In this document: positions 1-64,000 of the stretch, in pieces
How positions within the stretch are numbered: the stretch's first letter is position 1
Layout: each line of letters begins with the position of its first letter
Assembly: GCF_003725955.1 (NCBI RefSeq)
Contig: NZ_QIBZ01000006.1
Span: forward strand, 1 to 64,000
Direction of reading: 5' to 3'
Origin: Slackia isoflavoniconvertens
Lineage (GTDB): Bacteria > Actinomycetota > Coriobacteriia > Coriobacteriales > Eggerthellaceae
Length of the DNA: 64,000 nt
The notes under the pieces: generated by a model
Database searches by the model: none
What the model was told of the DNA's origin: nothing
What the model saw: the letters and a program-made list of their open reading frames with translations, nothing else
Made by a program: the position numbers and the translations under genes

Positions 1-68
1 GAGTCCTACCGCGTCCGCCATGCCCTCATGCAGGAGGGCTAGCCGCTCAGAAAGCGTGCGCACTTCCG

Positions 69-584
69 ATGCTCAGGCTGCTCAATTTCCGATGCTCTTT
101 TTGCTCAAATCCTCTTGACGAAACACACGTGCATGAAGTGCTGCTTATGACAACGGGCGAAATCGATCGCATGCCGCTCGATAGCATGCAAAGGCATATT
201 GAACGTACCGTGTTGCTTGTGCGCCAGGGCGGCGGCGAGCATGTAATGAACGTGGTGCTCGGCATATTCAGGAATATTTGGCGCGCTGTGCTCTGTCCCA
301 ATGGCGAGGCGCTGAGCCCTCAGGTCGAGATGCTTATTCGCTATAACGCGCATGGCATTTTGGGGCTGTATTCCTCGTTGGCGCAAAGCGAAGACGGGTT
401 CCCATCGGAAGAGGCGCTGGAGTTTCAGAAATGGAATGCCCGGCGAACGCTTGGAGACATGTGCGCATTGCAGGGAATGGAGCAAGGCGTTGTGCTCGAT
501 AGGCTTCTGGCGGCGTTGAGCATGGAGGGGCCCGTTGCGGGCGGGCGCGAGCTGAAATCGGAGCGTGCTACCCAACGTGGATAA
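69..584 (+). CDS. TetR-like C-terminal (ligand-binding) domain, possibly a remnant
   Basis: The 171-residue product has a helical stretch at about residues 45-125 (RHIERTVLLV, then IRYNAHGILGLYSSL, then SEEALEFQKW) that looks like the ligand-binding C-terminal half of TetR-family repressors. No helix-turn-helix is visible before it. The frame is open to the window edge, but the upstream residues do not look like a DNA-binding domain, so the gene is either truncated, frameshifted in its N-terminal half, or an unrelated helical protein. An ATG at 147 is an alternative start. A separate frame ends in a TAG at 40-42 and may be the tail of an upstream gene. The family call is inference from pattern only. 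Confidence 0.4.
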   Translation: MLRLLNFRCSFCSNPLDETHVHEVLLMTTGEIDRMPLDSMQRHIERTVLLVRQGGGEHVMNVVLGIFRNIWRAVLCPNGEALSPQVEMLIRYNAHGILGLYSSLAQSEDGFPSEEALEFQKWNARRTLGDMCALQGMEQGVVLDRLLAALSMEGPVAGGRELKSERATQRG

Positions 585-744
585 AGGCACCGATGAATTG
601 CGCGGGTAGGTGTCGCGATGGGTTCTGCAGGCGGGTTCGATGGACCTTGCGGGCAGGCTCGATAGATTCACGGGCGGGCGTCGATGCGTCTTGTGGACGC
701 TTCAACCGTTTTCGTTCGCGCATTTCGACATGAATCAGGGGCGT

Positions 745-1443
745 TTAGCCACGAAGGGTCGCGAGCTGCGGATATATTGACATAGTCTCGAACTTCGCTT
801 GCATGGCACCATCGCCGTAATGCTGCGCGAAGAATTGCTGGAGGGCACCTTCGGGCTCAAGGCCGTTCAGGCGATACATCCAACAGTCGAGGGCGAGCAT
901 AGTCGTGGCAGCGTCGGCGAGAAAGAAAATGAGCAGCGCCCAGGCAAGGGGTTCGCGCCAGGCGCGCGGTACCGCTTTCGAGGCTTCTTTCAGCACGGGG
1001 GCGGCGAGCTTTACCCACGCAAGGCCCGCAAGTCCCCATACGAGCGCGATTCCCAGGCATGTTTTTCCGCCTATATTGAAGGGTTGGTCGATATAGCTCC
1101 AGGCCACAATGCCGAAAGCGCTTTCCCAAAACCACGCGGCGAAATATTCGAACGCCGCGCCGAATGCAGCCGACACCGCATAGATGACAAGCGGCGAGGC
1201 GTTTTCAAAGCGGTGCAGCGCAAGCGTGATGAGCACGCCGCCTACGCCGTAGATTGGCGAGAACGGCCCCCAAATGAAGCCGACGCGGCTTTCCCAACGG
1301 CCATCGACGAAATAGCTCACGACAGTTTCGAGGATGAGCCCCAAGATGCTGCACACTGTAAAAACGAATACGAGGTAATACAAAGTAAGGGGTTCGCGCG
1401 CCCCTTTTTCGTGTGCTGGTATGGCCGTTGTCGATAATTGCAT
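745..1443 (-). CDS. Putative ABC-transporter type IV membrane protein (CmpB-like)
   Basis: The product is about 232 residues with several hydrophobic segments. It opens with LTLYYLVFVFTVCSILG and continues with VGFIWGPFSPIYGVGGV, which strongly resembles the N-terminal signature of the putative ABC-transporter type IV family (PF06541) found in Firmicutes and Actinobacteria. Those are integral membrane proteins of unknown substrate. The frame stays open much further upstream, but the extra residues are proline- and arginine-rich and lie in an unusual G-rich stretch, so I placed the start at the ATG complementary to 1441-1443. No strong ribosome-binding site is seen, so the start is uncertain. 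No ATPase partner is adjacent. Confidence 0.7.
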   Translation of the reverse strand: MQLSTTAIPAHEKGAREPLTLYYLVFVFTVCSILGLILETVVSYFVDGRWESRVGFIWGPFSPIYGVGGVLITLALHRFENASPLVIYAVSAAFGAAFEYFAAWFWESAFGIVAWSYIDQPFNIGGKTCLGIALVWGLAGLAWVKLAAPVLKEASKAVPRAWREPLAWALLIFFLADAATTMLALDCWMYRLNGLEPEGALQQFFAQHYGDGAMQAKFETMSIYPQLATLRG

Positions 1444-1769
1444 TGGCTTATTATCCCGCGCGTTTCTCTGGTGAGCGGAAAATGCTGGCTCCGTTGCCGA
1501 ATTGCTACTTGCGCAAGCGCGTGTTCGCGGGGCGTTGCGGTGCGAATCAACGCTCGGAAGCGGGGGAACGGCATGGGCTTTGAGGGGAACTGCGGGGGTT
1601 TGCGCGGAAAATGCCGCGGTTTCGCATGGAAATGCACAGGGGTTTCGCGTGTTTCGCGCAGGGAAGCGGGAGGAAAACGGCGGGAGTCGGACGGCAGTTG
1701 GGCAAGGAATCGACAAGGTTTGCATGCCATGCTTGTTTGCATGGTTCTTCTTCGTCATAAGGGGCGGCT
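1444..1769. other. Intergenic, G-rich low-complexity stretch
   Basis: This gap lies between the divergent membrane-protein and comEA genes. The middle part (about 1540-1690) is unusually rich in runs of G on the plus strand, with repeated GCGGGGG, GGGGAAC and GGGTTTCGCG words. Frames stay open on both strands but none gives a convincing protein. The comEA ribosome-binding site (AAGGGGCGG) is at its right end. Promoters for both genes presumably lie here but none was clear enough to place. Confidence 0.5.
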
Positions 1770-2441
1770 ATGCGCAGCGAAATACCTTTTTCGGGCGGTC
1801 GGGGCGGTGGCAGCGTGCGTCGTGCGATCAATCGCCTCATGCCAAGCGCTCCGGCGAAAATCGGCGCCGTGGCGCTCGTGGTTCTTGTTGTTGCGGGGGT
1901 TGGATGGGCGGCGTTTTCCAGCATGCGTGCTTCAGCGTTTGAAGTGTATGCCGACGAAGCCGTCGCGCCGAGCTCGTCCGAGCCTGAAGCGGTTGAAGTA
2001 AAGGCCCAGGTGTATGTGTACGTGACGGGCGCGGTGGCAAACCCTGGAGTGTATTCGCTGGATGAGGGTTTGCGCGTGTGTGATGCTGTTGAAGCGGCGG
2101 GCGGGCTTACCGAAGATGCCGACGCCTCAACGGTAAATCTGGCGCGGGTGCTTTCCGACGGCGAGCATATCGCCCTGCCCACGAAGGCCGAGGTTGAAAC
2201 GGCTTTGGCGCAGGGGTCCGCGGGCGGCACGGTCGGAGCGGCGGCGTCATCGCTCGTGAACATCAATACTGCCGATGCATCGGCGCTCGAAACGCTTTCC
2301 GGCGTGGGTTCCGCGACGGCCCAGGCGATTATTTCCGATCGCGAGCAAAACGGTCCGTTTTCAACTATCGAAGACCTTATGCGCGTCGATGGCATCGGCG
2401 AGAAGAAGTTCGCGAAGCTCAAAGATTCAATTTGCGTATGA
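1770..2441 (+). CDS. comEA: Competence protein ComEA (SLBB plus helix-hairpin-helix DNA receptor)
   Basis: ComEA is the membrane-anchored double-stranded-DNA receptor of natural transformation. The 223-residue product has one membrane segment (about residues 30-52, KIGAVALVVLVVAGVGWAAF). A soluble-ligand-binding beta-grasp (SLBB) region follows at about 80-135 (VYVYVTGAVANPGVYSL). The C-terminus carries two helix-hairpin-helix DNA-binding motifs (VNINTADASALETLSGVG and IEDLMRVDGIGEKKFAKL). Length and order match the family. The ATG at 1770 has GGGGCGG just upstream. The stop overlaps the next gene as ATGA, so comEA and comEC are probably translationally coupled. Confidence 0.93.
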   Translation: MRSEIPFSGGRGGGSVRRAINRLMPSAPAKIGAVALVVLVVAGVGWAAFSSMRASAFEVYADEAVAPSSSEPEAVEVKAQVYVYVTGAVANPGVYSLDEGLRVCDAVEAAGGLTEDADASTVNLARVLSDGEHIALPTKAEVETALAQGSAGGTVGAAASSLVNINTADASALETLSGVGSATAQAIISDREQNGPFSTIEDLMRVDGIGEKKFAKLKDSICV

Positions 2442-4759
2442 AACGGGCTATGTTGCATGGCGTGAAGGCCTTGGGGCGCGTTGGGCGAGCAAGCAATACC
2501 GCCAATGCCGCCTTGCTCGGGGAGGGCTTGGTGGAAGGCCCAACCGATCGAGCGACTCCTCGATTTCCGCGGCGCCCATCTTTGCCCGTTTCGCTTGTTG
2601 TTGCGGTTATCGCTTGGGTATCGCTTGCGGCGTGGCAGGCGCTTGCGATTGCGGGCGGCTACGTAACGCGTGATGTGCCACGGGGCCTTAAGTCGGGGGA
2701 ATATGTGCTTGAGGTGGTGGAAGACGCCAAACTCGGTTCATACGGCTATTCCGTGCATGCGCGCGTGCTTGATGCGAACGGCGTTGCCCGCGACGTGCTG
2801 GCGACATATGGCGACGCCGATATAGAAGGCGACGCGCGCCTGTTCGCCCGGCAACGAGTTGCGGCGAGCGTATCGTTTTCGGAATTTTCCGAAGCATCGT
2901 TTTCTCGATATGCCTCAAAGGGGCTTTGTGCGCGTGCGAAATTAACGCAGGCCACGATTGTTGACGGCGCGGGCCCTATCTCGTTTGTTGTATCGGCGCG
3001 CTGTTTCGCCCGCGACGTGTTTGACGAGTTTGAAGGGCGCGGGGCGGCGCTTGTGAGGGCGATTGTGATAGGCGATAGAAGCAAGCTCGAAGAGGGCGGC
3101 CTGTACGACGATGTGAAAACGGTAGGCTTGGCGCATATGGTTGCTGTTTCGGGGGCGCATCTTTCGGTAGTCGCGGCGCTTGCGGGCGCCTTGCTTGCAC
3201 GAGCACGTATGCCGCGCGTGGCGCTTTCGATTGCGTTGTGCCTGTTCTATTGCGCCTATGCAGCGTTTACGGGATTCTCGGCGCCCGTCATTCGCGCGGC
3301 ACTCATGGCGGCTGTGGTGGTGAGTGCGATTTGGGGCGCTCGCCGTTCGTCGTCGCTTGCGGCGCTTGGGGTGTGCGTATGCGTTTTGCTTGCTGTGCAT
3401 CCAGCGAATGCGCTGTCGTTGTCGTTTTTCCTTTCAGCTGCATCGACTTTGGGAATCGTGGCGCTTGCGCCCCTCATACAGGCGTGGTTTGAAGTTGCAT
3501 TTGGGCGACGGGCAGAAACGCTGTGCCAGACGTGTGCGCTTACGACAGCGGCGAATATCCCCATCGCGCCCGTTACGGCATGCGTCTTTTCACGCGTGCC
3601 GCTCATGTCGCCTTTGGCGAATATGATTGCGGCGCCCCTGTTCACGGTTTTCATTGCAGGTGGTCTTGTTGGGCTGGGGCTTACCGCTTTGTATGCACCG
3701 GTGGGAAAGGCGATTCTTGCGGCGATCATCGCCTTGGCCCAGGCGTTATCCGTCTTCTTGGCGGCGCTTGCGCGCGTTCCCTTCGCGTCTCTTCCATGTT
3801 CGGCCGACATGTGGGTTGTTGTCACCCTTTCCGCATCGGCGTTTGCAGGCCTGTGGGCTATATGGCCCCGTCCAACGCGAGCGCGTGCAGTGGGGGTTGC
3901 GGCCGCTACGGCGCTTGTGGTGGTGGCGTGCGTCGTGGTGGCTCCATTGCTCGAGCCCGACGAAATCGTCGCGCTCGATGTGGGGCAGGGCGATGCGATT
4001 CTGGTGAAAAGCGAAGGGGCTTCACTTTTGGTTGACACGGGCAATCAGGATGCGATGCTCGCGGCGGCGCTCGCTCGAACGCATACGCCGCATCTTTCAG
4101 GCGTCGCGATTAGCCACCACGACGACGACCACTGCGCTTCGCTTGACTCTCTTGCGTCCACCATTGCCGGGTCGTGCGTGTACGTCGCGCGAGAAACGTA
4201 TGCGTGTCCATGCGATGGTTGCGCCGATTTGCTCGCGCAAGCGCGCAACGTTTCGGGGCGCCAGGCTGTGGGGCTTGACGTGGGTGATGAGATACGCGTG
4301 GGAAGGTTTACATGCCGCGTAGTGTGGCCCCGGGCTTTTTCGGATGCGGGTGGCAATGCCGACAGCCTGTGTTTGCTTGTGAGCTACGAAAGCGAGGCGG
4401 GGCCGCTTACCGCACTGCTCACGGGCGATGCTGAGGCCGATCAGATTGAGAAAATGGCCCAAAGCGGCGGCACGGGCTCTTCAGGGGCAGTGGCCGTGAA
4501 TGTGCTGAAGGCGGGCCACCATGGCAGCAAGGCTGGAATGACGCCAAAGCTCGCCCAGGGGCTTTCGGCAAGCATCGCCCTTGTGAGCTGCGGCGCGAAC
4601 AATCGTTACGGGCATCCGGCCCAAGCGACGATTGACGCTCTTGAGGCTGCTGGGACGCGCGTCTTTCGAACCGATGAGCTGGGCGATATCGCCTGCGTGT
4701 TTTCCCGAGAGGGAATTGAGGTGCGGCCTCAGTATGCGAGCGGGGTTGCCTTAGAATAA
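2438..4759 (+). CDS. comEC: DNA internalisation channel protein ComEC/Rec2
   Basis: ComEC forms the inner-membrane channel that passes single-stranded transforming DNA. The protein is about 773 residues and has the three-part family layout. These are an N-terminal DUF4131/OB-like region, a central competence domain with many membrane spans (including LAHMVAVSGAHLSVVAALAG), and a C-terminal metallo-beta-lactamase-like domain. The last contains DVGQGDAILV, SHHDDDHCASLD and KAGHHGSKAGM, which supply the metal-binding His and Asp positions. The ATG at 2438 overlaps the comEA stop (ATGA). A TTG six bases upstream is also possible. holA follows 39 bases later, a common arrangement. Confidence 0.93.
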   Translation: MKRAMLHGVKALGRVGRASNTANAALLGEGLVEGPTDRATPRFPRRPSLPVSLVVAVIAWVSLAAWQALAIAGGYVTRDVPRGLKSGEYVLEVVEDAKLGSYGYSVHARVLDANGVARDVLATYGDADIEGDARLFARQRVAASVSFSEFSEASFSRYASKGLCARAKLTQATIVDGAGPISFVVSARCFARDVFDEFEGRGAALVRAIVIGDRSKLEEGGLYDDVKTVGLAHMVAVSGAHLSVVAALAGALLARARMPRVALSIALCLFYCAYAAFTGFSAPVIRAALMAAVVVSAIWGARRSSSLAALGVCVCVLLAVHPANALSLSFFLSAASTLGIVALAPLIQAWFEVAFGRRAETLCQTCALTTAANIPIAPVTACVFSRVPLMSPLANMIAAPLFTVFIAGGLVGLGLTALYAPVGKAILAAIIALAQALSVFLAALARVPFASLPCSADMWVVVTLSASAFAGLWAIWPRPTRARAVGVAAATALVVVACVVVAPLLEPDEIVALDVGQGDAILVKSEGASLLVDTGNQDAMLAAALARTHTPHLSGVAISHHDDDHCASLDSLASTIAGSCVYVARETYACPCDGCADLLAQARNVSGRQAVGLDVGDEIRVGRFTCRVVWPRAFSDAGGNADSLCLLVSYESEAGPLTALLTGDAEADQIEKMAQSGGTGSSGAVAVNVLKAGHHGSKAGMTPKLAQGLSASIALVSCGANNRYGHPAQATIDALEAAGTRVFRTDELGDIACVFSREGIEVRPQYASGVALE

Positions 4760-4798
4760 GCAGTCGGAAAAGATGGAAGATCGAGGAGTCAGAAGGCT

Positions 4799-5767
4799 AT
4801 GGCCGAAGTGAACTTGCTGCCGGCGTATTTGATCAACGGCGAAGACCAGCTCAAGCGCGAAACCGTGCTCAAGCGCTTGCGTTCGCGCCTTGAAGCGATG
4901 GGCGACCTCGATTTCAACTGCGATACGTTCGACGGCAAAGATGCACTGGGCGGCGATATCGTGGCTGCGTGCAACACCATGCCCTTCGGCATCGACAAGC
5001 GCCTCGTTATCGTGCGAAATGCCGACGATTTGAAGAAAGCCGATTCTGAAGCGCTTGTCGCGTATCTCGCATCGCCAGCCGATTTCACGGTGCTGGCGCT
5101 GCTTGCGAATAAGCTTGCGAAAAACACGCGCCTCTATAAGGCTGCGGCGGCGGTTGGCCCTAAGGCGGTCATCGATTGCGCACCGCGCAAGGCGTACGAA
5201 TTGCCGTCTCAGGTGCGCGCCATGGCGACATCGCATGGCATCGCCATGACTGATTCGGCCGCGAAGCTTTTGGTCGAGCTTGTGGGCGAAGACACGGTAC
5301 ATCTCGATGCCGAGTTGAAGAAAATCGCGCTCGCTCACGCGGGCGCTCAGCCCGTTGCGCCCGAAGAGGTGTCGGCGCTTGTCACGCGCACTTCGCAGGC
5401 GAAGCCATGGGATTTCACCACGCCATTCACACAGCGAAATGTTGCCGAATGCGTACGCGTGCGAGCGAAGCTCGGCGATACCTCGGCGTATGCGCTTATC
5501 GGCTTTTGCGTGAGCTCGTTGCGCGAAATGCTCACGTGCCATGCGCTTGCGGCTCGCGGGCAAAGCGGCCCTGGGCCCTTGGCGAAGCAGCTGAAGATGC
5601 CCGATTGGAAAGCGAAGAAGGTGGCGGCTGCAGCGCGTTTATGGTCTGCTGCGGAGCTTCGCGCAGCCCTTTCAAGTGCCCGTGATTGCGAACGCGCGAT
5701 GAAAAGCGGCGCCGATGCCGAGGGCGTGTTCTTCGATTGGGCCATTTCGACCTGCGCGAAGAAGTAG
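4799..5767 (+). CDS. holA: DNA polymerase III subunit delta
   Basis: HolA is the clamp-loader delta subunit, which opens the beta sliding clamp. The 322-residue product has the usual opening (LLPAYLINGEDQLKRETVLKRL). A degenerate AAA+ region follows (FNCDTFDGKD, TMPFGIDKRLVIVRNADDL), and the C-terminal collar domain is helical (PWDFTTPFTQRNVAEC onward). As expected for delta, no functional Walker A motif is seen. It sits directly downstream of comEC, the usual context, and is started by an ATG preceded by GGAG. A cluster of hairpins lies just past the stop. Confidence 0.92.
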   Translation: MAEVNLLPAYLINGEDQLKRETVLKRLRSRLEAMGDLDFNCDTFDGKDALGGDIVAACNTMPFGIDKRLVIVRNADDLKKADSEALVAYLASPADFTVLALLANKLAKNTRLYKAAAAVGPKAVIDCAPRKAYELPSQVRAMATSHGIAMTDSAAKLLVELVGEDTVHLDAELKKIALAHAGAQPVAPEEVSALVTRTSQAKPWDFTTPFTQRNVAECVRVRAKLGDTSAYALIGFCVSSLREMLTCHALAARGQSGPGPLAKQLKMPDWKAKKVAAAARLWSAAELRAALSSARDCERAMKSGADAEGVFFDWAISTCAKK

Positions 5768-5816
5768 ACCGGCATCGCGTGAAATCAAGGGGCCGTCTCG
5801 CTCTGTGGCCTTGGAT

Positions 5817-6013
5817 ACCTGCTAAATGCTCGTAGCGTTTAGCAGGTGGATTGCGTGCCCGTCAACCGTGTCAAACGCTCGTAGTGTTTAACGGCTTGAT
5901 TGCCGCGCTTGCCGGTCGAAGGGCTTCGCTTTCACATAGGGCCTCGTCGTGCTGCAAGCTCCTCTTCTAGACACCTGTTAAACGCTACGAGCATTCAACA
6001 TATTCAACAGGTG
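5817..6013. repeat. Three related hairpins between holA and engB
   Basis: Three stem-loops share the core AAAYGCT-CGT-AGYGTTT. Copy 1 (5817-5847) is a 14-bp stem with one G-T pair and a 3-base CGT loop. Copy 2 (about 5866-5896) is weaker. Copy 3 (about 5972-6013) is in reverse orientation, with 8-bp outer arms CACCTGTT/AACAGGTG around the same core. They lie between convergent genes, so transcription termination from both sides is the simplest role. The sharing of sequence between copies suggests a small repeat family. Confidence 0.75.
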
Positions 6014-6038
6014 CGTCGGCATGCGGTTCGGCGAAGGT

Positions 6039-6665
6039 CTATTCCTCGCTGCTTTCGTCGTTGTTGTAGGCTTTGATGCGGCGTTCGAGGGCCGCTTTCA
6101 AATCGTCAATGCCTGAGCCGTTGGCCGAAGAGATGGGGATGATTTCCACCTCATCGCGCGAGAAGCCCAGCTGGCGGCGCAGCGCGGCAATTGACTGCGC
6201 GCACTTGTTCTTCGAAAGTTTGTCGGCTTTCGTGCACACAATCATGAACGGCAGCTCGGCGGCAATCAAGAACTCGATCATATTCACGTCGAGCGCAGTT
6301 GCGGGGTGGCGAATGTCGATGAGCGAGACCACGCAGCAAAATTCGCGGTCTTGGTTGTAATAGCCTTCGATCATTTCGCGCCATCGGGCTTTTTCTGACT
6401 TCGAAACTTGCGCGAAGCCATAGCCCGGCAGATCGACGAAGTCGGCCCATTCGGCCTCGAAGAAATTGATAGTCGACGTTTTGCCCGGCGTGGCTGAAAC
6501 CTTCGCAAGCTTTTTGCGATTGAACAGTTTGTTCATAAGCGACGACTTGCCAACGTTTGAGCGGCCGACGAAAGAAACTTCGGCGCGCGTTGAAGGGGGC
6601 AGCTGCTTAGAAGTGCCATAGGCTGCGGTGAATTTCACGTTGTGGTAGTTCATCGTTTTAGACAT
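6039..6665 (-). CDS. engB: Ribosome biogenesis GTPase EngB (YsxC/YihA)
   Basis: EngB is an essential GTPase needed for assembly of the 50S subunit. The 208-residue product shows G1 GRSNVGKSS, a G3-equivalent WADFVDLPGYGFA, G4 TKADK and G5-like ISSANGSG. The typical ATPGKTSTINFF segment sits between G1 and G3. Length is normal. The start at 6665 has AAGGAG about seven bases upstream on the minus strand. It is convergent with holA and divergent from rpsT. The C-terminus is acidic. Confidence 0.95.
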   Translation of the reverse strand: MSKTMNYHNVKFTAAYGTSKQLPPSTRAEVSFVGRSNVGKSSLMNKLFNRKKLAKVSATPGKTSTINFFEAEWADFVDLPGYGFAQVSKSEKARWREMIEGYYNQDREFCCVVSLIDIRHPATALDVNMIEFLIAAELPFMIVCTKADKLSKNKCAQSIAALRRQLGFSRDEVEIIPISSANGSGIDDLKAALERRIKAYNNDESSEE

Positions 6666-6987
6666 GCGATCTCCTTGTTGGTAACGCCGCCCATACTACC
6701 GTATGAAGCCGCGTTTTTCGCACGGTTGCGCTTTTTCGCCCACATTCGGCATAAATTCTTTGACGTGGGCTTGACGAGCGCTTATAGTTTCACATTGCCT
6801 TGTTGCATGGGCCAGGCCGCAGTCCACCGGTCGAAGCGCCGCTTACAGGTTTCCAGCACACGTGAAACCGGCGCGGGTTGCCATGCAAAGGGTAGCGAAG
6901 CGGCAAATCCGCACGTCGAAGCAGCTGAGTGCTGAAGATGCATCGATTCGCTGGTACGGGACCATTTCTAATTAACCGGAGGAAACA
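6666..6987. other. Divergent engB/rpsT intergenic region with an S20 leader
   Basis: This gap holds the engB ribosome-binding site at its left end, a strong plus-strand promoter (6760-6788), and an untranslated leader of about 190 bases before rpsT. The leader contains short complementary segments but no recognised riboswitch. S20 represses its own synthesis in some bacteria, so the leader may be regulatory. That is inference only. Confidence 0.4.
6760..6788 (+). promoter_or_regulatory. Probable sigma-70-type promoter of rpsT
   Basis: TTGACG at 6760-6765 and TATAGT at 6783-6788 are separated by 17 bases. A second TTGACG at 6771 is too close to the -10 box to be the partner. Nothing else in the gap fits as well. 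Confidence 0.7.
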
Positions 6988-7485
6988 GTGGCTAACATCA
7001 AATCTCAGAAGAAGCGCATCATCACCGCCGAGAAGGCTCGCAAGCGCAACCAGGCTGTCAAAAGCGAGCTGAAGACCGCCGTTCGCGCGGTCCGCGAGGC
7101 TGTCGCTGCCGGCAACGGCGTTGAGGCTTACACCAAGGCTCAGCATGCTTGCCGTCTGCTCGACAAGGCTGCTTCCAAGGGCATCATCCACAAGAACCAG
7201 GCTTCCAACCGCAAGTCTGGCGTCATGGCTCTCGCCAACACTGTGGTGACCGCGGAAGACATCGCTGCTGCGCCGAAGCGCGAGAAGAAGGTTGCTGCCC
7301 CCAAGGGTGGCACCAAGAAGGCCGCCGCTAAGGCTGCCAAGAAGGAAGCTTACAAGGCTGCCGACGCCGAGAAGGCAAAGCGCCGCGAGGCTACCCTGAA
7401 GGCCGAGAAGAAGGCTCACGACGCCAAGGCCAAGGCCGAGGCTGAAGCCGCTGCCGCCGAGGCTGCCGAGGCCACCGAGGAGTAA
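6988..7485 (+). CDS. rpsT: 30S ribosomal protein S20 with a long Lys/Ala-rich C-terminal extension
   Basis: S20 is a primary 16S-rRNA-binding protein of the small subunit. The first 85 or so residues are typical ([20 protein letters not shown], then [20 protein letters not shown] and ASNRKSGVM). The product is 165 residues long, about twice the usual size. The second half is an Ala/Lys/Glu-rich tail ([32 protein letters not shown]) that is probably helical or disordered. The start is GTG at 6988 with GGAGG seven bases upstream. The gene has its own promoter and is followed by an intrinsic terminator, so it is probably a single-gene unit. Confidence 0.95.
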
Positions 7486-7532
7486 ATCCTCGACAATCAA
7501 CGCCGGGCCACAGCGCGGCGTTACGTTACTGA

Positions 7533-7558
7533 AAAGGGCCCGCGGAAGTGGGCCCTTT
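7533..7558 (+). terminator. Intrinsic terminator after rpsT
   Basis: A perfect 9-bp stem, AAAGGGCCC / GGGCCCTTT, has an 8-base loop and a short T-run in its right arm. A smaller hairpin (CGCCG/CGGCG) lies just upstream at 7501-7520. The right arm lies about 30 bases before the lepA start, so lepA needs its own promoter or read-through. Confidence 0.75.
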
Positions 7559-7589
7559 CCGCTATAGAGACCAGGAGCGCTGCAACTAT

Positions 7590-9395
7590 ATGAGCACCGA
7601 TCCCAAGTTCATTCGCAATTTCAGCATCATCGCCCATATCGACCATGGCAAGTCGACGCTTTCCGACCGCATTCTCGAGCTTACCGGCACGGTATCCCAG
7701 CGCGACATGGAAGAGCAGCTGCTCGATACCATGGATATCGAGCGCGAGCGTGGCATTACCATCAAAAGCCAGGCCGTGCGCGTCGCCTATACCGCCGACG
7801 ATGGCCAGGAGTACCAGTTCAACCTCATCGACACCCCGGGCCACGTCGACTTCACCTATGAAGTGAGCCGAAGCCTTGCGGCGTGCGAAGGCGCGGTGCT
7901 CGTGGTTGACGCCACGCAGGGCGTTGAGGCTCAAACGGTCGCCAATGCCATGATGGCCATGAACGCTGACCTCGAGATTATTCCACTCATCAACAAAATC
8001 GACCTTCCCTCAGCCGAGCCCGAGCGCGTGAAGGGCGAGATCGAAGATGGCCTGGCAATCGTCGCCGATGACGCGATTTTGGCGAGCGGCAAAACGGGTG
8101 TCGGCGTGAAAGACCTGCTCGAGGCCGTGGTGCACCTTATACCGTCGCCCGAAGGCAACGCCGAAGGCCCGCTGCGTGCGCTTATTTTCGACTCGTATTT
8201 CGATCCGTATCGCGGCGTGGTCGCGCTGGTTCGCGTGGTCGACGGCTCCATCAAGAAGGGCGACGAGGTGCGCCTCGTGAACGCCGGCACCGAGATTCTT
8301 GTGGAAGAAGTTGGTGCGCGCCATCCAAAAGAGGTTGCGCTTCCAAATCTTTCGGTGGGCGAAGTCGGGTACCTGGTCACGGGCCTGAAAGACGTATCCC
8401 AGGTTCGCGTGGGCGATACCATCACCTCGAGGGTCGGCGGCGTGACCGAACCCTTGCCGGGCTATCGCGAGGCGAAGCCCATGGTATACACGGGCTTGTT
8501 CCCCATCGAAAGCGACCAGTTCGAGGCGCTCAAAGAGGCCCTCGAGAAGCTGTCGCTGAACGACCCCGCCCTTGAATGGGAGATGGAGAACAGCCATGCG
8601 CTGGGCTTCGGCTTCCGCGTGGGATTCTTGGGCCTTCTGCATATGGAGGTCATCAAGGAGCGCCTGGAGCGAGAATTCGGCCTTGACCTTATCGCTACCG
8701 CGCCGAGCGTTGAATACCACGTGTACAAGACCAATAAAGAAATGGTGAGCGTGCATTCGCCGCAAGATATGCCCGACCCTTCGGAAATCGACCACATCGA
8801 AGAGCCGTATCTGCGTGCGACGATCATGATTCCACCCGATTACGTGGGCGCGGTTATGGAGCTTACCGTGGCGCACCGCGGCACGTTCAAGACCATGAAC
8901 TACATTTCGCCCACGACGGTGGAACAGATTTGGGAGATTCCCTCGAGTGAGCTCATTCTCGACTATTTCGATCAGCTGAAGAGTCGCACGAAGGGCTACG
9001 CAAGCCTCGACTACGAGTTCGACGAATACAAGCCGGGCTCTTTGCAGAAACTCGACATTCTGCTTTCCGGCAAGCCGATCGATGCCCTGTCGTTCATCGT
9101 GCACAAAGACAAGGCGTACGACCGCGGACGCGTGCTGTGCGAAAAGTTGAAAGACATCATTCCGCAGCAGATGTTCGAGGTGCCTATCCAGGCTGCTGTC
9201 GGCGGCCGCGTGCTTGCCCGTCAAACGGTACGCGCGAAGCGCAAAGACGTTTTGGCGAAGTGCTACGGCGGCGACATCTCGCGTAAGCGCAAACTGCTCG
9301 AGAAGCAGAAGGCCGGCAAGAAGCGCATGAAGGCGATTGGCAACGTTGAGGTGCCGCAGGAGGCCTTCATGGCGATTTTGAAGGTTGACGAATAG
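7590..9395 (+). CDS. lepA: Elongation factor 4 (LepA back-translocase)
   Basis: LepA is a ribosome-bound translational GTPase related to EF-G. The product is about 601 residues, normal for the family. G motifs are near the N-terminus: [21 protein letters not shown] and [10 protein letters not shown]. The LepA-specific C-terminal region is present ([20 protein letters not shown], then [19 protein letters not shown]). An upstream GTG at 7548 is in frame, but it lies inside the rpsT terminator. The ATG at 7590 after CAGGAGC gives the standard N-terminus [14 protein letters not shown]. Confidence 0.96.
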
Positions 9396-9640
9396 CTCTG
9401 ACACGCGTCAACCCTGACGCTGCGCGGTGCTCCGAGCCGCCCCTTTCCGTTCAAGCTGCGTGCATGGCCGTAAGGCTCATGCGCGTAGCCTGAGCGGCGA
9501 TCTGCTCGCTCGGAGCGTCGTTCGCTGATATTGGTCTGATCGGGCGCTTTCTGGTTTGACCTGCGACTTTTATTGGCTCTTGCGGGCTTGGGTCGCTCTT
9601 TTGGCTTGGTTTTAACTGTTTAGCTTGCTTGGTGGTGTTT

Positions 9641-9907
9641 ATGGGAAAGCACGACGAAGAATATGACTTCCTCGAAGATGCGTTTCGCGATGAACCTAAG
9701 GCTTCGACGCCTGTTCATGCGGGCGATGAGGGCACGTGGCTTGACGATGCGTTCAGCGAGCAAGCGCCCGTGCGACGCAAAATGTCGGGCAAAACCAAGG
9801 CCGCGATTATCGTGGCGATTATCGCGGCCTTGGTTTTGCTTGTCTTGCTTGGCGTTGAATCTATGAACGCCCTTGGCGCGTTTCTTTCCGTGGCCGCAAC
9901 GAATTAG
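9641..9907 (+). CDS. Small single-pass membrane protein, function unknown
   Basis: The product is about 88 residues. The first half is acidic (HDEEYDFLEDAFRDEP, WLDDAFSEQ), with a repeated (L/D)DAF motif. A basic linker (RRKMSGKTK) precedes one membrane helix (AAIIVAIIAALVLLVLLGV) close to the C-terminus. I do not recognise the family. The start at ATG 9641 follows GGTGG; a TTG at 9629 is the alternative. hemW follows after nine bases. The membrane-helix codons are written by a perfect inverted repeat (9789-9839), which constrains this region and may be a regulatory hairpin. Confidence 0.65.
   Translation: MGKHDEEYDFLEDAFRDEPKASTPVHAGDEGTWLDDAFSEQAPVRRKMSGKTKAAIIVAIIAALVLLVLLGVESMNALGAFLSVAATN
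9789..9839. repeat. Perfect 19-bp inverted repeat inside a coding region
   Basis: Bases 9789-9807 and 9821-9839 are exact reverse complements (GCAAAACCAAGGCCGCGAT and its complement) with a 13-base loop. The hairpin encodes the linker and membrane helix of the small protein at 9641. The right arm ends in TTTT followed by a T-rich stretch, so the structure could also stop transcription before hemW. Confidence 0.85.
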
Positions 9908-9916
9908 GAGGCACCT

Positions 9917-11029
9917 ATGCCGCACGATCCGTATAAGGCGCTTTATATCCATCTGCCTTTCTGCAAGCATCGCTGCGCATATTGCGATTTCACCACGCGA
10001 GCTATTGCTCCCGATTCAGTGGAAATCGACGAATATATCGACAATCTGATTCTCGAGCTTCGCCGCAAGGCAAACGAGGGCGAGCTTGCAGAAATCGAAA
10101 CCGTGTATTTGGGCGGAGGAACGCCGAGCTTTGTTGGTCAGGCGCGCCTTTCGAAATTGCTCTATGCACTGGGAGTTTTCATGAATTTGACGCCTGAGGT
10201 CGAATGCTCCATGGAGGCGAACCCCGATTCTCTCACTCCCGAGCTCATTCGCGATATCTACGCCCTGGGCGTGAATCGCCTTTCCATTGGCGTGCAAAGC
10301 TTCGACGACGGTTTGCTGGAAACGCTCGATCGCATTCACGATTCGGCGCGCGCCAAGCAAGCGGTGCTCGATGCGCGTGAGCGCTTTGAAAACGTATCGG
10401 TCGATCTTATGTGCGGCGTACCTGGTCAGACGCCTGAAATGTTCGAAGCCGATGTGCAAACCGCGGTCGACTTGGGCGTGACGCATGTGAGTGTGTACCC
10501 GCTTACCATCGAAGACCATACCCCGTTTCGCCGCATGGTCGACTCGGGCGAGATTGACGACGTTGACCAAGACAAAGAGGCGCTCATGATGTCGATGGCG
10601 CCTAACGTGCTCACGCCCGCTGGCTTCCATCGCTATGAGGTGGCGAGCTATGCGCGCGAGGGTTTCGAATGCAAACACAACATTGCCTATTGGACGGGCG
10701 TTCCGTACCTTGGTTTGGGCATTTCCGCCGTCACCATGACGCAAAACGACGCCCGTCGCATGCGCGTGCAAGATGGGGAAGTACAAGACGACCTCGATCG
10801 CAAGCAGATGTGCGCTGAGGACCTCATGATGAAAATGCGCATGACGCGCGGTGTTTCCGATGATGAGCTGTTCGCTGCCGCTGTGGTCATTCCTGGAGCG
10901 CTCGACGTCTTTAATTCGCTCGTTCGCGACAAGCTCGTGAAACGTGAAGATGGTCGCTGGAAGCCGACATTTGGCGGCTGGCTTTTGGGCAACGAGCTTT
11001 ACGGGAGGATTTATGAACTGGCTCCGTAA
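9917..11029 (+). CDS. hemW: Radical SAM heme chaperone HemW (HemN-like)
   Basis: HemW proteins are radical-SAM enzymes related to oxygen-independent coproporphyrinogen III oxidase and are now thought to act as heme chaperones. The 370-residue product begins with YIHLPFCKHRCAYCDF, which carries the Cx3Cx2C cluster motif plus the family-specific Phe. YLGGGTPSF (glycine-rich SAM contact), VSVDLMCGVPGQT and YEVASYAREGFECKHN follow. It lacks an obvious N-terminal extra Cys of true HemN. GGAGG lies seven bases before the ATG. It overlaps the next gene by 17 bases, suggesting coupling. Confidence 0.92.
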   Translation: MPHDPYKALYIHLPFCKHRCAYCDFTTRAIAPDSVEIDEYIDNLILELRRKANEGELAEIETVYLGGGTPSFVGQARLSKLLYALGVFMNLTPEVECSMEANPDSLTPELIRDIYALGVNRLSIGVQSFDDGLLETLDRIHDSARAKQAVLDARERFENVSVDLMCGVPGQTPEMFEADVQTAVDLGVTHVSVYPLTIEDHTPFRRMVDSGEIDDVDQDKEALMMSMAPNVLTPAGFHRYEVASYAREGFECKHNIAYWTGVPYLGLGISAVTMTQNDARRMRVQDGEVQDDLDRKQMCAEDLMMKMRMTRGVSDDELFAAAVVIPGALDVFNSLVRDKLVKREDGRWKPTFGGWLLGNELYGRIYELAP

Positions 11030-12209
11030 GGTTGCTTTTGAGGAACGTGCTGCAGAGGCTGCAGGGGACATAGAAGAGGCGAACGCGTCTAGCTCCTCCG
11101 ATGGGGGTGCTTCACGCGCAGTTCCGCACGAGCCGAACAGCACTGAATGTGCTGTTCGCGCGAGCTCAGGACTGTTTGAGCATGCAGCATCCCCATCGGA
11201 GGGGTTGGACGCTCGAAAAGCCTGCGGTTCCATTCCCGTACTCCTTGCTCCCATGGCCGGCGTGAACGATATCGCCTTTCGCCAGTTGAGCCTGGAGTTG
11301 GGTTGCGACATCACGTATACCGAAATGGTCTCCAGCAAAGCGCTCTCGTTCGCGAACGAAAAAACGCGCCACTTGCTTGACCGCGCGCCCAACGAACGCA
11401 GGGTTGCCGTGCAGCTGTTTGGCCACGAGCCCGATACGATGGCGCGTGAAGCCGCATGGATCGAATCCGAGATGGGCGATGTGCTCGCTTACATCGACAT
11501 CAACATGGGTTGCCCGGCTCGCAAAATCGTGAAGAAAGGCGACGGCTCGGCGCTCATGACGACGCCCGAGCTTGCTGCCGAGATTGTGCGCAAGGTGTCG
11601 GCTGCCATCGAGCACCCCACGACGGTCAAATTCCGCAAGGGGTATGCTGCCGGCGAAGACATCGCGGTCGATTTCGCCCGCCGTATGGAAGATGCCGGCG
11701 CTGCGGCGGTTGCGGTGCATGGCCGCACGGCGGCGCAATTCTATTCGGGATGCGCCGATTGGGATGTGATTGCGCGTGTGAAGGCCGCCGTCGAGGTGCC
11801 CGTTATCGGCAATGGCGATGTGACTGGCGGGAAAGAGGCGTGTGCGCTCGTGGCGCAAACGGGTTGCGATGCCGTGATGATCGGTCGCGGCGCGCAGGGA
11901 AACCCGTGGGTGTTCGAGCAGGCGCGCGCCGCCTTAAACGGCGAAGCCGCGCCTGCGCTGCCTACGCCTGAACAGCGCGTTGCCATGGCACATCGCCATG
12001 CCGAGATTTTATCGAAGCGCATAGGGAACAATTTGGTTTATATGCGTAAGCACGTCATGTGGTATTTGCGCGGCATTCCAGGAGCCTCGAAGGCGCGTGG
12101 CGAGCTCAACCAGTGCGTGACGCTTGACGATTTCGATCGGGTGCTTGAGCAGCTACTTGTCGACGCCGCCCGCATTGAGGCGGAAGAGGAACGATATTTG
12201 GCGTGCTAA
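11013..12209 (+). CDS. dus: tRNA-dihydrouridine synthase (DusB-type) carrying an in-frame palindromic insert
   Basis: Dus enzymes are FMN-dependent and reduce uridine in the tRNA D-loop. The catalytic barrel starts at about residue 75 with VLLAPMAGVNDIAFRQ. INMGCPARKIVKKGDGSALM (catalytic Cys), VKFRKGY, VAVHGRTAAQFYSG, VIGNGDVT and VMIGRGAQGNPW follow, and RKHVMWYLRGIPGA lies near the end. The start ATG at 11013 has GGGAGG upstream. Residues about 27-65 are Ser/Ala-rich and are encoded by a palindromic element shared with 40563-40677, so the normal N-terminus was probably lengthened in frame. The domain is intact, so activity is likely. Confidence 0.92.
   Translation: MNWLRKVAFEERAAEAAGDIEEANASSSSDGGASRAVPHEPNSTECAVRASSGLFEHAASPSEGLDARKACGSIPVLLAPMAGVNDIAFRQLSLELGCDITYTEMVSSKALSFANEKTRHLLDRAPNERRVAVQLFGHEPDTMAREAAWIESEMGDVLAYIDINMGCPARKIVKKGDGSALMTTPELAAEIVRKVSAAIEHPTTVKFRKGYAAGEDIAVDFARRMEDAGAAAVAVHGRTAAQFYSGCADWDVIARVKAAVEVPVIGNGDVTGGKEACALVAQTGCDAVMIGRGAQGNPWVFEQARAALNGEAAPALPTPEQRVAMAHRHAEILSKRIGNNLVYMRKHVMWYLRGIPGASKARGELNQCVTLDDFDRVLEQLLVDAARIEAEEERYLAC
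11093..11204. repeat. Palindromic repeat element (copy A) inside dus
   Basis: Outer arms 11093-11111 and 11186-11204 pair over 19 positions, with two G-T pairs. Inside, 11134-11143 and 11149-11158 form a perfect 10-bp stem (CGAACAGCAC/GTGCTGTTCG) with a 5-base loop. Bases 11121-11165 match 40592-40637 nearly base for base, whereas the outer arms of the two copies are unrelated in sequence. Confidence 0.8.
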
Positions 12210-12326
12210 CTGGCGCATCTCGCCTTTGCGAATATGCGCGTTGCGTGCCCGTCTGCATGTTCTCGCGGTGCTGCGGAGCGCGTTTTTTCCCACAGCGTGA
12301 CAGAACGGTATCGATTCTCTGGATTG

Positions 12327-12353
12327 TTAGCACTCGTGCGGCATCGCTGCTAG
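12327..12353 (+). promoter_or_regulatory. CIRCE-like HrcA operator overlapping the hrcA promoter
   Basis: TTAGCACTC at 12327-12335 matches the left half of the CIRCE operator exactly. After nine bases the right half reads CGCTGCTAG, matching the consensus only in TGCTA. TAGAAT at 12351-12356 is a plausible -10 box, so a repressor here would block the promoter. Autoregulation of hrcA-dnaJ by HrcA is the usual arrangement and is inferred. Confidence 0.6.
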
Positions 12354-12459
12354 AATCCTGTCACGTTAACGCGCACGCGCGCGTGATTCAGCTATGTTGT
12401 CTCGCCTCGTATTGACGCGCGAGACATGGAATGCGTCGCATGAAAGGGGCCGAAAACCG

Positions 12460-13470
12460 TTGCTGTCCGATCGTCGACAGAAAGTGCTTCAAGCGCTTAT
12501 CGAGGAGTACATCGCCAACGCGCAGCCTGTGGGCTCGCGCACCTTGGTTGATCGTTACCGGCTCGGCGTTTCTTCGGCTACGGTTCGCAACGAGCTCTCG
12601 GTGCTTGAAGATGAGGGCTATCTCACTTCTCCGCACACTTCCGCTGGCCGCGTTCCGACCGATGCGGGCTATCGGGCGTTCGTCGACGATTTACTTTCGC
12701 GCGAATACGGCGAAGATGCCACGGGCGGCATGTTCGATAACGTGCGCGATGCGGCAACGAAGATGGACGACCTCATGGAGCAAACGTCGGCCGCCCTGTC
12801 TCGCTTGACCGATTGCCTTTCGGTTGTGGTCGCGCCTTCTTTGCTCGCGTCTTCGGTGAAGCAAATTTCGCTCGTGTCCATGTCGTCTCGTCGCATGCTC
12901 ATGGTCGTCGTTACCGACGACGGCCAGGTATTCAACCGGTCGGTCGAGTTTGCGGAAGACGTTTCCGCCGATGAGCTGGCTGATGTGCAGAATGCATTGA
13001 ATGCCGCGCTTTCGGGCCATTCGATTTCTGAGGTGCGCAAGGCGGAAGGCGTGCGTATCGAGGCGCTTTCCAGCCCGCTCGCACGCATCGTAATCGACGA
13101 GCTCGTTGTTTGCATGGCGAAGGCCGACGAAGGCCGTGCGCATAGTTTGGGTATGTCGGCGTTGCTGAGCAAGCCCGAATTCAGCAACTCGTCCGCCGCG
13201 TTGCCCGTGCTTCAAGTGCTTGAAGACGACACGGTGCTCATGCACCTTTTCGACGACGTCGGCTCTGCGGACAAGGCCTCCGATTCGCTCGAGGTTCGCA
13301 TCGGCAAGGAGAATTCCGCGAGCGAGCTATCGGGGGTTTCGGTCGTTGCTGCCCAATACGGTTCGGGCGCGGCTCAGGGCGTGGTTGCTGTCATCGGCCC
13401 TACGCGCATGGATTATTCGAAAGTCATCAGCGTGGTGCGCTCCGCGAAAAGCGCGCTGAAAGATTTGTAA
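12460..13470 (+). CDS. hrcA: Heat-inducible transcription repressor HrcA
   Basis: HrcA represses class I heat-shock genes through CIRCE. The N-terminal winged helix is clear (LSDRRQKVLQALIEEYIANA, PVGSRTLVDRY, SSATVRNELSVLEDEGYL, PHTSAGRVPTDAGYR). The GAF-like and C-terminal regions follow (VVVAPSLLASSVKQISLVSM, VAVIGPTRMDYSKVI). I chose TTG at 12460 because GAAAGGGG lies just upstream and the protein then starts at the usual LLSDRRQ. A frame-continuous ATG at 12394 would add 22 atypical residues. dnaJ follows 21 bases later; grpE and dnaK are not adjacent. Confidence 0.92.
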   Translation: MLSDRRQKVLQALIEEYIANAQPVGSRTLVDRYRLGVSSATVRNELSVLEDEGYLTSPHTSAGRVPTDAGYRAFVDDLLSREYGEDATGGMFDNVRDAATKMDDLMEQTSAALSRLTDCLSVVVAPSLLASSVKQISLVSMSSRRMLMVVVTDDGQVFNRSVEFAEDVSADELADVQNALNAALSGHSISEVRKAEGVRIEALSSPLARIVIDELVVCMAKADEGRAHSLGMSALLSKPEFSNSSAALPVLQVLEDDTVLMHLFDDVGSADKASDSLEVRIGKENSASELSGVSVVAAQYGSGAAQGVVAVIGPTRMDYSKVISVVRSAKSALKDL

Positions 13471-13491
13471 ATAGGAAGGCTCACACACACT

Positions 13492-14625
13492 ATGGCAAAA
13501 GACCTCTACGCCATTTTGGGCGTCAGCAAAGATGCAACCGACGCCGAGATCAAGAAGGCGTTTCGCCGCAAGGCGCGCGAACTTCACCCCGATGTGAACA
13601 AAGCGCCCGATGCAGAGGATCGTTTCAAGGAATTGAACGAAGCCTACGACGTGCTTTCTGATGCCAATAAGCGCGCGCAGTACGACCGCTTCGGCACGAT
13701 TCCTGGAGCGGCGGGCGGCCCCGCCGGAGGCTACAACGTCGACTTCGAAGACATCTTCGGCGGCGGTTTCGGCGGCATGGGCGATATTTTCTCGAGCTTC
13801 TTCGGCGGCGCTGCGGGCGGTCGCGCCACGGTGCGCAAAGAAGGCCGCGATATGGGCGTTGGCCTGCGTCTGACGCTTGAAGAGGTCGCCGCGGGCGCGA
13901 AGAAGGAAATCGTCTACGACCGCCTGGCGCCGTGCGAGGTGTGCAATGGCTCCGGCAAGGCCGAGGGCGGCAAAGAAATCGATTGCCCCGATTGCCACGG
14001 TCGTGGTCGCGTGGTCACCGTGCAGCATACGTTCCTGGGCGATATGCAAACCGCCTCTATGTGCTCTACGTGCGGCGGCACGGGCAAGGTCATCGACAAG
14101 CCGTGCGAAGAATGCGAGGGTCAGGGCCGCATTCCCGATCGCCAGCATGTCACCGTCGAAGTGCCCGCAGGCATTCGCGAGGGCCAGCAGTTGCGCGTGA
14201 CGGGTTTTGGCGAGGCCGGCATGCACGGCGCTCGTCCGGGTGACCTCATTGTGACGTGCCGCATTCAGCCGCATGAGTTCTTCGAGCGCGAGGGCGATAA
14301 TCTGCACGCCCGTGCGAATGTGAGCTTTATTCAGGCTACCCTCGGTGCCGAAATCGAGATCGATGGCATCTTCCATGATGAAAAGGTGATGGTTCGCGTT
14401 CCCGAGGGCTGCCAAAATGAGCAGGTCATTCGCGTAAAGGGCATGGGCATGCCTCGTTTGAAATCCACCGAGCGCGGCGATATGTATGTGCACATTACCG
14501 TGCTCATACCGAAGAAAGTTACCAAGAAGCAGCGCGAGCTACTCGAAAAGGTGGCCGAGGAATTTGGTGAAGACGTGGCCGCACCGCGCAGCCCGTTGCA
14601 GAAGTTGCGCGACGCGTTCAACTAG
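13492..14625 (+). CDS. dnaJ: Chaperone protein DnaJ
   Basis: This is the Hsp40 co-chaperone that stimulates DnaK. The 377-residue product has a J-domain (residues 1-70, with HPDVNK covering the HPD triad) and a Gly/Phe-rich segment ([20 protein letters not shown]). Four zinc-binding repeats follow ([32 protein letters not shown]), then C-terminal substrate domains. All key residues are present. It lies in the hrcA unit under the CIRCE-like operator, with AGGAAGG before the ATG, and ends at a clear terminator. Confidence 0.96.
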
Positions 14626-14634
14626 CAAGCATGA

Positions 14635-14665
14635 AGGCACCCGGCATAGAGCTGGGTGCCTTTTT
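14635..14665 (+). terminator. Intrinsic terminator after dnaJ
   Basis: AGGCACCCGG (14635-14644) pairs with CTGGGTGCCT (14652-14661) with one mismatch, and is followed by a T5 run. Confidence 0.85.
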
Positions 14666-14749
14666 GTTGTTGCGGCTTTTTCGCTTTCGCTTCGGGTACA
14701 CTGGTTGCCTAAAACGATTGAGTACCGTCTGATTGCCGTCGATTGCCGA

Positions 14750-16012
14750 ATGCAAGGAATGCCTTTGTTGGAACAGACTAAAAATAATGCAGCCGCTTTC
14801 CATGTGGTGAACCTTGGTTGCAAGGTGAACCGTGTCGAAAGCGACGATTTCGCAGCCACCCTTATTGCGGACGGTGGGCGAGAAGTGCCCATTGAAGCAG
14901 CCGATTTCATTGTGGTGAACACGTGTACTGTTACGGGCGAGGCTGAAAAGAAAACGCGCAAGGCCGTGCGCCAGGCGCTGCGCGCGAACGATTTTGCTCG
15001 CGTCGTTGTGACCGGTTGCGCCGCCGCTATCGATCCCATTACCTATACCGAGATGGATCCTCGCGTCGAAGTGGTGCCGAAAGGCGCTATGGCCGACGTG
15101 CTTGGTTCCCAGGCGAGCACGTCGCCCGCTTTGGCCGCCATTCGTGCGGGTGAGGAATTTCCCACGCGCGTTGGCGTGAAGGTGCAAGATGGCTGCAACA
15201 ATGCGTGCACGTACTGCATCGTGCATGTTGCGCGTGGGCGTGCCACATCGCGACCCTCCGAGGAGATTATTGCGGAAGTGCGTGAGCTCGCGCGCGCGGG
15301 CGTGCGTGAAATCGTGCTTACGGGCATTAATTTGGGTTCGTATCGCGAGGGCGACATGCATCTGGCAGATTTGCTGCGTTGCCTTATGAAGGCGGTCGAT
15401 GAGGAATTTCCCGCCGATTCGGGCCTTGGGGTGGTGCCGCGCGTTCGCTTCCGCGTGTCGTCGATTGAGCCGCGCGACGTCGACGACGACCTCATTGAGC
15501 TTATGGCCGCATCGAATGGCCGCATTTGCCGCCATTTGCATTTGCCGCTGCAATCGGGTTCGAGCAAGGTGCTGCGCGAAATGCGACGCCCCTATAGCGC
15601 CGAGCGATTTTTGGGCCTGGTCGAGAAGCTGTATGCGGCCATGCCGCAGCTATCGCTTTCGACCGACGTTATTGTGGGTTTCCCTGGCGAAACTGAAGAA
15701 GACTTCCTTGAGACATGCCGTGTGGCTGAGATATGCCGTTTTTCGAAGATGCACATTTTCCGCTATTCGAAGCGCGCGGGAACGCCTGCGGCCGAGCGCG
15801 ACGATCAGGTTTCGCCCGAGGTGAAGGCAGAGCGCGCCAAAAGGCTCGAAGCAATCGAGGAACGTCTTCGCGCCGATGATATGCGCCGTCGTTGCGGGTC
15901 GAGGGAATTGGCACTGGTTGAATCGGAGGGCAACGCCACGACCGAGAGCTATCACGGAATCGATGCTCCGGCGGGCAGCGCCGTAGGCGATTTGGTGGAG
16001 TGCGAACTATGA
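14750..16012 (+). CDS. mtaB: tRNA t6A37 methylthiotransferase MtaB
   Basis: MtaB is a radical-SAM methylthiotransferase that makes ms2t6A at position 37 of ANN-decoding tRNAs. The N-terminal UPF0004 domain shows VNLGCKVNRVESDDF and VNTCTVTGEAEKKTRKAVRQ. The radical-SAM core has DGCNNACTYCIVHVARGRAT (Cx3Cx2C), then HLHLPLQSGS and STDVIVGFPGETEEDF. A short TRAM-like tail follows. The frame runs further upstream over the dnaJ end, but that part is spurious. ATGs at 14750 and 14759 lack a good ribosome-binding site, while TTG at 14768 has AAGGA upstream, so the start may be 18 bases later. The stop overlaps dgkA as ATGA. Confidence 0.92.
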   Translation: MQGMPLLEQTKNNAAAFHVVNLGCKVNRVESDDFAATLIADGGREVPIEAADFIVVNTCTVTGEAEKKTRKAVRQALRANDFARVVVTGCAAAIDPITYTEMDPRVEVVPKGAMADVLGSQASTSPALAAIRAGEEFPTRVGVKVQDGCNNACTYCIVHVARGRATSRPSEEIIAEVRELARAGVREIVLTGINLGSYREGDMHLADLLRCLMKAVDEEFPADSGLGVVPRVRFRVSSIEPRDVDDDLIELMAASNGRICRHLHLPLQSGSSKVLREMRRPYSAERFLGLVEKLYAAMPQLSLSTDVIVGFPGETEEDFLETCRVAEICRFSKMHIFRYSKRAGTPAAERDDQVSPEVKAERAKRLEAIEERLRADDMRRRCGSRELALVESEGNATTESYHGIDAPAGSAVGDLVECEL

Positions 16013-16479
16013 TGGAACAACGTTCGAATTCCGACGCGCCTGGAAACAAGCTCATGGCCGGCAGCGAGACTGCAGGTCAGGGCGTTGATGCGGGTGAGAC
16101 GGGCGAGACGCTGAAGCGCAAGAACAACCTCGTGAAGTCGTTTGGCTATGCGGCTTCGGGCGTGGTTCAGGCGGGAAGTGAACGCAACTTCAAGGTCGAT
16201 GTCGTGGCGGCGGTTGTGGTTTTTGCCGCGTGCGCGCTTTTGCGGGTGCCTGCATGGGGATGGGCTGCGGTTGCGGTGTGCGTGGGGGTGCAACTCGCCA
16301 TGGAAACCGTGAACACGGCGATAGAGGCGATCGTCGATCTGGCCTCGCCTGAAATCCACCCGCTCGCTAAGCGCGCGAAAGATTGCGCGGCGGGCGCCGC
16401 CCTTATCACTGCCTGCGCAAGTGTCATTGTGGGCCTTATCGTATTCGTTCCGGCGCTTTTTGCGTTGCTTGGAGCATAG
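16009..16479 (+). CDS. dgkA: Diacylglycerol kinase family protein (probable undecaprenol kinase)
   Basis: Small integral-membrane kinases of this family phosphorylate diacylglycerol or undecaprenol. The product is about 156 residues. After a polar N-terminal extension of about 40 residues come SFGYAASGVVQAGSERNFKV and three membrane segments. The signature METVNTAIEAIVDLASPE and HPLAKRAKDCAAGAALI contain the catalytic Glu, Asp and Lys positions. Undecaprenol is more likely in Gram-positive-type bacteria (inference). The ATG overlaps the mtaB stop, and rsmE follows 12 bases later. Confidence 0.9.
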   Translation: MMEQRSNSDAPGNKLMAGSETAGQGVDAGETGETLKRKNNLVKSFGYAASGVVQAGSERNFKVDVVAAVVVFAACALLRVPAWGWAAVAVCVGVQLAMETVNTAIEAIVDLASPEIHPLAKRAKDCAAGAALITACASVIVGLIVFVPALFALLGA

Positions 16480-16491
16480 GGAGACAAGCGC

Positions 16492-17283
16492 ATGTCATTC
16501 CATCATTTTTTTCTCGATGGCCAGATTATTGCCGAAGAGACGGCGCAGGAATTCCCTGTGCGCCTTTCTGCGGAAGACGCCAAGCACGCACGCGTGCTGC
16601 GCCTGTCCGAAGGCGAGCACATAAGCGTCGTCGATTCGGCGAGCGATTATTTTGAATTGGAAATCACATCGGCACATGGTAGCCTGGTGGCGCGCATCGC
16701 GCAGCACCTCGATGCGCCGCAGGCGCCTGCGAGCATCGCGCTGTTCCAGGGCCTTGCCAAGGGCGACAAGATGGACGACATCATTCGCCATGCGACCGAG
16801 GTGGGCATTGACGAGTTCGTGCCGCTTTCGAGCTCTCGTTGCGTCATGAAGCTCGATGCGAAGAAGGCGAAGTCCAAGCTTGCTCGCTGGCGGGCCATCG
16901 CGCATTCTGCCGCGATGCAATCGGGGCGCATGGTCGAACCGCGCGTGCATGAGCCGCATACGGTGAAGCAGGCCGTGCAACTGCTGCGCGAATTCGACTG
17001 CGTGCTCGTATGCTGGGAAGAGTGCTCCTCGACGAAGACCATCGCTGCCGCGCTTGAACAGGCGCTTGGGAACGCCTCCGTCGACAAACCGCGCATTGCC
17101 GTGGTGGTAGGCCCCGAGGGCGGTCTTTCCGCCGATGAAGTCGAAGCGCTCACGGCAAGCGAAAATGCCTGGCCTGTGACGCTCGGCCCGTCAATCCTTC
17201 GTACCGAAACCGCCGGAATCGTTGCTCCCGCGCTTGTTTTGTATGCATGCGGAGGCATGGGCGCCGACAAGAAAGGGTTTTAA
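16492..17283 (+). CDS. rsmE: 16S rRNA (uracil-1498-N3)-methyltransferase RsmE
   Basis: RsmE is a SPOUT-class methyltransferase that modifies U1498 of 16S rRNA. The 263-residue product has an N-terminal PUA-like domain (HHFFLDGQIIAEETAQEFPV, then DAKHARVLRLSEGEHISVVD). The C-terminal knot domain shows LFQGLAKGDKMDDIIRHATE, VPLSSSRCVMKLD, VVVGPEGGLSADEVEALTAS and SILRTETAGIVAPALVL. These are the family-defining SAM-binding loops. It sits tightly between dgkA and ybeY; its stop is directly followed by the ybeY ATG. Confidence 0.95.
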   Translation: MSFHHFFLDGQIIAEETAQEFPVRLSAEDAKHARVLRLSEGEHISVVDSASDYFELEITSAHGSLVARIAQHLDAPQAPASIALFQGLAKGDKMDDIIRHATEVGIDEFVPLSSSRCVMKLDAKKAKSKLARWRAIAHSAAMQSGRMVEPRVHEPHTVKQAVQLLREFDCVLVCWEECSSTKTIAAALEQALGNASVDKPRIAVVVGPEGGLSADEVEALTASENAWPVTLGPSILRTETAGIVAPALVLYACGGMGADKKGF

Positions 17284-17775
17284 ATGAACATCGAAATCGA
17301 AATCGAGCATGGCGCCGACATCGCGAGCGGCGTCGATATCGAAGGTATCACGCAATACGTGCTCGAGCAGGAAGGATGCCCCGCCACAACCGAGGTCTCC
17401 ATCACGCTCACGACCGACGAGGAAGTTCATCGTCTGAACAAGGAATACCGCGGAATCGACCGCCCGACCGACGTGCTCAGCTTCGAGTGCGACGGCCTTG
17501 ACGACGATTTCGACGGGGGAGCGGCGTACGACGACGCGGGCGTGCCCGATGACGAGCCGTTCATGCTTGGCGACATCATCATCGCGTCCGACTACGCGCG
17601 TGCCCAAACGGCCCAGTTCGGCACCACGCCGCAAGAAGAGCTCGCGGTGCTGCTCGTGCATGGCCTTCTGCACTTGTGCGGATGGGATCATGTGCATTCC
17701 GACGAAGAGGCCGAGGCCATGGAGGCTCGCGAGCGAGAGATGCTCGCCGGTGTGGGGCTGCCCAACATTCGCTAG
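17284..17775 (+). CDS. ybeY: Endoribonuclease YbeY (rRNA maturation factor)
   Basis: YbeY is a zinc-dependent endonuclease involved in 16S rRNA 3'-end maturation and ribosome quality control. The 163-residue product carries the zinc signature HGLLHLCGWDHVHSDEEAE (H-x3-H-x5-H), preceded by the typical NKEYRGIDRPTDVLSFECD and LGDIIIASDYA. An acidic insert (DGLDDDFDGGAAYDDAG) sits between these motifs. It follows rsmE with no gap, so mtaB-dgkA-rsmE-ybeY is probably one operon. Confidence 0.95.
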   Translation: MNIEIEIEHGADIASGVDIEGITQYVLEQEGCPATTEVSITLTTDEEVHRLNKEYRGIDRPTDVLSFECDGLDDDFDGGAAYDDAGVPDDEPFMLGDIIIASDYARAQTAQFGTTPQEELAVLLVHGLLHLCGWDHVHSDEEAEAMEAREREMLAGVGLPNIR

Positions 17776-17897
17776 AAACTGCGGTGGCATCCCGCGTGCG
17801 GATGGTGTGGCGGGCGGTTCTTTTGTGCGCTCCATAACCGCATTTCGCGCGCCAATTTGCACAAGTTGTGTTTGCTTGCCCAAGGGGCAAAAAGCTC
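17776..17897. other. ybeY-rplS intergenic region, upstream part
   Basis: Nothing coding is seen here. GCGGTGGCATCCCGC (17784-17798) can form a short GCGG/CCGC hairpin that might end the ybeY transcript. It lacks a T-run. Confidence 0.3.
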
Positions 17898-17926
17898 TTG
17901 GAGAGCAAGTGGGTCTCTGCTATAAT
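17898..17926 (+). promoter_or_regulatory. Probable promoter of rplS
   Basis: TTGGAG at 17898-17903 and a perfect TATAAT at 17921-17926 have a 17-base spacer. This predicts transcription from about 17933. Confidence 0.75.
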
Positions 17927-17932
17927 TCAACG

Positions 17933-18153
17933 TCGGCTTCTTAAGCGCTCCGTTTCACGTCGGAACGAGCAACCTTCGGGTCGCGTTCGTTTCCATCCGA
18001 CCTCTGCTGCGGTGCCAGGTTTTGTCCAGAACCTCGAAGGGCTCAGCTTAGTTGGGCATTGCATGCGATGCCCGCGCACAAGCGCGAAGGCGAACCCGAA
18101 ACTGGCGTTTTAAGCAGCACAGTCGAAGGAAAAGACTAGCAGAAGGAAACGAA
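17933..18153 (+). promoter_or_regulatory. Long structured 5' leader of rplS
   Basis: About 220 untranslated bases lie between the promoter and the L19 start. Visible local stems include GGGCATTGCATGCGATGCCC (18053-18072), GCGCACAAGCGC just after it, and CGAGCAACCTTCGGGTCG (17966-17983). Ribosomal-protein leaders are often bound by the protein itself, and an L19 leader family is known in other bacteria. Whether this is a member cannot be decided by eye. Confidence 0.45.
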
Positions 18154-18495
18154 ATGGATATCATCCGCGCTATCGAGCAACAGCAGATCAAGGAAGTCAC
18201 CCCGTTCAACGTCGGCGACACGGTCAAGGTGCACTATCGCATTACCGAGGGTAACCGCGAGCGCATCCAGGTTTTTCAGGGCGACGTTATCCGTCGTCAC
18301 GGCCACACCTGCCGCGAGACCTTCACCGTCCGCAAGATCAGCTTCGGCGTTGGCGTTGAGCGTACCTTCCCCGTGCACTCCCCCAAGATCGAGAAGATCG
18401 AGGTCGTGCGTCACGGCAAGGTCCGTCGTGCCAAGCTGTACTACCTGCGCGACAAGGTGGGCAAGGCTGCCAAGATCAAGGAAAAGGCATTCTAA
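18154..18495 (+). CDS. rplS: 50S ribosomal protein L19
   Basis: L19 sits at the 30S-50S interface. The 113-residue product is full length, with [52 protein letters not shown] and [20 protein letters not shown]. It has its own promoter and long leader, an AGAAGGAAACGAA ribosome-binding region, and an immediate downstream terminator. The usual neighbours trmD, rimM and rpsP are not here. Confidence 0.97.
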
Positions 18496-18519
18496 GTCTT
18501 TACCGAATTGGTGCTTTGG

Positions 18520-18541
18520 AAGGGGTCCTTTGGGGCCCCTT
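18520..18541 (+). terminator. Intrinsic terminator after rplS
   Basis: AAGGGGTCC pairs with GGGCCCCTT, with G-T wobble and a very short loop, followed by TTCTTGTTTC. Confidence 0.7.
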
Positions 18542-18670
18542 TCTTGTTTCATTTTCCATGCGCTGCGGCATTCTGCGCGTGTGTTTCGACGGCATTCGCT
18601 GTCGGTTTTGCGTGTGCGAAATGCTTCGTCGCATGGAAAAAGAATCGTCACCCAGAAACGAGGGGAACGA

Positions 18671-19462
18671 ATGGCTCAAACGCTTGCAGAAATACGAGAG
18701 GCGCTGAAGGTTGCGAATCGCGCGGAATACGAGGCGCTTGCCCGCGCCCTTGCCGCCGACGAGCGCAAGGGGGTCAAGGCTGCCCTGAAAAGCGCTGCGC
18801 GCCGCCTTGCCGCCGAAGACGCCGAAGCGGCTCGTTTGAATGGCATGTACAGCTTCCAGGCGAAACTTGCAGGAGGCGGCATTGCCGTGGGACTTGACGA
18901 GGTGGGTCGAGGCCCGGTCGCAGGCCCGCTTGCCATTGGCGCCGTTGTGTTGCCCGACGATCCGCGCGTTGAAGGCGTGAACGATTCCAAGCAGCTTTCT
19001 GCCGAGCGTCGCGAAGAAATCGCCGCCGTGGTGCGCGAGGTGGCTATTGCGTGGGATATCGAATACATTCAGCCTCAGGAAATCGATGAACATGGCATGA
19101 CGTGGGCCTTGCGCACGGCGAACCTGCGTGCCATCGCGGCCATCGAGGAGCAGCTTTCTGCGAAAGGCACTTCGCTCGATGCGGTATTGCTCGATGGCAA
19201 CGCGCAGCACCTCGACGCACGTGAGGTCAACATTGTGAAAGGCGATGGGAAATGCGCGTCCATTGCGGCGGCATCCATTATCGCGAAGGTCGACCGTGAC
19301 GCGCTCATGTGCCGCTATGCCGAGCAGTTTCCCCATTACGGCTTCGAGTCGAACAAAGGCTACGCGAGCGCCGAGCATATCGAGGCAATAAAGCAATACG
19401 GGCTTTCTCCCGTGCATCGCGCGAGTTTTTGCCGCGCTTGGACGCAGGAGACGCTGTTTTAG
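18671..19462 (+). CDS. rnhB: Ribonuclease HII
   Basis: RNase HII removes ribonucleotides and RNA primers from DNA duplexes. The 263-residue product has an N-terminal helical extension of about 70 residues (LAEIREALKVANRAEYEAL), as in several Gram-positive homologues. The catalytic core follows with AVGLDEVGRGPVAGPL (Asp-Glu pair), NDSKQLSAERREEI, VKGDGKCASIAAASIIAKV (third acidic residue nearby) and HYGFESNKGYASAEHIEAI. GAGGGGAACGA precedes the ATG. The signal peptidase gene lepB, often found between rplS and rnhB, is absent. Confidence 0.95.
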   Translation: MAQTLAEIREALKVANRAEYEALARALAADERKGVKAALKSAARRLAAEDAEAARLNGMYSFQAKLAGGGIAVGLDEVGRGPVAGPLAIGAVVLPDDPRVEGVNDSKQLSAERREEIAAVVREVAIAWDIEYIQPQEIDEHGMTWALRTANLRAIAAIEEQLSAKGTSLDAVLLDGNAQHLDAREVNIVKGDGKCASIAAASIIAKVDRDALMCRYAEQFPHYGFESNKGYASAEHIEAIKQYGLSPVHRASFCRAWTQETLF

Positions 19463-19703
19463 AAGGCCCGACCTCCCTCGCGCGGTGCGGGAAGCGTGGG
19501 GGATTCGCGCGTGAGTCGCCGGAGAATCGTCGGAAAAACGCCTGAGAGTTCGATGAAGACGAAGAAGAATCGACGTTGAAAATTAAAGAAAACGCCAGGG
19601 AATCGCGGGGCAATCGCGAGACATCGCGATGAAAAGCGCGTGATTCGGGTAAGAATCGGGCAAGGTTTCACCTCTACACTCGCCGTACGAGAAAGGGGAT
19701 GCC

Positions 19704-20198
19704 ATGACCGAAGAATATGCTGGACCACGTAAGCCATGCGACCTTGTCCACGGAGGCGACGAATGCGCCGCTGTCGATGAGGGCTACTGGGGCGATGACG
19801 AGGAAGAAATCGCTTTCGCCAAGCGCTGGAATTGCGACCCGAAGACGCTGGGGGCTTACGGCGAAGATCTCGCCTGCGAATTGCTGAAACGAAACGACTA
19901 CATCATTTTAGAGCGCAACTGGTCGTGCGCTGCAGGCGAGGCCGATATCATCGCTCTCGATGACGGGTGTTTGGTGTTTGTCGAGGTGAAAACGCGCGCG
20001 GGCGGCGATAAAGGCTTTCCTCAGGAAGCGGTTACGCCGACGAAGCGCGCTCGCTACGAGCGTATTGCCTATAGCTTCTTGTCTACCTACGATGGGGTCG
20101 ATGCTCGTGTGCGTTTCGACGTGATCGCCATTCAAGCGATGCCTAACTCGAGGGGCTTCGTGAAACATATCGTGAACGCCTTCGGCGCGGGTGCGTGA
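19704..20198 (+). CDS. yraN: YraN family (UPF0102) endonuclease-like protein
   Basis: The YraN family has a restriction-endonuclease-like fold and sits beside rnhB and comM in many bacteria; its role is unknown. The 164-residue product has an acidic extension of about 48 residues. The core follows as LGAYGEDLACELLKRNDYII, GEADIIALDDGCLVFVEVKT (the D-x(n)-EVK nuclease-like motif) and AVTPTKRARYERIAYSFL. GAAAGGGG precedes the ATG. It ends five bases before comM. Confidence 0.9.
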   Translation: MTEEYAGPRKPCDLVHGGDECAAVDEGYWGDDEEEIAFAKRWNCDPKTLGAYGEDLACELLKRNDYIILERNWSCAAGEADIIALDDGCLVFVEVKTRAGGDKGFPQEAVTPTKRARYERIAYSFLSTYDGVDARVRFDVIAIQAMPNSRGFVKHIVNAFGAGA

Positions 20199-20202
20199 CA
20201 TT

Positions 20203-21699
20203 ATGCAGCTGCGATGCTCGTTATATTCGGCGACCATTGTGGGCGTGCGGGCGATTCCTGTGGCCGTCGAGGTAGTTGTCTCGAACGGGTTGCCGGGCTT
20301 TTCCATTGTAGGCATGCCCGATGCCGCCGTGCGCGAATCGACCGAGCGCGTGCGCGCCGCTATAAAAGCCTGCGGTTTTACCATGCCGGGCGATAAAGTG
20401 GTGGTGAATTTGGCGCCAAGCTCCATTCGCAAGGCAGGGTCGGGTTTCGATTTGCCCATCGCTGCGGCGATTTTGGCGGCAACGAAACAAATTGATGTAG
20501 AGGCGCTTGGCGAATGCTTGCTGGTAGGGGAGCTTGGGCTCGACGGCTCCGTGCGGCCGGTCCATGGAACGCTCGCATTCGCCGCTTGCGCGCGTGAACT
20601 TGGGTGCAAGCTCTTGGTGAGCGCCGATGCGCGCGACGGGGCGCCGCTTGGGCGCATGGAGCAGCTCGCATTGCCCTCGCTTGCCAGTTTGCGCTCTATG
20701 GCTGTGCGGCCGCTCGATTTCTGTGCGCCTTCTGCTTCGGTTGAAGCGCCTGATTTTGGCGATATTCGTGGACAGGCGGCCGCTAAGCGCGCCATGCAGG
20801 TTGCGGCTGCGGGCGGTCATGGCATTTTGCTTATGGGTCCTCCGGGGTCGGGCAAAACCATGCTTGCGCGCGCTCTGCCTTCCATATTGCCGCCGCTTTC
20901 CGAAGATGAGAGGCTCGAAGCGGCTATCGTCCATTCCGTTGCGGGCGAGCCCATCGATTCTATTCTCGCGGGCACGCGGCCGTTTCGTCGTGTGCATCAC
21001 AGCGCTACGGTGGCGGGCCTTGTGGGTGGGGGAACGCCCGTGCATCCAGGCGAGATATCGCTTGCTCATGCCGGCGTTCTGTTCCTCGACGAATTGCCGG
21101 AGTTCTCGTCACGATCGCTTCAAGCGCTTCGCCAGCCCATGGAAATGGGCCGCATCGTGATAACTCGGGCCGATGGCAGCGTTGCGCTTCCTGCGCGATT
21201 TTCTCTTGTCGCGGCGGCGAATCCTTGTCCTTGCGGGTATTACGGCGACCCTCAAAAGCAATGCACCTGTCCACAATGGAAAATCGAGCGGTATCAGGGC
21301 AACATTGGCGGTCCGCTGCTCGATCGCATCGACATGCACGTCGATGTGTGGCGCTGCGATCCTGGCGAGATGCTTGATCGCGCCGATGGTCGCGACCCGA
21401 TCGACTCCGAGCGCTTGCTGGCGGGCGTTTTGGCTGCTCGTGAGTTTCGATCGTGGCGGCGGGCAGCGCTTGGCGATGGCGATGCCGTTGATGTGGGCGC
21501 ATTGCTTGCTCGTTGCCGCATGGCGCAACGAACGCGGGACTTGTTGGAAACGGTGTCGCGCACGCAGCTGCTTTCGGGGCGTGGAATAACGCGCGCGCTT
21601 ATGGTGGCGCGTACGATTGCCGACATCGCCGAATCGAAGTCGGTAGCAGAAGAGCACCTCATGGAAGCTCTGAGTTTCAAGCTTCGAAAGGGGGTATAG
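20203..21699 (+). CDS. comM: Mg-chelatase-like AAA ATPase (YifB/ComM)
   Basis: ComM is a hexameric AAA+ helicase that promotes branch migration during natural transformation. The product is about 498 residues. It has an N-terminal Lon-like domain (SNGLPGFSIVGMPDAAVRES) and a Walker A motif (LLMGPPGSGKTMLARALPS). The Mg-chelatase signature regions are SATVAGLVGGGTPVHPGEIS and LFLDELPEFSSRSLQALRQP (Walker B), followed by AANPCPCGYYGD with the CxC cysteines and a YifB C-terminal helical domain. The start at ATG 20203 gives the normal N-terminus. comM and dprA being adjacent supports a recombination or transformation function. Confidence 0.94.
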   Translation: MQLRCSLYSATIVGVRAIPVAVEVVVSNGLPGFSIVGMPDAAVRESTERVRAAIKACGFTMPGDKVVVNLAPSSIRKAGSGFDLPIAAAILAATKQIDVEALGECLLVGELGLDGSVRPVHGTLAFAACARELGCKLLVSADARDGAPLGRMEQLALPSLASLRSMAVRPLDFCAPSASVEAPDFGDIRGQAAAKRAMQVAAAGGHGILLMGPPGSGKTMLARALPSILPPLSEDERLEAAIVHSVAGEPIDSILAGTRPFRRVHHSATVAGLVGGGTPVHPGEISLAHAGVLFLDELPEFSSRSLQALRQPMEMGRIVITRADGSVALPARFSLVAAANPCPCGYYGDPQKQCTCPQWKIERYQGNIGGPLLDRIDMHVDVWRCDPGEMLDRADGRDPIDSERLLAGVLAAREFRSWRRAALGDGDAVDVGALLARCRMAQRTRDLLETVSRTQLLSGRGITRALMVARTIADIAESKSVAEEHLMEALSFKLRKGV

Positions 21700-21704
21700 C
21701 GGCC

Positions 21705-22637
21705 ATGGAAGAACGTTTTCGCATCGATGGTCCGCGATTCGAAATCGCACGTGGCACGAAAGACTATCCAGATGTCTTCGAGGCTGTGCCTGAGCCGCCC
21801 GAACGGCTCTATGTGATTGGCGACCCCTCTGCGCTTAAGGAAGGCCTTGCGGTCGTCGGAGCGCGCAAGGCGACGCCTTATGGGTTGAATGCGACCAAAA
21901 TGTTGGCAGGCCGTGCGGCTGAACTCGGCGTGGTGGTGATTTCGGGCGGTGCGCGCGGTTGCGATGCAGCCGCGCACGAGGCGGCGCTTGCGGCTGGTGG
22001 GCAAACCGTCGCGTTTCTAGGCGGCGGTTGCGATGAGCCGTATCCGAAATCGAACGTGGATCTGTTTCGGCGCATCGTCAAGGGCGGCGGAGTGGTTGCT
22101 TCGGAGTTTCCGTGGCATTATCCGCCGAAGCCTTTCATGTTTCGCAAACGCAATCGCCTTATCGCGGGGCTGGCGCGCGCGACGCTTATCGTGGAGGCGG
22201 GGCTTCCCAGCGGTACATTCTCTACGGCCGACGAGGCCCTTGCCGCCAATAAAGACGTGCTTGCGGTGCCGGGGTCGATTTTTTCCGCCACATCGGCGGG
22301 CTCGAATATGTTGCTTGCGCAGGGAGCTATGCCCGTCGTGAGCAAGGAAGTGTTCGATTCGGCGATTATGTCGTTGTTTCCGGAAATCGTGGGAGGCGGG
22401 TATGGCGCCGAACAGTTGGCGTTGTTCGCGGGCGATGGGGCCGATGCGGGGGTCGACGACCCTATTCTCTCGGCCCTTGCGGCAGACCCTATGCGTCTCG
22501 AAGAGATTATTGCTCTATTCGCTGATGGCGACGATCCCATGGCCGCGGCGACGCGCGTTATGGCGCATGTGTCGTTGCTCGAAGGGGCGGGCGCGCTCAC
22601 TCGTTTTCCTGATGGCCGGTTCGGCGCTGTTGGATAG
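21705..22637 (+). CDS. dprA: DNA processing protein DprA (Smf)
   Basis: DprA loads RecA on incoming single-stranded DNA. The product is about 310 residues. The Rossmann core is clear (LAVVGARKATPYG, VVISGGARGCDAAAHEAALA, AFLGGGCDEPYPKSN, VVASEFPWHYPPKPFMFRKR, NRLIAGLARATLIVEAGLPS), followed by a C-terminal winged-helix-like segment (DPMRLEEIIALF). The usual N-terminal SAM/HhH domain is missing, since the Rossmann domain starts about residue 40. The start at ATG 21705 follows AAAGGGGG; the frame stays open far upstream inside comM but that is spurious. topA, often next, is absent. Confidence 0.94.
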   Translation: MEERFRIDGPRFEIARGTKDYPDVFEAVPEPPERLYVIGDPSALKEGLAVVGARKATPYGLNATKMLAGRAAELGVVVISGGARGCDAAAHEAALAAGGQTVAFLGGGCDEPYPKSNVDLFRRIVKGGGVVASEFPWHYPPKPFMFRKRNRLIAGLARATLIVEAGLPSGTFSTADEALAANKDVLAVPGSIFSATSAGSNMLLAQGAMPVVSKEVFDSAIMSLFPEIVGGGYGAEQLALFAGDGADAGVDDPILSALAADPMRLEEIIALFADGDDPMAAATRVMAHVSLLEGAGALTRFPDGRFGAVG

Positions 22638-22684
22638 CTTGCGGGCTTTTATGAATTGCCATGCGGGTGTGTTATCCTCGCTGC

Positions 22685-24031
22685 ATGGATAAATTTGTGA
22701 ACATAATCGGCGCGGGTCTCGCAGGCAGCGAGGCCGCGCTTCAACTTGCCCAACGCGGCGTGCATGTGCGTCTGTTCGAGATGCGCCCCGAAACCGAAAC
22801 CGATGTGCATCGCGGCGGCGATTGCGCTGAGCTCGTGTGCTCGAACTCTTTGAAGAGCACCAAGCCCGAAAGCGCTGCCGGCATGCTGAAGGCGGAGCTT
22901 GCGGCGCTCGGTTCTCAGCTTATTGCGGCGGCTGGCCGAAGCCGCGTCGATGCGGGCGGTGCGCTCGCGGTCGATCGTGATAAGTTCTCTGCCGACGTCA
23001 CTTCCATGGTGAAGGGAAACCCTTATATCGAGTATCGCGTGATGTGCGTTTCCGACCCGCTCGATGCCTGCTTGGGCGCTGCGGACGCTACCATTTTGGC
23101 AACGGGCCCGCTTACGAGCGATGCGCTCGCTCAGTGGCTCGTTGACAAAACCGGTTCCGATAACCTCGCATTCTTTGATGCGGCGGCGCCTGTGGTCATG
23201 GCCGACTCCCTCGATATGGATGTGCTGTTTCGCCAATCGCGCTATGAGCAAGATGCTCCCGGTGATTACCTGAACGCGCCTTTCGACAAAGAGAGCTACG
23301 ACGCCTTCATTGCGCAGCTCGTTGCCGCCGATCGCGTTATTAAGCGCGACTTCGAAACGAAAGACTTGTTCCAGGCGTGCCAGCCTATTGAGGAAATCGC
23401 CCGCAAGGGTGCCGATGCGCCCCGTTTTGGTACGTGCAAACCCGTGGGGCTCACCGATCCTGCAACGGGTCGTCGTCCGTGGGCGGCGGTGCAGCTTCGT
23501 GCCGAGAACGCCCAGGGCACGGCTTACAATCTGGTGGGCTTTCAGACCAATCTCACATTTGGCGAGCAGAAGCGCGTCTTCCGCATGATTCCTGGTTTGC
23601 AAAACGCTGAGTTTGCGCGTTATGGCGTCATGCATCGCAACACGTTCATCCAGGCCCCGCGTCTGCTCGATCGCGATTTGCGCTTGCGCGGCGTCGACGC
23701 CCCCGTGTATGTTGCCGGCCAGCTTTCTGGCACCGAGGGCTATTGTGAAGCTATTGCGTCGGGCCTTATGTGCACGCTATTCGTGTATGCCCAGCTCAAA
23801 GGCATTCAGGCCCCGCTTTTGCCTGTGGAAACCGCGTTTGGCGCGCTGCTCGATTACGCCACCGACCCCGCAACGCAAGACTATCAGCCCATGCATGTGA
23901 ATTTCGGCATTCTAAAGCCGCTTGACCAGCATATTCGCAATAAGGGTATGCGCTACGCCGCCTATGCCGAGCGTGGGTCGCGCGCCATGGAGGGCTATGT
24001 GGCCGATATTCGCGCCAAGGGCTTGCTATAA
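22685..24031 (+). CDS. trmFO: tRNA m5U54 methyltransferase TrmFO (folate/FAD-dependent)
   Basis: TrmFO makes ribothymidine-54 in the tRNA T-loop using methylenetetrahydrofolate and FADH2. The 448-residue product begins with NIIGAGLAGSEAALQLAQRG (FAD dinucleotide fold). FEMRPE, CAELVCSNSLKS, a catalytic-Cys region around FGTCKPVGLTDP, and AGQLSGTEGYCEAIASGLMC follow. I chose ATG 22685 because it gives the standard N-terminus; an in-frame ATG at 22661 is possible. TATCCT at 22673-22678 lies seven bases upstream with no ribosome-binding site, so a leaderless message is conceivable. Confidence 0.94.
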   Translation: MDKFVNIIGAGLAGSEAALQLAQRGVHVRLFEMRPETETDVHRGGDCAELVCSNSLKSTKPESAAGMLKAELAALGSQLIAAAGRSRVDAGGALAVDRDKFSADVTSMVKGNPYIEYRVMCVSDPLDACLGAADATILATGPLTSDALAQWLVDKTGSDNLAFFDAAAPVVMADSLDMDVLFRQSRYEQDAPGDYLNAPFDKESYDAFIAQLVAADRVIKRDFETKDLFQACQPIEEIARKGADAPRFGTCKPVGLTDPATGRRPWAAVQLRAENAQGTAYNLVGFQTNLTFGEQKRVFRMIPGLQNAEFARYGVMHRNTFIQAPRLLDRDLRLRGVDAPVYVAGQLSGTEGYCEAIASGLMCTLFVYAQLKGIQAPLLPVETAFGALLDYATDPATQDYQPMHVNFGILKPLDQHIRNKGMRYAAYAERGSRAMEGYVADIRAKGLL

Positions 24032-24034
24032 GGC

Positions 24035-25012
24035 ATGGCGAAGGCGAAACCGGAAGTCGGGAAGGCGTGCGCGCAGGCTGAAAGCGAGCCGGGCGACCCT
24101 GAGCTTCCCGCAATTGACGAGCTTTATCTGGCCTACCTTGCAAGCTATTGCGACATGCTCGTCGTGGAACGCAATGCATCGCAGCATACCGTGCGCAATT
24201 ACCGGCTCGATTTGCTCGACTATGGCCGGTGGGCCGCTCGCACGTCGGTCAATCCGCTGTGCGCCACGCGACGCGATATGAGAAGCTATCTGGGCGATTT
24301 GGACTATGCCCAGTATTCGCGCCGCACGGTCAATCGGCGGCTGTCTTCCGTTCGTTCATTTTTTCGGTGGCTTGTGGCTGAAGGCTTGGTCGAGTCGAAT
24401 CCCACCGATGTCGTGAGCGCTCCTAAGTTCGCTCGCAGCCTTCCGCGAACTATTCCGCCCGCCGACATGGCGCGTTTGCTTTCGGTGTGGCGCGGCAGCG
24501 ATAAGCCCGCCGACATGCGCAACCGCGCGATTCTCGAGTTCTTGTACGCATGCGGCGCGCGTATCTCGGAAACATCGGGTTTGCTGCTTGAGAACGTCGA
24601 TTTCGATGCTGGGCAGGTGCGCGTGTTCGGTAAAGGCTCGAAAGAGCGCATCGTGCCGTTGCATGAAATAGCCATCGCTTCCATGCGCGACTACCTTTTC
24701 AACGCGCGCCCTGCGCTGCTTGCCGACAAAGAGAGCCCGTATTTCTTCGTGAGCACGCGTGGCAACCAAATGTCGCCCGATGCGCTTCGCAAAATGTTCA
24801 AGCAGAGTTTGCTTGCCGCGGGGCTCGACCAAACGCTCTCGCCGCATGATATGCGTCACACGTTTGCGACCGACCTGGTAGAAGGCGGTGCCGATTTGCG
24901 CAGCGTTCAAGAGATGCTCGGCCATTCGAGCTTGTCGACCACGCAAATCTATACGCATGTGTCTGTCTCGCATTTGAAAGAGGAGCATCGCCGCACTCTT
25001 CCGCGCGGGTAG
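24035..25012 (+). CDS. xerC: Tyrosine recombinase (XerC/XerD family)
   Basis: Xer recombinases resolve chromosome dimers at dif. The 325-residue product has a SAM-like core-binding N-domain (VERNASQHTVRNYRLDLLDY, RRTVNRRLSSVRSFFRWLV). The catalytic domain has Arg in ACGARISETSGL, Lys in VFGKGSKERIVPL, HDMRHTFATDLVEGG (His-x2-Arg), LGHSSLSTTQIYTHVS (His and nucleophile Tyr). All catalytic residues are present. It starts four bases after trmFO, the normal housekeeping position, so it is not a phage integrase. XerC versus XerD cannot be decided here. Confidence 0.92.
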   Translation: MAKAKPEVGKACAQAESEPGDPELPAIDELYLAYLASYCDMLVVERNASQHTVRNYRLDLLDYGRWAARTSVNPLCATRRDMRSYLGDLDYAQYSRRTVNRRLSSVRSFFRWLVAEGLVESNPTDVVSAPKFARSLPRTIPPADMARLLSVWRGSDKPADMRNRAILEFLYACGARISETSGLLLENVDFDAGQVRVFGKGSKERIVPLHEIAIASMRDYLFNARPALLADKESPYFFVSTRGNQMSPDALRKMFKQSLLAAGLDQTLSPHDMRHTFATDLVEGGADLRSVQEMLGHSSLSTTQIYTHVSVSHLKEEHRRTLPRG

Positions 25013-25052
25013 AGGAGGCGTGCGGGAAATCCATGCGAGGCGCCTATGCGGG

Positions 25053-25117
25053 ATGCCCATGCGGGAGCGCGTACGCGGGAAGCCCAGGGGGGTGCCCATG
25101 CGGGAGCGTGTACGCGG
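25053..25117. repeat. Short tandem repeat, two 26-bp units with 39-bp period
   Basis: Units at 25053-25078 and 25092-25117 differ at two positions (RTGCCCATGCGGGAGCG, then YGTACGCGG). Related words (TGCGGGAAATCCATGCG, CCTATGCGGG) flank them. CATGCGGGAGCG also appears at about 35779-35790. No function is evident. Confidence 0.7.
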
Positions 25118-25155
25118 TCCTATGCGGGTCGTCTTTTGCTGAGTTCGGGCAATGA

Positions 25156-25322
25156 TCAAAAAGGTGCTCGAATGTGGCAAAAAGTACACCCGGCTAGTGA
25201 AACTATAAACTGTGAACGAACGAGCAGCTTTCTGACCTGGTGATATGGGAAGCAGCGAATGGAAGGCTGCACGATGCGTAGACTTTGGCATGAGAATATG
25301 CCACATTCGAGCACCTTTTTGA
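25156..25322. repeat. Perfect 24-bp inverted repeat around the kinase start region
   Basis: Bases 25156-25179 and 25299-25322 are exact reverse complements (TCAAAAAGGTGCTCGAATGT and four more bases), extendable to about 30 bp with one indel and one mismatch. The 119-base interior holds TATAAA at 25204-25209 and the proposed kinase start at 25259. It may be a regulator site pair, a mobile remnant, or a large RNA stem. Confidence 0.8.
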
Positions 25323-27172
25323 ACAATTGTCGGGTTTACGCTGCTGGCAGTATGGATGAAACGCTGCCCATGTTTTACGATGGCTCTATGCAAAATATAA
25401 AGGAACATACTGCCGATTTTGACGTTGCCGACTTTGAGCCCGAAGCGAACGAGCATTCATGCCCTCCGTGCGCCGTGGGGCCCTCGTTGCATGGCGACCG
25501 GGTCGGTGAACGGGCCGCGGGCCATGCTGGCGGCTGCGCCGTCGATCGAGTCGCAGGCTATGCTGACGATTGTGGCGACAGTCAAGCTGCTCGTTGCGTC
25601 GAGGGCCAAACTCGATGCTATGCTGGAGCCCAGGAAGAAGGCCGTGCTGGAGATCGAGTAGGGCGACGTTTTGGAGGCCGGGCCGACGACCGCGCTGAAA
25701 ATCGGGCCGAAAAGGATGATGGGAACTGCGTCGGAGGTCATTCCGAGAGTTGTTCTGAAGGTTGCGCCGAGGTTCGCGCTGGAGGCCGGGCCGACGATCG
25801 CGCCGAGGTTCGTGCCGGAGGTCGGACCGACGGTCGTGCACAGGCCGCTTCCCATTCGCAACTCGATGCTTCCGGCGAGGAAGACTTCGCCGGTTTCGTG
25901 AAGCACAATATCGCGTCGGGCGGTATTTTCGGTGGGGTGCCGGGAAAAGGCGCCGCGCCCCAGAATCGCAGCGCGACCGATTGGGGAATCGATGTTGCCG
26001 TCGCCCTTGTCGCCTTTGCGTTTGGCTGCGCCCAAATGGTGATTACCGCTTCTTCCGTTGTGCACGTTGATGCCGGTCCCTATGGATCGAGCTGGGTTAA
26101 TTACGTCCCTAATATTTATGCGTATTTGGCGGTTGCCCTTACGACTGCGCCGTTGATTCTTCGTCGTGAGGCACCGTGGTTCGTGCTCGCGCTCACGCTT
26201 GCATGCTATGTCTTCCTGTCGAATTCCATGGGCGGAACGGTTTCGCTTTCGCCCATAGGTCCCATCGTGGCTGTTTATACCGTGGCAAGCGAACGCGCCC
26301 GCGGCGAGGCTCTTGCGGCTGCGGCTGTGGTGGGCGTGTGTGCTGCGGTGGTTCCCATGGGCGCTTCAAGCGTCGCCATGGCGCTTGTGATGCGCATCGA
26401 AAACGTGGCATTTGTGGTGGTTGCCGCGTTGGGCGGTTTCGGCGTGCGCATGTACCATGCCTATATGGAAGAGACGCGCCGCCGCTTGGCTGAAGCTGAG
26501 CGAACGCGCGAAGAGCTTGCTGCGCGCCGCGTTGCCGACGAGCGCGTGCGCATCGCGCGTGAAGTGCATGACATCACGGCGCATTCCCTTTCTGCGGTCA
26601 CCATTCAGGCGGCAGCGGCGGAGCGCCTCATCGATTTGAACCCTGCCGCAGCGAAAGAGGCGATTGCCGATATTCGCTCGGTTTCGAAGTCGTCGCTCGA
26701 TGAAATTCGCTCACTTATTGGAGTGCTGCGCGGCGACGAGGCAGCCGAGCATGCCCCTGCCGAAGGCACCGAGCGCATGGGCGACGTCGTGTCGTTCTTG
26801 CAGCGCGCTGGCATCGAGGTCGATTTTGACGAAAGCGACTACGACAAGGCGCAGGTGCCCGCATTCGTCGATATGGCGTTGTTCTCGCTCGCGCGCGAGT
26901 CGGCTACCAATGCCGTGCGTCATGCCCATGCCGCACATATCTGCATTGAGTTGGCATCTTCCCCTTTGAAGGCAGTGCTCGTGTTTTCCGACGATGGCGT
27001 CGGCATGGGCAGTGGGGTGCGCGAGCATGCCGAAGGCCATGGCCTTGAGGGCATGGGCGAGAGAATCGAAGCGCTCAATGGCGCATTCACCATAGAAAGC
27101 GAGCCTGGTTGCGGATGCACGATTCGCGCCGAAGTACCCTTGGAGGTGGTACACGATGACGAGCATCGATGA
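25259..27172 (+). CDS. Two-component sensor histidine kinase (NarL-partner, HisKA_3 type) with low-complexity N-terminus
   Basis: The 637-residue product has several membrane segments at about 240-400 (WGIDVAVALVAFAFGCAQMV, YLAVALTTAPLILRREAPWF), then a dimerisation domain. The phospho-acceptor motif is RIAREVHDITAHSLSAVTIQ, with the His near residue 437. The HATPase_c domain includes SLARESATNAVRHAHA, VFSDDGVGMGSG, GLEGMGERIEALNGAF and GCTIRAEVPL. Residues about 75-205 are a strange Gly/Arg/Asp/Cys-rich tract with 12-residue repeats. The start at ATG 25259 is supported by GGGAAG upstream, but a start just before the membrane domain cannot be excluded. It overlaps the response regulator by 17 bases. 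The signal is unknown. Confidence 0.85.
   Translation: MEGCTMRRLWHENMPHSSTFLNNCRVYAAGSMDETLPMFYDGSMQNIKEHTADFDVADFEPEANEHSCPPCAVGPSLHGDRVGERAAGHAGGCAVDRVAGYADDCGDSQAARCVEGQTRCYAGAQEEGRAGDRVGRRFGGRADDRAENRAEKDDGNCVGGHSESCSEGCAEVRAGGRADDRAEVRAGGRTDGRAQAASHSQLDASGEEDFAGFVKHNIASGGIFGGVPGKGAAPQNRSATDWGIDVAVALVAFAFGCAQMVITASSVVHVDAGPYGSSWVNYVPNIYAYLAVALTTAPLILRREAPWFVLALTLACYVFLSNSMGGTVSLSPIGPIVAVYTVASERARGEALAAAAVVGVCAAVVPMGASSVAMALVMRIENVAFVVVAALGGFGVRMYHAYMEETRRRLAEAERTREELAARRVADERVRIAREVHDITAHSLSAVTIQAAAAERLIDLNPAAAKEAIADIRSVSKSSLDEIRSLIGVLRGDEAAEHAPAEGTERMGDVVSFLQRAGIEVDFDESDYDKAQVPAFVDMALFSLARESATNAVRHAHAAHICIELASSPLKAVLVFSDDGVGMGSGVREHAEGHGLEGMGERIEALNGAFTIESEPGCGCTIRAEVPLEVVHDDEHR
25766..25837 (+). 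repeat. 36-bp in-frame tandem repeat in the kinase gene
   Basis: Two adjacent 36-base units encode AEVRAGGRADDR and AEVRAGGRTDGR. They form the clearest part of a longer degenerate repeat region (about 25480-25845) that stays nearly stop-free in three frames. Confidence 0.8.
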
Positions 27173-27851
27173 GACGTGCGGCGGCGCACCCATTCGGGTT
27201 GCCATTGCCGATGACCAAGATCTGGTTCGTAAGGGCTTCAGGCTCATTCTTTCGTCGTTTCCCGGCATTGAAGTGGTGGGTGAGGCGGTCGATGGCGCCG
27301 ATGCCGTTGCATTGGCGCGTCGCATGCGTCCCGACGTGTTGCTCATGGACATTCGCATGCCGCGCAAAGATGGCATCGAGGCCTGCCGAGAGCTTGTGGG
27401 CGACCCCGATACGGCCGATGTCGCGGTGCTTATTCTCACGACATTCGACATCGACGAATACGTCTACGATGCGCTTGCGGCAGGTGCGAGCGGCTTCTTG
27501 CTGAAAGACGTCGATCCCGACGATTTGGCGCAGGCCATTCGCGTTGTGCATGAGGGCAATGCGCTTATTCAGCCGTCGATTACGCGCCGCTTGGTCGAAA
27601 CCTACGCCGCGTCGCGCAGCAAGGCGCGCTTCGATGGCACGCGCATCTCTGATCTTACCGATCGAGAGCGCGAGATTCTCACCATGGTCGGCAAGGGCAT
27701 GTCCAACGACGAAATCGCTGCCGAATTGGTGATTTCTCCCGCAACGGTTCGCACGCATGTGGGCCGCATCATGGTGAAGCTCGACGCTCACGATCGAGCC
27801 CAACTCGTGGTTGCCGCCTATGAAAGCGGTTTGGTGAAACCGGGCATGTAG
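27156..27851 (+). CDS. NarL/FixJ-family response regulator
   Basis: The 231-residue product has a receiver domain with acidic pocket IADDQDLVRKG, phospho-acceptor Asp about residue 65 (VLLMDIRMPRKDGIEA), the Thr switch in ILTTFD and the conserved Lys in FLLKDVD. A LuxR-type HTH follows at about 165-225 (LTDREREILTMVGKGMSNDE, then ELVISPATVRTHVGRIMVKL). GGAGGTGG lies before the ATG, which overlaps the kinase stop. Partnership with the upstream kinase is inferred from this overlap. Target genes are not evident. Confidence 0.94.
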   Translation: MTSIDETCGGAPIRVAIADDQDLVRKGFRLILSSFPGIEVVGEAVDGADAVALARRMRPDVLLMDIRMPRKDGIEACRELVGDPDTADVAVLILTTFDIDEYVYDALAAGASGFLLKDVDPDDLAQAIRVVHEGNALIQPSITRRLVETYAASRSKARFDGTRISDLTDREREILTMVGKGMSNDEIAAELVISPATVRTHVGRIMVKLDAHDRAQLVVAAYESGLVKPGM

Positions 27852-27956
27852 GGTACCTCAAGGAAAAAGGTAGCTGCTAATGCGCTCCTCTTGCCGCGCG
27901 ATCCATGGCGAAATCGTGGGGCGCTTTATGAAGAAGAGCGAATGGATGTTCTATTT

Positions 27957-27968
27957 CTGCTATTATGG
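27957..27968 (+). promoter_or_regulatory. Possible extended -10 element for uvrA
   Basis: TTTCTGCTATTATGG contains TG-n-TATTAT, an extended -10 form. It lies about 40 bases before the chosen GTG start. No clear -35 box or SOS (LexA) box was found, so this is tentative. Confidence 0.35.
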
Positions 27969-28003
27969 CGCGGTTGCAAATACTTGGCAGAAAGGTCGAG
28001 ATC

Positions 28004-30880
28004 GTGGCCAGCGATTCCATCGTCATCAAGGGCGCGCGTGAGCATAACCTGAAAAACGTCGACGTTACCATCCCTCGCGATAAGCTCGTGGTTATTACGG
28101 GCCTGTCGGGCTCGGGCAAGTCGTCGCTCGCGTTTGACACCATCTACGCCGAGGGCCAGCGCCGCTATGTGGAAAGCCTTTCCGCCTATGCCCGCCAATT
28201 TTTGGGGCAAATGAACAAGCCCGATCTTGATTCCATTGATGGCCTCTCTCCTGCGGTGGCGATTGACCAGAAAACCACGTCGAAAAATCCACGTTCAACG
28301 GTGGGCACTACGACGGAAATCTACGACTACCTGCGCCTTCTGTTCGCGCGCGTGGGCACGCCGCATTGTCCTGAATGTGGGCGCGAAATCAAGGCTCGCA
28401 CCACCGACCAAGTGACCGACGAGATTCTTGCGCTCGGCGAAGGTAAAAAAGCGCTCATCTTGGCGCCCGTCGTGGTCGGACGTAAGGGCGAGCACACGAA
28501 AATTCTTTCTGACCTGCAAAAAGAAGGCTTCTCGCGCGTGCGTATCGACGGCGTGGTGCAGCGTTTGGAAGGCGAGCCCGTCAAGCTCGACAAGAAGTTC
28601 AAGCACACGATCGACGTTGTGGTCGACCGCGTGGTGTTGAAGGCGTCTGCGACGAGCCGCATTGCCGAATCGGTTGAAACGGCGACGAAGCTTTCCGACG
28701 GTCGCGTAGTGTGCCACTTGGTCGATGAAGAGGTTCAAGAAGCCGACGGGCAGAAATCGACTCCGGGCTTCACGACGGTATGGCCGGGCGACCATTTCTA
28801 TTCGCTTGCCCTTGCATGTCCCGAGCATGGCCATTCGATGGATGAGCTGCAGCCGCGCGACTTCAGTTTTAATGCCCCCTATGGCGCCTGCCCCGATTGC
28901 GCGGGCCTCGGCAGCCGCGAGGAAGTCGATCCAAGCCTGCTCATCCCCGACCCGTCGCTGTCGCTGAACGAGGGCTGCATTGCGCCGTTCGCAACGGGCA
29001 ATTATTACCCCCAGGTTCTTCGCGCGGTATGCAAACATATGGGCGAAGACCCGGCAACCCCGTGGGAAGATTTGAAGAAGAAAACGCGCGATGTGCTGTT
29101 GTACGGCCTTAAGAGCGAAAAAGTTTTCGTCGACTACGTGACCGTCGACGGCCGCGAAACGGGCTGGAGCATCGATTGGGAAGGCGCCTGCGAAGCGGTT
29201 ATGGGCCGTTATAAAGACTCGACGAGCGATTCCCAGCGCGAAAAATACGAGAAGTATTTCGCTACCATTCCATGCGCGTCATGCGGCGGAAAGCGCCTGA
29301 AGCCCGAGATTCTCGCCGTGACTGTTGGCGGCAAGAATATCCACGAAGTATGCGACATGTCGGCCGCCGATGCGCTGGAGTTCTTCAGCAATCTGCAACT
29401 CGACGAGCGCCAGGCGTTCATCGCCGCGGCTATCGTGAAAGAGGTGCGTGCGCGCCTGCAGTTCTTGGTCGATGTGGGTCTTGATTATTTGACGCTCGAA
29501 CGTGGCACGGCGTCGCTTTCAGGCGGTGAGGCTCAGCGCATTCGCCTGGCCACGCAGATTGGTGCTGGCCTCATGGGCGTGTTGTACATTCTGGACGAGC
29601 CGTCCATCGGCCTGCATCAGCGCGACAACGAGCGCCTCATCGCCACGCTTGAACGCCTGCGCGATTTGGGTAACACGGTTATCGTCGTGGAGCATGACGA
29701 AGATACCATTCGCCACGCCGACTATGTTATCGATATGGGCCCTGGTGCGGGCGAGAAGGGCGGCCATGTGGTTGCCGCGGGCACTCCTGATGAAGTGGCG
29801 AGCGCCGAAGGGAGCTTCACGGCCGACTACCTGTCGGGCCGCCGCCGCATCGAGGTGCCTGAGGTTCGCCGCAAGCCCAAACGAGGCGCCATCAAACTCA
29901 CCGGTGCTTGCGAGAACAACCTGAAGAACGTGTCCATTTCCGTTGAGCTTGGCACGCTTACCGTGGTCACGGGCGTTTCGGGGTCGGGCAAAAGCTCGCT
30001 TATCACCGACACGCTTGCGCCTGCGCTCGCGAACCGCATCAATCACGCGCGCCATCGCACGGGCGAATACCGCAAGCTCACGGGCTACGAGGCGCTTGAT
30101 AAGATTGTCGATATCGACCAAAGCCCCATCGGTCGCACGCCGCGTTCGAATCCCGCGACGTATATCGGCTTGTGGGATGACATTCGCGCGCTGTTTGCGA
30201 GCACGCAGGAGGCGAAGGCACGCGGCTATGCGCCTGGCCGCTTCAGCTTCAATGTGAGCGGTGGCCGCTGCGAGGCGTGCAAAGGTGATGGCCAAATCAA
30301 AATCGAGATGCACTTCTTGCCCGATGTTTATGTGCCGTGCGAGGTGTGCGGCGGCATGCGCTATAACCGCGAGACCTTGCAGGTGACATACCGCGGCAAA
30401 AACGTGTACGACGTGCTCGATATGACGGTCGACGAGGCGCTCGAGTTTTTCAAGAACTTGCCGGGCTTGGCGCGTAAGCTCCAAACGCTGCACGATGTGG
30501 GCTTGGGCTACATTCGATTGGGCCAACCTGCCACCACGCTTTCGGGCGGCGAGGCTCAGCGCGTGAAGCTCGCGAGCGAGTTGCAGCGTCGTCAAACGGG
30601 TAAAACGTTCTACGTTCTCGACGAGCCCACCACGGGCCTGCATATGGAAGATGTGCGGCAGCTCCTTGATGTTTTGCAGCGTCTTGTCGATGCGGGGAAT
30701 ACGGTGCTCGTTATTGAGCATAATCTTGACGTTATTAAGACCGCCGACCGATTGATCGACCTCGGACCCGAAGGAGGCTCGCGCGGTGGTACCATTGTGG
30801 CCACGGGTACGCCCGAGCAGGTTGCGAAGGTCCCCGAAAGTCACACGGGTCGCTTCTTGCGAGATATTTTGAACGTCTAG
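28004..30880 (+). CDS. uvrA: Excinuclease ABC subunit A
   Basis: UvrA is the damage-recognition ATPase of nucleotide excision repair. The protein is about 958 residues with two ABC modules. Walker A motifs are [14 protein letters not shown] and [14 protein letters not shown]; signatures are [16 protein letters not shown] and [16 protein letters not shown]. Zinc-finger cysteines are seen in [27 protein letters not shown] and [11 protein letters not shown] chose GTG 28004 because GAAAGG precedes it and it gives the normal start [17 protein letters not shown]. An ATG at 27965 overlaps a TGCTATTAT sequence that looks like an extended -10 box. Confidence 0.95.
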
Positions 30881-30919
30881 CCGCCCGTGCGCGGCTTGCG
30901 CGTTAAAGGGGGATGTTAC

Positions 30920-33238
30920 ATGCAGAAATCGCGGCCGCATTTCGCACGCGGCGTGCTTTTCGCTCTTATTGGAGGCGTGAGCTGGGCTTTTTCTGGCACA
31001 TGCGCAGAATTCCTTTTTGAGACGCAGCATCTCTCGCCGGCGTGGGTCACGTCGGTGCGATGCATGATTTCGGGCGTCGTGTTCCTGATTCTTGCGGCCA
31101 TCATCGATCGCGAGCGCTTTCTCGAAGCCGCCAAAAACAAGCGCGCGTGGGTTGCATTCGCGGTCAATGGCCTTTTCGGCACGGTGTTTTGCCAGTTCAC
31201 GTACCTCACGTCCATCAGCTACACCGATTCGGGCACTACGACCGTGCTTTCGATGGTGGGCTTGGCCTTGGTCATGGGCTACAGCTGTCGGGCAAGCCAT
31301 CGCCTGCCACGAAAACGTGAGGTGTTCGGCCTCATTCTCACGCTTGTCGGCGTCGTGCTCATTGCAACGAATGGCGACATTTCGAGTTTGGCTATGCCGC
31401 TGCCCGGCCTTGTGTGGGGCTTGCTTTCGGCTGTGGGCCTTGCTGCGTACAACATCATCCCCGTTAAGCTTATCGGACGCTATGGCAGCCTGGTCACCAT
31501 GGGTTTCTCGATGTTCGTGGCGGGCGTTTCCATGTGCTTTATCGAGCAGCCCTGGACGGTTTCCGTCGACGTGAATACCGAAGTGATTTTGGGCATGGCT
31601 GCGATTATCGTGGTTGGCACGGTCATCGCAGCGTGGATCTATATGCAAGCCATTGCCGATATCGGCGCGGTGAAGGCATCGATGATCGCCGCGGTCGAAC
31701 CTGTAGCTGCTACTATTTTCACGGTCACGCTGCTTGGGACGCGTTTCGAGCTCGTTGACCTTGTTGGCTTTGCGTGCATCGTTGCCATGGTGCTGCTTGT
31801 GAGTTCGAAACCCGATGACGAGCAAAAGCTTGCGGAAGATTTGGCAGGCAAAACAGGGGAAGAGGATACGGTTCCAACTCCCGAGTCCATTGAGCTCGCC
31901 CATGCTGAGGCCGCGATTCGTGCGGCGCGGGCTGTGCCGGGGTCGCAGGCTGCGCTTGAGGAAGTTCCCGCTCCCGAACCTGTTGTGCTGTGGGACCCTG
32001 CCATTTCCCAGAAGGCACGCGAAAAAGCCAACAGTGGCGAGCTTTCTCTGGAGGAGATGATTTGCTCTCCCGAAGCGGCCCATTTGGTTGACGCGAAGTC
32101 AAATACGAAAGACACCGTGCGTCATGGCGTGCGTGAAGGCATAGCGCTTGCCGTGTTCGGGTTTCTTGTTGCCGTCGGTTTCATAGCGCTTACAACGTAT
32201 ATTTCCGCTGGACATAATTTGAACTATGCCTCTACGGGCATCGACGACATCGCGGGCAATATGTCGGGGTATGGCGTGATTTTGTATGAGGGCACGGTTG
32301 AGTCTTCAGCTTCTGCCGAGTCTTCTTTGGCGAGCGACAATGCGCTGGGCTCCAACGAATCGGCTCGTATTGGCGAAAGCGCCAAATCGGACGAAGGCGC
32401 CAAAGAGGGCGCGTCGAGCACGAAAGGCGAATCGGACGAGCAGTCTGTCAAAGGCTTCGTGAAAATGGCTTTGGGCCTCGATTCCGAAACCGAGGCGGGC
32501 GTTCCGGGTTCGGCGAAGGCTTCGGAATCGACGGGCGCATCGGCCTCGACGTCTGGTTCGGCTTCCGACGATGCGAATGACCCCATGACGATGGACGAAG
32601 CGAAGGAAATCTACGAGGCGAAGAAGGCGACGGTTCTCGGGCTCGATGTGAGCGATTTGGAGCAGTACCAATTCGGTCGTATCGTCATGAAGGGCGGCCA
32701 TACCTATGGCATCGTGAGCATTACCGATGACGAGCTTGCCGCGCTTGATTTGCCGAAGGCGGCCACGACCACGAAAACCACCATTACGACATCGCGCGAG
32801 TCCCGCACATCGTCAGTGGGCTCGAGCGCGAAGGTTTCCACGAAGAGCGCGTACGCGAATGTGGCCGAACTGCTCGCCGATGTCGACGCCGATTCTATTG
32901 ACGAAGAGCTGGTTGCCCGCGTCGGTGACGTCATCGACCATTTCCGCAATGCTGGCGTTGATATCGTTGTCGTACTCACGCACGATGTTCGTCCCATGGC
33001 GGCGATCGATGGCGCCGATGTGGTGATTACCGTGCGAACCGATGAGCGTTTTTCGCAAAGCCAAATGATTAGCCATACGTTGTACGTCGATACACCCGAG
33101 GTCGGCTCGGTGGGCGCCTTGCTCGTTGCTCCCGGCAACGTGGTTTCGAGCCGCGTGCTTACGGGTGAAACGACGAGTGCGGGCGCGTCGACGAGCGCCG
33201 AGGGCAGCAATTCGTCGTACGTTGAGAAGGCCGATTAG
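30920..33238 (+). CDS. EamA/DMT transporter fused to a Ser-rich linker and CapA-like C-terminal region
   Basis: The product is about 772 residues. Residues 1-300 are a ten-helix EamA (drug/metabolite transporter) protein with two repeats (GVLFALIGGVSWAFSGTCAE; later AAIIVVGTVIAAWIYMQAIA, KASMIAAVEPVAATIF). A charged linker leads to another membrane helix at about 415-435 (GIALAVFGFLVAVGFIALTT). A low-complexity Ser/Ala/Glu tract follows, then a folded-looking part including AGVDIVVVLTHDVRPMAAID and HTLYVDTPEVGSVGALLVAP. The last part recalls CapA or nucleotidase-type phosphoesterases but lacks clear metal ligands. ATG 30920 follows AAAGGGGGATG. EamA proteins are normally about 300 residues; substrate and function are unknown. 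Confidence 0.8.
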   Translation: MQKSRPHFARGVLFALIGGVSWAFSGTCAEFLFETQHLSPAWVTSVRCMISGVVFLILAAIIDRERFLEAAKNKRAWVAFAVNGLFGTVFCQFTYLTSISYTDSGTTTVLSMVGLALVMGYSCRASHRLPRKREVFGLILTLVGVVLIATNGDISSLAMPLPGLVWGLLSAVGLAAYNIIPVKLIGRYGSLVTMGFSMFVAGVSMCFIEQPWTVSVDVNTEVILGMAAIIVVGTVIAAWIYMQAIADIGAVKASMIAAVEPVAATIFTVTLLGTRFELVDLVGFACIVAMVLLVSSKPDDEQKLAEDLAGKTGEEDTVPTPESIELAHAEAAIRAARAVPGSQAALEEVPAPEPVVLWDPAISQKAREKANSGELSLEEMICSPEAAHLVDAKSNTKDTVRHGVREGIALAVFGFLVAVGFIALTTYISAGHNLNYASTGIDDIAGNMSGYGVILYEGTVESSASAESSLASDNALGSNESARIGESAKSDEGAKEGASSTKGESDEQSVKGFVKMALGLDSETEAGVPGSAKASESTGASASTSGSASDDANDPMTMDEAKEIYEAKKATVLGLDVSDLEQYQFGRIVMKGGHTYGIVSITDDELAALDLPKAATTTKTTITTSRESRTSSVGSSAKVSTKSAYANVAELLADVDADSIDEELVARVGDVIDHFRNAGVDIVVVLTHDVRPMAAIDGADVVITVRTDERFSQSQMISHTLYVDTPEVGSVGALLVAPGNVVSSRVLTGETTSAGASTSAEGSNSSYVEKAD

Positions 33239-33267
33239 CCAGAGCGATTTTGGAAGAAGGATAACCA

Positions 33268-34620
33268 ATGCTGAATACCAATAACGAGAGTGCTATGTCC
33301 GTCGAGGCGCGCAAAGCAGCTTTGGAGCTCTCCGCTTTTATCGAGAAGTGCCCAAGCATGTTCCATACGACGGCCGAGATTTCCGATCGATTGAAGAGCG
33401 CGGGATTCACGTTCCTTCCTGAAGGCGAGGCGTGGAGCGTTGAGCGCGGCGGGAAGTATTTCACGACGCGCAATGGTTCAACGGTCGTCGCGTTCAAGGT
33501 GGGCGAGCAGCTCGACAATTACCATTTCCAAATCACCGCCGCGCATGGCGACTCGCCGACGTTCAAGCTCAAGGCGCAAAGCGAGCTCGAGGGTCCGAGC
33601 GAGTACATGCGCCTGAATACCGAGGTGTACGGTGGCGCTATCGACTACACGTGGTTTGATAAGCCGCTTGGTTTGGCGGGCCGCGTGCTCGTGCGCGAAG
33701 GCGGGCGCATCGAAAGCAGGTTGTACGATTCGGCCTGCGACGTCGCACTCATTCCTAGTTTGGCGATTCATATGGATCGCTCCGTGAACGAGAAGTTCTC
33801 TCCGAACCGTCAGACCGACCTTATGCCGCTGTTTTCGGCTGGTGCGCTCACGCGCGGCGCGCTTGATGAATACGTTGCTTCTGAGCTGGGGGTTTCTGCC
33901 GACCAGGTAATTTCTCGCGATATGTTCTTGGTGAATCGCCAAAAGCCCCAGCTGTGGGGCGCGGCCGAAGAATTCCTTTCAGCGCCCAAACTCGACGATT
34001 TGGCGTGCGCCTTTGTTTCGCTTGAGGCGTTTTTGGCTGTGGAAAACGACCGCGACGTATCGGTGTATTGCTGTTTCGACAACGAAGAGGTTGGATCGAA
34101 CACCAAGCAGGGCGCTATGTCCACGGTGCTGCGCGATACGCTTGAGCGCATGAATGCCGCGCTTGGCTTCTCGTGGGAAGATTATCACTGCGCCGTTGCG
34201 AAATCGATGCTTGTGAGCTGCGATAACGCTCATGCTTTGCATCCGAATCGACCCGAAGTGGCCGATGCGGAAAACCGTCCCGTTCTTGGCGGCGGCATGG
34301 TGGTCAAGGAGGCCGCGAACCAAAAATACTGCACCGACGCGTTTTCGCGTGCCGCGTTCCTTTCGGTATGCGAGGCGGCAGGCGTGCCCGTGCAAACGTT
34401 CGCCAACCGAAGCGATATGGCGGGCGGCTCCACTCTGGGCAACTTGTCGAACACTCAGGTGAGCATGCATGGCGTTGACGTGGGCTTGCCGCAACTCGCG
34501 ATGCATTCGAGCTATGAGACCTGCGCCGCGTGCGACGTGAAGCTTTCCATCGACGCGCTGAAGGCGTTCTTCGATGCGGAAATCGTCATCAACGGGTCCG
34601 ACTCTATCGAGCTGAAATAG
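33268..34620 (+). CDS. apeB: M18 family aminopeptidase
   Basis: M18 peptidases are dodecameric zinc aminopeptidases, often preferring acidic N-terminal residues. The 450-residue product shows ITAAHGDSPTFKLK (His-x-Asp metal site), IPSLAIHMDRSVNEKFSPNR, VYCCFDNEEVGSNTKQGAMS (Glu-Glu catalytic and metal site), SCDNAHALHPN and GLPQLAMHSSYETCAACDV (C-terminal His). All expected ligands are visible. AGAAGGATAACCA precedes the ATG. It follows the transporter fusion by 29 bases, so co-transcription is possible. Confidence 0.93.
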   Translation: MLNTNNESAMSVEARKAALELSAFIEKCPSMFHTTAEISDRLKSAGFTFLPEGEAWSVERGGKYFTTRNGSTVVAFKVGEQLDNYHFQITAAHGDSPTFKLKAQSELEGPSEYMRLNTEVYGGAIDYTWFDKPLGLAGRVLVREGGRIESRLYDSACDVALIPSLAIHMDRSVNEKFSPNRQTDLMPLFSAGALTRGALDEYVASELGVSADQVISRDMFLVNRQKPQLWGAAEEFLSAPKLDDLACAFVSLEAFLAVENDRDVSVYCCFDNEEVGSNTKQGAMSTVLRDTLERMNAALGFSWEDYHCAVAKSMLVSCDNAHALHPNRPEVADAENRPVLGGGMVVKEAANQKYCTDAFSRAAFLSVCEAAGVPVQTFANRSDMAGGSTLGNLSNTQVSMHGVDVGLPQLAMHSSYETCAACDVKLSIDALKAFFDAEIVINGSDSIELK

Positions 34621-34652
34621 GGAAGACCCCCGAACCGAATTTAGGAAGAGAG

Positions 34653-34692
34653 AAGCGGCGACCTTGGGGCATATGCTCGAAGGTCGCCGCTT
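34653..34692. terminator. Bidirectional terminator between apeB and degV
   Basis: A perfect 13-bp stem AAGCGGCGACCTT/AAGGTCGCCGCTT (34653-34665 and 34680-34692) is followed by TTG on the plus strand. It separates convergent genes. Confidence 0.85.
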
Positions 34693-34730
34693 TGCATTGC
34701 AGGCGCAGAAACGCCACCAACGGGCAATAA

Positions 34731-34751
34731 AAAAGCGCCCGAAGGCGCTTT
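34731..34751 (-). terminator. Intrinsic terminator of degV
   Basis: AAAAGCGCC/GGCGCTTT with a CGAA loop, followed on the minus strand by a run of T. It starts directly after the degV stop. Confidence 0.85.
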
Positions 34752-34757
34752 GGGGTG

Positions 34758-35627
34758 CTATTTGTGCTCACCGACGAAGAACAGCGCAAGCGTTCCCGGT
34801 CCGGAATGTGCGCCGATAACGGGGTCGACGTAGTTCACGACGAACTCGGTGCAGCCGAGGCGTTTTTTGATTTCGCTTTCTAGCAGCACGACGTCTTCGA
34901 TACAGTCGCCGTGGGTGATGAAAATCGTTTGGTTCGCCGGGTCAATCGCCGTTTGCTCCATATGGTCGACGAGCGCCTTGATTGCCTTACGACGTCCGCG
35001 TGCCTTTTCGACGGGAACAAGGCGGCCTTCGTTGTCGACATGCATCACGGGCTTGATGTTGAGCAGCGTTCCCGCCCATGCGCTCGTGCGGCTTACGCGT
35101 CCGCCGCGGAACAGGAACATCAAATCATCGACGGTAAACCAGTGGCACAGGTGGTCGCGCGTTTCGCGCACGAAATCGGCAACTTCTTCAAGCGATGCGC
35201 CTGCTTCCTTTTTCTTGCAGGCCAAATATACGAGCATGCCTTCGCCGCCCGATGCTGCGAGTGTTTCGACTGCGCAGAGCGTGCGCTCGGGATATTCCCC
35301 GGCAAGTTGTTTCATCAGCAGCTCCGTGGCTTCATAGGTGCCTGAAAGTGCGCTCGAGAACCCCAGGTAGAGCACGTCGCGGCCAGCATCGAGCACGCGG
35401 CGCAGCGTGGTTTCGGTTTCTTGCATGTTGGGAAGGGAGGTGGTGATGACCTTCCCTTCGCGCATCATCGTGTAGAACTGGCGCAAGTCGGTTTTCTCGC
35501 CCTTGAGGTAGCTGCGGTGCTGCACGCCGTCGACCATGAAGGTTAGGGGTAGAATCTCGAGTCCGAATGCGTCGATCGTCTCTTCGGTAAGATTGCATGC
35601 TGAGTCGGTGACAATTTGATAGCTCAT
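34758..35627 (-). CDS. DegV family fatty-acid-binding protein
   Basis: DegV/FakB proteins bind a fatty acid; some (FakB) present it to the kinase FakA. The 289-residue product has the typical TDSACNLTEETIDAFGLEIL start, then ILPLTFMVDGV, KVITTSLPNMQETETTLRRV (the TS lipid head-group contact) and LYLGFSSALSGTYEA. Near the end come NIKPVMHVDNEGRL, ITHGDCIEDVV and VIGAHSGPGTLALFFVG. No fakA is present in the window, so the partner lies elsewhere. GGGAG lies before the ATG on the minus strand. Confidence 0.93.
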   Translation of the reverse strand: MSYQIVTDSACNLTEETIDAFGLEILPLTFMVDGVQHRSYLKGEKTDLRQFYTMMREGKVITTSLPNMQETETTLRRVLDAGRDVLYLGFSSALSGTYEATELLMKQLAGEYPERTLCAVETLAASGGEGMLVYLACKKKEAGASLEEVADFVRETRDHLCHWFTVDDLMFLFRGGRVSRTSAWAGTLLNIKPVMHVDNEGRLVPVEKARGRRKAIKALVDHMEQTAIDPANQTIFITHGDCIEDVVLLESEIKKRLGCTEFVVNYVDPVIGAHSGPGTLALFFVGEHK

Positions 35628-35680
35628 AAGTGCTCCCGTCGTTGTGGCCGCGCACGCGGCGCTCCGCTCTCAAACCGCGG

Positions 35681-35709
35681 AATAGAAAAAGTATAGCGGT
35701 AGGTGTCAA
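35681..35709 (-). promoter_or_regulatory. Possible degV promoter
   Basis: On the minus strand TTGACA (35709-35704) and TCTATT (35686-35681) are 17 bases apart. The -35 box is perfect and the -10 box weak. TATACT inside the spacer is too close to serve with this -35 box. Confidence 0.45.
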
Positions 35710-36090
35710 GATGTTTTGACGAAGGCCATTTTTATTGTTTTCGAATACGTGTTTCCGCGGAAAACTACATGGGGCAGCATGCGGGAGCGTGCTGCGACCA
35801 GTGGCGATAAAAGCTTACGCGGGAGTAATGCGCTTCGTTGCGAAGAGAGAATAGGGTTCGGGGCGGGCGCCGCGACGTTTGGAGTGCGCACGGCCCGTGC
35901 GCCACGCGTGCGAATGCCTGCGCGGCGTGTGAACCTCATAGAATGTGCCCGTTGCCGTAGGCGTTGACGCTGCGATGTTTTATACTCTGAAAACTTGCGC
36001 GAAGGCCGTGGTGGCTTCGCGTGAACCGTACTGCCCCAAGCGCGATTCGGCGCTTGGAACACGCACAGAAGAAAGGAATCGGAGTACACG
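35710..36090. other. degV-ileS intergenic region with hairpins in the ileS leader
   Basis: No gene is seen. TATACT at 35981-35986 may be the ileS -10 box, but no good -35 box is correctly spaced. Two stems follow: CGCGAAGGCC/GGCTTCGCG (35998-36021, one bulge) and CCAAGCGC/GCGCTTGG (36036-36057, perfect). I found no T-box sequence, so tRNA-sensing control of ileS is not supported. GAAAGGAATCGGAG before the ATG is the ribosome-binding region. CATGCGGGAGCG at 35779 echoes the repeat at 25053-25117. Confidence 0.45.
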
Positions 36091-38934
36091 ATGGGAAACG
36101 ATTACAAGCAGTCGATGAATCTGCCGAAGACCGACTTCTCCATGAGGGCGAACCTTCCGCAGAACGAGCCGAAGCGCCTGGAGAAGTGGGCCGAAGAGGA
36201 CATCTATCATCGCATTCTCGAGAAGAACAAAGATGGCGAGCCCTTCATCTTGCATGATGGCCCTCCGTATGCGAATGGCCCGATCCACATCGGCCATGCC
36301 TTCAACAAGATTCTGAAAGACTTCGTGATTAAGTCGCACGCGCAGCGCGGCTATTTCACGCCGTATATTCCTGGTTGGGACTGCCACGGCCAGCCGATTG
36401 AGCATGAGGTCGAAAAGAAGCTCGGCACCGAGAAAATGCGCGAGCTGCCTCAGGCGACGGTGCGCCGTCTGTGCCGCGAGTGGGCAGAAAAGTTCGTCGA
36501 CGTGCAGCGCAACGACTTCAAGCGCCTGGGCGTGAATGGCGATTGGGAGCATCCGTACCTCACGTTCCAGCCGAACTTCGAGAGCGCGAACGTCGAAGTG
36601 TTCAAGAAGCTTTACCTCAATGGCGCCGTGTACCGCGGCCGCAAGCCCATTCATTGGTGCTCGCATTGCCACACCGCACTCGCCGAGGCCGAAATCGAAT
36701 ATGCCGACGAGACGTCGCCTTCGATTTACGTGAATTTCAAGCTCAACAACATTCCGGCTGTTTTCGCCGAGGCCGGCGTCGACCTCGAGCGCGCCTACGT
36801 GCTTATTTGGACGACCACGCCGTGGACGCTGCCTTCGAACACCGCTGTGTCGCTGGGTCCCGACATTGATTACTGCTTCGTCGAGGCCGACGGTAAGTTC
36901 ATGGTGTTCGCGAAGGACATGGTCGAGGCTGTCGCCAAGGTCGCTGGCTGGGAGAGCTATCGTATCGTTGAGGCGAATGGCGAGCCCGTCACCATGAAGG
37001 GCGACCAGTTCGGCGACATCACGTATATCTGCCCCGTTCTGCACGAGAACACGGGCCGCATCATCTGGGGCGAGCATGTCACCCTCGACGCGGGCACTGG
37101 CGCCGTTCACACGGCTCCCGGCCATGGCGTCGACGACTACAAGGTTGGCATGAAGTTCGGCGTCGACACCATCATGCCGATTGACGACGACGGCCGCTTC
37201 ACCGATTACGTGCCGCAATGGGCGGGCCTTACCACCGACGAGGCCAACCCGAAGATCATCGAGTGGCTGCGCGAGCAGGGCACGCTCGTCGCTCATGTCG
37301 ACATCGTGCACAGCTACCCGCATTGCTGGCGTTGCCATGAGCCCGTTATTTTCCGCGCGACTGACCAGTGGTTCGTCTCTATGGACAATACGGGTCTGCG
37401 CGAGGCTGCGCTCGACCAGATCCACAACCACGTGGAGTTCATCCCCGAGTGGGGCGTGAACCGCATTGGCGCCATGGTTGCCGATCGTCCCGACTGGTGC
37501 ATCTCGCGTCAGCGCAGCTGGGGCGTGCCGATTCCTGTGTTCAAGTGCGCGAGCTGCGGCGAGACCGTTGCGACCGAAGAGACCTTCGACGCGGTTATCG
37601 ACCTGTTCAACACCGAAGGCGCCGACGCATGGTTCACGAAGGAGCCCAAGGAATACCTGCCCGAGGGTACGTGCTGCCCGAAGTGCGGTTGCACTGACGT
37701 TGTGCCCGAGAAAGATATCCTCGACGTATGGTGGGAGTCGGGCGTGTCGCACGTGGGCGTGCTGAAGCACCGCGCCGAGGCCGATCACCTGCGTTGGCCT
37801 GCCGATATGTACCTCGAAGGCTCCGACCAGCATCGCGGTTGGTTCCAGAGCTCGCTTCTATTGGGCACGGGCGCGTTTGGCCAATCGCCCTACAAGAGCG
37901 TCATGTGCTGCGGCTTCACCGTTGACGAAAACGGCGAGAAGATGTCGAAGTCCAAGGGCAACGGCATCGCCCCCCAGGAAGTCATCGACAAGTACGGCGC
38001 CGACGTGCTGCGCCTGTGGGTCGCGTCCACCGACTACTCGGTCGACGTTTCCATCGGCGATAACATTCTGCAGCGCACTTCCGATGCCTACCGTCGTTTC
38101 CGCAATACGTTCCGCTTCTTGCTCGGCAACCTCGACGGTTTCGACTTCAAGCGCGACGCCGTTTCGCTCGACGAGATGCGTCCCGTTGATGTGTGGGCGA
38201 TGCTGCGCCTGAAGCAGCTGCTCGACGACGTGGAGCGCGGCTACAACGAGTACCACTTCCACCAGGTATTCCGTGCGCTCTACGACTACGTCGTCGGCGA
38301 TTTGTCGTCGGTGTATATGGACGTCGTGAAAGACCGCCTGTACGCCGAGGCACCTGATTCAGTGGCGCGCCGCTCGGCTCAAACCGTGCTCATGAACATC
38401 CTCGAGGTGCTCGTGCGCGTCATGAGCCCGATTCTGTCGTTCACCTGCGACGAGGTATGGGAGCATTATCCCGAGACCGAGCGCAACCGCGAGGGTCGTC
38501 CCGTGAGCGTGCAGCTGGCCGGCTGGCCCGAGGCCGCTGATTTCATTCCGGCGCTGCCCCAGGGCGAGGCCGCCGAGGCCGTTATGGCGAATTTCGCGTG
38601 CCTGCTTGAGGTTCGCGACGCCGTGACGAAGGCCATCGAGGAAGCGCGCAACGCGAAAACCGTTGGCAAGAGCCAGGAAGCCGTGCTGAAAATTACGGTT
38701 TCCCAGGCTGTCGCCGACGTGCTTGGCGCATATGATGCAGCCGACCTCGAAGAGCTTTTCATTGTGAGCCACGTCGACGTTGTCGCAGGCGATGCTGAAG
38801 AGGCGCAGGTCGAGGTTTCCGCAACCAGCGAGCCGAAGTGCCCGCGCTGCTGGAACCATCGTGAGCTGGGCGGCAACGCGAACCATGCTGAAGTGTGCAA
38901 GCGCTGCGGCGATGTTCTCGACCAACTCGCGTAA
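36091..38934 (+). CDS. ileS: Isoleucyl-tRNA synthetase
   Basis: This class I synthetase charges tRNA-Ile. The 947-residue product has the HIGH motif in PPYANGPIHIGHAFNKILKD and the KMSKS motif in ENGEKMSKSKGNGIAPQEV. The editing (CP1) domain region is WTTTPWTLPSNTAVSLG and TAPGHGVDDYKVG. The C-terminal zinc-binding module is CPRCWNHRELGG with CKRCGDVL. Length and motifs match the bacterial type that is sensitive to mupirocin-class inhibition, although this cannot be asserted from sequence. lspA and rluD follow, a common order. Confidence 0.97.
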   Translation: MGNDYKQSMNLPKTDFSMRANLPQNEPKRLEKWAEEDIYHRILEKNKDGEPFILHDGPPYANGPIHIGHAFNKILKDFVIKSHAQRGYFTPYIPGWDCHGQPIEHEVEKKLGTEKMRELPQATVRRLCREWAEKFVDVQRNDFKRLGVNGDWEHPYLTFQPNFESANVEVFKKLYLNGAVYRGRKPIHWCSHCHTALAEAEIEYADETSPSIYVNFKLNNIPAVFAEAGVDLERAYVLIWTTTPWTLPSNTAVSLGPDIDYCFVEADGKFMVFAKDMVEAVAKVAGWESYRIVEANGEPVTMKGDQFGDITYICPVLHENTGRIIWGEHVTLDAGTGAVHTAPGHGVDDYKVGMKFGVDTIMPIDDDGRFTDYVPQWAGLTTDEANPKIIEWLREQGTLVAHVDIVHSYPHCWRCHEPVIFRATDQWFVSMDNTGLREAALDQIHNHVEFIPEWGVNRIGAMVADRPDWCISRQRSWGVPIPVFKCASCGETVATEETFDAVIDLFNTEGADAWFTKEPKEYLPEGTCCPKCGCTDVVPEKDILDVWWESGVSHVGVLKHRAEADHLRWPADMYLEGSDQHRGWFQSSLLLGTGAFGQSPYKSVMCCGFTVDENGEKMSKSKGNGIAPQEVIDKYGADVLRLWVASTDYSVDVSIGDNILQRTSDAYRRFRNTFRFLLGNLDGFDFKRDAVSLDEMRPVDVWAMLRLKQLLDDVERGYNEYHFHQVFRALYDYVVGDLSSVYMDVVKDRLYAEAPDSVARRSAQTVLMNILEVLVRVMSPILSFTCDEVWEHYPETERNREGRPVSVQLAGWPEAADFIPALPQGEAAEAVMANFACLLEVRDAVTKAIEEARNAKTVGKSQEAVLKITVSQAVADVLGAYDAADLEELFIVSHVDVVAGDAEEAQVEVSATSEPKCPRCWNHRELGGNANHAEVCKRCGDVLDQLA

Positions 38935-39083
38935 GCATTCGCGTTTTCGCGAATCGCGAGCCATCGAACCCTGGGCGTGCTGGATAGCTAACCCGGGGTT
39001 TGGCGCGCTCGCGCGTTGCGACTTATAAGGCGGGCCGGGGGAGTGACCTTTCGGCCCGCTCCGCTTTTTAAAGAAAGGTCCAC

Positions 39084-39602
39084 GTGACTACCGATATCGT
39101 GACATCGAAGAATTCTAAAAAGAAGGCAGCTGCGCTTTTCGCGGTGATTGTCCTTGTCTGGCTGGTGCTCGATCGCCTTACGAAGGCGTACTTCGAAGGC
39201 GCCTATGAGCTTGGACAGGCGGGAGCCAACTGCGGTCTGTTCCGCTTCACGCTCGTGCATAATACGGGCGCCGCATGGGGCATGTTCGGCAATTCGACGT
39301 TTGCCCTGGGCATCACCTCAAGCATCGTGTGCGTGCTCATCGTGCTCGTGTTCGCATTCTGGGAAAAACTCGCCGGCCATGCGCCAAGCGCCCTTGAAAC
39401 GATTGCGCTCGCCTTGGTGTGTTCGGGCGGCTTGGGCAATGCTATCGACCGCTTCAGTCAGCTCTACGTTGTCGACTTCATCGATTTCACGTTCATCGAC
39501 TTCCCGGTATTCAATGTTGCCGATATTGGCGTGACCTGCGGTTTCGTATTGCTTGTTATAGGGTATTTGCTCGTGACGCGCAAGGAGGACGCCCATGTCT
39601 AG
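39084..39602 (+). CDS. lspA: Lipoprotein signal peptidase (signal peptidase II)
   Basis: LspA cleaves prolipoproteins at the lipobox after diacylglyceryl transfer. The 172-residue product has four membrane helices. Catalytic Asp residues are about 122 (GLGNAIDRF) and 147 (FPVFNVADIGVTCG), and the conserved LVHNTGAAWGMF segment is also present. The start is GTG 39084 with GAAAGG upstream. It overlaps rluD by eight bases, so the two are coupled. Confidence 0.95.
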   Translation: MTTDIVTSKNSKKKAAALFAVIVLVWLVLDRLTKAYFEGAYELGQAGANCGLFRFTLVHNTGAAWGMFGNSTFALGITSSIVCVLIVLVFAFWEKLAGHAPSALETIALALVCSGGLGNAIDRFSQLYVVDFIDFTFIDFPVFNVADIGVTCGFVLLVIGYLLVTRKEDAHV

Positions 39603-40551
39603 CTATGCGAGCAATGTGGTGCCCAAAGAGTGCGAGGGCATGCGCCTTGATGCTTACATGGCTTCTCAAGGGCTGTATCCCACGCGCAGCGCCGCCGCGA
39701 AATGCATCGCCGACGGCTATTGCGCGCTCAACGGCAAGCTGCCGCGCAAGAGTGCGTCGGTTTGCGCGGGCGATGTGCTTGAATACGAGACGTATGAAGA
39801 CCCGCATGCGCCCGAGCTCGTCGCGGCCGATATTCCGCTCGACATTCGCTATGAAGATGACTACCTGCTCGTTATCTCGAAACAGGCGGGACTGGTGTGC
39901 CATCCCGCGGAGGGCCATTACGGCGACACGCTCGTGAATGCGCTTATCGCGCACTGCGGCAAGGAAAACCTCTGCGACGTGCAGGGCGAGCAAGACCGCC
40001 TCGGCATCGTACATCGCCTTGATCGTGACACGAGCGGCCTTATGCTGTGTGCGAAAACGAACGAAGTGGGCCTTGCGCTCATGGAGGATATTCGACTGAA
40101 AGACGTCGATCGCCATTATCTGGCGCTTGTGCAGGGGTGGATTCCCCTTGATACCGGCATTGTCGACGCTCCTATCGCGCGTAGCGGCCGCGACCGGCTT
40201 CGCATGGAGGTTTCCGATCGCGAAGACGCCCGTCCGTCCATCACGACGTTTACGGTCAAGCGTCGCTTCGAACCCGGCAAAAACGACGACGGTTTCACGC
40301 TCATCGATTGCAAGCTCTTTACGGGCCGCACGCATCAGATTCGCGTGCATATGGAATACATCAAGCATCCGTGCGTGGGAGACCCGGTGTATGGCTGGAA
40401 GAAGAAGGAGAATCTCGGCCTCGACCGACAGTTCCTTCATTCGTACCGCCTTGCGTTCACTCATCCTATTACGGGCGAGCGTATGGAGTTTGAAGATACG
40501 CTGCCACCCGATTTCCAAGAAGTTATCGACGAATTGGAAGCTCGCGAATAA
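39595..40551 (+). CDS. rluD: RluA-family 23S rRNA pseudouridine synthase (RluD-like)
   Basis: RluD makes pseudouridines in helix 69 of 23S rRNA. The 318-residue product has an N-terminal S4 RNA-binding domain (MRLDAYMASQGLYPTRSAAA). The catalytic domain is GIVHRLDRDTSGLMLCAKT, whose Asp in HRLDRDTSG is the nucleophile. DCKLFTGRTHQIRVHMEYIK and LHSYRLAFTHPITGE follow. The ATG overlaps the end of lspA. Substrate position is inferred from family resemblance. Confidence 0.92.
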   Translation: MSSYASNVVPKECEGMRLDAYMASQGLYPTRSAAAKCIADGYCALNGKLPRKSASVCAGDVLEYETYEDPHAPELVAADIPLDIRYEDDYLLVISKQAGLVCHPAEGHYGDTLVNALIAHCGKENLCDVQGEQDRLGIVHRLDRDTSGLMLCAKTNEVGLALMEDIRLKDVDRHYLALVQGWIPLDTGIVDAPIARSGRDRLRMEVSDREDARPSITTFTVKRRFEPGKNDDGFTLIDCKLFTGRTHQIRVHMEYIKHPCVGDPVYGWKKKENLGLDRQFLHSYRLAFTHPITGERMEFEDTLPPDFQEVIDELEARE

Positions 40552-40562
40552 CGTTCTTCGAG

Positions 40563-40677
40563 CGCCCCCCTTGGGCACCTGAATCCGATAGATTCCGCAC
40601 GAGCAGAACAGCACTTAATGTGCTGTTCGTAGCGAGCAGGACTTGACCGAAGCGGATTCAGGTACCCAAGGGGAGCG
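40563..40677. repeat. Palindromic repeat element (copy B) after rluD
   Basis: Outer arms 40563-40587 and 40653-40677 pair at 23 of 25 positions. The interior holds GATAGATTCCGCAC, then a perfect 9-bp stem GAACAGCAC/GTGCTGTTC with a TTAAT loop (40606-40628). The core 40592-40637 matches copy A in dus. The right arm is followed by GTTTTGTTT, so it may also end rluD transcripts. Confidence 0.85.
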
Positions 40678-40714
40678 TTTTGTTTCGTGAGCTCTTTTAG
40701 GCGTGCCATATAAA

Positions 40715-40745
40715 CGAAAAGAGACGCATAACGCGTCTCTTTTCG
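40715..40745. terminator. Perfect 13-bp hairpin, probable bidirectional terminator
   Basis: CGAAAAGAGACGC/GCGTCTCTTTTCG with a 5-base loop has T-runs in both orientations. It lies between the convergent rluD and crotonase genes. Confidence 0.85.
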
Positions 40746-40834
40746 ACAAGCTGAAAGCGAAAGGTAAGCGCTCGCTCTCAATATGATTCGGCCGACGCTT
40801 TCGCGCCAAGGAGTGGCCGAATGTAGCGAAGGGG

Positions 40835-40869
40835 AGCGCCCGCACGCTTAAGGAAGCCGTGCGGGCGCT
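40835..40869 (-). terminator. Hairpin downstream of the crotonase gene
   Basis: A perfect 12-bp GC-rich stem AGCGCCCGCACG/CGTGCGGGCGCT has an 11-base loop. It lies 26 bases past the crotonase stop on the minus strand. There is no strong T-run, so termination is likely but not certain. Confidence 0.7.
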
Positions 40870-40895
40870 GGGAAGAAGCTGAAAGTTCGCTCGAA

Positions 40896-41681
40896 TTAGC
40901 GGCCAACCCAGTTGGGGGTGCGCTTCTCGGTGAAGGCCAGCGGGCCCTCGATGCCGTCTTCGGTCTTCTCGAGGAAGCGATAAGCACCGTCGCAGTAGCG
41001 CATCGCGTCTTCCTCAGACATCTGGTCGGCGGCATGAACCAGGTACTTGGTCCACTTCAGAGCCAGAGGAGCGTTCTTCAGAACTTGCTCGGCCAGCTCG
41101 ATAGCCTTGTCCATGACCTCTTCGGCCGGAACGACGTAGTTGATCAGGCCGAGCTCCTTTGCCTCAGGAGCCTTGATCTTCTTGCCGGTGAGCAGAAGTT
41201 CCATGCAGTCCTTGCGGTTGATGTCGCGAGCGAGGCGAACGATGCCGCCCGTGGAAGCGATGATGCCCAGGCCGACCTCGGTGCAGCCGAACTTGGCGTT
41301 CTCGGCAGCGACAACCATGTCGCAGGAAAGGGCGATTTCCATGCCGCCGCCAGCAGCGGAGCCGTTGCATGCCGCGATGATGGGCTTGGAGCACAGACGA
41401 GCCGTGATGCCGCCGAAGCCGTGCTCGGTAACGGTCTGGCACTCGCCGCCCTCAGAGAGCTCGGAGAGGTCCTCGCCGGCGCAGAAGACCTTGCCGGTGC
41501 CCGTCACGATGATGGCGCGCACAGCCTTGTCCTTCTCGGCGTGGTTCATGATGTTTTCCATAGCATCGGAAGTTGCGCCGTTCAGCGCATTGGCGACCTC
41601 GGGACGGTTGATACGGATGATCAGCAATCCGTCCTCGCGAAGCTCGGATACGACAGTGTCGGTTCCGTAGTAATCTGCCAT
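40896..41681 (-). CDS. Enoyl-CoA hydratase/isomerase (crotonase) family protein
   Basis: Crotonases add water to, or isomerise, 2-enoyl-CoA esters; CaiD of the carnitine pathway belongs here. The 261-residue product has the oxyanion-hole segments KVFCAGEDLSEL and ACNGSAAGGGMEIALSCD. Glutamates at 115 (GGMEIAL) and 135 (FGCTEVGLGI) match the two catalytic Glu of true hydratases, so hydration or dehydration is plausible. AAGGAGGAAAC precedes the ATG. It is divergent from an acyl-CoA dehydrogenase across a long intergenic region with possible TetR-type operators. The substrate is unknown. Confidence 0.9.
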   Translation of the reverse strand: MADYYGTDTVVSELREDGLLIIRINRPEVANALNGATSDAMENIMNHAEKDKAVRAIIVTGTGKVFCAGEDLSELSEGGECQTVTEHGFGGITARLCSKPIIAACNGSAAGGGMEIALSCDMVVAAENAKFGCTEVGLGIIASTGGIVRLARDINRKDCMELLLTGKKIKAPEAKELGLINYVVPAEEVMDKAIELAEQVLKNAPLALKWTKYLVHAADQMSEEDAMRYCDGAYRFLEKTEDGIEGPLAFTEKRTPNWVGR

Positions 41682-41794
41682 GTTTCCTCCTTGATGTCGC
41701 GGCTTTCATTTTTAAAAGCCTATATACGCCCAGTGGCATATCCCCTGGTTGTTTCAAGCGGGGCAAACCCGCTTTTACTCGAGGTGCGTTGCCG

Positions 41795-41853
41795 ACCGAT
41801 TCACGCATTTGATCGGTTTGGCTGTCCGCTGCCGAACCGACCATTCGGTCGGC
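41795..41853. promoter_or_regulatory. Two candidate TetR-type operators
   Basis: Site 1 is ACCGAT-N11-ATCGGT (41795-41817). Site 2 is ACCGA-N4-TCGGT (41836-41849) nested in GCCGA...TCGGC (41831-41853). ACCGAnnnnTCGGT-like palindromes are typical of acyl-CoA-sensing TetR regulators. No TetR gene lies next to them. Confidence 0.5.
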
Positions 41854-42053
41854 TTCGCACCTCGTGGTTGCTACAATATGGCCGCCCGTGGCGCTTCGGT
41901 ATCGCTTGAGTTGGTGTAATTGAGGTTTCAACGTAAATTGAGTGCATCGCTAAAAAAATAGTAGATAGGTCATTTTCGCGTTTCTGTGGTACAAATTGGC
42001 TGCAAAAAATGCGCAAAGGCGAAATGGCGGTTATAATCGCGCCATCGCATTAT

Positions 42054-42112
42054 GGAATGCGCCACGCTTTGCAAAACGAAAAGCAAGGGGAGCTTGCTGC
42101 GGCGTGCATTCC
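42054..42112 (+). promoter_or_regulatory. Two-tier hairpin in the dehydrogenase leader
   Basis: GGAATGCGCCACGC (42054-42067) pairs imperfectly with GCGGCGTGCATTCC (42099-42112). Inside, AGCAAG/CTTGCT (42082-42098) forms a second stem. It lies between the -10-like TATAAT and the ribosome-binding site. Confidence 0.5.
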
Positions 42113-42179
42113 GAAACATATGTATAAGGGGTGACGCGACGAGAATCCGTCGCGGTTGCGCGAATAGGAAGGCGCGGCA

Positions 42180-43346
42180 ATGGATTTCATGTTGAGCGAT
42201 GCCGATCGCGTGCTTATTTCGCAAGTGCGCGAATTTGGCAAGAATTACTTTAATAAAGAGTCGGTTGCGCAATGGCGCCGCGATATGGGTTTGCCCGATG
42301 AGGTTGTGAAAGCGTTCGTCGATCTCGATTTCAATGGGTTTGGCGTCATCCATCGTCGCAATCATGTTCATTACGACCTGCTTGCGCAGGTTCTCGTGCT
42401 CGAGGAATTGTCGCGCATTTCGGGCGCGACCCTGCCGTTCCAAAACGATTTCCTTCAGCTTCAGATTCTCGAGGCTTTCGCGAGTCCTTCGCAAACCGAC
42501 CCCATTCGTCTTGAATATCAGAATACGGGACGCCTTGCATTCGCTTTTGCGGTTTCCGAGCCGAATTCGGGTTCTGATACAACGGGCATGAAGACGTCTG
42601 TTCGCTCCATTGACGGACGTTTGTTCATGAATGGCGAGAAGATGTTCGTGAATAACGGCGAATACGCGCCAGCCCTGCTTGTTGCGGCAATCGACGAGGA
42701 TGCGCCTGCTGAAAACGGGCATCCCACCTTGTCCATGTGGATGGTTCCGCGCACCGCGAAAGGCGTCGAGGCGGTTCCCGAGAGCAAGATTGGCCAAGAG
42801 ATGCTCCCGTTCGCCCATATTCGTTTCGACAATGTCGAGCTTGACGAGTCGTGGCGCCTGCAAGGGCCGGCAAAGGGCTTCCCCCAGTTGTTCAGCTTCT
42901 TTGAATACGGCCGCGTTTTCGCATGTGCAACGGCGCTTGGCGAGGCTCAGGCTGCGATGGACGATGCGGTCGAATGGGCGCGCGAGCGCACCGCATTCGG
43001 CACGCCTGTGTCGAATTTCCAGCAGGTCCAAGAGATGTTGACAGACATGGAAGTGAAGCTCACGAATATGCGCCATATGGTCTATAAAGCCGCGTGGGAA
43101 TTCGACCACGGCGTGCATGAACGCTTGACTGTGGCGCTTATGAAGCGTTACGTGCCGTGTGCTGCAACCGAGGTCGCAAGCGATGCCATGCAGATCCTTG
43201 GCGGTCGAGGCTATACGACGCATGAGCGCATTTCTTCGATTTGGCAAGATTGCCGCGGCTTCCAAATCGCCGAGGGTACCGATCAGATCATGGTCTACAT
43301 CGCAGCGCCTCTTGTGATGCGCAAGTATGCGGAAGCTGAGATGTAG
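42180..43346 (+). CDS. Acyl-CoA dehydrogenase/reductase family protein (CaiA-like)
   Basis: These FAD enzymes oxidise acyl-CoA or, as in CaiA, reduce enoyl-CoA using an electron-transferring flavoprotein. The 388-residue product has FAFAVSEPNSGSDTTGMKTS (substrate and FAD contacts), FMNGEKMFVNNGEYA, GRVFACATALGEAQAAMDDA, RTAFGTPVSNFQQVQEMLTD, AMQILGGRGYTTHERISSIW and CRGFQIAEGTDQIM. The Glu in AEGTDQ is at the usual catalytic-base position. GGAAGG precedes the ATG. It differs clearly from the two paralogues at 46343 and 52791. No etfAB is in the window. Confidence 0.9.
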   Translation: MDFMLSDADRVLISQVREFGKNYFNKESVAQWRRDMGLPDEVVKAFVDLDFNGFGVIHRRNHVHYDLLAQVLVLEELSRISGATLPFQNDFLQLQILEAFASPSQTDPIRLEYQNTGRLAFAFAVSEPNSGSDTTGMKTSVRSIDGRLFMNGEKMFVNNGEYAPALLVAAIDEDAPAENGHPTLSMWMVPRTAKGVEAVPESKIGQEMLPFAHIRFDNVELDESWRLQGPAKGFPQLFSFFEYGRVFACATALGEAQAAMDDAVEWARERTAFGTPVSNFQQVQEMLTDMEVKLTNMRHMVYKAAWEFDHGVHERLTVALMKRYVPCAATEVASDAMQILGGRGYTTHERISSIWQDCRGFQIAEGTDQIMVYIAAPLVMRKYAEAEM

Positions 43347-43374
43347 CCATCTTTCGCCTAATTCTTATCGATTG

Positions 43375-43398
43375 CGAGGGGAGCGCGAGCTCCCCTCG
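43375..43398 (+). terminator. Intrinsic terminator after the CaiA-like gene
   Basis: A perfect 10-bp stem CGAGGGGAGC/GCTCCCCTCG with a GCGA loop is followed by TTTCTTTT. Confidence 0.9.
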
Positions 43399-43704
43399 TT
43401 TCTTTTGGGTCAGTTTTTCGAGAACTGTCCATCAATTGCAAGCCCATAACGTAAAAATTGGGATAGAAAACTATCCAATTTGCTTATATTTGTGGGGCAA
43501 CTATCGCCGATACTTATCGTTTTAGGGTCAGAAATGTAATATTGACCGTAACATGGTGTGCAGATTTGCAGGATTATACTTAGTGAATTTGTTCTTGGAT
43601 CGGCGCCTTCGGGTGGAATCTAAGGCGCCTGCCTTCTTAAGGGAATTCTGGCCCCCTTAAGAAGGCAGGCCACATCGTCTGGTCTTCCATAAGGAGGAAA
43701 GAAA
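43399..43704. other. AT-rich regulatory region upstream of the MFS gene
   Basis: The stretch 43420-43590 is markedly AT-rich. It contains TATACT at 43575-43580 as a possible -10 box and TTGACC at 43542 that is too far away to be its -35 box. GATAGAAAACTATC (43463-43476) is a perfect short palindrome (GATAG...CTATC) and could be a regulator site. AGTGAATTTGTTCTTG at about 43582 recurs exactly near 52748. A perfect 17-bp hairpin follows (43627-43670), then the AAGGAGG ribosome-binding site. Confidence 0.5.
43627..43670 (+). promoter_or_regulatory. Perfect 17-bp hairpin in the MFS transporter leader
   Basis: Bases 43627-43643 and 43654-43670 are exact reverse complements (GCCTGCCTTCTTAAGGG), with a 10-base loop. 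It ends 20 bases before the AAGGAGG. No T-run follows, so mRNA stabilisation, translational control or protein binding is more likely than termination. Confidence 0.85.
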
Positions 43705-44961
43705 TTGGGCGAAACTGCAACCTACACCGATAAGATGAGCGTGCGTCACATTCTCATCATTATCTCGGGCATCATGATCACCTTCGGATGCTCGGCTCTC
43801 GTCTTCTCGACGTGGAGTGCTTTCCAGGCCTACGTCCCCGATCTGTTGGGCGTTCCTACCACTCAGTGGGCGCTGTACATCACGGTGCTCTACCTGGCCG
43901 AAGCTTTCTCGGCGCCGTTCATCGGCAACTTGCTCGCTAAGACCGACATCCGCATCGTGCTTTCCGCATCTGCGCTTCTCGTCGGCGTCGGCTTCATCCT
44001 CATTTCGCTCATCAAGAGCATGTGGATCTTCTACGTTGCCGGCCTCATGATGGGTCTTGGCGAAGTTGGTCTGCTCTGGCTGGCTGTTCCCACGCTGTGC
44101 AACAAGTGGTTCAACCAGAAGTCCGGCACCATCATCGGCGCTTGCATGGCATTCACCGGTATTGGTGGCGCTATCTGGCTGCAGGTCTTCAATGCGCTCA
44201 TCGCTTCCGGTATGGACGTGTGGACCATCTACATGATTTGGGGCGTCGCCGCTCTCGTGACTTCTCTGCCGTTCACGCTGCTGTGCATCCGCTCCACCCC
44301 TGAAGAAGCTGGCTGCCTGCCCTATGGCAAGCCTCAGACCGCTTCTGGCAAGCCCGCTGGCATCGACGCCAGCAAGGCCATGAAGTCTGTTGCCTTCTAT
44401 GCGGTCTTCCTGCTCGCCGGCATCATCAACCTGCTCACCATCGTTGCTCAGCAGTTCCCGAAGTACACCAAGTCGCTCGACGACGGCACCGGCACCTTCA
44501 TCGCCGTTGGCGTTACCATGGCAACCGTCATGATGGCTTCTCAGGCTATCTGCAAGCTCGCCTTGGGCGTGTGCGCCGACAAGAACTCCAAGCTCAGCTT
44601 CTTCGCGGCTTGCGCTTGCGGCATCCTCGGCGTCCTGCTCGTGTGGTTCGGCACCGGCTCCGCTATGATCCTGTACGCTGGCTCCGCTGTGTACGGCTTC
44701 TTCTTCGCCAGCTGCGTCGTTCTGGTTCCCATCTTGGTTCGCCAGCTCTTCGGCCAGCGTGAGTACCCCCAGATTTACTCCCGCGTCTCCATGTTCGTGA
44801 ACATCGTTGGCGCTGTGGGCGCTCCCTTCTGGGCCTTCTTCGGCGATATGAGCTACAGCATCCTGTTCACCGTCGCTATCGTGCTCATGGTTGTGGTCCT
44901 GCTGCTCGGCATCTTCTGCTTCGGCAAGATGAAGGGCCTGCAGGCAGACTGGACCGAATAA
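43705..44961 (+). CDS. MFS transporter, oxalate/formate-antiporter-like
   Basis: The 418-residue product has about twelve membrane helices. The architecture and motifs (WALYITVLYLAEAFSAPFIG, GLMMGLGEVGLLWLAVPTLC, NKWFNQKSGTIIGACMAFTG) recall the OFA group of MFS carriers, which move organic acid anions. The start is TTG 43705, decided by the AAGGAGGAAAGAAA just upstream. Codons are biased to CTG, ATC, TTC and GGC compared with neighbours such as comEC, suggesting high expression. It sits among acyl-CoA genes and may import their acid substrate, which is inference. Confidence 0.88.
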   Translation: MGETATYTDKMSVRHILIIISGIMITFGCSALVFSTWSAFQAYVPDLLGVPTTQWALYITVLYLAEAFSAPFIGNLLAKTDIRIVLSASALLVGVGFILISLIKSMWIFYVAGLMMGLGEVGLLWLAVPTLCNKWFNQKSGTIIGACMAFTGIGGAIWLQVFNALIASGMDVWTIYMIWGVAALVTSLPFTLLCIRSTPEEAGCLPYGKPQTASGKPAGIDASKAMKSVAFYAVFLLAGIINLLTIVAQQFPKYTKSLDDGTGTFIAVGVTMATVMMASQAICKLALGVCADKNSKLSFFAACACGILGVLLVWFGTGSAMILYAGSAVYGFFFASCVVLVPILVRQLFGQREYPQIYSRVSMFVNIVGAVGAPFWAFFGDMSYSILFTVAIVLMVVVLLLGIFCFGKMKGLQADWTE

Positions 44962-44986
44962 CATTCGCTCCAATCTAGAGCTCTTG

Positions 44987-45020
44987 AAAAGGGCCGCGCT
45001 CGAAAGGGTGCGGCCCTTTT
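44987..45020 (+). terminator. Intrinsic terminator after the MFS gene
   Basis: A perfect 11-bp stem AAAAGGGCCGC/GCGGCCCTTTT with a 12-base loop is followed by TT. Confidence 0.9.
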
Positions 45021-45247
45021 TTCGAATGAATTCGATGCGTGATTTCCCGTTTCTTGAAAGGGCCAGGAATATGGGTTTCTGCAACATTGAAAAGTCGAGC
45101 CGTCAGGCGCCTTGGCATTGCCTGCGATTGGCGGCTCGAATTCTTGAGTGCGGGCGACGCGTTGCGGCTCTTGTTGATGGTAGCCCTACGGGATTTCGTT
45201 CGTGGCGTCGTGTGTTGTAGGGAGGGCGTTGATTTTTCAACCAGCGA

Positions 45248-46144
45248 TTACCGTTTGCTGTCCCATTCGAAAGATCGGGTGAACTCGATGAAGTTCTCAA
45301 CGGCGCGCGTTTTATATGCGGCGGTTTTAAAGGCGAGGCATACCGTATGGAAGTCGTCGTCGACTTCCGGCAGCCGTTTGGTGATGAGCTCGCGGAAAGG
45401 GGCGAGCCCAATGGTATCGAGCGCGAGGCCGATGGTGCCCGGCGTGCTTTCCACCATGCTTCCTAAGGTGATCTCATCATTCGCATATGTGTGCGTTGCG
45501 CTTAGCCCGTGCGTTGTCATGAGCGCGGAAACCTCGGCGCCAATCGGCGTTGTGGGCGGATAGGTGATGATGTCTCTTCCGCGCAGCGAATCGAGCGTGA
45601 GATTTTTCGACCACGCAAGCTTGTCGGAGCGGTGCACGACTGCCACGAGCCGCTGGGTAAGCACGGGTACAAAAGTGAGATCGGGTTTGCTGTCGACGTA
45701 GGCCGTGAACGCGAGCTCGTAGCGGTTGCTCTCGAGGTCTTCCAGCAGAGGTTGCGTGAGGCCCTGGAAAACGTTGACCTGCGCATCTTTTCCGTATTGG
45801 TCGCGATAGCCTTTAATAAGCGATGGGAGGTAGTCGCTCTGGATGGTATAAATCGCTCCAATGTCGATGCTTCCTGTTGGCGACCCTGAGTGCTCGTGAG
45901 CCAGCGCGATGCCCTTTTCAAGCGCGTTCACCGCTTCGGTGGCGTATTGGTAGAACTCTTCTCCATATTTCGTGAGCTTGATTTTGCGCCCTTCGCGCTC
46001 GAAGAGGGGAATGCCCAATTCGCGTTCGAGCTGCGATATGGAGTTGGAAAGCGTCGGTTGCGATATGAACAGCTCTTCCGCGGCATGGGTATAGTGCTTC
46101 ACTTCAGCGAGTTTGCGGAAGTAATACAGCTGCGAAAGGTTCAT
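45248..46144 (-). CDS. LysR-family transcriptional regulator
   Basis: The 298-residue product has the LysR winged helix at residues 1-60 (MNLSQLYYFRKLAEVKHYTH, AAEELFISQPTLSNSISQLE, PLFEREGRKIKLTKYG). A periplasmic-binding-like effector domain follows (GSIDIGAIYTIQSDYLPSLI, ELAFTAYVDSKPDLTF, TYPPTTPIGAEVSALM). The N-terminus is very similar to the regulator at 47864, so the two are paralogues. It is convergent with the MFS gene. GGAG lies before the ATG on the minus strand. It probably responds to an acid or CoA ester handled by the locus (inference). Confidence 0.92.
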   Translation of the reverse strand: MNLSQLYYFRKLAEVKHYTHAAEELFISQPTLSNSISQLERELGIPLFEREGRKIKLTKYGEEFYQYATEAVNALEKGIALAHEHSGSPTGSIDIGAIYTIQSDYLPSLIKGYRDQYGKDAQVNVFQGLTQPLLEDLESNRYELAFTAYVDSKPDLTFVPVLTQRLVAVVHRSDKLAWSKNLTLDSLRGRDIITYPPTTPIGAEVSALMTTHGLSATHTYANDEITLGSMVESTPGTIGLALDTIGLAPFRELITKRLPEVDDDFHTVCLAFKTAAYKTRAVENFIEFTRSFEWDSKR

Positions 46145-46342
46145 CGTGCTCCATTCTCAGGGTTTTGAGCTGCGAATATTGTACCCCAGGTCATCTTCGG
46201 GCTTTCCGAGCGAAGCGAAAATGCCCCAAAACGCGAAACAGCCGCCCCGAAGGACGGCTGCTCGCACAAGCTTTTAAGGTAAGCGCTAGGCTTCCGAAGG
46301 AATTATACGCTCACGCGCTGCAAAGTCGAGTGAAACGAAGGT

Positions 46343-47542
46343 TTAGTCGAAGGTGTATTCGATCTTGCCGCCATGGTTCTGGCATTCGCGTGCGATGGTG
46401 ATGCGCTGTACGCAGGGAGCGCCTTCCTCGAGCCACATAGCGCGGCAGTCGCGGTAGAGACGCTCGGTGGGGCCATAGGGGCAATCCTCGAAGTAGCCGT
46501 CGCCGCCGAAGATCTCGAGCATTTCGTCAGAGACGAGCTTTACGGTGTCGATAGAGAACAGCTTGCAGATAGCAGCCTTCTCGGTGACGTACTCGTTGTG
46601 CGGGTCTTTGTTGAAGTCGCGAGCGAAGTCGTAGATTGCACAACGCAGAACATGGATCATCTTCTGCATATCGGCGATCTTGGCCTTGATCATCTGGCGG
46701 GAAGCAATCGGCTTGCCGAAGGTCACGCGGTCGTTGGCGCGCTTGAGGGAAATTTCAAGCATGCGCTGGGACATGCCGAGGTTCGACATAGCGATGTGCA
46801 CGCGGGAAACGGAAAGCGAGTGAATCGCGATTTCCATGCCCTGGCCCTCTTCGCCAAGCAGGTACTTCGGGTCAAGCACGAGGTTGGTGAACTTCAGACC
46901 CGCATGGCCAGCGCCACGGCAGCCCATCATGTGAGGCATGGGGACAATTTCGAAGCCAGGAGCATTGTTGGGAACCAGGAAGCCTGAAAGGCGAGTGTCC
47001 TTGTCGTCATCGGGGTTGGTAACGGCGATGACGTAGGTGTAATCGGAGCAGTCGGTGTGGGAGATGAGCCACTTCTCGCCGTTCAGAACATAGTTGCCGT
47101 CGGCGTCTTTGATGGCGGTGGTGTGAAGGTCAGCGCCGGTGCCGCCGGTCTGCTCGGTAATGGCGAAGTTGCAGTAGACGGTCTTGTCCTGGAATTTGTT
47201 CATGAGCTCGGCTTTGACTTCGGGCGTGCCGTAGTCGTCGAGGATGCGCCAGTTCATATCGGCAGCGTGATGCAGGTGCATGCGCATGCCGCCAGGACCG
47301 CGGGAGAACTCTTCCTGAACACGCAGAATCTCGAGTTCGTCGAGGTCCCATCCGCCGTACTCAGAGGGGAGATAGAAACGATACAAATCGTTCTTCTTCG
47401 CGAGTTCGTAGAACTCTTCGGGGAAGGTGTTGGTGACTTCGACTTCCTTCTGAATCTCTTCGAAGGGGCCTTCGACCAGTTCGCGAATCTGCTTCAGATA
47501 TGCCTCGAACTGCTCGTCGGTAATTTTGGCATTGGGATTCAT
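46343..47542 (-). CDS. Acyl-CoA dehydrogenase family protein (paralogue 1)
   Basis: The 399-residue product opens with ITDEQFEAYLKQIRELVEGP and contains LPSEYGGWDLDELEILRVQE, FAITEQTGGTGADLHTTAIK, YVLNGEKWLISHTDCSDYTY, MPHMMGCRGAGHAGLKFTNL, EIFGGDGYFEDCPYGPTERL and WLEEGAPCVQRITIARE. The Glu in EEGAP sits where other family members have the catalytic base. Upstream residues in the open frame are spurious; the ATG at 47542 has GGAGG five bases before it. It is divergent from the LysR gene at 47864, a classic regulator-target pair. It closely resembles 52791-53978 over its whole length. Confidence 0.9.
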   Translation of the reverse strand: MNPNAKITDEQFEAYLKQIRELVEGPFEEIQKEVEVTNTFPEEFYELAKKNDLYRFYLPSEYGGWDLDELEILRVQEEFSRGPGGMRMHLHHAADMNWRILDDYGTPEVKAELMNKFQDKTVYCNFAITEQTGGTGADLHTTAIKDADGNYVLNGEKWLISHTDCSDYTYVIAVTNPDDDKDTRLSGFLVPNNAPGFEIVPMPHMMGCRGAGHAGLKFTNLVLDPKYLLGEEGQGMEIAIHSLSVSRVHIAMSNLGMSQRMLEISLKRANDRVTFGKPIASRQMIKAKIADMQKMIHVLRCAIYDFARDFNKDPHNEYVTEKAAICKLFSIDTVKLVSDEMLEIFGGDGYFEDCPYGPTERLYRDCRAMWLEEGAPCVQRITIARECQNHGGKIEYTFD

Positions 47543-47661
47543 GAAACCTCCTCTAGTCGCATGACAATCCGTGTTCCTCCGGAGCTCATCGCTCCTTATG
47601 CCTTGTATTATGCGAGCGGGGTAAAAGGAAGTCCAATTCATTCGTTTTGTGTATTTGAACA
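47543..47661. other. Left part of the dehydrogenase-LysR divergent region
   Basis: This contains the dehydrogenase ribosome-binding site (reverse strand GAGGAGG) and, on the minus strand, several AT-rich words that could hold its promoter. No unambiguous -35/-10 pair was identified. Confidence 0.35.
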
Positions 47662-47709
47662 CGTATTATTTGAAAAACAAATAATACGTTATAGAATAAT
47701 ACGTTATAG
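47662..47709. promoter_or_regulatory. Palindrome plus tandem repeat between divergent dehydrogenase and LysR genes
   Basis: CGTATTATTTG-AAAAA-CAAATAATACG (47662-47688) is a perfect 11-bp inverted repeat. Overlapping it, AATAATACGTTATAG occurs twice in tandem (47680-47694 and 47695-47709). ATT-rich dyads with T-N11-A spacing are typical LysR binding sites, and the position between target and regulator fits. Confidence 0.75.
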
Positions 47710-47863
47710 CGTTCTTTAAGGACCTCATCAAGCAGGATGAAAGTCAATGTGCTGAGTCGTTGTTCGGCCATGAAATTGAACCGTCGATATGCCTGTTTGT
47801 TTCATATAATGAACAAGATGCGCTATGCGCAAAGGGGATGTTCTTGGGAGGAAAGGGATAACA

Positions 47864-48826
47864 GTGAACCTGTCGCAGCTGTATTATTTCCGCAAGCTTT
47901 CCGAATTGCAGCACTATACCAAGGCCGCTAAGGAGCTTTATATCACGCAGCCTGCGTTATCCGACGCTATTCATTCTCTCGAGAAGGAACTCGGCGTTCC
48001 GCTGTTTCAGCGCGAGGGGCGCAACGTGAAGCTTACGCGCTATGGCAAAGAGTTCTCGGCCTATGTGCACGATGCGTTGCGCGAGCTTGATAAGGGCATC
48101 GCGATTATGCATGAGTACACGGGCAAGCTCGCGGGCGAGTTGGCCGTAGGTGCGTTGTACACCATCACGGGCGATTATCTGCCGGCGCTTATTCGTGCCT
48201 ACCACGACAATTTCGGTGAAGCGGTAAAGTTCCGCGTATCGCAAGGTTTCTCGCTCGATCTTATTGAAGGCTTGAAAGACGACAAATATGACGTCATTTT
48301 CGCCGCCAAGAAGGAAGGCGAGTCGAGCCTTTGTTTCGAACCCGTAGTTGCCCATCAGCTCGTCGTTGCGGTAAGCAAGCAAAGCCCGCTTGCATTCCGT
48401 CGCGTGCTGCATCTTGAAGATTTGAAGGGCATGCAAGTGTATACCTATCGCACGGGCACTCCTATTGGCGATGAGGTCGATAAACTTGTGAGCCGTTATG
48501 GCCTTCAGGTTCATCAGGATTACGATGACGAAATCACGATGGGCGGCATGATTTCCACGGCGCCGCCGAATTACTGCGCGTTGCTCACGAATACTATTGG
48601 CTTGAAGCCGTTCAACAACCTTGCCGTTATCGCGATTGACGAAAACGAGGTCCCGCGCGAGTTCCATTCCGTGTATATGGTGTACAAGAAGGAAGAATTC
48701 AAGAACCGCGCTCTTGAGAGCTTCATCGACTTCACGGGAGGGTTCGTATGCCCTAAAGGCGTGCTTCCTGATACCGATAATCAAGATTCGGGTCCCGCAT
48801 CTCCTCCATCGGACATCATTATGTAA
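47864..48826 (+). CDS. LysR-family transcriptional regulator (paralogue)
   Basis: The product is about 320 residues. The winged helix is NLSQLYYFRKLSELQHYTKA, AAKELYITQPALSDAIHSLE and PLFQREGRNVKLTRYG. The effector domain includes GELAVGALYTITGDYLPALI and YDVIFAAKKEGESSLCFEPV. I chose GTG 47864 because AAAGGGAT precedes it and the protein then matches the paralogue at 45248 from the second residue. The C-terminus has an extra Pro/Ser/Asp tail. It is divergent from the dehydrogenase at 46343 and followed by a strong terminator. Confidence 0.92.
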   Translation: MNLSQLYYFRKLSELQHYTKAAKELYITQPALSDAIHSLEKELGVPLFQREGRNVKLTRYGKEFSAYVHDALRELDKGIAIMHEYTGKLAGELAVGALYTITGDYLPALIRAYHDNFGEAVKFRVSQGFSLDLIEGLKDDKYDVIFAAKKEGESSLCFEPVVAHQLVVAVSKQSPLAFRRVLHLEDLKGMQVYTYRTGTPIGDEVDKLVSRYGLQVHQDYDDEITMGGMISTAPPNYCALLTNTIGLKPFNNLAVIAIDENEVPREFHSVYMVYKKEEFKNRALESFIDFTGGFVCPKGVLPDTDNQDSGPASPPSDIIM

Positions 48827-48830
48827 AACG

Positions 48831-48860
48831 AAAACAACCGGCCACGTGGTCGGTTGTTTT
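48831..48860. terminator. Bidirectional terminator after the LysR gene
   Basis: AAAACAACCG/CGGTTGTTTT is a perfect 10-bp stem followed by TTT on the plus strand; the reverse strand also has a T-run. Confidence 0.88.
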
Positions 48861-48885
48861 TTTCGATAGGGATTGTTCTTTTGTC

Positions 48886-49473
48886 CTATTTGATCTGGTC
48901 CATGTTGAGCATCGAGATGCGGTTCATGCTCATGCGCACGATTCCAAGGCCCTTGATATTCGCGTAGAACACGAACCCGCTCTTGCAGCGGAACGCGCAT
49001 TCTTCGCAGGGAATCTTATTGCAATACGCAAATGCGTCTTCATCGGCGAGGGCGAACAGCAAAGGCGGGAATTTCTTCGGCATCACGTATTTCAGCTGCA
49101 TGCCCGTAAACGTTTTCAGAGCAACCCAGGTGATTTGGTATTTCGTTTTGTCGGCAATCTTCCATTTGAAGTACACGGCATTGTTGTTGAAGCCGCCGCT
49201 GATCTGATAATCGAGTTCAATGCCTTCGGGCAGGTCTTCGACTTCGATGAAATCAATGGGGTCGTTGTTGGATTCTACGGCATCGTTAAGATGCGCGTAG
49301 GGGGGTTCTCCCACAAGCGTGCGACCCGTGCCGGTATATACTGCGTCAGCGTCGCCCGAAAGGGCAACGAGTGTATTGCCGTCCTTGTCGGTGAAGAAAG
49401 ACATATCGGCATCGGTTACGCGCGGCTTCCATGTGGCCCTTGTGCGCGTGATGGTGTACTTTTGTTCAATCAT
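48886..49473 (-). CDS. Conserved-looking protein of unknown function with a Cys cluster
   Basis: The 195-residue soluble product begins MIEQKYTITRTRATWKPRVT and has no signal peptide or membrane segment. Near residue 155 it carries four cysteines (CNKIPCEECAFRC) suggestive of a metal site, followed by GFVFYANIKGLGIVRM. I do not recognise the family. AAGGGGGAACC before the ATG supports it as a real gene. It lies downstream of the acyl-CoA ligase on the same strand but behind a strong hairpin, so it may be separately transcribed. Its place within the acyl-CoA locus suggests a linked role, not shown by sequence. Confidence 0.75.
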   Translation of the reverse strand: MIEQKYTITRTRATWKPRVTDADMSFFTDKDGNTLVALSGDADAVYTGTGRTLVGEPPYAHLNDAVESNNDPIDFIEVEDLPEGIELDYQISGGFNNNAVYFKWKIADKTKYQITWVALKTFTGMQLKYVMPKKFPPLLFALADEDAFAYCNKIPCEECAFRCKSGFVFYANIKGLGIVRMSMNRISMLNMDQIK

Positions 49474-49558
49474 GGTTCCCCCTTAATACGCTGATCGGTC
49501 TGCTTGTTTTGAAGGGCGTCGGTCATGCTCATCCTGCAAAACAAGAAGGCCAATTTTG

Positions 49559-49597
49559 AAAATGCCTGCAGCTGCGGACGTCAGCTGCAGGCATTTT
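49559..49597 (-). terminator. Perfect 16-bp hairpin terminator after the acyl-CoA ligase
   Basis: AAAATGCCTGCAGCTG and its exact complement (49559-49574 and 49582-49597) have a 7-base loop and T-runs in both directions. CTTGTTTTG/CAAAACAAG (49503-49545) forms a second dyad just beyond. Confidence 0.9.
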
Positions 49598-49634
49598 ATC
49601 GTGCGTTTCCATGCATGGAAAGCATGGCTTTGCG

Positions 49635-51275
49635 TTATTGGTCGATGCCCATACGGCGTTTGACCTCGCGCGCAAGTTCGAAGCGCTTGATTTTGCCCGT
49701 AGGCGTGCGTGGAATGGCGTCGATAGTTTCGATGCGTTCGGGCCACAGACGCTTAGCCACGCCCTTACTTGCAAGATACTCCGTAAGGTCGTGCAAGCAA
49801 AGTTCCTCGGTAACGCCGGGGGCGGGCACGGCGAAAAGGCAAATGCGCTCTCCCAGGCGATCGTCGGGCATGCCGACGGTTGCCTGATCGCAGATATCTT
49901 CCCAGTCCATCACGTTGTCGTCGACTTCACGTGCGGAAATGTTCTCACCGCCGCGAATGATGATTTCTTTCTTTCGACCGTTGATACGCACGCGCCCTTC
50001 TTCGTCAATCGTGCATAAATCGCCAGAATAGAACCAGCCTTCATCGTCGAGCGCTTCATTGGTGCGTTCGGAATCGTTGAGGTGGCCGCAGAACATGTGG
50101 GGACCACGGCTTGCTTCTTCGCCTTGAACGCCACAAGCGACTTCGTTGCGGAATTCGTCAACGACCTTTACCTCGATGCCGGGGTAGGCAATGCCCGAGA
50201 ATCGGCCATCCCATTCGAGACATTTATCGCGCGGAACGCGCAGGTGGGGACAGCTTTCGGTTGAGCCATAGAGTTCGCACAGAAGGAAGCCGTGCTCGGC
50301 AGCGCGCTCGATGAGCGTGCTGGGCACAGGAGCGCCGCCGCACAAATAGAAACGCAGGCTCGGAATTGCCGTGCCGTTTTCTTCCATTGCGGCAATAAGG
50401 TCATGCACGAACGGCGTGGCGCCACACGACCACGTGACATGCTCGCGATTAATGAGCTCGATGGCCTCGGCTGCTTTGAAATGCAGCTGAAGAACGCAGC
50501 GGCTGCCGGTAAGCATAGGCGAGATGAGTCCATGGTAGAAACCGGTCGCATGGTTGAGAGGCGACGGCATCCACATCACGTCATCGGGGGTAAGGTCCAA
50601 ATCAGCGGTGTAGGAGCGTTCCGAGAATAGGATATTGTTATGCGTGAACATGGCCTGCTTCGGTTTGCCCGTTGTGCCTGAGGTCGACAGAATGCAGCAC
50701 ACGTCGTCGGAATGGGCGGGGCAGGGCCCATCGAATTCCGAATAACCGCTGAGCACTTTGCTCAGCGTGACGGCATTTTCATCGTGTGCGGGGAATTCTT
50801 TATCAAGCAGCAGCACAGCCTTAAGCGATCCAAGCTTGCTTTCGATTCCATGGTATTGGTTCTCGTAATCAGTTTTGTGGAAGAACGTAGGGCATATATA
50901 TACGACCGATTGCACCTTATTGATGGCGTAATCGATGTCGTTTGCGCTCAAATTCGTTGCAAGCGGGTGCATAACGGCACCCACCTTAAGGCAGGCCAGG
51001 TAAATAATGCAGAAATCTGCCCATTTGGGCACTTGAAAGGAAACGACGTCGCCATTTTGCACGCCGACTTCCTTCAGCCACGATGCGAGCTTGCGTGCGC
51101 CGGTATCAACCTGCTTATACGTAAGCTTCGTGCCCAGATCGTCTTGCACATAGGTGCGGTCACCATATTTCTCGCACTGCTCATCCCAGACGTCTGCGAT
51201 AGTCTTGTCTCCCCAATAGCCACGCTCGTAATAGAGTTTTTTCAGGGCTTCGTTGATTTTGACGTCGGTGATCAT
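49635..51275 (-). CDS. Acyl-CoA synthetase/ligase, CaiC-like (AMP-forming)
   Basis: This family activates a carboxylic acid to its CoA thioester through an acyl-adenylate. The 546-residue product has the ATP-binding loop LSTSGTTGKPKQAMFTHNN, then MWMPSPLNHATGFYH, LCELYGSTESCPHL, FYSGDLCTIDEEGRVRINGR and KKEIIIRGGENISAREVD. Near the C-terminus comes PRTPTGKIKRFEL, which carries the catalytic Lys. All hallmark motifs are present. GGAGGGATC lies before the ATG. It follows the CoA-transferase gene after a hairpin. The acid substrate cannot be read from sequence. Confidence 0.92.
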   Translation of the reverse strand: MITDVKINEALKKLYYERGYWGDKTIADVWDEQCEKYGDRTYVQDDLGTKLTYKQVDTGARKLASWLKEVGVQNGDVVSFQVPKWADFCIIYLACLKVGAVMHPLATNLSANDIDYAINKVQSVVYICPTFFHKTDYENQYHGIESKLGSLKAVLLLDKEFPAHDENAVTLSKVLSGYSEFDGPCPAHSDDVCCILSTSGTTGKPKQAMFTHNNILFSERSYTADLDLTPDDVMWMPSPLNHATGFYHGLISPMLTGSRCVLQLHFKAAEAIELINREHVTWSCGATPFVHDLIAAMEENGTAIPSLRFYLCGGAPVPSTLIERAAEHGFLLCELYGSTESCPHLRVPRDKCLEWDGRFSGIAYPGIEVKVVDEFRNEVACGVQGEEASRGPHMFCGHLNDSERTNEALDDEGWFYSGDLCTIDEEGRVRINGRKKEIIIRGGENISAREVDDNVMDWEDICDQATVGMPDDRLGERICLFAVPAPGVTEELCLHDLTEYLASKGVAKRLWPERIETIDAIPRTPTGKIKRFELAREVKRRMGIDQ

Positions 51276-51302
51276 GAATTGATCCCTCCATGTGAAAAAG
51301 AA

Positions 51303-51332
51303 GAAGGGAGCGAGACGTATCTCGCCCCCTTC
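51303..51332 (-). terminator. Terminator between CoA-transferase and acyl-CoA ligase genes
   Basis: GAAGGGAGCGAGA/TCTCGCCCCCTTC is a 13-bp stem with one G-T pair and a CGTA loop. On the minus strand TTCTTCTTTTTC follows. Confidence 0.85.
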
Positions 51333-51374
51333 TCGAAAAAGCGATGCGCTTTAATCTCCCTTGGCGAGATGGGC

Positions 51375-52613
51375 TTACTTGCCCTGCAGGACTGCCAAAT
51401 CGACGGGGCCGGAAACGGCGCCCTCTTCTTCGGCAGCCTTGATCTCGTCCTCGGAGTAGCCGAGTTCCTTCATGACGTCGGCAGTGGCAGAGCCAAGCTT
51501 GCCGCCCGGGATAAGGTCGTCGGTCTCGCCGAGCTCGAACTGAACAGGGGCAGTCGGGCACCAGCGCGGGCCATCGGGATAGGGAACAGCCTTGATGTAC
51601 TCGTTGATGAGCGCGTTCTGGTCCTCGTAGATGTCGTTCGGGGTCTGCGCAGGCTCGCACGGCATGTCGTTCTCGGAGAACATCTTCAGCAGCTCTTCAC
51701 GAGTGAACTGGGCAAAGCCGTCGTCAAGAATCTTGACGACCTCAGGAGCGAGGCCCTTGTCATTGACGGTCTGGCAGCACTTGTAATCGGGGTGATCGGC
51801 AAGCTCGTCGCGACCGATGAGGTGCATGACGCGCGGCCAGTCGCGGTCGTACTCGGGCAGGCACAGAACAACCCACTTCTGATCCTTGGAGCGGAAGACG
51901 TTGTTCAGCGGGTTGTTGACCTCGAGACGGCTCTTCGGGTACGGGTTGCCGTACTGGGCGGAAATCATGCCCGTAGCGAGCGTGTAGATGCCAGCATGCT
52001 GCAGAGCGCAGGTGACGTAGTCGCCTTCGCCGGTCTTCTCGCGGCCCTGGAGTGCGGCAAGGATGCCAGCAACCAAGAACACGGAGCACTGGTAGTCGCC
52101 GTAGCCGTTGGTCGGAATCATGGGGGAGTCGCCCTTGTTAACCGTGGTGCCGAAAACGCCGCCGCGGCCCATGTAGCAGGTAACGTCAAAGCCGGCAGCG
52201 TCCTTTTCGGGGCCCTTCTTGCCATAGCCAAGGCCGTGGCCCATGATCAGGCGCGGGAACTTCTCGTGCAGGGATTCCCAGTCGAGGCCCATCTTGGCCA
52301 GAGACTTGGTGCGGGTGTTGGTGATGAAGACGTCAGCTTCCGCGAGGAGCTTCATCATGACCTCGAGGCCCTTTTCGGTCTTGAGGTTCAAAGCGACGAA
52401 GCGCTTGTGGAAGTTGGCCACGTCGAACGCGAGGTTCTCTTCGTCGCTGGAAGGCATGCCGAAAACGACAGCCTGGTTGACGCGGCAGGGATCGCCCTTG
52501 AATGCCTCAACCTTGATGACATCGGCACCCCATTCGCCGAGGATGCGGCCCGTGGTCGGGGTCGCAAGGAAGGTGGTGAGGTCAACGACTTTAAGACCCT
52601 TGAGTGGTTGCAT
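51375..52613 (-). CDS. Family III CoA-transferase (CaiB/BaiF-like)
   Basis: Family III enzymes move CoA between acids, avoiding ATP cost. The 412-residue product has the family opening LKGLKVVDLTTFLATPTTGR, ILGEWGADVIKVEAFKGDP, FITNTRTKSLAKMGLDWESL, PRLIMGHGLGYGKKGP and AAGFDVTCYMGRGG (the Asp here is probably the acyl-aspartate residue, by analogy). A C-terminal DVMKELGYSEDEIKAAEEEG is the usual ending. AAGGAGGAAAGC precedes the ATG at 52613. It sits between a dehydrogenase and a ligase, each separated by a hairpin, so levels may be individually tuned. Confidence 0.93.
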   Translation of the reverse strand: MQPLKGLKVVDLTTFLATPTTGRILGEWGADVIKVEAFKGDPCRVNQAVVFGMPSSDEENLAFDVANFHKRFVALNLKTEKGLEVMMKLLAEADVFITNTRTKSLAKMGLDWESLHEKFPRLIMGHGLGYGKKGPEKDAAGFDVTCYMGRGGVFGTTVNKGDSPMIPTNGYGDYQCSVFLVAGILAALQGREKTGEGDYVTCALQHAGIYTLATGMISAQYGNPYPKSRLEVNNPLNNVFRSKDQKWVVLCLPEYDRDWPRVMHLIGRDELADHPDYKCCQTVNDKGLAPEVVKILDDGFAQFTREELLKMFSENDMPCEPAQTPNDIYEDQNALINEYIKAVPYPDGPRWCPTAPVQFELGETDDLIPGGKLGSATADVMKELGYSEDEIKAAEEEGAVSGPVDLAVLQGK

Positions 52614-52706
52614 GCTTTCCTCCTTGTTGAAATATGCAATATCCGGTTTCCCGGTTCTATGGTCCGGGAGCTCCGGACGCATTTCGTGGCGATTTCGCAA
52701 AAAAGA

Positions 52707-52744
52707 AAAGGGGGCCATCCACCTAAGGCAGACGACCCTCCTTT
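52707..52744 (-). terminator. Terminator or attenuator after dehydrogenase paralogue 2
   Basis: On the minus strand AAAGGAGGGTC pairs with GGCCCCCTTT, with wobble and one bulge, followed by TCTTTTTT. It lies between the dehydrogenase stop and the CoA-transferase gene, so downstream expression depends on read-through or another promoter. Confidence 0.7.
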
Positions 52745-52790
52745 CATGAGTGAATTTGTTCTTGTGCGATCGACGCCTTCAAAAGGGTGA

Positions 52791-53978
52791 TTACAGCTGG
52801 TACTCGACCTTGCCGCCGAACTTCTGGCAGTTGCGGGCAATGGTGATGCGCTGAACGTTGGGAGCACCCTCTTCGAGCCACATGGCGCGAGCGTCGCGGT
52901 AGAGGCGCTCGGTCGGGCCGTAGGGGCTGTCCTCGAAGTAGCCGTCGCCACCGAAGATCTCCAGCATGCCGTCGGAGACGATACGGGTGGAGTAGATGGA
53001 GAACAGCTTGCACATAGCGGCCTTCTCCTCGATGTACTTGCCGTTAGGATCGGCGTCGTACTCGCGGCCGAAGTCGTAAACCATGCAACGCAGAGCATGG
53101 GTGTACATCTGCATCTCAGCGATCTCGCGCTTGATCATCTGACGGGAAGCAATCGGCTTGCCGAAGGTGATGCGGTCGTTAGCGCGGGCGAGAGACATCT
53201 CGAGCATACGCTGGCACATACCGAGGTTAGAAGCAGCGATGTGAGCACGGGAAACAGACAGGGAGTGGATAGCAATCTCCATGCCCTGGCCCTCTTTGCC
53301 GAGCAGGTACTTCTTGTCAAGCTTCATGTTGGTGAACTTGAGGCCGGTGTGAGCAGCACCGCGAGCGCCCATCATGTGGGGCATCGGGGTAACTTCGTAG
53401 CCCGGGGTGTCAACGGGGACGAAGAAAGCGGAGAGACGCTCGTCGCCCTGCTTGGTGGGATCGGTCACAGCGATGACGTAAGCGAATTCGCAGCAGTCGG
53501 TGTGAGAGATGAGCCACTTCTCGCCGTTGAGGATGTAGTCGCCATTCTCGTCCTTTTCAGCGGTGGTGTGGATGTCAGCACCGGTGCCGCCGGACTGCTC
53601 GGTCAGAGCAAAGCAGGTGAAGATGGTCTTGTCCTGGAACTTGTCCATGTACTGGGCCTTGAGCTCGTCCGAACCGTAGTCGTCGAGGATGCGCCAGTTC
53701 AGGTCAGCAGCATAGTGCAGGTGCATACGCATGCCGCCAGGACCACGGGAGAACTGCTCCTGAACGCGCAGGATGTCGAGCTCCGAAAGATCCCATCCAC
53801 CGTACTCAGCGGGGAGAGCGAAACGATACAGGTCGTTTTCCTTGGCCAGCTCGTAGAACTTCTCGGGGAAGACGTTCGTCACCTCGATCTCGGGCTGCAT
53901 CTCCTCGAACGGACCCTCTGCGAGCTCTTTGATTTGCTCGAGATATGCGTCGAACTGTTCCTTGGACAATTTGCTCAT
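52791..53978 (-). CDS. Acyl-CoA dehydrogenase family protein (paralogue 2)
   Basis: The 395-residue product opens with LSKEQFDAYLEQIKELAEGP and shows LPAEYGGWDLSELDILRVQE, FALTEQSGGTGADIHTTAEK, YILNGEKWLISHTDCCEFAY, MPHMMGARGAAHTGLKFTNM, EIFGGDGYFEDSPYGPTERL and WLEEGAPNVQRITIAR. It is strongly similar throughout to the 46343 gene. Codons are biased toward CTG/CTC, ATC and GAG, suggesting high expression. AAGGAGGGTTCAC precedes the ATG. It heads the minus-strand series dehydrogenase, CoA-transferase, ligase. Reduction or oxidation direction is unknown. Confidence 0.92.
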   Translation of the reverse strand: MSKLSKEQFDAYLEQIKELAEGPFEEMQPEIEVTNVFPEKFYELAKENDLYRFALPAEYGGWDLSELDILRVQEQFSRGPGGMRMHLHYAADLNWRILDDYGSDELKAQYMDKFQDKTIFTCFALTEQSGGTGADIHTTAEKDENGDYILNGEKWLISHTDCCEFAYVIAVTDPTKQGDERLSAFFVPVDTPGYEVTPMPHMMGARGAAHTGLKFTNMKLDKKYLLGKEGQGMEIAIHSLSVSRAHIAASNLGMCQRMLEMSLARANDRITFGKPIASRQMIKREIAEMQMYTHALRCMVYDFGREYDADPNGKYIEEKAAMCKLFSIYSTRIVSDGMLEIFGGDGYFEDSPYGPTERLYRDARAMWLEEGAPNVQRITIARNCQKFGGKVEYQL

Positions 53979-54421
53979 GTGAACCCTCCTTAAGGTTACC
54001 TAAGCGCTTACCTTGAACTTCGGCTCCAGTGCTTTTGCTCTCTCGCCTCCGTTCAGCTTGTGCTCATATTGTGCACCGCTCGTGGGGAAAAATCTAATTA
54101 ATAGAAATACCAAAACTGTTTTGAATCCATAAGTCTCACCTATACATAGGTGTCAAAGTGGGTGCTTTTATGTGTGGGCATAAGGAAATACCGTCTAAAA
54201 CAGGGGATAAATATCCGAAAAAGAGAGGTAGAAATACCCACAGAATAGCGAAACTGTTGGTTAACGTTTTTTTAATCATAAGCGGAACTAGGGTAATTGA
54301 TAGTAATAGCTTATCGAAGTTGGAAGTTTCGTTGCTTGACAGATGCGAAAGTCGTGATACGCGTGCGCCCGCTCAATTAAATGGGAAGAATGAACGTTCA
54401 TGATTTTGCCGTGAATGAGCC
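53979..54421. other. AT-rich divergent regulatory region before the dehydrogenase and rimP units
   Basis: No convincing gene is present. CACCTAT-AC-ATAGGTG (54137-54152) is a perfect 7-bp palindrome and could be a regulator site for the minus-strand dehydrogenase unit. The stretch 54080-54330 is AT-rich and unlike neighbouring coding DNA. An 81-codon frame at 54158-54403 has atypical composition and no convincing ribosome-binding site, so I did not call it a gene. Confidence 0.55.
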
Positions 54422-54451
54422 TTGCGTACCCGCAGGTGACTGTGATATAAA
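54422..54451 (+). promoter_or_regulatory. Probable promoter of the rimP-nusA-infB operon
   Basis: TTGCGT at 54422-54427 and TATAAA at 54446-54451 are 18 bases apart. The leader downstream contains an intrinsic-terminator-like hairpin. Confidence 0.55.
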
Positions 54452-54505
54452 AAGACCACGCACTCGGGCGTAGCCCTTGTGCATTACAACTTTTTCGTCA
54501 TTGTG

Positions 54506-54537
54506 AGAAAGTGGGGCCTGGTCCCGCTTTCTTTTTT
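54506..54537 (+). terminator. Terminator-like hairpin in the rimP leader (possible attenuator)
   Basis: AGAAAGTGGGGC pairs with GTCCCGCTTTCT (12 bp with two G-T pairs, 3-base loop), followed by six T. It lies about 50 bases upstream of rimP and downstream of the proposed promoter, a suitable place for NusA-dependent feedback on nusA itself. Confidence 0.7.
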
Positions 54538-54586
54538 GTATAGGGGAGTTTCGCTCTTGCGCGAAACCGTTCGAAAGGAGGCATCG

Positions 54587-55060
54587 ATGCTCACCGCCAA
54601 AGAGAAGAGCCTGCTTGCGGCTTTGGAACCGCGTGCGGCGTCTGAAGGCGTCGAGGTTGTGACCGTCGAAATCGTCGGCAGCCGCAAAGCCCCCACGATT
54701 CGCGTGTATCTCGATACCGCAAAGGGCATTTCGTTCGATGAAATCACGGCCGCCCAAGTGTGGGTGAACGAGATCATGGACGAGATCGATCCGTTTCCGG
54801 GTGCATATACCTTAGAGGTCAGCTCACCCGGCATCGACCGCCCGCTGCGCACGCCCGAGCACTTTGAGCGTTTTGCCGGCGATGAAGCCTATGTGGTCAC
54901 GAATGGCCCTATCGAAGGCCGGAGCCGTTTTACGGGCACGCTCGCGGGCTTTAACGCCGAAACCGAATGCGTGTTGCTCGATGTCGATGGCGCGCGTTGC
55001 GATATTCCGCTTGCCGACATCAAGAAGGCGCATGTGAAAGGCGTCGTCGAATTCCGTTAA
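54587..55060 (+). CDS. rimP: Ribosome maturation factor RimP
   Basis: RimP assists 30S assembly. The 157-residue product has the N-terminal alpha/beta domain (LLAALEPRAASEGVEVVTVE, TIRVYLDTAKGISFDEITAA) and the signature YTLEVSSPGIDRPLRTPEHF. A C-terminal SH3-like domain follows (GTLAGFNAETECVLLDVDG). The open frame runs further upstream through the leader hairpin, so I chose ATG 54587, which has GAAAGGAGG just before it. It is the first gene of the conserved rimP-nusA-infB unit. Confidence 0.94.
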   Translation: MLTAKEKSLLAALEPRAASEGVEVVTVEIVGSRKAPTIRVYLDTAKGISFDEITAAQVWVNEIMDEIDPFPGAYTLEVSSPGIDRPLRTPEHFERFAGDEAYVVTNGPIEGRSRFTGTLAGFNAETECVLLDVDGARCDIPLADIKKAHVKGVVEFR

Positions 55061-55155
55061 TCAAACCTTTCTTTATATAATGGAAAGGTTGCCTACCATA
55101 CGAATTTGCACCGAGAGGGCGCAGATGCGCCTTATTGAGAAGAGGAAGGAAGACA

Positions 55156-56361
55156 ATGGCATCCCAGCTTATGGAGGCCCTGCAGGCCTTGGCGCACGAG
55201 AAGAAGATCGACGAGTTCTATCTTATCGAGCGTCTTGAGGCGTCGCTTGCCAAGAGCTACCAGAACATTCTTGACCTTGAGTGGGACGCTCGCGTCACCA
55301 TCGACCGCACCACGGGCAAGATCTATGTCTACGAGCTCGTTCCGGTTGGCGAGCCTGACGAGGAGACTGGCGAATACGCCGAGTTCGAAGAGCGCGACGT
55401 TACTCCCGAAGGCGTGAGCCGCATCGCCGCTCAGAACGCAAAGGGCGTTATCGCCGCCATGGTTCGCGAAGCGGGCCGTCAGAGCATTTACGAAGAGTTC
55501 AGCGACCGCGTGGGCGACATCGTGACTGCCACCGTGCTTCAGGCGACGCCCGACTTCACCATCGTGAAGATTCGCGATGGCGTTGAGGCCGAACTTCCGC
55601 ATTACGACCAGAAGCGCAACCCCAACGAGCGCAACGAGCGTCCGATGGGCGAACACTATCGCCACAACCAGCGCATTAAGGTGCTCATCATCGATGTGCG
55701 CGACCCCAACTCGCTTGAGCCGCGCACTCGTGGCGAAGCGGCCCGTCCCGCTATCGTCGTTTCTCGTACTCACCCCGACCTCATTCGTCGTCTTTTCGAA
55801 CTCGAAGTGCCCGAAATTTATGACGGTATGGTCGAAATCAAATCCATCGCCCGCGAGCCCGGCGCCCGCTCTAAGGTCGCCGTCGCAAGCCGCGAGCCCA
55901 ACCTCGATCCGGTTGGCGCGTGCGTTGGCCCCAAGGGCTCTCGCGTGCGCATGGTTGTCGAAGAGCTTCGCAACGAGCGCGTTGACGTCATTCAGTGGGA
56001 TGAAGATCCCGCGAAGTACGTCGCTCAGGCTTTGAGCCCCGCTCGCGTGAACCGCGTCATCATCGACGAGGATAAAAACTACGCCACCGTTATCGTACCC
56101 GACGATCAGTTGTCGCTCGCCATTGGCAAGGAAGGCCAAAACGCCCGCCTCGCTGCACGCTTGACTGGCTGGCACATCGACATTAAATCGGCAAGTTTCA
56201 ACGCTTCTGCACCCGTACATGAAGAGAATCTCTTGCTCGACGAGGAAGAGGACGTTGAAGAAGGCGAATTCTGCGCATATGTCGCTGAAGACGGTACCCC
56301 TTGCCGCAACCATGCACGTCCTGGAAGCCGTTTCTGCGGCGTCCATGCCGACTGCGAATAG
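55156..56361 (+). CDS. nusA: Transcription factor NusA with an extra C-terminal Cys/His module
   Basis: NusA binds RNA polymerase and RNA to control pausing, termination and antitermination. The 401-residue product has the N-terminal RNA-polymerase-binding domain (ALAHEKKIDEFYLIERLEAS), an S1 domain (GDIVTATVLQATPDFTIVKI) and two KH domains (EIKSIAREPGARSKVAVASR, VGACVGPKGSRVRMVVEELR, LAIGKEGQNARLAARLTGW). The last 35 or so residues are unusual: an acidic hinge and a C-x9-C-x10-C-x2-H motif (within residues 372-401, DGTPCRNH and SRFCGVHADC) that could bind zinc. ATG 55156 gives the normal start. ylxR, usually next, is absent. Confidence 0.94.
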   Translation: MASQLMEALQALAHEKKIDEFYLIERLEASLAKSYQNILDLEWDARVTIDRTTGKIYVYELVPVGEPDEETGEYAEFEERDVTPEGVSRIAAQNAKGVIAAMVREAGRQSIYEEFSDRVGDIVTATVLQATPDFTIVKIRDGVEAELPHYDQKRNPNERNERPMGEHYRHNQRIKVLIIDVRDPNSLEPRTRGEAARPAIVVSRTHPDLIRRLFELEVPEIYDGMVEIKSIAREPGARSKVAVASREPNLDPVGACVGPKGSRVRMVVEELRNERVDVIQWDEDPAKYVAQALSPARVNRVIIDEDKNYATVIVPDDQLSLAIGKEGQNARLAARLTGWHIDIKSASFNASAPVHEENLLLDEEEDVEEGEFCAYVAEDGTPCRNHARPGSRFCGVHADCE

Positions 56362-56391
56362 CATCGCAGGAGAGGAGACTAGGAGAACCAT

Positions 56392-59157
56392 ATGGCCAGC
56401 ATGAGAGTTCATGAGTTGGCGAAGGAATTCGGCATGGACAGCAAGGTGCTGCTCTCTCGCATTCAAGATCTCAAGATCGCCGCGAAGAGCCACGCAAGCG
56501 TCCTTTCCGAGGCCAACGTAGAAAAAATCCGCGAGGCGCTCGCCCCCGAGCTTGGCGCCAAGGCAGCTGCGGGCATGGATGCCGAAGCAGCCGCTAAGGC
56601 CCAGGCCGAAAAGGCTGCCGCCGACGAGAAGAAGGCCGAAGAGGAGCGTGCACGTCGTGCCGCTGTCGAGCGCGAGCGCGAGCTTCGTGCCGAGGAACGC
56701 GCTCGTCGTGAGCATAATTCCGCAGCTAAGGGCGAGGCTTCCGCTGCAGCCGCTTCCGCCAAGCAGACCAAGCGTCCGCCTGCGCCTGCGGTGAATTCGG
56801 GCCTTTCGAGCTTGGCCCGCCAGATTGAAGAGCAGAAAGCTGCTGCCGAGCATCGTCGCAAGAAGGCCGCGCAAGACGCGCGTGCCGCGAAACTCGCTGC
56901 CGAGGTCGCCAAGAAAAAGGCTGTTGCCGAGGCCTTGGCGAACCGCGGTGCGAAAAAGCCTGCCGCCAAACCCGCTGTCGAGCGTCGCCCGAAGCCCGCA
57001 CCGACCGCCGCACCGCGCAAATCTTCCTTCGACTCGCTTCTTTCGCAGATTGAGGCCGAGAAGAACCGCCTCACCGCCGAGAAGGCAGCTCGTCCGTCTC
57101 GCAACGGCAACGCCGCTGCTGGCAATAAGAAAAATGCCAAAGGCGCTGGTAAGCGTGGAGGCCACCATTTTGAGCCTGACGTTCCTGAGCTTTCCAACAA
57201 TGGCGAAGATCGTTACGCCCAAATGGCCGTTCAGGCCGAGAAGATGCAGCGCGACAAGGTGCTCGCCGAGGCGCGTGCCGCCGTTGCTGCCGCATCGAAT
57301 AACGAGGGCGAAGGCCGTCGTAAGAAGCGTAAGGAAAAGCGCGAGGCCGCTCAGCGCGAGCGCATTGCCCAGGAGGCAATGGAGCGTGGCATCGATCCCA
57401 GCCTGATGCTCGATGAAAATGTCGTCGAGGTCATGCAGGGTTCCACTGTGGGCGAATTCGCCGACTTGCTCGGCGTACCCTCGGGCGACGTGATCAAGCG
57501 CCTGTTCCTGCTCGGCCAGGCCCTTACCGTCACCCAGACCATGAGCGACGAGCTTATCGAGCTCATCGCCGACGATATGGGCCGCAAGGTGCGCATCGTG
57601 TCTCCTGAAGAGGAATTCGCCGTCGTGTACAACGACAAGGAAGAAGACCTCAAACCTCGTCCTCCCGTGGTTACCGTTATGGGTCACGTCGACCACGGCA
57701 AAACGTCGTTGCTCGACGCCATTCGCCACACCGGCGTCGCGTCGGGTGAGGCTGGTGGCATTACGCAGCACATCGGTGCTTCGGTCGTTGACATCAATGG
57801 CCGCCAGATTACCTTCATCGACACCCCGGGCCACGAGGCATTTACCGCCATGCGTGCTCGCGGCGCCCAGGTAACCGACGTTATCGTTTTGGTGGTTGCT
57901 GCCGACGACGGCGTTATGCCCCAGACCATTGAGGCCATCAACCACGCTAAGGCTGCAAATGTGCCTATCGTGGTTGCCGTGAATAAAATCGACAAACCTG
58001 GCGCGCAGCCCGACCGCGTGCGCCAAGAGCTCGTCGAGCATGGAGTCATCCCCGAAGAGTGGGGCGGTTCCAACATGTTCGTGAACGTTTCCGCGAAGCA
58101 GAAGCTCGGCATCGACGACCTGCTCGAGACCATCATCCTTCAGGCAGATGTGCTTGAGCTTAAGGCTAACCCCGACGCTTTGGCTTCCGGCTTCGTTATC
58201 GAAGCGAACCTCGACAAGGGTCGCGGCCCGGTTGCTACCGTGCTCGTGCAGCGCGGTACGCTCAAGCCTGGCGATTCTGTTGTCGCTGGCGAGAGCTACG
58301 GTCGTGTTCGCGCGCTTATCGACCCGCGCGGCAATCATGCCAAGCAGGCCACGCCTTCCGATCCTGTCGAGATCTTGGGCCTGTCGAGCGTTCCTACCGC
58401 GGGCGACGAGTTCCGCGTATTCGAAGATGAGCGCGATGCTCGCAAGCTCGCTGAAGAGCGTGCGATGCGTGCTCGCCTGAAGGAGCAGCAGACCAAGAGC
58501 CATATGAGCCTCGACGACCTCTTCAATCGCATCGAAGAGGGCACGACCGAGCTCAACCTGGTCGTCAAGGCCGACGTTCAGGGCTCCATCGAAGCGCTGC
58601 GCGACGCGTTTGAGAAAATGGACCAGTCCGAGGTCAAGATTCAAATCATTCACTCTGCCGTGGGTGGCGTGACCGAGACCGACGTAACGCTGGCCGCCGC
58701 GTCCGACGCAATTATCATCGGCTTCAACGTGCGCCCGACCGCAGGTGCGCGTAAGGCTGCCGAGCATGAGAAGGTCGACATTCGTCTGTATCGCGTTATC
58801 TACCAGGCGATTGAAGACATCAACGCAGCTCGTATCGGTATGCTGGCGCCTGAATTCGTCGACAAAGACACCGGTTCTGCCGAGGTCCGCGACGTGTTCC
58901 GCGTTCCGAAGGTTGGCAATATTGCCGGCTGCTACATCACCGAGGGCGAAATCTCCCGCGATGACAAGGTGCGCGTTGTTCGTGACTCCAAGGTCATCTA
59001 CGAGGGTAAGATTTCCTCGCTGCGACGCTTCAAAGACGATGTCAAGTCGGTCAAGCAGGGCTACGAGTGCGGCATTGGCGTCGACGGTTACCAAGACATC
59101 AAGGTCGGCGACGTTATCGAAGGCTATCGCACCGAAGAGGTCGAGCGTACCGAGTAA
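56392..59157 (+). CDS. infB: Translation initiation factor IF-2
   Basis: IF-2 is the GTPase that places initiator tRNA and joins subunits. The 921-residue product starts with an IF2N domain ([20 protein letters not shown]). A long Ala/Lys/Glu/Arg-rich linker of about 300 residues leads to a second IF2N domain ([20 protein letters not shown]). The G domain starts near residue 430 ([54 protein letters not shown]). Domains II to IV complete the C-terminus ([16 protein letters not shown]). The linker explains the long open frames on the opposite strand. GGAGA lies before the ATG. Confidence 0.97.
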
Positions 59158-59365
59158 CTTCAAGGCTTCGGCCTGACAGCCAACGCTCATGGTCGACGCT
59201 GCACGGCAAAGAGACTGCGCATTTTGGGCTCGATCTTCGGTACGTGGGCGCAAGCTCGCGTCGCCTCGGCTTAGCCTGAATTGCGCTTGTCTCGGCGCCG
59301 CTCGCCTGTCTGTACTTTGAAGCGAGTTGGCGTTTTGTCTATATTGAATTTAATGCGATGCGGTT

Positions 59366-59394
59366 AACGCAATGCCGGTTTTCGGCATTGCGTT
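59366..59394 (+). terminator. Intrinsic terminator after infB
   Basis: A perfect 12-bp stem AACGCAATGCCG/CGGCATTGCGTT with a 5-base loop is followed by TCC. It would separate infB from rbfA unless read through. Confidence 0.8.
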
Positions 59395-59455
59395 TCCTAC
59401 GTTTGAACCTTCCTTACGCGGCCTTGAAAAGCGCTGCGAGAAAGGGTGATTCCAC

Positions 59456-59884
59456 ATGAAACAGAACTCTTCGAGCCGAAAGCTCAACGAACAAGCGCGC
59501 GAAGTGCTCGCGCATATTCTGTTGTTCGAGGTAAGCGACCCGCGCCTCGACATGGTTACTATCACGGGCTGCGAAGTGAGCTTCGACCGCAGCATGTGCA
59601 ACGTGTACTACACCGTTGATCCGAGCCGTTATGAAGACGCCGCCGCAGGCTTCGCTGCCGCTTATGGCCGCATTCGTTCGCTCATGGGACGCGCCTTGCA
59701 TTGGCGAGTGACTCCTGAGCTGCGTTTTATGCTCGACGCGAGCGTTGACGAGGCGCAGCGTATCGCCGAGGCTCTTGCGGGCGATGCTGGGCGCAACGAA
59801 GAAAGCGCGCGCAAAAATGCCGACTTCGACGATTCGGTATACCATCGCGACGGCGAAGACGACGATTTCGAAGACGAGGAGTAG
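59456..59884 (+). CDS. rbfA: Ribosome-binding factor A
   Basis: RbfA is a cold-shock-type 30S assembly factor with a type II KH fold. The 142-residue product shows SSRKLNEQAREVLAHILLFE, VSDPRLDMVTITGCEVSFD, VYYTVDP, GALHWR-like (GRALHWRVTPELRFMLDASV) and DEAQRIAEAL. A strongly acidic tail (DGEDDDFEDEE) follows. AAAGGGTG precedes the ATG. It starts the run rbfA-nrnA-truB-ribF with overlaps or gaps of a few bases, so those four are one operon. Confidence 0.94.
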   Translation: MKQNSSSRKLNEQAREVLAHILLFEVSDPRLDMVTITGCEVSFDRSMCNVYYTVDPSRYEDAAAGFAAAYGRIRSLMGRALHWRVTPELRFMLDASVDEAQRIAEALAGDAGRNEESARKNADFDDSVYHRDGEDDDFEDEE

Positions 59885-59888
59885 CGGC

Positions 59889-60896
59889 ATGGCAACTACT
59901 CCGCAAACCAATGTGACGCTTGCGGAATTCGCCGAAGCCCTTGATCGCTTCGAGAGTTTTGCCTTGTGCGGGCATGTGAGCCCCGATGGCGACTGCTTGG
60001 GCTCGCAACTTGCGCTCGCGCATGCCTTGCGCGCCAAGGGCAAGCGTGCGGTGTGCCTGCTTGCGCACGACGATGCCGTGGATAAGAGCTTCCTCTTCCT
60101 TCCCGGGGCGAACGAGTTGATTCCCGCGTGCGAATTCGAGAGCGACGTCGACGCCTTCATCGCAGTTGACGTGCCCAATCTTGAGCGTTTGGGCGATGCG
60201 GCTCGCGTTCATGAAAGCGCGGGCGCGCATTTCACGCTTGATCACCATGCGGTTGAAAGCTGCATGGCAGAATACAATTATGTTGACCCCGATGCGCCGG
60301 CAACGGGCATGCTTGCGTGGCGCCTTATTGGCGAAATGGGAGTTGAGCGCACGTTCGAGATGGCTCAGTGCTGCTATTTGGCCCTGATGACCGATACGGG
60401 GCGCTTTCAGTTCCAGAACACCACTCCTGAAGCGTTTGCGCTTGCGGGCGAAATGGTGTCGGCTGGCGCGCGGCCCGAAGAGTGCTCGCAAGAGATTTAT
60501 CAGCGCCGCAGCGCCGCCTCGCTTGGCCTTGAAGGCGTCATGCTTTCGAACATGCAGGTTGCTCCGTCGGGCGAGTGGGCGCTTTCGTATGCGCGCCTCG
60601 ACGATTTCGAGCGCCTGGGCGCGGTAAAGGCCGATGCTGAGCCCCTTATCGACGTGCTTCGCTCGCTCGACGGCATTCGGGTCGCCTGCATGCTGCGCGA
60701 GCAGGAAGACGTGGTGCGTGGAAGCCTTCGTGCCAAGGGCGACGGCATCGATGTGGCCGCGCTTGCGCGCGAAATAGGGGGCGGCGGCCATAAGGCGGCT
60801 GCTGGATTCACCTATAAAGGCAGCATCGATGACGCCTTGGCCGAAATACCTGCTTTGCTCGATGGGCTGTTTGTGGGCGGTGAAGGCAAGGAATGA
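59889..60896 (+). CDS. nrnA: DHH/DHHA1 family phosphoesterase (NrnA-type nanoRNase / pAp phosphatase)
   Basis: NrnA degrades very short RNAs, and some members dephosphorylate pAp or hydrolyse cyclic-di-nucleotide products. The 335-residue product has motif I ALCGHVSPDGDCLGSQLALA, motif II AFIAVDVPN, the DHH motif in FTLDHHAVES and motif IV LMTDTGRFQF. The DHHA1 RNA-binding end is REIGGGGHKAAAGFTYKG. All metal ligands are visible. It starts four bases after rbfA; the stop overlaps truB as ATGA. Confidence 0.94.
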   Translation: MATTPQTNVTLAEFAEALDRFESFALCGHVSPDGDCLGSQLALAHALRAKGKRAVCLLAHDDAVDKSFLFLPGANELIPACEFESDVDAFIAVDVPNLERLGDAARVHESAGAHFTLDHHAVESCMAEYNYVDPDAPATGMLAWRLIGEMGVERTFEMAQCCYLALMTDTGRFQFQNTTPEAFALAGEMVSAGARPEECSQEIYQRRSAASLGLEGVMLSNMQVAPSGEWALSYARLDDFERLGAVKADAEPLIDVLRSLDGIRVACMLREQEDVVRGSLRAKGDGIDVAALAREIGGGGHKAAAGFTYKGSIDDALAEIPALLDGLFVGGEGKE

Positions 60897-61903
60897 AGCG
60901 TGGAGATTCCGGCATGTGCCTCGTCGTGGGCGTCGACAAGCCTGAGGGCAAAAGCTCGCACGACGTGGTGAATGCCTGCCGCCGCATTTTCGGCGAACGC
61001 CGCGTGGGCCACACGGGTACGCTCGATCCTTTGGCGACGGGTGCGCTTGTGGTGTGCGTTGGGCCTGCGACCAGGCTTGATGCCTATATGGTTGGGCACG
61101 ACAAAACGTATGACGTGCGCATTTCGTTCGGCGCTGCCACCGATACCGACGACAAGCTCGGCGAAGTGATTCGCACGCTCGACGTTCCCGCGCAGGTGTG
61201 CGATCCCGAGTTCGCGCAGGTGATATTGAGCGGGTTTGTGGGCAAGCAGAAGCAAATGCCCCCTGCATATTCCGCAATCAAAAAAGGCGGCGTGAAGGCG
61301 TGCGACGCGGCGCGAAAAGGCAATGTGATTGCGCTTGAGCCGCGCGATATTGAGGTCTATTCGGCTGAATTGCTTGATTTGGAGCGCGATCCGCGCGCCG
61401 ATAGCATTTGGTGGGATGTGCGTTTCTCGGTGTCGAAGGGCACATATATTCGCACGCTCGCTCGTGACGTGGGCGCGGCATGCGAAACGTGCGCTCATGT
61501 CGAAACACTGCGCCGCACGCGAGTTGGCGTGCTTGATGTGGAAGACTGCCTGTCGCTCGACGCCTTGGAACGCTACGGCATCGAGGCTGCGATCGATCCA
61601 GTCTTCCTTCTCGAAAGCCGTATGGCGTTTCTGGACGATGAGGCGTATGCCGATGTGTGCAATGGCAAGCCGCTTCGCGCGTCGGAGCTTTCCGTATATG
61701 AAGCGCCGCACCGTTTTGATGCCGACGATTGCGGTCCGCGGCGATGCGCCGTGCCTGCGACGAGTCCGCTTCACGATGGCGAGCTCGTGTGCTTGGTGTA
61801 TGGCAACGATTTGAAGGCACTCTACGCCTTCGACGCGAAAACTGGTAAGGTTTCGCCTAAGTGTGTGTTCTCGCAAGGAGTTACGCGTGGCAAAAGTCTA
61901 TAA
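60893..61903 (+). CDS. truB: tRNA pseudouridine-55 synthase TruB
   Basis: TruB makes the universal pseudouridine in the tRNA T-loop. The 336-residue product has VDKPEGKSSHDVVNACRRIF, the catalytic motif VGHTGTLDPLATGALVVC (Asp about residue 45), MPPAYSAIKKGGVKAC, and FSVSKGTYIRTLARDVGAAC. A C-terminal PUA-like region follows. The ATG overlaps the nrnA stop. The end overlaps ribF by 17 bases. Confidence 0.95.
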   Translation: MKRGDSGMCLVVGVDKPEGKSSHDVVNACRRIFGERRVGHTGTLDPLATGALVVCVGPATRLDAYMVGHDKTYDVRISFGAATDTDDKLGEVIRTLDVPAQVCDPEFAQVILSGFVGKQKQMPPAYSAIKKGGVKACDAARKGNVIALEPRDIEVYSAELLDLERDPRADSIWWDVRFSVSKGTYIRTLARDVGAACETCAHVETLRRTRVGVLDVEDCLSLDALERYGIEAAIDPVFLLESRMAFLDDEAYADVCNGKPLRASELSVYEAPHRFDADDCGPRRCAVPATSPLHDGELVCLVYGNDLKALYAFDAKTGKVSPKCVFSQGVTRGKSL

Positions 61904-62807
61904 GGTCGACGAAACATTCGACCACACATTGTTTATTGGCGCTTCGTGCGCGTTCGGCGTGTTCGATGGCGTGCACAGGGGCCATAGGTTCCTTATCGAC
62001 CAGGCGAAGCGTACCGCTGCAGAAAGCGGCGGCAAGTCGATCGCCCTCACTTTCGACATCGATCCCGATGAGCGTTTTCATGCTGATCGCCTGAAGAAAC
62101 TCATGACCAACGAGCAGCGTGTGAAAGCACTTGCCGATACAGGAGTCGACTGTGTCGTGGTTTTACCGTTCACCCCGGCATTTTCTGCCCAGTCGCCTAT
62201 GGCTTTCATGGATGCGACGTTCGGTGGATGCGCACCGTATGCGATGCATGTGGGCACCGATTTTCGTTTTGGCGCGAAAGCGGCAGGTACTGTTTCCGAG
62301 TTGCATGAGTGGGGCGATTCGCGTGGAACGCGTATTTGCTCGCATGATCTGGAAAGCTTCGATGGACGTCCCATTACCGCTACGCGCATCCGCCTTCTTT
62401 TGGGCGATTGCAAGGTTGCGGCGGCGATTGAGCTTTTGGGCCACCCGTATACGTTCGAAGGTGTGGTGCAGCAGGGCCGCGGCCAAGGCAACGATATGGG
62501 CTTTGCTACGGCGAATTTGCAGCTGCCCGCGATGATGCAGGTGCTCGGCGAGGCCGTATACGCTGCTTATGTCACCGTCGACGGCGTGCGGTATAAATCG
62601 GCGATGAGCGTGGGGGTTGCGCCTACGTTTGCCGACGCGACCGCGACGTGCGAAGCACATATCCTCGATTTCGACGGAAAAATCTACGGCGATACGATCA
62701 AAGTTGAGCCAGTTGAATTCCTTCGTCCGATGATCAAGTTCGACTCGGTTGATGAGCTCATTGCAACCGTCAAGGGCAATATTGAATGGGTGAGGGAAAA
62801 CCTCTAG
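61887..62807 (+). CDS. ribF: Bifunctional riboflavin kinase / FAD synthetase
   Basis: RibF turns riboflavin into FMN and FAD, cofactors needed by the Dus, TrmFO and acyl-CoA dehydrogenase enzymes in this window. The 306-residue product has the N-terminal nucleotidyltransferase region (CAFGVFDGVHRGHRFLIDQA; GTDFRFGAKAAGT) with TATRIRLLLGDCKVAAAIEL. The C-terminal kinase domain shows EGVVQQGRGQGNDMGFATAN and MSVGVAPTF. GTG 61887 is supported by AAGGAG six bases upstream and overlaps the truB end. rpsO, a frequent follower, is absent. Confidence 0.95.
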   Translation: MAKVYKVDETFDHTLFIGASCAFGVFDGVHRGHRFLIDQAKRTAAESGGKSIALTFDIDPDERFHADRLKKLMTNEQRVKALADTGVDCVVVLPFTPAFSAQSPMAFMDATFGGCAPYAMHVGTDFRFGAKAAGTVSELHEWGDSRGTRICSHDLESFDGRPITATRIRLLLGDCKVAAAIELLGHPYTFEGVVQQGRGQGNDMGFATANLQLPAMMQVLGEAVYAAYVTVDGVRYKSAMSVGVAPTFADATATCEAHILDFDGKIYGDTIKVEPVEFLRPMIKFDSVDELIATVKGNIEWVRENL

Positions 62808-62864
62808 GCGCATGCGCGTCATGGACGATTGCCTTTGGACCTGTTTTCGCGGCTGCTGGGCGGG

Positions 62865-63047
62865 AGCCTGGCGCTGGCCCGACCGAAGTGCCCGCGAGGC
62901 TACCGCTCGCTTTCGGCTCGCTTTGCGCCTCGCTCCGGTTTCCCGTTTTGAAAGATTTGAGAAACCGAGCACTTCCGTCGGGCCAGCCCAGGCTGTTCGG
63001 TTTGTGCGGAATCTATCGGATCAAGGAATTCGCGCCGCGAACAGTGC
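62865..63047. repeat. Palindromic repeat element (copy C) between ribF and dnaG
   Basis: Outer arms 62865-62891 and 62969-62994 pair at 25 of 27 positions, with one unpaired base and one mismatch. GGTTTC/GAAACC (62937-62966) adds an inner stem. Just outside, 62992-63020 read in reverse gives CCGATAGATTCCGCAC and GAACAG, the same core words as copy B. GAACAGTGCTTCTTG (63039-63053) resembles the inner stem of A and B. Confidence 0.7.
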
Positions 63048-63088
63048 TTCTTGTTGAAGGGCAAGCGGCGGGATGGAAAGGGAACGTT

Positions 63089-64000
63089 TTGGCAGGAATT
63101 CCGGAAGATGATATTCGCCGCGTGCGCGAGGCGAGCGATCTGGTCTCCATTGCGGGGGAGCGGGTCGTTCTGCGTCAGCGTGGCCGCGATTTCTGGGGTT
63201 GCTGCCCGTTCCATAACGAGAAATCCCCCTCGTTCAAAATCGATCCGTCGACGCAGTTGTGGCATTGCTTCGGCTGCGGCGAAGGCGGAGACGTCTTCAG
63301 CTTCGTGATGAAGCTCGACGATATCGGCTTTGTCGATGCCGTGCGCGAGCTTGCGCGCCGTGCGGGCATTCAAATTACCGAAGCGCCTGGCGCCGCTATG
63401 AACCGCGGCAAGAAAGCACGCTTAAAAGAGGTGTGCAACGCCTCTGCTGAATTCTTCCACACCCAGCTTATGCGCGGGCGCGGCCCGAAGGTCGACGAGG
63501 CCCGCTCCTATTTGGCGGGGCGTGATTTGGGCGGAGAGGTGCCGAAGAAGTGGCAGCTCGGTTTTGCTCCAGGGTCGGGCTCTCTCGTCGCATACCTCAA
63601 CTCGAAGGGCTTCAAGGCGAAGGAAATGATCGAGGCCAACGTGGCCGTCGAGGGACGAGGAGGCGGCGCTCGCGATCGCTTCTATGAACGCATCATGTTT
63701 CCCATTCGCGATGTCGATGGCGATGTGATCGCGTTCGGCGGACGTGTGGTGGGCAAGGGCGAGCCGAAGTATCTCAATTCGCAGGAAACTCCCATCTTCC
63801 ACAAATCGGAAGTGCTTTTTGGCCTCGATAAGGCTAAGGCGGCTATGGCGTCGACCGGCGTTGCTATTATCTGCGAAGGCTATACCGATGTCATCATGAT
63901 GCATGAGGCCGGCGTGACCAACGTGGTCGCTACGTTGGGTACCGCGCTTACCGTGCAGCATATTCGTGTGCTGTCGCGGCATGCCAAGCACAAGATCGTG
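63089..64000 (+). CDS. dnaG: DNA primase DnaG (5' part, runs off the window)
   Basis: DnaG makes RNA primers for replication. The visible 304 residues start GIPEDDIRRVREASDLVSIA. The CHC2 zinc-binding domain follows (CCPFHNEKSPSF, then LWHCFGCGEGGDVFSFVM), then the TOPRIM-associated core (YERIMFPIRDVDGDVIAFGG, YLNSQETPIFHKSEVLFGL) and the first TOPRIM motif (AIICEGYTDVIMMHEAG). The start is TTG 63089, chosen because AAAGGGAACG precedes it and the protein aligns with normal DnaG N-termini. An ATG at 63073 is in another frame. The gene continues past 64000. Confidence 0.94.
   Translation, partial: MAGIPEDDIRRVREASDLVSIAGERVVLRQRGRDFWGCCPFHNEKSPSFKIDPSTQLWHCFGCGEGGDVFSFVMKLDDIGFVDAVRELARRAGIQITEAPGAAMNRGKKARLKEVCNASAEFFHTQLMRGRGPKVDEARSYLAGRDLGGEVPKKWQLGFAPGSGSLVAYLNSKGFKAKEMIEANVAVEGRGGGARDRFYERIMFPIRDVDGDVIAFGGRVVGKGEPKYLNSQETPIFHKSEVLFGLDKAKAAMASTGVAIICEGYTDVIMMHEAGVTNVVATLGTALTVQHIRVLSRHAKHKIV

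Follow-up and report, generated by a model that had tools for sequence, protein, structure and literature searches.

Carriers of the EamA/drug-metabolite transporter family (PF00892) contain two EamA repeats, and both of their termini lie inside the cell. The phosphoesterases related to 5'-nucleotidase, SoxB, YunD and YmdB (PF00149) form a separate group, within which genuine nucleotidases carry the motifs TNDxHG, GNHE and GHxH alongside a 5_nucleotid_C domain. The phosphoesterase fold has also been put to use for binding, not catalysis, in Vps29 and the polymerase B subunits, which are cytosolic subunits of eukaryotic complexes: Vps29 has a non-catalytic phosphoesterase fold and acts as a scaffold in retromer (PMC9636581), whilst Dpb2 contains an inactivated phosphoesterase domain (PMC7308368). 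Here we describe a protein of Slackia isoflavoniconvertens that resembles these systems in different parts of its length. On balance, we favour the reading that an eamA gene and its neighbour have been joined in one frame, and that the second product is a tethered, non-catalytic ectodomain with a nucleotidase fold which acts by binding.

The window analysed is a stretch of 64,000 nucleotides, in which a single uninterrupted open reading frame of 772 aa is found on the + strand (30920-33238; Table 1). It starts with an ATG at 30920, with AAAGGGGG just before it, and its stop ends at 33238; 39 bases separate it from the end of uvrA, and a gene for an M18 aminopeptidase lies 29 bases downstream. 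Pfam PF00892 matches the N-terminal part as two repeats between aa 10 and about 299 (E 6.5e-32, 111.1 bits against a cut-off of 28.2), and by hydropathy ten hydrophobic segments lie within aa 11-294, with one more, the eleventh, at aa 407-425. Compared with EamA/drug-metabolite transporters, the protein thus has some 470 additional residues, which come from the neighbouring gene; about 170 of them form a folded core and the remainder is linker. The first-pass annotation had described an EamA carrier with about 460 extra residues, ordered as ten helices, linker, eleventh helix, low-complexity tract and C-terminal part, and both the fusion and this order are found again by hydropathy and composition; the two words that it quoted, IVVVLTHDVRPMAAIDGADV and HTLYVDTPEVGS, both occur in the protein.

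Table 1. Features of the fused reading frame and its upstream neighbour (positions in the window; aa, residues of the 772-aa protein)
Feature	Positions	Strand	Evidence
uvrA, conserved upstream neighbour	27965..30880	+	Pfam UvrA domains, synteny
Fused ORF, 772 aa: EamA carrier and membrane-anchored phosphoesterase-like ectodomain	30920..33238	+	
EamA/DMT ten-helix unit, aa 10-299	30947..31816	+	Pfam, hydropathy, 61-62% identity to congeners' separate EamA genes
Cytoplasmic linker, aa 300-406, holds the join	31817..32137	+	Alignment, codon scores
GGAGGAGATG, possible weak internal start (Met380), spacing 2 nt	32050..32059	+	Read from sequence
Eleventh transmembrane helix, aa 407-425	32138..32194	+	Hydropathy; helix 3-32 of AlphaFold2 model m88251db24f2a
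Juxtamembrane helix and first core strand, aa 427-459	32198..32296	+	Conservation in family alignment
Ser/Ala/Glu-rich disordered insert, aa 460-556	32297..32588	+	Low pLDDT
Phosphoesterase-like core, middle part, aa 558-603	32591..32728	+	Model pLDDT above 90, fold match
Thr-rich variable insert, aa 610-645	32747..32854	+	Alignment, AlphaFold2 model
C-terminal part of the phosphoesterase-like core, aa 648-749, spanning the positions of motifs IV and V, ligands not conserved	32861..33166	+	Profile, model, fold match

The added sequence, termed here the C-part, corresponds to a gene that stands alone in congeners. Within the linker, which is acidic, aa 380-406 align with the N-terminus of the congeners' separate C-part gene, and the eleventh helix is the signal-anchor helix of the separate homologues. 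The juxtamembrane segment that follows has the pattern GHxxNxAxxxIDDxxGxMxGYxxIxYxGT and ranks among the best-conserved stretches of the C-part family. The Ser/Ala/Glu-rich insert differs widely in length between homologues (S, T, A, E and G make up 62% of aa 433-560), and the Thr-rich insert is mostly restricted to the genus Slackia. The topology of EamA carriers and the charged stretch preceding helix 11 lead us to infer that the ectodomain lies outside the cell, in agreement with the earlier proposal that the extra part is probably extracellular.

A single-sequence search detected the sequence after aa 300 in 28 of 61 relatives, and a profile search recovered the C-part in 102 of 138 Eggerthellaceae genomes, whilst three congeners (G002, G009 and G011) lack it. 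The relatives include Eggerthella, Paraeggerthella, Gordonibacter, Rubneribacter, Adlercreutzia, Raoultibacter, Senegalimassilia, Slackia and others, and all those that are named are Eggerthellaceae or records of the same class. In a sample of 396 genomes from the phylum, there was no clear C-part outside the Eggerthellaceae and only weak matches were obtained. Three of the four weak matches from outside the family are genuine 5'-nucleotidases with TNDxHG-like, GNHE, SHxG/GHxG and GHxH motifs, and the fourth (L061, in G271) is a P-type ATPase with chance similarity; three weak matches checked inside the Eggerthellaceae are likewise true 5'-nucleotidases with the same motif set. Neither Pfam nor NCBIfam holds a family for the C-part (the best weak match, to SoxB at E 0.0017, is far below its cut-off), a PDB sequence profile search with the C-part gave nothing meaningful, and a scan of genome contigs with the entire 772-aa protein returned zero relatives. 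The C-part is an undescribed family, a variant of a known phosphoesterase fold, and the fusion is an event of one genome; the earlier remark that no described family has this layout is right as far as Pfam and NCBIfam go, though what it describes is a fusion in one genome and neither a family in itself nor a subfamily of EamA. Five close pairs of C-part homologues gave dN/dS values of 0.13-0.45 (linker counted in), which indicates that the family is under purifying selection, though it is probably non-catalytic.

In the relatives examined, the C-part is encoded by its own gene as a single-helix protein, and it lies downstream of uvrA in every locus where uvrA is visible. Between uvrA and the C-part there may be one carrier gene or two (EamA or EamA-GNAT), a small GNAT gene, or both kinds. 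In the congeners G008 and G005 the EamA genes are separate, 61-62% identical to the EamA of the fused protein, and their stop overlaps the start of the C-part as TGATG. This start/stop overlap, the proximity of EamA to the C-part gene in many genera, the fusion itself and the fusion elsewhere of the carrier at this locus to a GNAT acetyltransferase would all suit an ectodomain that is a dedicated accessory of the carrier, binding or processing the exported compound, with the fusion fixing an existing partnership. However, in about 18 of the 40 loci with both uvrA and the C-part, six congeners among them, there is no EamA in between, and in three loci (L089, L092 and L093) the C-part sits directly between uvrA and uvrC with overlapping or near-zero spacing. 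As the C-part gene often has no EamA neighbour, it more probably has an independent role than one dedicated to the carrier, and we regard the accessory reading as unlikely; the first-pass suggestion that the extra part binds or processes what the carrier exports loses ground to the same loci and to the separate gene of the relatives. The direct placement between uvrA and uvrC in those three loci, together with the constant position downstream of uvrA, could instead be taken to mean that the C-part serves a DNA-damage or envelope-stress response with uvrA and uvrC, and that its joining to EamA is incidental. A predicted location outside the cell would keep the protein apart from DNA, and the co-location may be historical; this reading is somewhat more doubtful still.

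Other features of the uvrA locus were also recorded. EamA genes with a C-terminal GNAT acetyltransferase domain occur there in Eggerthella, Gordonibacter, Enteroscipio and others (for example L065:1910-3478 and 3513-5258, L078:3723-5318 and L083:3020-4651), often as a tandem pair, and in several genera a small separate GNAT gene lies just upstream of the C-part gene (L071:5440-5964, L074:5348-5911 and L081:5310-5885). The EamA-GNAT fusions suggest a coupling of acetylation to export. They resemble the S. isoflavoniconvertens protein in that a carrier at the uvrA locus is extended at the same C-terminal end, but the GNAT extension is a cytoplasmic acetyltransferase whereas the extension here is a membrane-anchored ectodomain. 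In a tree of EamA sequences the fused protein and the two congeners group weakly (80/78) on long branches, and we therefore do not claim that the carrier descends from an EamA-GNAT ancestor. A literature search found nothing on EamA in the Eggerthellaceae or on EamA domain fusions, and no report of an EamA-GNAT fusion was among the matches listed. Upstream in the window, a histidine kinase ORF has an N-terminal stretch of about 220 residues (25259-25980), repeat-like and composed of Arg, Gly, Ala and Asp, that is missing from congeners and contains tandem DNA repeats at 25759-25836; either the start is wrongly assigned or the low-complexity extension is genuine.

Relatives with two genes, and a fused form found in one assembly only, could also mean that a sequencing or assembly error removed a stop or a frame change and that the cell makes two proteins. 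Against this, codon scores trained on the other genes of the 64-kb window are best for frame 0 in all 120-base windows between 30920 and the end of the frame, the EamA/C-part junction included, and the join shows neither a stop nor a switch of frame. This makes a simple frameshift error unlikely, and we consider the error reading improbable. In the profile scan of the 138 Eggerthellaceae genomes, the open frame at the C-part measures 785 aa here against at most 535 aa elsewhere. The weak internal start at 32057, as read from the DNA, could still give a separate C-part; with this start present and the fusion seen in one assembly, one polypeptide from 30920-33238 is the most probable reading.

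The fold of the ectodomain was predicted with AlphaFold2 from a 31-row alignment, for aa 400-752 (model m88251db24f2a) and for a compact homologue from L089 (m19229afdeeb0). The former has a mean pLDDT of 74, with 154 residues at 90 or above, so that disorder of the extra region is confined to the linkers. Both models match the catalytic domain of SoxB, 5'-nucleotidases and YunD, with YmdB next: the aa 400-752 model superposes on SoxB 2wdd with Z 11.2 and rmsd 4.0 over 168 residues, the best match of the compact model (SoxB/5'-nucleotidase catalytic domain) has Z 13.8 and rmsd 4.0 over 173 residues, and the best Foldseek E values are 3e-5 and 2e-5, respectively. A profile comparison of the C-part with six true 5'-nucleotidases, which is independent of the fold search, gave a probability of 89.7% and E 1.9e-6 over 72 columns around motifs IV-V; the predicted fold and the sequence profile agree, and the order of core elements is also shared. 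None of the 31 C-part members matches Pfam Metallophos (PF00149), and the SoxB thiosulfohydrolase model TIGR04486 reaches at most 16.7 bits against an NCBIfam cut-off of 550. CapA was considered as the closest relative, but neither the fused protein nor the 31 members has a Pfam match to CapA (PGA_cap), and the fold matches listed show YmdB and 5'-nucleotidases in its place, though a structural likeness to CapA may lie beyond that list. Of the initial description as a CapA or nucleotidase-type phosphoesterase with lost ligands, the nucleotidase type and the lost ligands are upheld by the models and the profile, and the closest matches found are SoxB, YunD, 5'-nucleotidase and YmdB, not CapA specifically.

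Unlike these enzymes, the C-part is anchored by an N-terminal helix, has disordered inserts and, in the 772-aa protein, is not followed by 5_nucleotid_C. Its first strand reads IxYxGT where nucleotidases have TNDxHG, with no conserved Asp or His, and a much shorter stretch, lacking GNHE, links motifs II and IV. These differences at motifs I-III are read from sequence and model, whilst the profile alignment covers motifs IV and V. In that alignment the His of motif IV corresponds to His688 ('LTHD') in the fused protein, the other 30 sequences having P, S, N, D or A in this column, and the His pair of GHxH (motif V) is R706/D708, with Q, S or T (mostly Q) and E elsewhere. The alignments thus have the motif IV and V ligands as lost and those of motif I as not conserved. 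Continued enzymatic function of the ectodomain, whether through a remodelled metal site or by a mechanism that needs no metal, is highly improbable: it has the fold of catalytic phosphoesterases and in the fused protein motif IV still has its His, but this His is present in one of 31 sequences, the GHxH positions are substituted throughout, no His or Cys is conserved in the core across the 31 sequences, and the acidic residues conserved in at least 90% (D442, D681 and D700) are juxtamembrane or beside core strands, off the metal-binding motifs. Alignment and models together make the ectodomain probably non-catalytic, and a scaffolding or ligand-binding role likelier than an enzymatic one. By analogy with Vps29 and the polymerase B subunits, a likeness at the level of the fold, it may act by binding.

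In the favoured reading, adjacent genes for an EamA carrier and a single-pass membrane protein would have become one reading frame in S. isoflavoniconvertens. The second protein would comprise a short cytoplasmic N-terminus, one helix, a juxtamembrane segment that is strongly conserved, a flexible tether whose length varies and an extracellular domain, the last with the predicted catalytic fold of 5'-nucleotidase/SoxB metallophosphoesterases minus the conserved metal-binding residues, and it would work as a tethered scaffold or ligand-binding module. The fusion would keep this module beside the carrier, which might be neutral, the two being already co-translated, or might place the module at the exit site; two overlapping genes may simply have been joined by evolutionary accident. 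The membrane face of the C-part holds some of its best-conserved elements (the helix, GHxxN, IDD and GxMxGY), and our guess is that a membrane-proximal partner or self-association accounts for it. It is a long shot that the family represents lineage-specific dead nucleotidase-fold ectodomains, tethered and encoded between uvrA and uvrC, that sense or bind an extracellular nucleotide or sulfur compound, tied here to EamA and gating or capturing its export.

EamA carriers at the uvrA locus have been extended at the C-terminus repeatedly, by GNAT in other genera, and the fusion in S. isoflavoniconvertens offers a natural hint at the place where the ectodomain may act. The analysis also defines an unnamed family in about three quarters of the sampled Eggerthellaceae, including the human-gut genera Eggerthella and Gordonibacter; its genes lie in a conserved setting of DNA-repair genes and are under purifying selection, and its products have a predicted enzyme fold with the active site lost.
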